Below, one piece after another: positions 1 to 22,221 of a DNA stretch of 22,221 nt (the first letter of the stretch is position 1; every line of letters begins with the position of its first letter). Origin of the DNA: a virus; IMG/VR virus record IMGVR_UViG_3300009146_000043, positions 1 to 22,221 of that record; one strand, 5' to 3'. A model generated the notes under the pieces. The model had not been told where the DNA came from, did not search any database, and saw only the letters and a list, made by a program, of their open reading frames with translations. Made by a program: the position numbers and the translations under genes.

Positions 1-186
1 CCCGACCCACGGCTTCCCGGTGATCGAGGCGACGTGGAACTTGATGATGCAGTAGCCCTCGTCACCGTTGCGGAGCCAGACGGGCTCCACCCGGAGGGCG
101 TCGGACAGGCCGTCGCCTGCGTTGACGAGCTTGATCGTGGTGTGGGTGAAGTCCTCGCCATCGAGGTCTCCCAGCGGTGTCCCCAT
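1..186 (-). CDS. Hypothetical phage protein, 5' part only (runs off the window)
   Basis: The reading frame opens with an ATG at 186 and stays open to the window edge, giving the first 62 residues. The protein begins MGTPLGDLDGEDFTHTTIKL. The start is well supported by a strong Shine-Dalgarno GAGGAGG placed four bases before the ATG. The fragment has a mixed strand/helix look with no motif I can assign. It is the first gene after a 57-base gap that holds a 16-bp palindrome, so it is probably the first cistron of a new transcription unit under its own control, downstream of the nuclease genes. Function is not recognised. A different-frame open stretch over 62-289 lacks coding character and is a shadow. 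Confidence 0.7.
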   Translation of the reverse strand, partial: MGTPLGDLDGEDFTHTTIKLVNAGDGLSDALRVEPVWLRNGDEGYCIIKFHVASITGKPWVG

Positions 187-199
187 CGGGCCTCCTCAG
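187..199 (-). promoter_or_regulatory. Strong ribosome-binding / start-associated sequence
   Basis: On the minus strand the start is preceded by CTGAGGAGGCCCG and then ATG. The same box with one change (CTGAGGGGGCCCG-ATG) lies before the gene starting at 860, and AGGAGGCCCG-ATG lies before the gene starting at 6109. It decides the ATG at 186. Confidence 0.7.
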
Positions 200-213
200 T
201 CGGTGGATGGAGC

Positions 214-236
214 ATGGTCCATGGACCATTGACCAT
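214..236. promoter_or_regulatory. Operator-like 16-bp palindrome with a third half-site
   Basis: Positions 214-229 read ATGGTCCATGGACCAT, a perfect 16-bp palindrome. It is followed at 230-236 by TTGACCAT overlapping the end, so the minus strand shows three near-identical 7-mers in tandem: ATGGTCA, ATGGTCC, ATGGACC. It is much richer in A+T than its surroundings. It lies in the non-coding gap between the VRR-NUC stop and the next start, about 30 bases before the ribosome-binding site. It is most likely a binding site for a dimeric regulator. No repressor gene is in the window, so the ligand is unknown. Confidence 0.5.
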
Positions 237-243
237 AGCCCCG

Positions 244-627
244 TTAGGCTGGTTTCTTGGGGGCGTAGTTGCGGACGTGGAGGCCCCACATGGCGGGCCC
301 CTTGGGGTGGAGCAGAGCCCCGAGCGCCAGAAGCTCGCCCGGTGTGAACACTGCGGTCTCCACCCCGGCGGCGTCGAGGTCGATCAGGACGAGGTGCTGC
401 TCGGGGGTCAGCCTGTCGGGGGGCACCTTCAACTCGATGGCCAACTGGCGGCGGGCGACCGGGTGCCAGCAGAACAGGTCAGGCCAGCCGACAACGTTCG
501 TGCTCGTCACCCACTTGCGGCCCTTCCCGATGGAGCGGCGGACGTGGAGGTGCCGCCAGCCGAGGACGTGCAGCGCCTCGACCACGGTGGCCTGCAAGTC
601 GGCGTGCGAGATGGGCGGCCCGGTCAT
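244..627 (-). CDS. VRR-NUC domain nuclease
   Basis: This 127-residue protein is a PD-(D/E)XK-fold nuclease of the VRR-NUC family, a common small phage enzyme thought to act on branched DNA (Holliday-junction-resolvase-like). Visible signature: an early helix (LQATVVEALHVLGW, residues 11-24), a basic stretch HVRRSIGKGRKW (28-39), the catalytic Asp in VVGWPDLF (D50), then AIELKV with E65 and K67 as the second half of the active site, and TPEQ (74-77) followed by the AG turn. The length matches stand-alone phage VRR-NUC proteins. The ATG at 627 overlaps the stop of the upstream gene as ATGA, so translation is coupled. It sits two genes after the HNH nuclease. The stop at 244 ends this operon segment. 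Confidence 0.88.
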   Translation of the reverse strand: MTGPPISHADLQATVVEALHVLGWRHLHVRRSIGKGRKWVTSTNVVGWPDLFCWHPVARRQLAIELKVPPDRLTPEQHLVLIDLDAAGVETAVFTPGELLALGALLHPKGPAMWGLHVRNYAPKKPA

Positions 628-860
628 GCCAGGTTGTCCATGCCGTGCATCCCCCCGTCCCAGACGAATCGCTCGGCCCGGGGCTCGCCCAGCCACTTCA
701 CGAACCACTCGCCCTCCACCAGGATCAGGGGGTTCGCCCGGCCGTCGGCCTTGAGCGTCACCCAGGCGCCCACCCTCAGCCCCGGCACGTCGGGCAGCGT
801 GACCACGGCGTGGCGGTCCCCGTTCACGAGCTCGGCCTGTCTCCACATCTGGTCAGCCAT
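624..860 (-). CDS. Hypothetical small beta-rich protein
   Basis: 78 residues, beginning MADQMWRQAELVNGDRHAVV. Alternating hydrophobic residues and the segments VGAWVTLK and GEWFVKWL suggest a small beta-barrel or SH3-like fold; this is an impression only. No catalytic or metal-binding motif is visible. The ATG at 860 is chosen because it has a strong Shine-Dalgarno (GAGGGGG, four bases before the ATG) in a box nearly identical to that of the gene starting at 186. It overlaps the end of the HNH gene by 8 bases and the VRR-NUC start by 4 bases. Similar short proteins of unknown function are frequent in the early regions of actinobacteriophages. Confidence 0.75.
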   Translation of the reverse strand: MADQMWRQAELVNGDRHAVVTLPDVPGLRVGAWVTLKADGRANPLILVEGEWFVKWLGEPRAERFVWDGGMHGMDNLA

Positions 861-1209
861 CGGGCCCCCTCAGCAGCCCCAGGTCCGTCGCCCAGGCCGG
901 GTGGCCGTGCACGAAGTCATGATGGCGCCGGCACAGGGTGATCAGGTTCCCGAGCTCGTCGGGGCCGCCCCTCCCTCGTGGCCACAGGTGGTGCGGGTCG
1001 AGGCGCCCCCAGCATGGGCGTTCCTCGAGCACCGGAATCAGCATGGCGACGTTGTGGACGTGGAACATGCAGCCGCCGTCCCGGAGGAGGGCCCGGTCCC
1101 GGAGCTCTGGCGGGGTGCCCCGACGGCGGACGGGCAGAGCCCGGCGTGAGCGGCGTTCCCACGCTCGGGCTGTCTCCAGGCTCGCCCGGAGGGGGGTGCG
1201 GCGCTTCAC
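853..1209 (-). CDS. HNH endonuclease
   Basis: 118-residue HNH nuclease. The core is LDPHHLWPRG (residues 70-79, His-His pair at 73-74), the Asn in LGNLITLC (N88) and the closing RRHHDFVH (H96/H97, H101). C47, C66 and C93 could form a structural zinc site. The Lys/Arg-rich N-terminus (MKRRTPLR) is typical of small phage HNH proteins. Phage HNH enzymes near terminase genes assist packaging; this one lies far from any virion gene, in a string of small early genes, so a role in DNA metabolism or in attacking host DNA is as likely. The GTG at 1209 overlaps the preceding stop as GTGA. Confidence 0.9.
   Translation of the reverse strand: MKRRTPLRASLETARAWERRSRRALPVRRRGTPPELRDRALLRDGGCMFHVHNVAMLIPVLEERPCWGRLDPHHLWPRGRGGPDELGNLITLCRRHHDFVHGHPAWATDLGLLRGPDG
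861..873 (-). promoter_or_regulatory. Strong ribosome-binding / start-associated sequence
   Basis: CTGAGGGGGCCCG immediately precedes the ATG at 860 on the minus strand. It lies within the 3' end of the HNH gene and matches the box at 187-199 at all but one base. Confidence 0.65.
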
Positions 1210-1376
1210 GGCCCCTCCTCCGTTCGGGCGGCGTCATGCGCAGCGAGAGCGGCGGTCGCTTCCGGCCACCAGGTGTGATCGGGGATGCTGCGCAGTGCGG
1301 CGGCGAGCCGGTCGGCGAGGGCACGCTCGGCGTTCAGACGGGCGACGAGCACGTCGGCGATATCTCCATCGTTCAC
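1206..1376 (-). CDS. Hypothetical 56-residue helical protein
   Basis: Starts at a GTG (1376) that overlaps the upstream stop as GTGA and ends coupled to the HNH gene. The sequence (MNDGDIADVLVARLNAERAL and onward) is dominated by Ala, Leu and Arg and looks like one long amphipathic helix followed by a short WWPEATAALAAHDAA helix. There is no Cys, no membrane segment and no motif. Function is unknown; gene reality rests on start/stop coupling on both sides and sensible helix periodicity. Confidence 0.65.
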   Translation of the reverse strand: MNDGDIADVLVARLNAERALADRLAAALRSIPDHTWWPEATAALAAHDAARTEEGP

Positions 1377-1561
1377 GGCCAGCACTCCTGGTGGACGTAC
1401 ACGTGGCTGCCGCCCCGGCGGGGAATCAGCTTGTGGATGATCGTGCCGGTGGAGATGACCCCCTGGCACAGCGGACAGGTGGCCAGGCCGTCGCCCCCGT
1501 TCGGGCCCTCGACCACCTTGGCGTCGGTGGTCATGACCGCCACGTAGTCGGCGGGCCTCAT
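1373..1561 (-). CDS. Small zinc-ribbon-like protein
   Basis: 62 residues with CPLC (C29, C32) and, about 25 residues on, HQEC (H57, C60), a spacing that suits one structural zinc ion. The ATG at 1561 overlaps the stop of the previous gene (ATGA), and its own stop overlaps the next GTG. Such mini zinc-binding proteins are common in actinobacteriophage early regions and rarely have a known job; nucleic-acid or protein binding is an inference. Members of this neighbourhood (1373-2389) are consecutive and all Cys-rich, which suggests a shared theme. Confidence 0.72.
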   Translation of the reverse strand: MRPADYVAVMTTDAKVVEGPNGGDGLATCPLCQGVISTGTIIHKLIPRRGGSHVYVHQECWP

Positions 1562-1776
1562 GGCAGCACCGGGGGCGCCACGTCGGCCCAGGAGCGGCCG
1601 TCGCCCGGCCGGTACCCCGAGCCCGAGCAGGCCTCGCAGCCGTGCTGGCACAGGTAGTCGAACATGCCTGGGGCTCGGTGGTCGCCTCGGGCGTGACCGC
1701 AGATGCAGTCGGGCCCGGCGGCGATGGCGGCCTCGTCTCGGCGGGTTTGCTCCTTCACCCAGCGGCGGAGGCTCAT
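1558..1776 (-). CDS. Small Cys/His-rich protein
   Basis: 72 residues. A basic N-terminal helix (MSLRRWVKEQTRRDE) is followed by a dense cluster of potential metal ligands: C24, C26, H28, H33, C43, H45, C47 and C50 (CxCGHARGDH and CQHGCEAC). This could bind one or two zinc ions. The motif CxCGHxxxDHR resembles short zinc segments in other phage hypothetical proteins. The ATG at 1776 overlaps the upstream stop as ATGA and the stop overlaps the next ATG. No function is known. Confidence 0.72.
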   Translation of the reverse strand: MSLRRWVKEQTRRDEAAIAAGPDCICGHARGDHRAPGMFDYLCQHGCEACSGSGYRPGDGRSWADVAPPVLP

Positions 1777-2045
1777 CGCTTGTTGCTCGCTGGCCAGTTG
1801 GTGCAGGTCGCCCGGTGGGGCACGTACCGGGGCCCGGGCGGCGGCTGGCCGGGAAGCAGGCTGTCGAGGAGTCCCGGTGGGGCGAGCTCGGCCTTGGTGA
1901 GCACGTGGGCCTTGCCGTGCACGAGGGTCACGTTGCCCCGGTCAGTCGGGGCGGGGTCGAGGGACAGCCACGCCCCGGACGCCTCCGTTCGCACCCACCT
2001 GACCGGCTGGCCGCAGCCCTTGCAGTGGGCATCGGGGGCGGTCAC
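1773..2045 (-). CDS. Small zinc-binding protein (CxxC...HxxxC)
   Basis: 90 residues. The N-terminus carries CKGCGQPVRWV (C8, C11), then WLSLDPAPTDRGNV, and the C-terminus supplies H77 and C81 (PHRATC). The arrangement CxxCGxxxxWxxT...G...LDPxPxxxG, then HxxxC, recurs in phage hypothetical proteins and is most simply a single zinc ribbon. The GTG at 2045 overlaps the preceding stop as GTGA, and the stop overlaps the next ATG. No enzymatic motif is present. Confidence 0.75.
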   Translation of the reverse strand: MTAPDAHCKGCGQPVRWVRTEASGAWLSLDPAPTDRGNVTLVHGKAHVLTKAELAPPGLLDSLLPGQPPPGPRYVPHRATCTNWPASNKR

Positions 2046-2389
2046 AGGTCAGGCCCTTCTGCGTGATACCCGGCCTCCACCGCCTGCAATGGCGGGCGGC
2101 CTGGGCTCCGGGTTCGGTTGCCTCTCCGGGGCCGCTCGGCCTGCGCCTGGCAGCGGTCGCAGTTGAAGCGGTCATGGTCGGGGTCGAGGCAGCCAGACGC
2201 CCAGGCGTAGAACGAGGTGGGGTGGCAGTCCTTGCAGGGGTAGACGGTGTTGAGCAGAGCGGCTCGATGCCCGGGGCGGGCGGGCTGCTCCAGCCTGTCG
2301 GCGTAGGCGGGCGAGACGTGCACCCATCCCAGGCCGCCGCAGCGGGTGCAGATGCCGTCGGGCTCTCGGGACAGCGGGTCATCGTGCAC
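2042..2389 (-). CDS. DnaJ-like zinc-finger hypothetical protein
   Basis: 115 residues with three CxxC pairs: CTRCGGLGW (C14, C17), PCKDC (C52, C55) and CDRC (C77, C80), plus C67. The CxxCGGxGW element resembles one repeat of the DnaJ central zinc finger. Start choice: the GTG at 2389 has GGAGGGGAGG about nine bases upstream and overlaps the 3' end of the DnaC-like gene by 11 bases. The stop overlaps the next GTG (GTGA). Possibly a nucleic-acid or protein adaptor; no catalytic residues are seen. The last 30 residues are basic and proline-rich. Confidence 0.74.
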   Translation of the reverse strand: MHDDPLSREPDGICTRCGGLGWVHVSPAYADRLEQPARPGHRAALLNTVYPCKDCHPTSFYAWASGCLDPDHDRFNCDRCQAQAERPRRGNRTRSPGRPPLQAVEAGYHAEGPDL

Positions 2390-3011
2390 GGCGGCGATCC
2401 TCCCCTCCGCAGCGGACCACGGTGGCCCCGTCGGCGAGGCGGGAGAACACTCGGGCCCCGAACGCCTCGGCGAGCTTGGACGGGTCGGCGTTGGTCGTCA
2501 CGATGGTCGGCTGGTGATCCATCCACCGCCGGTTGACGAGGGCGTAGAGCCGTTCGGCCGTCCAGTCGGTGGGCCGCTCCGCCCCCAGATCATCGAGGAT
2601 CACCAGGCCCCGGTTGAGGGTCACGCCGAAGTGAATCGCCCGCACGTCTCCCTTGGAGTGCACGGTGCCGCCCCGGTCGAACTGGGTGGGGTCGCCCCCC
2701 GGCCGCAAGGCGTCCAGCAGCTCGACCACCGGCACGAACAGGGGCACCTCGTACTCTCGGGCGGCGGCCACGGCGGCGTAGGTCTTGCCGGTCCCGACAG
2801 GGCCGACCAGGATCAGAGCTCCGGCCTCCGGGCTCTCGTGCTGCCAGGCCAGCGCCCAGCGCACGATGGGGTCACGCACCGACGGGGCGAGGGCCCCGAT
2901 GGTGGCGTTCCGGAAGCGGACAGGGATGGCGGCCTGCCAGGCGATGTCCCACGACTGCATCATGATCTCGTCCACGTAGCCGTCGATGGTCTCTCGGTCA
3001 ATGTCGCTCAT
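2379..3011 (-). CDS. DnaC/IstB-like helicase loader (AAA+ ATPase)
   Basis: 210-residue AAA+ protein of the DnaC/IstB family, which loads the replicative helicase at an origin. Walker A GPVGTGKT (residues 70-77), Walker B LVILDDLGAERPTDW (136-150), sensor-1 TIVTTN (169-174) and the arginine finger region GARVFSRL (185-192) are all in the right order. The N-terminal 45 residues are helical and probably bind helicase or the initiator. The length is short but usual for phage loaders. The ATG at 3011 overlaps the stop of the winged-helix replication gene (ATGA). This initiator-then-loader order is like lambda O-P and many actinobacteriophages. No phage helicase gene is in the window, so it may recruit host DnaB. 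Confidence 0.9.
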   Translation of the reverse strand: MSDIDRETIDGYVDEIMMQSWDIAWQAAIPVRFRNATIGALAPSVRDPIVRWALAWQHESPEAGALILVGPVGTGKTYAAVAAAREYEVPLFVPVVELLDALRPGGDPTQFDRGGTVHSKGDVRAIHFGVTLNRGLVILDDLGAERPTDWTAERLYALVNRRWMDHQPTIVTTNADPSKLAEAFGARVFSRLADGATVVRCGGEDRRRAR

Positions 3012-3829
3012 AGGTGCACCTCTCCGGAGGGGAGCTCTCGCCCCCCGTCCAGGCTGGGGTCATGTTGGGGTTGGGTTGGGGCCGTGTCCCGCAGGGCCAG
3101 GTCGAAGCCGTTGCGGGTGAACGCCTTGATGGTGGGCAGAGCCCGTTCCAGCTGAGCCTCGGTGTACCCGGCGTCCAGGGCCTCCTCGACTCGGGCCCGG
3201 AGCGCCAGGAACCCGGCGACGGGCTTGGTGGGCAGTCTCTCCCATTCAGCCCGGGCGAGACGGTCTGCCGTGGCGGAATGGGGGCGGGCCTCTGGGGCGG
3301 TTGCCTGTTTGCGCTCGGTCTTGGTTGGGGTCGGCTGCAGGGTGAGGTCTTGGGGGGCGGTGGGGCGCCCCTCAGGCCCCGGAGGGGCCAGGGGTTTTGG
3401 GGTTGGGGTTGGATCTTTGGTAGTTGGTTTGTCCCCCCCTTTCTGGCCCCCCTGTTTCTGGCCCCCCTCCGGGCGCCCCCCAACCTCGGGGCCGCACCAC
3501 GAGCAGCGGGAGCGGCCACACTGCATGCCCCCGGAGAGCAGGATGCGGTACAGGTTGGTGCGCCGGTTGGCGGCCATGCGGCCGTCGGGGGCGGCGTTCA
3601 GGTGGCGCTCGATGGCGCCCTGGGCGACGAGGCGGCCGATGGCCTCGGTGGTCGCCCTGTCTCGGCGCAGCCCGGCCTCCTGCCCGATCAGGCTCACCCC
3701 GGGCCACGACTCCCAGGCGCCCTCGTGGGGCTCGCCCGAGCTGTGGTTGGCGAGGCTGATCAGGACCAGGCGGTCAGAGCCGGTGGTGCGACTGTGGGCG
3801 AGCACCCAGTCGATGGCGGCGACACTCAT
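3008..3829 (-). CDS. Winged-helix replication-initiation-like protein
   Basis: 273 residues. Residues 1-100 look like the helix-turn-helix/winged-helix domain of phage replication proteins (HTH_36-like): MSVAAIDWVLAHS, LVLISLANHS, the recognition region SLIGQEAGLRRDRATTEAIGRLVAQGAIER, and a wing ending in NLYRILL. C104, C109 and C112 may bind metal. Residues 113-190 are a low-complexity Gly/Lys/Gln then Pro/Thr linker. Residues 190-273 form a helical tail. This layout, directly before a DnaC-like loader, mirrors lambda O. The ATG at 3829 is preceded by AAGGAGG. DNA encoding the linker shows G-quadruplex motifs and repeats. The exact protein family is inferred from layout and the HTH pattern. 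Confidence 0.82.
   Translation of the reverse strand: MSVAAIDWVLAHSRTTGSDRLVLISLANHSSGEPHEGAWESWPGVSLIGQEAGLRRDRATTEAIGRLVAQGAIERHLNAAPDGRMAANRRTNLYRILLSGGMQCGRSRCSWCGPEVGGRPEGGQKQGGQKGGDKPTTKDPTPTPKPLAPPGPEGRPTAPQDLTLQPTPTKTERKQATAPEARPHSATADRLARAEWERLPTKPVAGFLALRARVEEALDAGYTEAQLERALPTIKAFTRNGFDLALRDTAPTQPQHDPSLDGGRELPSGEVHL
3384..3408 (+). repeat. Four-tract G-quadruplex motif on the plus strand
   Basis: Four GGGG tracts at 3384-3387, 3391-3394, 3399-3402 and 3405-3408 have loops CCA, TTTT and TT, a textbook intramolecular quadruplex pattern. It lies inside the linker-coding part of the replication gene, on the strand opposite to the message. Confidence 0.6.
3428..3467 (-). repeat. Iteron-like repeats, G-rich on the minus strand
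   Basis: A 13-bp unit TTTCTGGCCCCCC occurs at 3440-3452 and 3455-3467 (15-bp period), with a degenerate copy TTTGTCCCCCCC at 3428-3439. On the minus strand these give three runs of six or seven G, and another G5 run lies just beyond (around 3476-3481). The repeat encodes the GGQKQGGQKGG stretch of the protein. Confidence 0.55.
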
Positions 3830-3840
3830 GGGCCTCCTTC
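3830..3840 (-). promoter_or_regulatory. Strong ribosome-binding site of the replication gene
   Basis: GAAGGAGGCCC immediately precedes the ATG at 3829. It shares GGAGGCCC with the boxes before the starts at 186 and 6109, although the spacing is one base shorter. Confidence 0.65.
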
Positions 3841-3883
3841 GGGGTCAGGAGAGGCGGTTGGGGCGATGAACCTACCCGGGCCC

Positions 3884-3979
3884 TCAGATGCCGAGGGCGG
3901 GCAGGAAGGCGAGGAAGAACACGAGGCCGACCACGAAGATGATCAGCCCAACCACGAGCCCGTAGGTGACGCTGCTCAT
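3884..3979 (-). CDS. 31-residue single-pass membrane microprotein
   Basis: An ATG at 3979 overlaps the stop of the ATPase gene as ATGA and opens a 31-codon frame ending in TGA. The peptide begins MSSVTYGLVVGLIIFVVGLV and continues with FFLAFLPALGI. About 24 consecutive residues are hydrophobic, enough for one transmembrane helix, with almost no charge. The start/stop coupling to a real gene and the biased composition make it credible as a gene despite its size. The role is unknown; candidates are a small membrane effector (for example superinfection exclusion) or a modulator of the replication/recombination proteins at the membrane. Confidence 0.62.
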   Translation of the reverse strand: MSSVTYGLVVGLIIFVVGLVFFLAFLPALGI

Positions 3980-5121
3980 GACGCCACCTTGGCCTTGGCC
4001 TTGGCTCGGGCGATGGCTGTCTCGGCCGCCTCGTCGGCGGCCTCTCTGGCGGCCTCAGGTGACGCAGGAGCCTCCGGGGCGGTGTCTGGCGCCCCCGGGC
4101 TCTCGCCCGGCTCTCCGGCCTCAGGAGCCCCCTCCTTGACAGCCTCCGCAATGGCGGCCGTCACCCGGGCGCTGATCCACGCCTCGGCCTCGGCGAGCTT
4201 GTCGGCGGGCAACTGGTCTGGCTTGCCGTACAGGGCGGCGAAGTCCCGCTTGGCGGCGACCTTGGCGGGCCCGGCGTCAATGGCGTTGAAGGCGTCCACC
4301 AGGGCGTCGGCCTCCGCCTGGCCGATCAGCTCGACCCCTCCGGCCAGCCACTCGGCGAAGATGGCGGCGAACTTCCCTTGTTGGTTCTGCTGGAACTGCA
4401 TCCCGGCCAGGGCGGCGCACCGGGTCTTGCCAATCTCGATGGTGTGCTGCTGGTCCATCTGCGCCACCACCTGGAACTCATACTCGAGGTCGTCCCGCTG
4501 GACGGGGGCCATGCCGAGCTTGGTGACCTTCTGCTTGCCGTCGGCGCCCTGCTCTTGCACGTAGTCCTGTCGGGCCCGGGTGCAGATGATCACGTGGGCC
4601 GACGAGCGCAGGATCGCATCCACGAGGGCGTCCTGGATGGGGGTGGCTTCCTTCCAGCCGGTGTACTTGCCCCCGGCGATGTCGAGGGTGCCCCCGGCGC
4701 CACGCCAGAAGTGACTGGCGGAGTCCACGATGATGACGTGGTAGCCGCCGTCGCCCGGCCAGCGGCCCTGCGGGACACGGGCGGCCCCGGCCTCGGTGAG
4801 CGTGAGGGCGAGGTCACGGGGGTTGTACGGGGGCTCCCAGCGGATCGTGTCGAACGTGAAGCGGTCCGCATAGAGCTCCGCCGCACCCTGCCAGCTGTCG
4901 GCGGGCTCGGTGTCGATGACGAGGGTGGGCCCGTCGGGGGCGAGCACCTCGGCGACGGACAGGGCCGTCCAGGTCTTGCCGGAGCCTGATGCGCCGGAGA
5001 TGGCCAGGCGGGCCCGTACCTGCTTGCGGACGGCAGCGTGCCCGGCTCCCAGGCGAGAGGTGGCGGTGCCGGTTGTGCGGGGTCGAGGGGCCTCTGAGGG
5101 CCCGGGGTCGTCGTAGCTCAT
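3976..5121 (-). CDS. Sak4/RecA-like AAA ATPase
   Basis: 381 residues. A RecA-like nucleotide-binding core begins at about residue 36: Walker A ISGASGSGKTWTAL (41-54), TLVIDTEP (66-73), Walker B YHVIIVDSASHFW (127-139), and a long core to about 270. The family is the phage AAA_24/Sak4 type, single-strand-annealing-associated ATPases that assist recombination. The first 30 residues are Pro/Ser-rich and disordered, and the last 55 are a Glu/Ala/Pro-rich tail ending in a Lys/Ala helix. The ATG at 5121 overlaps the upstream stop (ATGA) and has AGGAGA about 9 bases before it. Pairing with a Gam/Gp157-like gene supports a recombination module. A helicase-type role is less likely. Confidence 0.83.
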   Translation of the reverse strand: MSYDDPGPSEAPRPRTTGTATSRLGAGHAAVRKQVRARLAISGASGSGKTWTALSVAEVLAPDGPTLVIDTEPADSWQGAAELYADRFTFDTIRWEPPYNPRDLALTLTEAGAARVPQGRWPGDGGYHVIIVDSASHFWRGAGGTLDIAGGKYTGWKEATPIQDALVDAILRSSAHVIICTRARQDYVQEQGADGKQKVTKLGMAPVQRDDLEYEFQVVAQMDQQHTIEIGKTRCAALAGMQFQQNQQGKFAAIFAEWLAGGVELIGQAEADALVDAFNAIDAGPAKVAAKRDFAALYGKPDQLPADKLAEAEAWISARVTAAIAEAVKEGAPEAGEPGESPGAPDTAPEAPASPEAAREAADEAAETAIARAKAKAKVAS

Positions 5122-5327
5122 GATGCTGTCTCCTGTTGGGTTGGGGCGGGGTCGGCCCAGCGGCCGGTGCAGTAGGCGGACGGTGTGACGTGGAGGCGCT
5201 GTGCGGCCCTCCAGTGGATGGGGGCGACGGCCCGGTGGCGGGCGAGGCGCAGGCCGCCCGGCGTGACTCGGGCGGTCAGCGTCCGGCCGCACTTCCGGCA
5301 GACGCCCGGGGCGAGCTCTGGGGTCAT
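5118..5327 (-). CDS. Small zinc-binding protein
   Basis: 69 residues with CRKCGRTL near the N-terminus (C10, C13), then H31, H38, H46 and C53 as further possible ligands. The CxxCGRxL element looks like a zinc knuckle. The ATG at 5327 overlaps the upstream stop as ATGA and the stop overlaps the ATPase ATG, so it is translated as part of the recombination block. It may be a DNA-binding accessory of its neighbours; this is inference from position only. Confidence 0.72.
   Translation of the reverse strand: MTPELAPGVCRKCGRTLTARVTPGGLRLARHRAVAPIHWRAAQRLHVTPSAYCTGRWADPAPTQQETAS
5130..5141 (-). promoter_or_regulatory. Start-associated box ACCCAACAGGAG (before the ATPase)
   Basis: The 12-mer ACCCAACAGGAG on the minus strand contains the Shine-Dalgarno of the ATPase. 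The identical 12-mer occurs before the gene starting at 6109. It lies within the end of the upstream zinc-protein gene. Confidence 0.5.
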
Positions 5328-6109
5328 CGGGGCTTGACCTTCACGGTCACGTCCTCGGGCCTGACGCCCAGCCCAGGGACGGGGCGCCCCAGGTAGGTCA
5401 CTGTCTGCTCGACCTCGGGGAGGCACTGGCCTACGGCGGTCTCCTCGCCGCACTCGGGGCAGCGCAGCACTGACAGGGGGGCGGGGGGGATGGTCTGCCA
5501 CTCGGGCGGCCACACGGGCCCCCCGGCGGCCGTGGCCATACCCGGCGTCCAGCCTGCAATGCACCCGCACGTCAGGTACACGTCGGCCCGGTGCACCCGG
5601 TCGCTGATGACGCAGAGCTCCTGGACGCCCGACAGGCTCACCTTGCGGGGGGCGGCCTGGTCGGCCTCGCACGTCGCCAGAGCCCGGGCCCAGGCCAGCA
5701 CGGCGGCCTCGTCCACGATCTCGATGCGGGCGGGCCGCTTAGTGGTCTTGACCTCGCCCGACGGCAGGGTCAGCGTGGCCCGGCCCGTGTCATGGCGCCA
5801 GTCGAGAGCGAATCGCTCCAGGTGCCCCCGAAAGAACTCGACCTTGCGGACGATGCGGCCGAGCTCGTGCCGCTCCCACAGGTCGATCTGCTCCCGGTAG
5901 AGGGCGGCCTGGTCGCTGATGGCGGCGCCCTCGGCGGCGTAGGCGGCGAGGAGGCGCATGGCCCACTCGGCGGCCCCAGTGTCAGTGACCTCCCACGCCT
6001 CGACCTCGGGGGGGAGGGGTTCCAGGTCGGCCGGGTCGTCGGCGTCTGCAGGGATGCGGTCGGGGTCGAACGGGGCGGGCATGAGCTCCGCCGGAAGTGC
6101 GTCGGTCAT
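5324..6109 (-). CDS. Gam/Siphovirus-Gp157-like protein with C-terminal zinc ribbon
   Basis: 261 residues. The first 40 residues are acidic and Pro-rich. Residues 45-145 look like the phage Gam/Gp157 group: a long helix (GAAEWAMRLLAAYAAEGAAI), a second helical run (ALYREQIDLWERHELG), a third (RKVEFFRGHLERF) and a beta hairpin (ATLTLPSGEVKTTKRPARIEIVD). Mu Gam binds DNA ends and blocks host exonuclease; Gp157 proteins are similar in build. The C-terminal 115 residues are unusual for that group and carry C166, C181, C183 and CPECG (C217, C220) plus C229, so a zinc domain is likely. The ATG at 6109 has AGGAGG. It is the first gene of the recombination block. The family call is moderate. Confidence 0.68.
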   Translation of the reverse strand: MTDALPAELMPAPFDPDRIPADADDPADLEPLPPEVEAWEVTDTGAAEWAMRLLAAYAAEGAAISDQAALYREQIDLWERHELGRIVRKVEFFRGHLERFALDWRHDTGRATLTLPSGEVKTTKRPARIEIVDEAAVLAWARALATCEADQAAPRKVSLSGVQELCVISDRVHRADVYLTCGCIAGWTPGMATAAGGPVWPPEWQTIPPAPLSVLRCPECGEETAVGQCLPEVEQTVTYLGRPVPGLGVRPEDVTVKVKPR

Positions 6110-6126
6110 CGGGCCTCCTGTTGGGT
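6110..6126 (-). promoter_or_regulatory. Start-associated sequence (shared 12-mer plus GGAGGCCCG)
   Basis: ACCCAACAGGAGGCCCG precedes the ATG at 6109. Its first 12 bases equal the box before the ATPase (5130-5141), and its last part, AGGAGGCCCG, equals the box before the gene at 186. It is a composite of the two start-associated elements seen in this window. Confidence 0.55.
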
Positions 6127-6140
6127 GGGAGGCCGCCAGT

Positions 6141-6154
6141 CTAACCCGGGTTAG
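6141..6154. promoter_or_regulatory. 14-bp perfect palindrome, operator candidate
   Basis: CTAACCCGGGTTAG is a perfect palindrome in the non-coding gap between the 24-residue peptide gene and the Gam/Gp157-like gene, about 15 bases upstream of the shared start-associated box. It could be an operator or a weak hairpin in the leader RNA. It lacks a loop and a U-run, so a terminator is unlikely. Confidence 0.42.
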
Positions 6155-6171
6155 CGGGCGAGGCTACGGGG

Positions 6172-6246
6172 CTACCGGCGTATGCGGGGCACGATGAACA
6201 CGAGCAGGGCGATCCCGGCCAGGATCAGGACGATGGTGACGAGCAC
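6172..6246 (-). CDS. 24-residue single-pass membrane microprotein
   Basis: A GTG at 6246 preceded by GGGAGG (seven bases of spacing) opens a 24-codon frame ending in TAG at 6172. The peptide begins MLVTIVLILAGIALLVFIVP and ends RIRR: one hydrophobic helix with a cluster of three arginines at the C-terminus, which by the positive-inside rule puts the C-terminus in the cytoplasm. The good ribosome-binding site, textbook membrane topology and position in an otherwise empty gap support a real gene. It lies after the holin and before the recombination block. It could be an accessory lysis peptide or an early membrane effector. Confidence 0.6.
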   Translation of the reverse strand: MLVTIVLILAGIALLVFIVPRIRR

Positions 6247-6265
6247 GGGCGACCTCCCTGAGACT

Positions 6266-6356
6266 GTGACCGGCCCCCAGCCCAGGCCCCGAACTCGGAG
6301 CGGAGAGGTACTAAGTCAACCTCCCCGAGCCCTTCCTGGTGCAGGAGGCCGGTCAC
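6266..6356 (-). ncRNA. Predicted branched RNA structure (three-way junction)
   Basis: Three nested/adjacent pairings are visible. The closing stem P1 pairs GTGACCGGCC (6266-6275) with GGCCGGTCAC (6347-6356), 10 bp perfect. A hairpin of TCCTG (6334-6338) and CAGGA (6342-6346) with a 3-nt loop stacks directly on P1. A third arm pairs CTCGG (6294-6298) with CCGAG (6325-6329), and further in GAGGT (6305-6309) with ACCTC (6319-6323), around a 9-nt loop. The element fills the gap between the holin stop and the 24-residue peptide gene. It may be a processed or attenuating RNA, a leader structure or an atypical terminator. No known RNA family is recognised. Confidence 0.42.
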
Positions 6357-6377
6357 CCAGCCCCAACAGGCGCCACC

Positions 6378-6713
6378 CTAGTCCCCCGGAGGAGGCGGGG
6401 GAGCGGTGTAGGCGGGCCCGTCGTGACCGGCGACCTTCATGATGGCGGCGACCACGCCAGAGCTCGTCGCCACGAGAGCAGCGACGGCGGCCTTGCCGAG
6501 CGGGCTGACGGAGGGGAACGTGCCCTCGGACGAGCCAGCCCAGGCGCCCACGTCGGCGAGCCAGCCCATCAGCGACAGGCCGAACATGCCCACGAACGTC
6601 TGGAAGGCCGTCCGATAGGCCGCCCTCAGCCAGTCGATGGAGCGGAGCTTGCGGAGGAGGTCCATGCCCGCAGAGGGTACGTGCCGAGCCCGGCGCCCCG
6701 GGGGGATGGTCAC
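6378..6713 (-). CDS. Holin (r1t-type)
   Basis: 111 residues with two hydrophobic helices: about 33-55 (YRTAFQTFVGMFGLSLMGWL) and 72-93 (LGKAAVAALVATSSGVVAAI), separated by a short Gly/Ser-rich loop, then a Pro-rich tail. This matches the r1t holin family that accompanies actinobacteriophage endolysins, and the gene follows the endolysin with a GTGA overlap. Holins form inner-membrane lesions that release the endolysin and time lysis. The coupled GTG at 6713 is listed. An internal ATG at 6665 (MDLLRKL) would remove 16 basic residues and could be a second start; dual starts are a known timing device in holins, but this is only a possibility here. Confidence 0.82.
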   Translation of the reverse strand: MTIPPGRRARHVPSAGMDLLRKLRSIDWLRAAYRTAFQTFVGMFGLSLMGWLADVGAWAGSSEGTFPSVSPLGKAAVAALVATSSGVVAAIMKVAGHDGPAYTAPPPPPGD

Positions 6714-7501
6714 TGAGGGCCCGCAACCACCTCGGTCTCGGGGTAGAGGATGCGCTGGACCATCGCCCCGACAGTGCCGTTGCGGAACCCGGGGTCGGGG
6801 TCGTCCCGGTCCATCAGATTCGTCCAGACCTCCTCCAGCTTGGTGCGGGCGTCCTTGTTCCAGCGGTCGTTCATGGCGATGCTCGCCTTGGCCCCGTCGA
6901 GCAGGGTCTGCTTCTCCTCAGGCGTCCACACTTCTGCCTCCTTGAAGGATCGGATCATCTCCAGGTACACGTCCCAGGGGAAGCCGAACCCGGGGTCGGT
7001 GTGCCCCCCCGACACTCGCAGAGCCCGGGTCACGTCACCATGACCGCACAGCCCGTGCAGGCCCGACCTGATCTGGGCGTCCGTCAGCCGGAACGGCGGG
7101 ATGACGTACACGTCCGACCACACGGCGAACGCCCGGGCGCCCTGCTCCATCGTCGCCAGCGAGCTCCGGTCCAGCCACTCCGCCCGGCTCTGGCGGGCGT
7201 ACCCGGCGTGCTCGATCTGCAGCGCCCAGTCGTTCACGGTCCGGCCGATGTACGGGGCGCCCTTCGCCCCGGCGCTCTTCCGCTCGTCGGGCACGCACCG
7301 GACCGTGCTGTTCTCGTCCACGCACAGATGCGTCGAGCCGGTGGCGTTCGGGCGGGCAAAGAACTGGGCGCAGTTCTCAGCCGTCAACGGCCCCTCGGGC
7401 GCCTCCATGTCGTGGACGATCCCGAGTGCCGGCGGCCAGCACACCGAAGGGCGAGGCCATTGCAACGTGGCGGGCACATACGGCAGGTGCTCGAGAGTCA
7501 C
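6710..7501 (-). CDS. Endolysin: N-acetylmuramoyl-L-alanine amidase (Amidase_2)
   Basis: 263 residues. Residues 20-185 form an Amidase_2/PGRP-fold domain that cuts the bond between MurNAc and L-alanine: ALGIVHDMEAPEG (H30 as zinc ligand), STHLCVDENSTVRCV (57-70), the INN-like WALQIEHAG (92-100), and GLCGHGDVT (H154) followed by GGHTDPGFGFPWD (H167, D169), which supply the other ligands. The C-terminal 70 residues are helical and charged (KDARTKLEEVWTNL) and may be a wall-binding or regulatory segment; no known binding repeat is seen. There is no signal peptide, as expected for holin-dependent export. The GTG at 7501 has AGGG seven bases upstream. It sits between two membrane-protein genes in the lysis cassette. 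Confidence 0.92.
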   Translation of the reverse strand: MTLEHLPYVPATLQWPRPSVCWPPALGIVHDMEAPEGPLTAENCAQFFARPNATGSTHLCVDENSTVRCVPDERKSAGAKGAPYIGRTVNDWALQIEHAGYARQSRAEWLDRSSLATMEQGARAFAVWSDVYVIPPFRLTDAQIRSGLHGLCGHGDVTRALRVSGGHTDPGFGFPWDVYLEMIRSFKEAEVWTPEEKQTLLDGAKASIAMNDRWNKDARTKLEEVWTNLMDRDDPDPGFRNGTVGAMVQRILYPETEVVAGPQ

Positions 7502-7515
7502 GGGCGCACCCTACG

Positions 7516-7959
7516 TCAGATGGCGTCCTCGTCGTCGTAGTCGATGGCGCCGACCTGCTCGGCCACCTTGCGTGAGCGGCGGTCAATCCGGTTGATGGCG
7601 TCCCTCGTGTTCGACCCCCCGTTCGGGGCGAGCTCGCCCTCCACGGCGGCCACCCGGAGGCCGATCTCGGTCAGCGACAGGCCCATGCGGTCTCGCTCGG
7701 TCTTGGCGTGGTCGAAGCCCTGCTGGATGCTGGCCTGCATGGCGGCCATCCGACGGTCGAGGTTCCACAGCCAGCGGACGCCTCCCACCAGGCAGCCGAC
7801 GGCGGCGACGGCGACGGCCCCAGCGGCGGCCGTGGCGAACGCCTCCCCGAGCTCGCCCGAGCTGATGCCCAGGACGAACCCGGCTCCGGCGGCCACCCCC
7901 GCCGTACTGGTCAGCAGCACGTGCTCAGTCTGCCCGGTCCAGGCACGCACAGCGTTCAT
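7516..7959 (-). CDS. Two-TM membrane protein with coiled-coil tail (lysis-associated)
   Basis: 147 residues. Two hydrophobic segments at about 12-32 and 40-65 (ATAAAGAVAVAAVGCLVGGV) are followed by RWLWNLDRR and a long heptad-like stretch (MAAMQASIQQGFDHAKTERD onward) and a charged C-terminus. This hairpin-plus-coiled-coil design is found in phage membrane proteins next to endolysins, some called holin-like. It overlaps the upstream glycosyltransferase stop as ATGA and lies 14 bases before the endolysin. It may be a second holin, an antiholin or a pinholin partner of the r1t holin; the sequence does not decide among them. Confidence 0.75.
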   Translation of the reverse strand: MNAVRAWTGQTEHVLLTSTAGVAAGAGFVLGISSGELGEAFATAAAGAVAVAAVGCLVGGVRWLWNLDRRMAAMQASIQQGFDHAKTERDRMGLSLTEIGLRVAAVEGELAPNGGSNTRDAINRIDRRSRKVAEQVGAIDYDDEDAI

Positions 7960-8738
7960 CCCAGCGCACGCAGGGGCTTTCCTCGCATGAGGCCGATGAA
8001 GCCGAGCAGAGGCCCGGCGTCGGGGGCTGCAACCCAGTCGTCGGGCAGATTGGCGGGTTCGACGTGGGCCACGAGGGCGGCGGCCTCGGATCGGCTGTGC
8101 GTAACCCGGGTGGGCTGGTCGGGGGCGCCTAGACCTAACAGGCAGTGCGGCACTCCGGACCATCTTGCCTCCACGCTTGACGCCCACCCGGCGCTCGTCA
8201 CGATCAGATCGGCGCCGACCATCTTGGGCGCATCTCCCCACTTCTGCAAGGACACCAGCAGAGCTCCGGGCGGCAGGCTGTCCTTGACGGTGTTCTCCAT
8301 CGTGTTCCTCATGTGCGTCGGGCTCATACATGCCACCACAGGGGTGCTGTCGGGCACCCCCCACTCGGAGCGGACCTCGGCCCGGGTCCGGGTGAGCCCG
8401 TAGGCCCACGGGTGCAACGGAAGCTCGTCCACGTTCCAGTCACAATCGGGGTGGCTGTGCTTCCCGAGGGTGATGACGGGGCGGCCGTCGGCCCGGGCCA
8501 CGTCCCACCACACGGGGTCAGCCACGAGCAGGTCCGCCTGGAGGCTGGCCAGGGAGGCCTCCATCGACTCGCCCCCGCAGCACCCGGCCCGCAGATGGGG
8601 GATGCCCTCGGCGTCGAGCGGCGCCCACTGCCGGGCCCCGTCCCGCTGTGACAGCACCACCCCGTCGCACGCCCACAGCACCGCCACAGCCCGGGTGAGC
8701 GGCCCCCAGCTGAGAGGGTCCGCCAGCCAGCCGATCAC
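7956..8738 (-). CDS. GT28/MurG-like glycosyltransferase
   Basis: 260 residues with a GT-B build. The C-terminal domain carries the GT28 signature ADLIVTSAGWASSVEARWSGVPHCLL (split: ADLIVTSAG at 176-184, then SVEARWSGVP at 188-197), comparable to the donor-nucleotide loop of MurG-type enzymes. The segment VVACMSPTHMRNT (134-146) is the expected Rossmann strand start, equivalent to 'lvs.GS.g'. At 260 residues it is shorter than full GT-B enzymes (350-400), with a reduced N-terminal domain. The GTG at 8738 overlaps the minor tail stop (GTGA) and its stop overlaps the next ATG. Position inside the tail-to-lysis operon means late co-expression with virion parts, so a tail or virion glycoprotein target is a reasonable inference. 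Confidence 0.75.
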   Translation of the reverse strand: MIGWLADPLSWGPLTRAVAVLWACDGVVLSQRDGARQWAPLDAEGIPHLRAGCCGGESMEASLASLQADLLVADPVWWDVARADGRPVITLGKHSHPDCDWNVDELPLHPWAYGLTRTRAEVRSEWGVPDSTPVVACMSPTHMRNTMENTVKDSLPPGALLVSLQKWGDAPKMVGADLIVTSAGWASSVEARWSGVPHCLLGLGAPDQPTRVTHSRSEAAALVAHVEPANLPDDWVAAPDAGPLLGFIGLMRGKPLRALG

Positions 8739-9280
8739 GAGGACCCGGAGCTCACGGGGTCGCACGCCGTGCTGCCGCCCCGGCCTCGCATCAGCAGCGC
8801 CATCTCCCCGTCGCTGACGGAGATGGACTGCGTGCCGAGATTCTGGACGTACAGGCCCACGGTCAGGTCGGCGGCCGGGCCCACGAAGTCGAAGGTGATC
8901 CCGACCTCGGGGGCGAAGAAGTCCCCATCGAGGGCGGCCTGGTTCCGCCAGCGGCGGATGGGGTAGTAGCGGGTGGCGCCGATGACCCACTGGGTGCGGA
9001 CGTAGAAGTCACCGTTGGCCAGGAGCTCTGACGTGTGCCCACCCCGCACCGTGAAGCGCCCCGAGGCGGGCCGGGGGATCGTGACGGACACCAGCGGATC
9101 GGCGGCGGCCCCGGCGGCGAGCTCGGTGGCGCCCACCTGGAAGTCGCAGTACGTGTCGCAGCAGTCGATGGACGGGCCGGGCGGATCGTCGTTGATGGCG
9201 AGCAGCCGTCGCTCCAGCTCCTTGAGCCGCATCTCGTAGTTCGCCAGCAGGTTGTCGAGGTCGTCGGGGTACCGGAGCAT
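8735..9280 (-). CDS. Minor tail protein
   Basis: 181 residues. An N-terminal helix (LDNLLANYEMRLKELERRLL, residues 8-27) resembles the trimerising coiled coil that begins many actinobacteriophage minor tail proteins. It is followed by CCDTYCDF and a beta-rich domain with repeated aromatic strands (GDFYVRTQWVIGATRYYPI, ADLTVGLYVQNLG), compatible with a receptor-side tip or fibre head. Its ATG overlaps the Tal-like gene stop by one base (TGATG), and it lies last in the tail-tip block. Receptor binding is plausible but not shown by sequence. Confidence 0.75.
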   Translation of the reverse strand: MLRYPDDLDNLLANYEMRLKELERRLLAINDDPPGPSIDCCDTYCDFQVGATELAAGAAADPLVSVTIPRPASGRFTVRGGHTSELLANGDFYVRTQWVIGATRYYPIRRWRNQAALDGDFFAPEVGITFDFVGPAADLTVGLYVQNLGTQSISVSDGEMALLMRGRGGSTACDPVSSGSS

Positions 9281-10884
9281 CAGGAGGCGTCCAGTTCCGA
9301 CACCATCACGCAGTCCACGGTGGCCAGGTGCGTCTCGCAGTCGAGCTTGGTCTTGATGATCTTCATGCCCTCCAGCATGTCCACCTGGCCGTCCTGCAGG
9401 TCCACGTCGAGGAGGCGGCCCGGGAGGAGAGCGCCGTCACCGATGACCTCCTCGGCCGGGTCGAACGCCTGGGTGCGTTGAATGGCGAGGCGGAGCACGT
9501 GGGCCCGGCGCATCTGTCGGCCCCGGCCGATGGCCTGCTCGTCCACGTCGGCGAACCCCTCGATCTTGGCGGGGAACACGGACTCCCAGCCGAGGTCGGG
9601 GCTCAACTGGTCAACCCAGATGCCCTCGTCCAGTTCGAACCCGTCGCCTCGGCCCATGACCGCCACCCGGTCGGCGTGCATCTCGGTCGCCCACAGCCAC
9701 TCGTAGTCGGCGATGTTGCCCCCGGACGCCTGGTCAGCCCACATGGCGGTCAGGCGCCCCCCGGGGGGCTCGTAGCCCAGCTGTGAGTACACGGCGATCT
9801 CCCGAGTGTTGAGGGCGGGTGTCTCCGGGAGCCAGTCCACGCCCCCCTGGAGGTCCACCATCTCGCCCATCCCGGCCAAGATGTTCTGGCGGCCCGAGTA
9901 CTTGTAGGCCCGGGTGATATTCGTGCCTCCGCCATCGACCACGTTCATGCCGATGAACAGGTCCGTCTTGCCGACCCCGGTGTCCTGGGCGTGGGCGACG
10001 AGCCCGGTGATGATCGTGCCCGGGTCGCCCGACAGGTACAGGCGCTCCTCCTGGCGGACCAGCACGCTGTCCCACAGGACGCCCCCCTCGGCGGCCCGCA
10101 GCTGGAGCTTCAGGTTGACGGTGCCGAGGCCCCCGGGGACGTAGACCTTCATGCGGACCTGCTGCCAGGTGCCCTGTATCCGCCAGTCGATGGTGGACAA
10201 CTGCTCCCACAGGAGGTTGCTCGACCCGTCGAGGAGCTCGATGCGGAGGGCGCCCCCGTCGGGCGGGGTCATGTAGTCGAGCACGCCCGTGTTCACGTTG
10301 ACCCAGGCGGTGATCCACAGGAACGTATCGAACGGCTGGCCGCCCACCGGAATCAGGGCCACGTACTCGAGACCGGCCCCGGCGGCGGTGATGGCGGAGA
10401 TGCCGACGGAGGCGGTGCCGGAGACGCCATCGGGGCCGGTGGCGGCGTCCCAGGCGACCGTGGAACCTCCGAAGGCGGCCCACCCGGCGAGGTCGGTCGG
10501 GAAGTTGGGGTTGATCGTGACGAGGTTCGGCTGGCTGTTGAAGCGGCCCACGAAGCGCCGTTTGAGGGCGTAGCCGAAGCCCATGCCGTTGAGGGTCAGC
10601 GTGGTCGGGGCTGGCCTCTGGCGGGGGCTCGGCAGCACGTAGGTGACGAAGTTGCCGTCGTAGAACACGGCGAGCTCTCGCCCGTCCAGGAACTCGCCCC
10701 CCGAAAAGAACAGGGCGGCCGTCGAGTCGAGAGCGGCCATGTAGGCGTCCCCTCCGCCGATGCCGTTCAACTCCCACGTGAGGCTCTGGGGGTAGGCCCT
10801 GATGGCGCCGTGGCTGGTGCCGTCGGCCTCGACCACGGTGCACGTCCAGGGGCCCGGGGCGGCCAGAGGCGTCGGGGGCGGCAC
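9280..10884 (-). CDS. Tal-like tail-tip protein with carbohydrate-binding-like domain
   Basis: 534 residues. Residues 1-118 and 280-534 look like a siphophage tail-associated (baseplate hub) protein of the kind downstream of the Dit protein: strands such as SLTWELNGIGG, LAVFYDGNFVTYVLP and TLTLNGMGFGYAL, then a long C-terminal part including QEERLYLSGDPG and VTIVD-type hub strands. In between, residues 119-278 form a jelly-roll-like carbohydrate-binding module (starts NLVTINPNFPTDLAGWAAFG, includes AWVNVNTG, and ends GGVLWDSVLVRQE), a CBM4/9-type pattern. The insert would place a sugar-binding domain at the tail tip. The GTG at 10884 follows the Dit stop by one base. Confidence 0.75.
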   Translation of the reverse strand: MPPPTPLAAPGPWTCTVVEADGTSHGAIRAYPQSLTWELNGIGGGDAYMAALDSTAALFFSGGEFLDGRELAVFYDGNFVTYVLPSPRQRPAPTTLTLNGMGFGYALKRRFVGRFNSQPNLVTINPNFPTDLAGWAAFGGSTVAWDAATGPDGVSGTASVGISAITAAGAGLEYVALIPVGGQPFDTFLWITAWVNVNTGVLDYMTPPDGGALRIELLDGSSNLLWEQLSTIDWRIQGTWQQVRMKVYVPGGLGTVNLKLQLRAAEGGVLWDSVLVRQEERLYLSGDPGTIITGLVAHAQDTGVGKTDLFIGMNVVDGGGTNITRAYKYSGRQNILAGMGEMVDLQGGVDWLPETPALNTREIAVYSQLGYEPPGGRLTAMWADQASGGNIADYEWLWATEMHADRVAVMGRGDGFELDEGIWVDQLSPDLGWESVFPAKIEGFADVDEQAIGRGRQMRRAHVLRLAIQRTQAFDPAEEVIGDGALLPGRLLDVDLQDGQVDMLEGMKIIKTKLDCETHLATVDCVMVSELDAS

Positions 10885-10885
10885 G

Positions 10886-11338
10886 TCAGTACTGGGTGGG
10901 GTCGGGGCAGCGGAAGTCGAGCATCACCCGGAGGGCTCGGAGGCCTTGCAGCATCGGGCTCGTGTCCAGGCTGGCGCCGTCGGGCCTGCCGAGGAACGTC
11001 AGCGTGTCCGCCCCGAAGAAGTCGATGGTCAGGGTCAGGTCGCTGTTCGACGTGACCCAGGCGAGGCGGAGGGCGTCCCACAGGGCCCACACGTCGGCGC
11101 CGTCGGTCGTCAAGTCCCCGAGGGCCGGGCCGATCGTCAGGTCGAACCCCAGGTGGCGGACGTCCATGTAGTCACGCTGGCCGATGGCGCCGTGGTCGTT
11201 GCCCTGCGTCACGTCGTTGTTGCGGACAGGCGGCGCCCCGAGGCCGACGATCCCCTGCCGTCCCCAGCAGTAGTCGGTGCCGTCCCCGAAGCTGATCGAG
11301 CGGCTGGCGATGGCCACGGTCACCCCGTCGGCGCTCAC
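10886..11338 (-). CDS. Distal tail (Dit)-like minor tail protein
   Basis: 150 residues, placed directly after the tape measure gene (GTGA overlap) as Dit proteins are. Beta strands dominate (VTVAIASRSISFGDG, LTLTIDFFGADTLTFLGRP, LRALRVMLDFRCPDP). The DxTIG and DFxG..TLxFxGRP pattern is that of the tail-tube-fold N-terminal ring domain of Dit. The galectin-like C-terminal domain of larger Dit proteins is missing. It probably forms the hexameric ring joining the tube to the tail tip. Many actinobacteriophages list the homologue simply as 'minor tail protein'. Confidence 0.77.
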   Translation of the reverse strand: MSADGVTVAIASRSISFGDGTDYCWGRQGIVGLGAPPVRNNDVTQGNDHGAIGQRDYMDVRHLGFDLTIGPALGDLTTDGADVWALWDALRLAWVTSNSDLTLTIDFFGADTLTFLGRPDGASLDTSPMLQGLRALRVMLDFRCPDPTQY

Positions 11339-14300
11339 CCCACGCTCCCCTGCAGAGCGAACGTGACCTGTCGGCCCACGAGGTCGGCCTGCTCCCGGGG
11401 CGAGGCGCCCGGCGGGACCGGCACCACGATGTCACCGCTGAACTCAATCGTCGTCGTGCCCGGAGAGGCCCCGAGGATTGCCGGAGAGGCCCCGAACGGC
11501 GGAGACAGGGAGAGCGCCTGCCCGGCGGCCTGCGTTGCAGTCGGCAGAGCTCGTGTGAACTCTGACAGGTCCGGAGGGACCAGCCCCTCCGCCAGGCCGA
11601 TGTTGAATCCGGCGGCCACGTCCCCGCCGATCTGCATCATCACCCGGGACGGGCTCCCGAGCTTGAACCCGGCCCCGAACACTCCCAGCGTGGCGTCCAC
11701 GACAGCCTGAGCGGCGGCCCTGATGGCGGCGATGCTGTTCTCCAGGCCCTCTTGGGTGCCCTCCCCCACGCCCTCGCCGATGGCGATGGACCGGAGGCGG
11801 GCCTCGGCGGCGATGGCGTCGAGCTCGGCGAAGAATGCCTCGTCACCCTGCGCCAGAGCGGCGGCCAGCCGGGGGCCGACAGTCTCGGCGACCTGGGGGC
11901 CGAACAGGTTCTCAGCCTCCTGGTTGGCCTCCTCCACGAGCCGGATCGTGCCGTCCGTGATGCGGGTGGCGAACCCCCGCACCCGGGCCTCGGCGGTGTC
12001 CTCCTGGAGGGCGATGAAGTCGAAGCGGGTCTCCATGTCCGCCAGGGCGGCGTCAGAGGCGGCGGCGGCCTCAGCGGCGAGCCCGGCGGCCCCCACCCCC
12101 TGGTTGGCGAACGTGGAGGCGAGGTCGGTGGCGCCCCGGGCGATCAGCTTCTGGAGGTTGATCGTGAAAGCGGCGGCGTCGGCGGTCTGCTTGGCGAAGT
12201 TGTCGAGAAAGGCGTCAACACTGTCTTTCGCCTCGTCGCCGAACGTGGTGGCGAAGGCGTCCTGCACGCCCCCCAGCCCCTCGGCGAAGGCGTCCCCGAG
12301 CTCCCGGGCCTGGTCGGCGAGCTTGCCCAGGTTCTCGTGGAGGTCCTCCACGGGGATGTTGGTCAGGGCCGACACCTCGGCGAACTGCTGCTCGGTGTCG
12401 GTGCCCCGCAGGAAGGCCAGGGTCAGGTCGTTCATCGCCTCTCGGGCGGCCACGATGGGGTCCACGTCGATGCCCACGTCCGCCCGGGCGGACGTGAAAG
12501 CGGCGATGGCGTCGGCCCCTTGGAAGCCCAGTTGCAGAGCCTCCTCCCGGGTGATGCCCAGCTGGACGGCGAGGTCATCGGCCCCGGCGGCCGTCTCGTC
12601 CATGGCCGCCAGGATCGAGTCGAGCCCGATGACGGCCTCCGTCAGCTGCTTCCGCTTGAACGGGTCGATGGCCCGGTTGGCGTCCTCGGCGAGCTCGTTC
12701 CGGGCGTCGGCGACGGCGGTGAACTTGGCCGCCAGAGCATCGAAGTCGCCCTCGGCGATGGCGGCGTTGACGTCCTCCACGATGCCCCCCAGGAACTCCT
12801 CCGTCTCGCCCTGGTCGTCGGCGATCCGGTCCTGGATGATGTCGATGCCGATGGCGATACCGGCGGCAGCCGCCCCGAACTTGACGAGCTTGGCGGTCGA
12901 GGCCGGGCCGAAGGCGCTGTTGACGGCACTCCCGACCTTCCCGGCGGCGGCGGTGATCGTCCCGAACGACTGGAAAATCTTGCCCCCGATGATCAGCACG
13001 GGCCCAAGGGCGGCGGCCAGCCCGACGGCGGCGACCACGGTGGTCTGCAGCGGGCCGGGGAGCTTGGAGAACAGTTCCGCCCCCTCGGCGGCGAAGCCCA
13101 GCACCTCCGCCAACACAGGCAGGACCACGTTGCCGAAGTCGGCGAGGGCCACGTTGACCTCGGCGCTGGCCTTGGCGAGGTCGGCGCTCTTGGTCTCATC
13201 GAAGGCGGCGAAGGCGGCATCCGTCTGGCCCACGGAGTCGGCCAAGTGTTCGAACACGGTGGCGGCGTCGGCCCCGTTGTTCCGGGTGAGCGCCAGCACA
13301 GCGGCGAAGCCCTCGGCGTCCTCGAACACTTGGCCGAGGGAGCCCCCGGTCCGGTCCAGGCCGTCCTTCACGTCCAGCAGCGTCGGGAGGAGCCCTTGCT
13401 CGCCCAGGCTGTCCTTCAGTGTCTCGGCGGAGAACCCGGCGGCCAACAGGGCCTCGGCGCCCTGCTGGGTGGGCTTCAGGAGCTTGTTGAATATGCCCGC
13501 TACGCCCGTGGCGCTCTGGCTGGCATCGCCCGAGATGCGGGTCAGGTAGGCGAGCGAGGCGCCCACGTCGTTGAACGAGATGCCGAGCTCTGAGGCGATA
13601 GGCAGCAGCCGACCGAACTGGGGGGCGAGGTCGGCGGCCTCCGCCTTGCCCTCCTTGACCGTGTTCACGAGGATGTCCGTGGCGTCGGCGGCCGTCAGCA
13701 CCCCGGTCCCGTAGGCGGCCAGAGCTCCGGTGACAGCCTGGGCCACCTCACGGGTCTCCCCGAGCCCGGCGGCGCCGGCACGGGCCGAGGCTTCCAGGAT
13801 GGAGAACGCCTGCTCCCCGGTGAACCCGGCGGAGAACACTGCCAGCAGCGCCTCGGACAGGTCGGTGAGGGACTTGCCTGTCTCCCCGGCCAGTTCCCTG
13901 ATCTTGGCGTTGGCCTGGTCCACCTGTTCGGCGGTGCCCCCGGCGAGGCCGATGGTCTGCGCCAGGGTGGTCTCCACGTCAGAGGCGATCCCGACGGCCT
14001 GCTTCCCGAGCAGGATCAGGGGGAGGGTGAGTCCCACGGCGAGCTTCTGCCCGGCGCCCACGAACGTGTCCCCGGCCTTGCCGATGCGGAGCAGCCGCTC
14101 CTCGGCGAGCTCGGCCTCCTGCTGGATGCGCTCGATGTCCCGGAGGAGGGGGTCGGCGTCCACGTCCACCGGCACGTCGATCCGGGCCGCCTCGCCCTGA
14201 GCCTCCAGAGCCCTGAGCGCCGATGACGCCTCGGCCGTGTTGGCGTTGACCCGGACGCCCACGTCAAGCTCGTCGGGCACCCTCCCCAGCTCGGCCTCGA

Positions 14301-14457
14301 TGTCTCGGCGGAGGTCGGCGCCCACGGTGTCGAGGGCGTCGGACAGCTGCTCGGACATCTTCCGGCCGACCCGGGTGAGGTTGATCTGCCCGAGCTCCTG
14401 GGCGAACTTGTCGTCGTCCGGCCTGATGACTACGAAGGCCTCGCCCACCACGGTCAT
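11335..14457 (-). CDS. Tape measure protein
   Basis: 1040 residues, the longest gene here. The N-terminal 130 residues are helical with VRVNANTAEASSAL and PVDVDADPLLRDIERIQ repeats typical of tape measures. Residues about 140-430 match the phage tail tape measure domain (PhageMin_Tail/TP901 type): LAQTIGLAGGTAEQV, ELAGETGKSLTDLSEAL, AVFSAGFTGEQAFSIL, SLAYLTRISGDASQSA. Hydrophobic stretches at about 470-500 (LQTTVVAAVGLAAALGPVLI) and near 530-545 fit the segments inserted in the host membrane. The C-terminus has GFKLGSPSRVMMQIG, a common tape-measure ending motif. At about 0.15 nm per residue, a general rule for helical tape measures, the tail would be near 150 nm. The ATG overlaps the chaperone stop (ATGA). 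Confidence 0.96.
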   Translation of the reverse strand: MTVVGEAFVVIRPDDDKFAQELGQINLTRVGRKMSEQLSDALDTVGADLRRDIEAELGRVPDELDVGVRVNANTAEASSALRALEAQGEAARIDVPVDVDADPLLRDIERIQQEAELAEERLLRIGKAGDTFVGAGQKLAVGLTLPLILLGKQAVGIASDVETTLAQTIGLAGGTAEQVDQANAKIRELAGETGKSLTDLSEALLAVFSAGFTGEQAFSILEASARAGAAGLGETREVAQAVTGALAAYGTGVLTAADATDILVNTVKEGKAEAADLAPQFGRLLPIASELGISFNDVGASLAYLTRISGDASQSATGVAGIFNKLLKPTQQGAEALLAAGFSAETLKDSLGEQGLLPTLLDVKDGLDRTGGSLGQVFEDAEGFAAVLALTRNNGADAATVFEHLADSVGQTDAAFAAFDETKSADLAKASAEVNVALADFGNVVLPVLAEVLGFAAEGAELFSKLPGPLQTTVVAAVGLAAALGPVLIIGGKIFQSFGTITAAAGKVGSAVNSAFGPASTAKLVKFGAAAAGIAIGIDIIQDRIADDQGETEEFLGGIVEDVNAAIAEGDFDALAAKFTAVADARNELAEDANRAIDPFKRKQLTEAVIGLDSILAAMDETAAGADDLAVQLGITREEALQLGFQGADAIAAFTSARADVGIDVDPIVAAREAMNDLTLAFLRGTDTEQQFAEVSALTNIPVEDLHENLGKLADQARELGDAFAEGLGGVQDAFATTFGDEAKDSVDAFLDNFAKQTADAAAFTINLQKLIARGATDLASTFANQGVGAAGLAAEAAAASDAALADMETRFDFIALQEDTAEARVRGFATRITDGTIRLVEEANQEAENLFGPQVAETVGPRLAAALAQGDEAFFAELDAIAAEARLRSIAIGEGVGEGTQEGLENSIAAIRAAAQAVVDATLGVFGAGFKLGSPSRVMMQIGGDVAAGFNIGLAEGLVPPDLSEFTRALPTATQAAGQALSLSPPFGASPAILGASPGTTTIEFSGDIVVPVPPGASPREQADLVGRQVTFALQGSVG

Positions 14458-14813
14458 GCCGGGGTCTCCTCCTCCACCGGATCGGGCGTCACCCGGCCGA
14501 TGGGGCGGGGGCGCTGAACTGACGGGTCACGCATCGGGGCTGGCCCCCCGGTCAGCGCCATCATTGCACGGTGTGACTCCTCCGACACTGGACCCTGCCC
14601 CCACGTGGCCCGCTCGATCCAGAACGGCTGGTCCACGAGGTCAGCGACTCGGCCGTGCGGAAGGTGGCCTCCCTCGACCATCCACATGTGGATCACGTCC
14701 ATCAGCTGATCCAGGCCCAGGCTCTTCCAGTCCAGCCCGGAGGTCAGGAGCTTGGCGTTGCAGTAGCTGCTGTTCGTGACCGCCCAGGCCGTTAGGTGGA
14801 GGGCGGTTCGGTA
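14454..14813 (-). CDS. Tail assembly chaperone, -1 frameshift extension (gpT-like)
   Basis: This frame is open from 14861 and lies -1 relative to the first chaperone. From 14813 it reads YRTALHLTAWAVTNSSYCNA, then KLLTSGLDWKSLG and MDVIHMWMVEGGHLP, clearly protein-like well before the first internal ATG at 14702. So it is best read as the C-terminal half of a fused product (about 237 residues if the slip occurs at 14813-14816), as in lambda gpGT. The slip zone is 14861-14795. A heptamer C-CCT-ACC at the P117-P118 codons allows re-pairing of the proline tRNA only; no canonical slippery heptamer is present. It ends overlapping the tape measure ATG. Confidence 0.72.
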   Translation of the reverse strand, partial: YRTALHLTAWAVTNSSYCNAKLLTSGLDWKSLGLDQLMDVIHMWMVEGGHLPHGRVADLVDQPFWIERATWGQGPVSEESHRAMMALTGGPAPMRDPSVQRPRPIGRVTPDPVEEETPA

Positions 14814-15166
14814 GGGCGGCCGGTGTACTCCTCGGCGAGCCAGATGATGACCGGCCCGAGGTCATCGTTGAGGTCGAGAGCCCGGTCAGAGTCGTTGCAC
14901 AGGGCGAACCAGCGGCCCCTGTTGGGGTCGTCAATCAGGGCCCGGCGCACGAACGAGATGACCGCCTGGGCGTTCCAGATGCGGTCCCCCTGGGCGTTCA
15001 CCCGGAGCGCCAGGGCGAGGTCGGCGATGGCCTGAGGCGCCACCCTCGGCCAGCACAGGAACTCCTCCTCCCACGCCTCCCCGTCGCTGGCTCGCTTCCC
15101 GGTGAGCGTGAACGACAGGGGCTCGGGGTCGGGGGCTACTACCACGAAGTCACGATGGCGAGGCAT
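14792..15166 (-). CDS. Tail assembly chaperone (gpG-like)
   Basis: 124 residues, beginning MPRHRDFVVVAPDPEPLSFT and ending TGRPTEPPST, with the build of actinobacteriophage tail assembly chaperones: an N-terminal beta segment (PLSFTLTGKRA), helices with FLCWPRVAPQAIADLALAL, and the C-terminal LAEEYTGRP. The position right before the tape measure and the overlapping -1 frame downstream are diagnostic. Start: the ATG at 15166 has AGGG eight bases before it; a GTG nine bases further up (15175) has no ribosome-binding site at proper spacing. These proteins bind the tape measure during tail assembly and are absent from the finished virion. Confidence 0.86.
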   Translation of the reverse strand: MPRHRDFVVVAPDPEPLSFTLTGKRASDGEAWEEEFLCWPRVAPQAIADLALALRVNAQGDRIWNAQAVISFVRRALIDDPNRGRWFALCNDSDRALDLNDDLGPVIIWLAEEYTGRPTEPPST

Positions 15167-15181
15167 GCTCGGCACCCTAGA

Positions 15182-15649
15182 TCAGAAGCGGGCTCGGAGG
15201 TCCTGGAGGGCGTCCGACAGGTAGCGGTTGGGCTGCGTCCCAGGGTGGTTCACCTGCTTGAAGCGCACCACCCGGCCGACCTTCGGCCAGTAGAACACGA
15301 GCATGGGCTTCCGGCGGGCCCGGATCACGTGCGGCGGGGTGCCCTCGTGGTGCCACAGGGCGATGGGATCCTCGCTCCCGACGAGCACCTTGACGCCCTC
15401 AGGGCCGCCCACCACCAGGCGCTTCACGATGCTGTCCCGGAGGGTGCCCGGCTTCCGCTTCCGTCTCCCGGCGAGGGGGTCTCCGGCGGCGGGCCGGTAG
15501 ACGCCCACACGGCGGCGGGCCCCGGCCTTCACGATGTCGCCAGCCACCAGCAGCGCCTTGGCGACAGGGCCGTTCGCCCCGTGGAGCACCTGATCGAGGG
15601 CACGGTTGTCGATCACGATGTGCCCGGCGAACGAGCCCTTGAGGGTCAT
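15182..15649 (-). CDS. HK97 gp10-like neck/tail-completion protein
   Basis: 155 residues. The C-terminal half has the HK97-gp10 family pattern: VGSEDPIALWHHEGTPPHVI (residues 90-109), MLVFYWPKVGRVVRFKQV and NHPGTQPNRYLSDAL (134-148). The N-terminal region (IVIDNRALDQVL...AGDIVKAGARRRVGVYR) contains the usual helix. Members act at the head-tail joint or tail end. The ATG at 15649 overlaps the previous stop (ATGA). The next gene is the tail chaperone, with only a 15-base gap, so no major tail protein lies between them as it would in the usual order. Confidence 0.85.
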   Translation of the reverse strand: MTLKGSFAGHIVIDNRALDQVLHGANGPVAKALLVAGDIVKAGARRRVGVYRPAAGDPLAGRRKRKPGTLRDSIVKRLVVGGPEGVKVLVGSEDPIALWHHEGTPPHVIRARRKPMLVFYWPKVGRVVRFKQVNHPGTQPNRYLSDALQDLRARF

Positions 15650-16182
15650 GGCAGAACGGCGACCACGAGCCCGGCGCTCAGCCGGAGCGTGGACCCGGCC
15701 AGCCCCCCGTCGGGGCCCTCCGGCGTCCAACTGATCGGCGCCCACTGGTGGATGCCGAACTTGCCTGAGGCGTCGGCCGTCAGGAGGGCGTTCATCACGT
15801 GGGCCTGGTCGGCGTACGTCACCCGGGCTGTCTCCGTCACCGACAGGGCCGAGGGGAGGTCCACCTCGCCCCCCCTGAGGTCGAGCTCGGCGGCCGACAG
15901 GTCACAGCGGACGATGGTGATGCCGATCTGGGCGGCCCGCATCGAGTGCGCCCCCTGCCGGGTGAGCGGCCCCGGCGTCGGCAGCGTCACGTCCCCCTCG
16001 TAGCCGCCCGTCCCCTCGCACCACACGGCGACAAGCTCGCAGTCCCAGGCGGGCGCCCCGTGGCTGATGACCCGGCGATCCGGGAGCAGCCACCCGTCCG
16101 TCTGGGCCGGGTTCATCTCCCAGTCCTGCAAGGCGTCGAGGAACCCCTCGCACCACGCCATCAGCCGGTTACCGGGTTGCAT
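15646..16182 (-). CDS. Putative tail-completion/connector protein
   Basis: 178 residues beginning MQPGNRLMAWCEGFLDALQD. Segments such as GAPAWDCELVAVWCEG, MRAAQIGITIVRC, YADQAHVMNALL and APISWTPEGPDGGLAGSTL resemble a conserved neck-region protein of actinobacteriophages that I recall between the adaptor and the gp10-like gene; a tail-terminator role is possible. The ATG at 16182 has GGAG four bases upstream and overlaps the preceding gene by 14 bases; an alternative ATG at 16161 lacks a good site. It is coupled to the gp10-like gene by ATGA. Family assignment is by context and partial recognition. Confidence 0.62.
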   Translation of the reverse strand: MQPGNRLMAWCEGFLDALQDWEMNPAQTDGWLLPDRRVISHGAPAWDCELVAVWCEGTGGYEGDVTLPTPGPLTRQGAHSMRAAQIGITIVRCDLSAAELDLRGGEVDLPSALSVTETARVTYADQAHVMNALLTADASGKFGIHQWAPISWTPEGPDGGLAGSTLRLSAGLVVAVLP

Positions 16183-16426
16183 TGAACTCCACCCGGGCTT
16201 GCACGATCATCGCCCGCAGAGCCGTGTCCGAGGCGTTCCGTACCCGGCGGCGGTCGTCGTCGCCCCAGTCGTCGGAGTCCACCCACCAGTTCTCGAGCAA
16301 CGCCAGAATCTCGTCCTCGGTCGCCCCGAGAGCCCGGAGGCGGACCTGCAGCTGGTCGAGGGGGCCCATCACCTCCGGCTGGATGGCCCGGGGCACAGTG
16401 TCGGGGCGGGCGGCGAACGGGTTCAC
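16169..16426 (-). CDS. Small neck-region hypothetical protein
   Basis: 85 residues, MNPFAARPDTVPRAIQPEVM followed by GPLDQLQVRLRALGATEDEI and an acidic WWVDSDDWGDDDRRRV stretch. The sequence is helical with an acidic middle. The GTG at 16426 overlaps the stop of the CDP-glycerol-transferase-like gene (GTGA), which ties the neck genes to the glycan operon. It could be a small head-tail adaptor or a scaffold-like factor; the length is short for a gp6-type adaptor. No firm family is recognised. Confidence 0.65.
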   Translation of the reverse strand: MNPFAARPDTVPRAIQPEVMGPLDQLQVRLRALGATEDEILALLENWWVDSDDWGDDDRRRVRNASDTALRAMIVQARVEFNATR

Positions 16427-17373
16427 AGGACCTCCAGCACAGCCTCGGCGGCACGGTCGGCGGCGTGCCCGTCGGTTGCACAGTAGATGCTCCGCACCAT
16501 CCGGCGGCGGTGCTCCTCCCCCTCGCCCCACAGGGCCCGGGTCAGAGCTCCGGTGAGGGCGTCGGGCCCGTCGGCCTGGGGCTGCCCCTCGGGCCACTCC
16601 CAGAAGCGGCCCCCATGCCACACGTCCCGCCGGTAGGTCGGACTGTTGAGCCAGACCACCGGCTTGCCCATGCTGGCGAACTCGGGCAGGGCCGACGTGT
16701 TATCGCCCACCAGGCAGGCCGCCCCGGCGATGTCATCCCACGTCCGGGCTGGGGTGATGTCCAGCGCATCCCACCAGCGGGCGAGCATGCCCCACGCCCG
16801 GGGGTGGCCGTGGCCGACGAGCCGGTAGCCGAGGCGCTCAACCTCGTCGGCGAAGCGGGAGAGGCCGGGCTTGAAGTGAGGGAACGCCCAGCGGGTCTCG
16901 GGCAGCAGCGGGTTGTCCCAGTGGAAGGTGAGGGCGACTGTCGGCTCTCGCCCGGGCGGGTGGGCGTGCCAGCGGTCGAGGCGGGGGTTGCCGACGGCGA
17001 CGGCTCGGGCGTCGGGGTAGCGGGCCCGCCATCGGTCGGCGACGAGCTCTGACGGGCACAGGAACAGGCGGCAGGCGTCCCACCCGTGCGACCCGGAGTA
17101 CGACCTCGACCTGATGCCCTGATAGGTCTGCCCGGCGCCGTGCTCGACCAGCACGAACTGGCGGCCGGGCAGGTTCTGCGTGTCAGCGGCGGCGGCCACC
17201 ATCACGAGCCCCGAGATTGCCCGGAGGCCGCCCCGGGGGAGGTCGGTGCCCGGTTGACCAGCCATGTAGATACCGGCCTTCCAGAACGTCCCTCGGGCGT
17301 CCTCCGGGAGCGCCTGCCAGACAGGCCACAGGTGCTCTGCGTAGTGAGGCAGGCTGGCGAAGGCGTCAATCAC
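16423..17373 (-). CDS. CDP-glycerol glycerophosphotransferase-like enzyme
   Basis: 316 residues of GT-B type resembling the Glyphos_transf (TagB/TagF) superfamily that adds polyol-phosphate units to wall polymers. Landmarks: VEHGAGQTYQG (residues 76-86, with the catalytic-type H78-G79), VAVGNPRLDRW (125-135), GHGHPR (187-192) and the donor site CLVGDNTSALPEFASMGKPVVWLN (split: DNTSALPEFA at 224-233, GKPVVW at 236-241), equivalent to 'DYSS..DFa.l.KP'. In this protein the usual Asp-Tyr-Ser-Ser is Asp-Asn-Thr-Ser. The GTG at 17373 overlaps the previous stop (GTGA). As last enzyme of the operon it could transfer a phosphate-linked unit or a sugar to a glycan on the virion. Donor is not predictable. 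Confidence 0.74.
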   Translation of the reverse strand: MIDAFASLPHYAEHLWPVWQALPEDARGTFWKAGIYMAGQPGTDLPRGGLRAISGLVMVAAAADTQNLPGRQFVLVEHGAGQTYQGIRSRSYSGSHGWDACRLFLCPSELVADRWRARYPDARAVAVGNPRLDRWHAHPPGREPTVALTFHWDNPLLPETRWAFPHFKPGLSRFADEVERLGYRLVGHGHPRAWGMLARWWDALDITPARTWDDIAGAACLVGDNTSALPEFASMGKPVVWLNSPTYRRDVWHGGRFWEWPEGQPQADGPDALTGALTRALWGEGEEHRRRMVRSIYCATDGHAADRAAEAVLEVL

Positions 17374-18422
17374 CCCTCGGCCGCCCAGGCCAGCCCCTCG
17401 ACCCACAGGTGGCGGAGGGCCTCCCAGCTGTGCGACTGGGCCCAGGCGAACGACTGCCATGCGAGGTCGGCGAGCTCCGTCTCCCCGATGGACTCCAGGA
17501 TGGCGCCCATCCGGCCCGTGTCCGGCCGGTACAGGGCGACTGGCCCGGCGGGCGTGCCGACGGCGCCGTGCAGCTGAGCGGGCAGCAGAGCGGCCGGGTA
17601 GAAGCTCCGGTTGGGCTCACAGTCGGTCATCAGGAGCGGAAGCCCGGCGGCGGCGGCCTCCTGAGCGGGGAGGCACAGCCCTCCGTACTGGCGGGGGATG
17701 ACGCACAGGTGGTGGCCGTAGTAGCCGTCCCAGTAGTGCGGCCGGTCGCCCTGCACCACGTTCAGCGTGACGGCCCGAGAGGTCTGCCGGTAGGCCGGGA
17801 CGGCGCCGTCCTGAGACAGGATCGTCACCTCCATCGGCCGTCGGGCCCGGCGCAGCACAGCCAGCAGGAGGCGGGTGCCGTTCCGGTCGCCCATGGCGAG
17901 CTTCCCGGCCGGGTGCAGCACCCGGAGGGGGCCGCCGGTGTACGGCTCGTAGGCGTCAGGGAAGCGGTCCAAGGCGACAGGGACCGGGACGAGCCTCGTG
18001 TCCGGCGGGAGCTTGTCGAGACGCCACGGGGTCGGCGCCCACCACGCCCTCGGCTTGGGGAGCCCGGGGAGCAGCGTGTGCTTGAAGAACTCGGGCATCA
18101 CGTGGACCACGGTGCCCACCGACTGGTCGTGGGCCCACTCGATCAGCCGCCAGTCGTAGGCCGTCTCGGCGGTGTAGATCACGTCGAGGCCTTCCAGCCA
18201 CTGGCGCACCTCGACCTCGTTCACGAACCCGTGGCCGTCGAAGCGGGCCACCGCCACCCTCGGGGCGAGGTCGGTGAACCTGTCGGGGTGCCAGCCGCCG
18301 AACTGCTGCGCCCCGGACATCTGCACGACCAGGATGCCCTCCGGCGCCAGGTGCCGGGCGGCCTCCCAGGTCACGTTGCCCAGGCCTCGGTTGTCGGCCC
18401 GGGCGACCACGCCCACCTTCAC
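17370..18422 (-). CDS. GT4-like glycosyltransferase
   Basis: 350 residues with GT-B architecture. The N-terminal Rossmann half starts MKVGVVARADNRGLGNVTWE (the glycine-rich acceptor-side loop) and continues with DVIYTAETAYDW and VVHVMPEFF. The C-terminal half has LRVLHPAGKLAMGDRNGT, MEVTILSQDG, and the donor-binding YGGLCLPAQEAAAAGLPLLM (residues 246-265, E255), which matches the EX7E-type loop of GT4 enzymes except that the first Glu is replaced. It lacks membrane segments and so is cytosolic. GTGA overlaps link it to both neighbours. It probably adds one sugar of a chain whose first residue comes from another enzyme in the operon. Confidence 0.82.
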   Translation of the reverse strand: MKVGVVARADNRGLGNVTWEAARHLAPEGILVVQMSGAQQFGGWHPDRFTDLAPRVAVARFDGHGFVNEVEVRQWLEGLDVIYTAETAYDWRLIEWAHDQSVGTVVHVMPEFFKHTLLPGLPKPRAWWAPTPWRLDKLPPDTRLVPVPVALDRFPDAYEPYTGGPLRVLHPAGKLAMGDRNGTRLLLAVLRRARRPMEVTILSQDGAVPAYRQTSRAVTLNVVQGDRPHYWDGYYGHHLCVIPRQYGGLCLPAQEAAAAGLPLLMTDCEPNRSFYPAALLPAQLHGAVGTPAGPVALYRPDTGRMGAILESIGETELADLAWQSFAWAQSHSWEALRHLWVEGLAWAAEG

Positions 18423-18997
18423 GGGCGGATCCCCACGAGGCTGAACGACTCGGCTGGCCTCGTGTCGATGAGCTCCCTCTCGCTGCTGGTCATGGCCGCC
18501 ACCTTCACGACCTGGAGGCCTCGGCGCTCCATCCTCTCGGCCAGGCTCTCCACGGACCAAAGGGAGCGGCGGGTGCCGTGCCACGTCACCCAGCGGAGGA
18601 GCTTGCCCTGCACGGTGGGCTCGATGTCGTCGGCGACCAGGGTCAGGATGGGGTCCACCTCGCCCGAGGTCAGCCACGTGTCGATCACCCGGAGAGGGTC
18701 GGCCTCCACGATGGCCAGTCGGCCGCCAGGCACGAGACAGGCGGCGCACTGGTCGAGCACCTGGTCGGCCTCGGTGTGGTTGAACAGGTGGAGGACGTGG
18801 TTGAGGAGCACGATGTCGCAGCGGCCGTGCCACTCGCTGAGGTCGGAGGCGTCACCGTACTCAACCCCGGGCGGCAGCACGAGCCGGGGGCCCAGGTCGG
18901 CGTCGGGCCCCTCCGGGTCGTAGTCCCACGAGCCAAGATCGACATTGACCCAGCCGTCGAGCACCTGGAGGCCGCAGCCCACGTTGAGCCGGGTCAT
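18419..18997 (-). CDS. SAM-dependent methyltransferase
   Basis: 192 residues, class I methyltransferase. Motif I is unusually close to the N-terminus: LNVGCGLQVLDGWVNVDLG (residues 4-22). DADLGPRLVLPPGVEYGDASDLSEW covers motifs II-III, CDIVLLNHVLHLF (60-72) is motif IV/post-I, and LVPGGRLAIVEADPLRV (88-104) is motif V. This type (predicted SAM methyltransferases with NVGCG...GWxNxD) is frequent in glycan-biosynthesis loci. It overlaps both neighbours (ATGA before, GTGA after). O-methylation of a sugar is the natural inference in this context; the acceptor is unknown. Confidence 0.87.
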   Translation of the reverse strand: MTRLNVGCGLQVLDGWVNVDLGSWDYDPEGPDADLGPRLVLPPGVEYGDASDLSEWHGRCDIVLLNHVLHLFNHTEADQVLDQCAACLVPGGRLAIVEADPLRVIDTWLTSGEVDPILTLVADDIEPTVQGKLLRWVTWHGTRRSLWSVESLAERMERRGLQVVKVAAMTSSERELIDTRPAESFSLVGIRP

Positions 18998-19131
18998 GCG
19001 GCCTCGCCTCGGATCAGCCGCAGCAGACGTGCTTCCTCGGCGAGCGCCCACTTCCGCATGAACTGGCGCACGACCAGATCGGTGATGCCCCGGCGGATGG
19101 CGGCCAGCTGGGCTGACGTGAGCCGGGTCAT
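18994..19131 (-). CDS. 45-residue hypothetical protein
   Basis: MTRLTSAQLAAIRRGITDLV followed by VRQFMRKWALAEEARLLRLIRGEAA: a basic, all-helical peptide. It sits between the deacetylase and the methyltransferase with ATGA overlaps on both sides, so it is translated with them. Its first four residues (MTRL) match the start of the downstream methyltransferase (MTRLN), a coincidence or a trace of duplication. It may be a small adaptor or regulator of its enzyme neighbours. No family is recognised. Confidence 0.62.
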   Translation of the reverse strand: MTRLTSAQLAAIRRGITDLVVRQFMRKWALAEEARLLRLIRGEAA

Positions 19132-19802
19132 GCGGGCTTCCAGAATCGCTCCGGGACGAACAGGCACGTCCGCCCGGCCCCATCCCCCAGCGCCCCGATG
19201 TTCGGCATCTGGGAACGGTAGGCCCTCACGGCGTGTGCCTTGGTGACCTTGCTCCCGGTGCCGATGAACCCGGGCTCCCACCCCCACGGCTTGGTGTTCG
19301 CCCGCCAGTAGTCGATGGCGGGGGCGACGAGCTCTGGCCACAGCACACGGGCCGGAAGCTCCTCGTACAGGAACATGGCCTTGCCCTTCTCCCGCACGTC
19401 ATCGGCGAGCACGTGACAGGCGATGGCGACGGCGGCGTGGTCGGGGTGCGCCAGCCCGAGCGGCGCCAACACGTCCGGGAAGCCGAGACGCCACCAGCGG
19501 TCCGCCAGATCCTCGTAGATGGCGTTCACGGAAGCGGGCCCGTACTGGCTGTCCAGATGGCCCAGGTGCTCCGCTCGGGCCCCGAGCCGGGAGAGCGCCT
19601 GGTGGTCCTCCAGCATGCGGGCGATCATCGCCTCCGTCGAGCTCATGAACCCGCACGAGCGGTCGTAGGCGGTCACCTGCGGCGGGTCGGGCACCCCGGC
19701 GAACACGGTCACCACCACGCAGTCGGGCCGCCCGGCCATCATCTGCCCGGCTGACAGCACCGCATCATCGAGGTGCGGAGAGATGACCATCAGCGGGTCC
19801 AT
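19128..19802 (-). CDS. PIG-L/LmbE-type N-acetylglucosaminyl deacetylase-like
   Basis: 224 residues. PIG-L family proteins are zinc enzymes that remove the acetyl group from GlcNAc-type substrates (for example GlcNAc-phosphatidylinositol, GlcNAc-inositol in mycothiol synthesis, or antibiotic glycosides). The metal motif SPHLDDAVLSAG (H10, D12, D13) opens the protein and the second motif LAHPDHAAV (H119, H122) supplies the third ligand. The length fits the family. The ATG at 19802 overlaps the stop of the GT/FkbM gene as TGATG. In this operon it likely deacetylates an amino sugar after transfer. The Pro in the canonical PHPDD is Leu here, a tolerated change. Confidence 0.88.
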   Translation of the reverse strand: MDPLMVISPHLDDAVLSAGQMMAGRPDCVVVTVFAGVPDPPQVTAYDRSCGFMSSTEAMIARMLEDHQALSRLGARAEHLGHLDSQYGPASVNAIYEDLADRWWRLGFPDVLAPLGLAHPDHAAVAIACHVLADDVREKGKAMFLYEELPARVLWPELVAPAIDYWRANTKPWGWEPGFIGTGSKVTKAHAVRAYRSQMPNIGALGDGAGRTCLFVPERFWKPA

Positions 19803-21589
19803 CAGTACCTCCGGCACCAGAGCAGGCCGCCCATCCGGGGGTGCCCGTGGATCGTCAAGCGGCCGTGGTCGGCGAGGCGCTGCACCATCGGCCCCCAGCG
19901 GGCCAGGTCGAGGTGGGCGAGGTGCGGCATGCCCGGCCCGTGCCACTCCATCACCAGAGTCTTGACCCGGCCCAGGCCCAGGTCGGTCAGGCCGTCGATG
20001 ATCTCGTACTCCGCCCCCTCGCAATCCAACTTCAGAACGACCTCCCCCTGGACGGACGCCAGCACGCTGTCCACGTCGAGGACAGCCACCTCCCGGCCCT
20101 CATCGGCCCGGGCCGCCAGGTCTGTCAACGTCTGGTCGGCGAGATGCGCTCCGCCCCCGTCGCCCGTCAACCAGTCAGAGCGGGCCCAGCCGCCCACAGC
20201 GGCGTTCACCGGAGTGATCCTGCCCGCCACCCGGCTCCCCTGCACGTTCTGCTCGAGAGCCCGAAACGTGTCGGGGTGGGGCTCGTACGCTCGCACGTCC
20301 CTGGCGCCCAGCATGGCCGCCAGGACAGCGAACGCCCCGAGGTTGGCGCCGATGTCGATGACCGTCGCCCCGGGCAGCCCGAGCTCGGCCATCTTGTAGT
20401 CGTCGTTGTCCCAGACCTCCTTGACGGCGTAGGAGTCGCTGACGCCCTCAGCCCACGTGAACGTGTGGCGCAGCCGCTTGGGCCGGTAGGTGCCCGTGAC
20501 GACCTTGTTGACCGTCTGGGCACCCACGCCCGGCTCGGGGCTCTCCGTCACACGAGGGGCCCCAGATGGCACGCTCCGGAGGTGACCCCGTTCCGCCGGC
20601 ACGTGGGGTCGGGGGGTCGGGGTCAGGCCGGTGGACATCTCCACGAGCTCGGCCATGCGGTGGGCGTAGGTGTCACGCTCAAGAACGAGCTTGCGACTGG
20701 CGGCGGCGTCGGCCTGGCGGAGCTCGGGGTACTCCAGGGCCCGGTCAATCTGCCGGGTCAGGTCATCGAGGTCGCCCAGGGGGTAGAGGGCGAGGTCGGG
20801 GTACATGGCGGCCAGCATCTTGCTGTGCGGGTGGATGAGGTAGCCGCCCCGGCCCAGTGTCTCGGGCACCCGGTCAGACCAGTAGCCGCCCGGGTCGTCC
20901 TCCATCCCGGCCCAGCACGAGTCGCCCACCAGGACAGGCACGGTGGCGTAGAGCTCCCCGAGGTCGGCGTTGCGGATCGGGCGGCCCTGCACGTCGGCGG
21001 GGAGCACAGCGAAGTCGGACCCGTAGGTGGCTCTCAGGTGCGCCACGACGGCGGCCCGGCGGGGGTGCCAGTCGGGGTGCGGGTAGGGGAACGAGCCGAC
21101 CAGGGCGACCTTCCACGGCCACCGCTTGGGGTTGGGGGCGTAGACCTTGTTGGCCTCGTCGGCGTCCACGCCCGGCGGCATCCAGTGGGCGTTGACCCCG
21201 TGGGCGGCCCAGTCGCCCGAGTCGGGCGTGAACAGGAGGTCAGTGCGAAAGAACGGCTCCGAGTCCACCATGCCCTCACGCTCGATCCCGAGGTAGCGGT
21301 CCAGGTGGAAGCTGACGATGGGCACCCCGGCGGCGGCCAGCTGATCGAACATGGCGGCGGCCTGTCGGGGGTCCACCCCCCACGTCCGGGTCCAGATGAA
21401 CAGGCCGGGCGGGTCGTGGGCGGGACGGCCCGGGCGGGCGGCCCCGAGCAGAGCCCGGGTCTGCTGGTCGAGGTTGGTCCTGTTCTCCTGCAGGCGGACC
21501 ACCTGATGGCCGAGCTTGTTGAGGGCGGCGGCCACGTGCACCTCGGTACACCAGGGGCGGGAGAAGTTGCCGACGTAGGCGATGCGCAT
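19802..21589 (-). CDS. Glycosyltransferase-FkbM methyltransferase fusion
   Basis: 595 residues, two enzymes in one chain. Residues 1-320 resemble CgeB-like GT-B glycosyltransferases: MRIAYVGNFSRPWCTEVHVA, IVSFHLDRYLG (91-101), KVALVGSFPYPHPDW (160-174) and the donor loop ETLGRGGYLIHPHSK (243-257), then LERDTYAHRMAELV near the end. A Pro-rich linker (322-355) leads to residues about 385-595, an FkbM-family methyltransferase: motif I TVIDIGANLGAFAVLAA (409-425), AYEPHPDTFRALEQN (434-448) and VLKLDCEGAEYEII (518-531). It is the first gene of the glycan operon, with the ATG at 21589 supported by AAGG 9 bases upstream. A longer GTG start at 21631 would lie in the terminator hairpin. Confidence 0.88.
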   Translation of the reverse strand: MRIAYVGNFSRPWCTEVHVAAALNKLGHQVVRLQENRTNLDQQTRALLGAARPGRPAHDPPGLFIWTRTWGVDPRQAAAMFDQLAAAGVPIVSFHLDRYLGIEREGMVDSEPFFRTDLLFTPDSGDWAAHGVNAHWMPPGVDADEANKVYAPNPKRWPWKVALVGSFPYPHPDWHPRRAAVVAHLRATYGSDFAVLPADVQGRPIRNADLGELYATVPVLVGDSCWAGMEDDPGGYWSDRVPETLGRGGYLIHPHSKMLAAMYPDLALYPLGDLDDLTRQIDRALEYPELRQADAAASRKLVLERDTYAHRMAELVEMSTGLTPTPRPHVPAERGHLRSVPSGAPRVTESPEPGVGAQTVNKVVTGTYRPKRLRHTFTWAEGVSDSYAVKEVWDNDDYKMAELGLPGATVIDIGANLGAFAVLAAMLGARDVRAYEPHPDTFRALEQNVQGSRVAGRITPVNAAVGGWARSDWLTGDGGGAHLADQTLTDLAARADEGREVAVLDVDSVLASVQGEVVLKLDCEGAEYEIIDGLTDLGLGRVKTLVMEWHGPGMPHLAHLDLARWGPMVQRLADHGRLTIHGHPRMGGLLWCRRY

Positions 21590-21597
21590 GCCCCCGA

Positions 21598-21615
21598 CCT
21601 TAGCCCCCTTAGCCC
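21598..21615 (-). repeat. Tandem 9-bp repeat containing the ribosome-binding site
   Basis: GGGCTAAGG occurs twice back to back on the minus strand, ending 8 bases before the ATG at 21589. The AAGG in the second copy is the likely Shine-Dalgarno; the first copy offers a second, more distant one. Confidence 0.45.
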
Positions 21616-21630
21616 TGGCGCCGTGACGCA

Positions 21631-21664
21631 CAAGAGCCCCCGGGCAGAGGACCGGGGGCTCTTG
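21631..21664 (-). terminator. Perfect 13-bp hairpin terminator
   Basis: CAAGAGCCCCCGG (21631-21643) and CCGGGGGCTCTTG (21652-21664) form a perfect 13-bp inverted repeat around an 8-nt loop. It stands between the partial upstream gene and the glycan operon. There is no U-run after the stem in either direction, which is common for high-GC actinobacterial terminators. It should end or reduce transcription of the upstream gene, so the glycan operon needs read-through or its own promoter in the 42 bases that remain before its ATG. Confidence 0.75.
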
Positions 21665-21798
21665 GCTCTGGGCCCGCTGGCTGGCTCCTGCGCCCGTGGG
21701 GGCATCGGAGCGCCTGGGCGGGGCTGTCCAGACCTGAGTGGGGGGAGCCTTCCTGCCCCGGGCGTTTCCCGCACCCGGCGAGGTCTCCCCCCGACGTG
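21665..21798 (-). other. Non-coding gap with complementary segments
   Basis: This 134-base stretch has no protein-like frame. It contains GGGGGGAG (21740-21747) complementary to CTCCCCCC (21785-21792), and AGACCT (21730-21735) complementary to AGGTCT (21781-21786), plus a small hairpin CGGG-CCCG near 21760-21770. The two longer pairings overlap and cannot both form, so they could be alternative structures of the 3' untranslated region. No promoter match is evident. Confidence 0.35.
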
Positions 21799-22221
21799 TT
21801 ACGCCTGGGCCTTCTTGGCGGCCCGGCGGGCCTTGGCGGCCTCGTTCCGCTTGATGCGCTTCGCCTCGGCGGCGGCCTCGGGGTTGACATCGCCAACCTC
21901 GGGAGCCGGGTCAACCTGGTCGCTGATGATCGACTCCAGGGCCGCCTTGCCCTCGGGGCTGTTCAACTCGGCGGCGAACTGGGTGACGGCCCCGTTCACA
22001 GCGAACGGGCTCGGGCCGATGGGCGTGACGCCCGCCTTGACGTGGGCGTCGAACATGGCCTGCCAGAACGGCTCCGCCTGCGCCCCGGTCTCCGGGTTGC
22101 TGCTGAGCACCGACAGTTGGCGGAGCAGGCTCGGGACGGTGTTGCGGGCCGAGTCGATGATCCCCCACATGAACTGGTCCACGGGGCTGAAGTGCTTGTG
22201 GTCGCTGTAGAACAGGGCGTC
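21799..22221 (-). CDS. Unidentified phage protein, 3' end only (possible virion gene)
   Basis: The frame is open from the window edge to a TAA at 21799, giving the last 140 residues. It can also be read from a GTG at 22182, but the 13 codons before it are in frame and look coding (DALFYSDHKHFSP), so the true start is probably outside. The visible part is helical (VDQFMWGIIDSARNTVPSLL, PEGKAALESIISDQV) and ends in an acidic linker and a Lys/Arg/Ala-rich helix (EAKRIKRNEAAKARRAAKKA). Its position before a strong terminator and upstream of neck and tail genes suggests a virion or assembly gene, but I do not recognise the family. Confidence 0.7.
   Translation of the reverse strand, partial: DALFYSDHKHFSPVDQFMWGIIDSARNTVPSLLRQLSVLSSNPETGAQAEPFWQAMFDAHVKAGVTPIGPSPFAVNGAVTQFAAELNSPEGKAALESIISDQVDPAPEVGDVNPEAAAEAKRIKRNEAAKARRAAKKAQA

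What the first reader, a model, noticed from the sequence alone, without database searches (positions are those of the whole stretch)
16423..21589. A six-gene glycan-modification operon inserted in the virion-gene region
Seen: a GT-FkbM fusion, a PIG-L-like deacetylase, a 45-residue peptide, a SAM methyltransferase, a GT4-like enzyme and a CDP-glycerol-transferase-like enzyme, all chained by 1-4 base overlaps and running by GTGA straight into the neck/tail genes. Known: glycosylation of capsids and tails has been reported for some mycobacteriophages, and PIG-L proteins deacetylate amino sugars. Inference: the set could build an O-methylated, deacetylated and perhaps phosphodiester-linked glycan on the virion. 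PIG-L plus a TagF-like transferase is an unusual combination for this purpose. Alternatives are modification of a host surface glycan to block superinfection, or a small-molecule product.
Basis: partly seen in the sequence, partly recalled or inferred. Interest (0 to 1): 0.78.

Follow-up and report, generated by a model that had tools for sequence, protein, structure and literature searches.

The report
Phage cassette for sugar-coating virions
Uncultured bacterial viruses carry, between their head and tail genes, a set of sugar-building enzymes that probably decorates the end of their own shell and tail-tube proteins, including an enzyme shaped like those that build bacterial teichoic acids.

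Summary
The operon is real, with 1-4 base overlaps. Its core (GT, FkbM, GT4, TagF-like transferase) lies between head-tail adaptor and neck genes in six lineages; PIG-L is optional. Of 47 records with the TagF-like gene, 35 gave an MCP, portal or terminase hit, always on the same strand. A cytidylyltransferase occurs in 5 of 48 records, adjacent in 4, hinting at a CDP-alcohol donor. The target is probably the virion: capsid and major tail proteins of these phages end in a small residue plus serine. MCPs: phrog_777 12 of 12, phrog_1328 4 of 4. Che8, reported glycosylated, ends likewise. Of 25 MCP loci without a detected transferase 24 lack the motif; the exception carries the cassette elsewhere. 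Caveats: the motif was widened once after seeing data, the MCP tree shows only two origins, and nothing chemical is shown. Main rival: DNA hypermodification, supported by TET genes in some records, one within 5 kb of a cassette.

The parts
19802..21589 (-). GT (Glyco_trans_1_2) fused to FkbM methyltransferase, 595 aa
   Evidence: Pfam PF13524 8.1e-10 and PF05050 1.5e-8; phrog_28745 3.5e-28; split into two ORFs in L011
19128..19802 (-). PIG-L-type deacetylase, 224 aa, motifs HLDD and HPDH
   Evidence: PF02585 6.1e-9; nearest solved Dbv21 8.3e-11; motifs in 4 of 4 copies
18994..19131 (-). 45-aa ORF, function unknown
   Evidence: no family hit; found only in L005, the near-identical contig
18419..18997 (-). 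SAM-dependent methyltransferase, 192 aa
   Evidence: PF13489 1.3e-7; conserved in other lineages
17370..18422 (-). GT4-type GT-B glycosyltransferase, 350 aa
   Evidence: Model pLDDT 90.4; PimA Z 26.0, BshA 25.8; phrog_2170 5.8e-7
16423..17373 (-). TagF/TarL-like transferase (CDP-alcohol phosphotransferase fold), 316 aa
   Evidence: Model pLDDT 95.2; TagF Z 20.6, TarL 20.4; 40-row profile hits TagF-like Cps3D at 4.2e-4
16169..16426 (-). small virion-region ORF after the cassette
   Evidence: conserved downstream in lineages B and C and L017
15646..16182 (-). phrog_810 protein of the neck region
   Evidence: 3.3e-7
15182..15649 (-). tail completion / Neck1 protein
   Evidence: phrog_5 5e-6
11335..14457 (-). 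tape measure-like protein, 1040 aa (context)
   Evidence: weak match inside the annotated tape measure gene of Rctr41k; conserved in L005, L007-L009, L011
21799..22221 (-). C-terminal part of the gene before the cassette; in L005 that gene follows the major tail protein and head-tail adaptor genes

Best explanation
The operon is probably a phage-encoded virion glycosylation cassette, presumably expressed late with the head and tail genes among which it lies. Proposed order (inferred): the GT domain of the GT-FkbM fusion, or GT4, attaches a sugar to the C-terminal serine of the major capsid and major tail proteins (last residues [G/A/S/C]-S). The other GT extends it, FkbM and the second methyltransferase O-methylate it, PIG-L (where present) removes an N-acetyl group, and the TagF-like enzyme adds a CDP-derived phospho-alcohol or a short chain of them. 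Shown: gene content, order, predicted folds, linkage to virion genes, the C-terminal serine signature in relatives and in the window phage's own major tail protein (..ELVAS, read from the near-identical contig L005). Inferred: every reaction, the acceptor residue, the donor, the time of expression.
For: Cassette between adaptor and neck genes in lineages A, B, C, L017, L018/L073, L072. TagF-like gene on the same strand as MCP/portal/TerL in 35 of 35 records with such a hit, 47 examined; nearest within 2.5 kb in 12, within 6 kb in 19. Same site: two annotated GTs in Gordonia phage Phendrix, flanked by relatives of the window's 15646 and neck genes, and a methyltransferase in GMA2; none annotated there in Big4 or Mimi. 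C-terminal [G/A/S/C]S: phrog_777 MCPs 12 of 12 records with one (11 genotypes), phrog_1328 4 of 4. Four of those records (G006, G007, G011, G015) were read after the idea was formed: all four MCPs and the three MTPs found end in Ser after a small or, once, Ser-type residue. Nonredundant MCP loci: GT+ 14/14, GT- 1/25; MTP 12/12 against 2/25. The MCP exception L134 carries GT and TagF-like genes elsewhere in its record; 0 of 26 motif-negative records hold either. Rctr41k capsid ..AEGS, tail ..LPGS. Che8 MCP ..KTGS, MTP ..SDGS; gp110 is called essential for capsid glycosylation (PMC12363180, passage), and glycans are said to sit at the C-termini of capsid and tail tube of Mycobacterium phages (PMC12619734, passage). 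Sixama, GS/GS without a GT at the site, encodes a relative of Che8 gp110 elsewhere.
Against: No glycan, mass shift or expression data. The window record does not contain its MCP. The motif was first written [GAC]S and widened to [GASC]S after G011's proteins (..CSS..QSS) were seen; by the first form the four later records score 3 of 4 MCPs and 2 of 3 MTPs, phrog_777 11 of 12, and the 39-locus table MCP 14/14 against 1/25, MTP 11/12 against 1/25. Terminal Ser alone is not exclusive: L114, L138 and L140 (GT-negative) end NS, VS, LS. The tree needs only two label changes, so the association rests on two origins in that family plus a few other MCP families; Fisher values ignore this. GT profiles were built partly from these loci, and several GT-positive loci were found through their cassette. 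Lizz has MTP ..AGS but MCP ..ALS. Three of 9 motif-positive records, 10-20 kb fragments, show no GT. In 4 of 35 records the nearest located virion gene is over 26 kb off. Genotype B has a TET-type cluster, L019 has TET within 5 kb of its GT gene, and L072/L073 hold a Thr-rich LPxTG protein inside the cassette. No Che8-gp110 relative in the L008, L073, L134, Rctr41k or Lizz records.
Confidence: 0.72

Rival explanations
1. DNA hypermodification: the transferases decorate modified bases, as proposed for phage SP-15, where a CDP-glycerol glycerophosphotransferase gene and glycosyl transferase genes lie in the proposed base-modification cluster.
For: Tet_JBP in 5 of 32 records, 4 over cut-off, among them two of three genotype B records (not the 30.6-kb G004), where it heads a TET-ADDT-hydroxylase-kinase cluster. 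In L019's record TET lies about 4 kb before the GT gene of a GT-GT4-MT-TagF-like group, with a terminase gene between, and a C5-methylase is in the same record. C5-methylase also in the Rctr41k and L054 records. SP-15 gene 151 and GTs (PMC5977210, passages).
Against: No Tet_JBP, C5-methylase or thymidylate-synthase-type hit in L073's 58-kb or L017's 55-kb record, which carry the cassette. In genotype B the TET cluster is about 30 kb away and has its own amino-acid chemistry (ADDT). Does not explain the capsid/tail C-terminal signature. Divergent base-modifying enzymes could have been missed.
Confidence: 0.13
2. The acceptor is a phage-encoded Thr-rich, LPxTG-anchored secreted protein (or another host-surface glycan), giving superinfection exclusion.
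For: Signal-peptide-like start, Thr-rich repeats and LPxTG plus hydrophobic segment in L073 9648-10409 and L072 8200-8739, inside the cassette; a similar gene in genotype B at G002 16609-17166.
Against: Not seen in the loci of lineages A, C and L017 (incomplete records). In genotype B it is far from the cassette. No search for export-linked glycosylation genes was run.
Confidence: 0.1
3. Small-molecule product such as a mycothiol- or bacillithiol-like thiol (GT4 plus PIG-L).
For: GT4 model resembles BshA and MshA among many; PIG-L present in some lineages.
Against: PIG-L is not found in lineages C and L017 while the rest stays; the PIG-L copy is nearest in sequence to glycopeptide sugar deacetylases among solved structures.
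Confidence: 0.02

Closest known systems
Virion glycosylation of mycobacteriophages Che8, Corndog, Myrna (Freeman et al. 2023, not held; known here from passages of citing papers)
   Same: Phage-encoded GTs; capsid and tail tube as targets; Che8 MCP and MTP end in GS as here
   Different: Che8 has three GT genes at the far end of its genome, with no deacetylase or TagF-like neighbour annotated; tblastn of GT-FkbM, PIG-L, TagF-like and GT4 proteins gave no Che8 hit at 1e-5
Gordonia phages Phendrix, GMA2, Sixama
   Same: Related MCP and MTP; annotated GTs (Phendrix) or methyltransferase (GMA2) at the same site; GS C-termini
   Different: Carry a GT of the Che8-gp110 family; no hit for the four cassette enzymes searched
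TagF/TarL CDP-alcohol transferases of teichoic acid and capsule synthesis
   Same: GT-B fold over the whole window protein
   Different: 11-13% identity; below the Pfam cut-off; no relative in the one pattern-based GTDB scan
Phage SP-15 base-modification cluster
   Same: Glycerophosphotransferase plus GTs in a phage
   Different: Proposed to act on a modified base (PMC5977210, passages)
Chlorovirus PBCV-1 capsid glycosylation (search listing only; details recalled)
   Same: Virus-encoded GT and methyltransferase domains decorate the capsid protein
   Different: Eukaryotic virus, N-linked glycan, no homology tested

Membership tests
Phage-encoded virion glycosylation (Che8 type) | Glycan shown on capsid and tail tube | not testable with these tools
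   needs mass spectrometry
Phage-encoded virion glycosylation (Che8 type) | C-terminal acceptor on capsid and tail tube subunits | tested here: inconclusive
   Serine C-termini found in relatives and in the window phage's MTP via L005; window MCP not in record; modification not shown
Phage-encoded virion glycosylation (Che8 type) | Homologue of essential GT Che8 gp110 | tested here: not met
   No match to that family (query Phendrix gp80, which does find Che8) in the L008 and L073 records; the window record itself was not in that search
CDP-glycerol glycerophosphotransferase PF04464 / TagF | Pfam score over cut-off | tested here: not met
   No hit for window copy; L011 copy 21.5 against 22.1 bits
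CDP-glycerol glycerophosphotransferase PF04464 / TagF | TagF GT-B fold | tested here: met
   TagF Z 20.6, rmsd 3.3, 293 aligned; UDP-GlcNAc 2-epimerases follow at 18.8; Foldseek ranks the two alike
CDP-glycerol glycerophosphotransferase PF04464 / TagF | CDP-alcohol donor | tested here: inconclusive
   Cytidylyltransferase in 5 of 48 records, within five genes of the TagF-like gene in each; none in L005 or the lineage B and C records searched; activity untestable here
PIG-L deacetylases PF02585 | Pfam cut-off and HxDD / HPDH motifs | tested here: met
   36.9 against 28.2 bits; HLDD and HPDH in 4 of 4 copies; role of the motifs is recalled
FkbM methyltransferases PF05050 | Pfam cut-off | tested here: met
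   35.4 against 22.7 bits
GT4 glycosyltransferases | GT4 fold | tested here: met
   PimA Z 26.0; Pfam below cut-off
TET-type DNA hypermodification cluster | Base-oxidising or base-hydroxymethylating enzyme in the same genome | tested here: inconclusive
   No hit in window, L073, L017 records; present 30 kb away in genotype B and about 4 kb away in L019; window is a fragment
Mycothiol/bacillithiol synthesis | Cysteine ligase partner | not tested
   no search run for it

The most novel reading that the evidence does not exclude
A broad set of uncultured phages tags its capsid and tail-tube subunits with a short C-terminal signal ending in serine, on which phage enzymes build a methylated glycan capped or extended by CDP-derived phospho-alcohol units: virions wearing a teichoic-acid-like coat, with the signal reused by unrelated capsid families and unrelated enzyme sets.
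Probability: 0.38. Interest if true: 0.87.

Novelty: new variant of a known kind. Interest (0 to 1): 0.72.

Why it matters
Virion glycosylation is known from a few mycobacteriophages. This work points to a larger enzyme set in uncultured phages, a phosphodiester-type enzyme that the passages seen do not mention in this role, and a simple, testable C-terminal serine signature that would predict which phages glycosylate which proteins. It could be checked at once in cultured Gordonia phages.

Tried and rejected
Searches that gave nothing: megablast of the window against phages; tblastn of PIG-L and GT4 against phages; GTDB scan for the TagF-like family (169 pattern matches, no relative); PIG-L alone in IMG/VR found only the near-identical contig. 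NCBIfam named neither the TagF-like nor the GT4 protein. PDB search with the 3-row GT4 alignment was empty; the 11-row one hit 7qsg.

Considered and set aside: the 45-aa peptide as a defined part (no relative found); L008 11739-12191 as a gene (wrong frame; two small ORFs of 96 and 51 aa fit better); L121 as the window phage's MCP contig (no DNA overlap with L005 or the window); the small gene before the cassette as acceptor (no relative of it in lineage C).

Dropped before counts: L010's record (G004), since its locus ends before the TagF-like gene; three TagF-like and five GT loci where the gene caller found no gene, loci whose MCP was under 250 aa or had under 7 kb downstream, and Che8 and D29. 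Of 24 motif-negative, GT-negative loci there, 20 were also searched as whole records; L114, L172, L176 and L186 were not. G004 is counted among the 12 phrog_777 records although its contig ends inside the cassette.
Full report
Observation. The operon stands as described: GT-FkbM, PIG-L, a 45-aa ORF, a methyltransferase, a GT4-type enzyme and a TagF-like enzyme on the minus strand, overlapping by 1-4 bases and running by 4 bases into the next ORF. The window is a 22,221-base IMG/VR record without a megablast match in 50,697 phage records.

Relatives. Scans of IMG/VR found a 99.97% identical contig (L005), a second genotype B in several metagenomes (cassette proteins 58-76% identical) and a third, C (43-59%), in which the GT-FkbM fusion is split and PIG-L is missing. 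Alignment searches reached 56 loci for the TagF-like protein and 40 for the GT domain; GT4, FkbM and the methyltransferase were not scanned for separately. In lineages A, B, C, L017, L018/L073 and L072 the cassette sits between the head-tail adaptor and the phrog_810-like/neck genes. In L063, L074 and L078 the GT gene is the next called gene after the MCP, with GT4 and TagF-like genes some kilobases on. PIG-L was found in A, B, L018/L073, L072 and L135, not in C or L017, and the separate methyltransferase not in L017. So PIG-L and the 45-aa ORF are accessory.

Linkage to virion genes. For 47 records with a TagF-like gene placed, families phrog_12 (portal), phrog_777 and phrog_1328 (MCP) and phrog_9 (TerL) were located. 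35 records had at least one; in all 35 it is on the same strand; the nearest lies within 2.5 kb in 12, within 6 kb in 19, and over 26 kb away in 4. The same-strand result is weaker than it looks, as many phage contigs run mainly on one strand. Neighbour scans show portal, terminase, MCP and adaptor families as well as other GTs and methyltransferases. In the phages collection only Rctr41k has a homologue at 1e-5; one gene separates it from the capsid gene. No relative was found in a pattern-based scan of GTDB genomes.

What the TagF-like enzyme is. Its model (pLDDT 95.2) aligns best with TagF (Z 20.6, 3.3 A, 293 residues) and TarL (20.4), ahead of UDP-GlcNAc 2-epimerases (18.8); Foldseek does not separate the two groups. 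A 40-row profile hits the TagF-like capsule polymerase Cps3D at 4.2e-4. It misses the Pfam cut-off. A cytidylyltransferase occurs in 5 of 48 records: next to the TagF-like gene in L045, L049, L051 and L052, and five genes away in L047. The best NCBIfam model is glycerol-3-phosphate cytidylyltransferase in 3 of 4 tested, a heptose-phosphate adenylyltransferase domain in the fourth, all below those models' cut-offs. For the L047 copy the nearest solved structures are ethanolamine-phosphate and glycerol-3-phosphate cytidylyltransferases. This makes a CDP-alcohol donor plausible, not shown. The GT4 model resembles PimA, BshA and others.

The acceptor. Comparing capsid and tail proteins led to the main new result. 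Major tail proteins of A, B, C, L017 and L073 end ..LVAS, and the MCPs available for B, C and L073 end ..GS. The motif was first written [GAC]S. Then four further records were read: MCPs end TGS (G006), CGS (G007), CSS (G011), TAS (G015), and the three MTPs found VGS, QSS, LAS. All end in serine, but G011's two proteins fit only a motif widened to [GASC]S, which was done after seeing them. With the wider form phrog_777 MCPs in the records of the TagF-like set fit in 12 of 12 (11 genotypes), with the first form 11 of 12. phrog_1328 MCPs, another family, fit in 4 of 4 by either form; Rctr41k ends AEGS and LPGS. Among 499 proteins of at least 100 aa in these loci, 75 end [GAC]S. Their leading PHROG families are major head and major tail proteins, whereas no family so named is among the 25 listed for 75 length-matched others; a family named head protein, phrog_240, has two members there (25 of 42 and 25 of 68 families are shown, and one protein can match several).

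Control set. From 80 loci found with an MCP alignment (best 80 of 593) plus earlier loci, 39 nonredundant loci with at least 7 kb downstream were compared: MCP motif in 14 of 14 GT-positive and 1 of 25 GT-negative; MTP 12 of 12 and 2 of 25; by the first form MTP 11 of 12 and 1 of 25. Three of the GT-negative MCPs end in serine without a small residue before it. The lone MCP exception, L134, holds both GT and TagF-like genes elsewhere in its record, while 26 motif-negative records hold neither; 3 of 9 motif-positive records, all 10-20 kb fragments, also show neither. Some GT-positive loci had been found through their cassette, and the GT profiles include them. A tree of 63 MCPs needs only two label changes: the Gordonia clade apart from the rest. 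Independence therefore comes from two origins here plus other capsid families, not from the raw counts.

Link to experiment. Papers that cite Freeman et al. 2023 (itself not held) state that glycans sit at the C-termini of capsid and tail tube subunits of Mycobacterium phages (PMC12619734, passage) and that Che8 gp110 and Corndog gp38 are essential for capsid glycosylation (PMC12363180, passages). Che8's MCP and MTP end KTGS and SDGS; D29's end GEG and GGA. Relatives of the Che8 gp110 family occur in Phendrix, GMA2 and Sixama, whose MCPs and MTPs end in GS, and were not found in Big4, Mimi or D29, which fail the motif. Phendrix carries its GTs at the same adaptor-tail site as the cassette, before relatives of the window's 15646 and neck genes. 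Streptomyces phage Lizz is a partial misfit: MTP ..AGS, MCP ..ALS.

Rivals. Genotype B has a TET-ADDT-hydroxylase-kinase cluster about 30 kb from the cassette. In L019's record a TET gene lies about 4 kb before the GT gene, with a terminase gene between, and a C5-methylase is present. SP-15 shows that a glycerophosphotransferase can be proposed as part of a base-modification set (PMC5977210, passages). But L073 and L017 have the cassette without a hit to the base-modifying families tested. L072 and L073 encode a Thr-rich LPxTG protein inside the cassette, a possible further acceptor. On checking, the L019 fact and the widening of the motif led me to move the best explanation from 0.74 to 0.72, the DNA rival from 0.11 to 0.13 and the novel case from 0.40 to 0.38.

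Verdict. A virion glycosylation cassette of a new make-up, a variant of a known kind, with a testable C-terminal serine signature. The reaction order, acceptor residue and phosphodiester step remain inference. In print: searches brought up no paper describing this combination or this C-terminal signature in the titles, abstract starts or passages seen; Freeman et al. could not be read and may discuss the residue.

Noticed in passing
L073 9648-10409; L072 8200-8739; G002 16609-17166 (locus L106): Phage-encoded secreted Thr-rich proteins with LPxTG-type anchors, two of them inside the glycosylation cassette.
   Followed up: partly
L106 11468-14941: TET/JBP, amino acid:DNA transferase, Asp/Arg hydroxylase and P-loop kinase genes in a row: a base-hypermodification-type cluster in genotype B.
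   Followed up: partly
L019 94-8996 (G007): TET gene, terminase and a GT-GT4-MT-TagF-like group within about 9 kb of one another, with a C5-methylase further off.
   Followed up: partly
L045, L047, L049, L051, L052: Cytidylyltransferase genes beside or near the TagF-like gene.
   Followed up: yes
L112 8928-10855 (Phendrix), L113 8936-10931 (GMA2): The adaptor-to-tail site carries other GT or methyltransferase genes in cultured Gordonia phages, a possible hotspot.
   Followed up: partly
G002 and G003 records: TET lies about 30 kb before the cassette in one record and about 21 kb after it in the other, which suggests one roughly 52-kb circularly permuted genome; inference.
   Followed up: no
L008 3807-5552, L011 621-2411: MCPs have a long N-terminal part with Pro-Glu repeats before the capsid domain.
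   Followed up: no
L003 8625-11243: Rctr41k capsid gene is annotated as capsid and protease, and also matches an Ig-like major tail profile.
   Followed up: no
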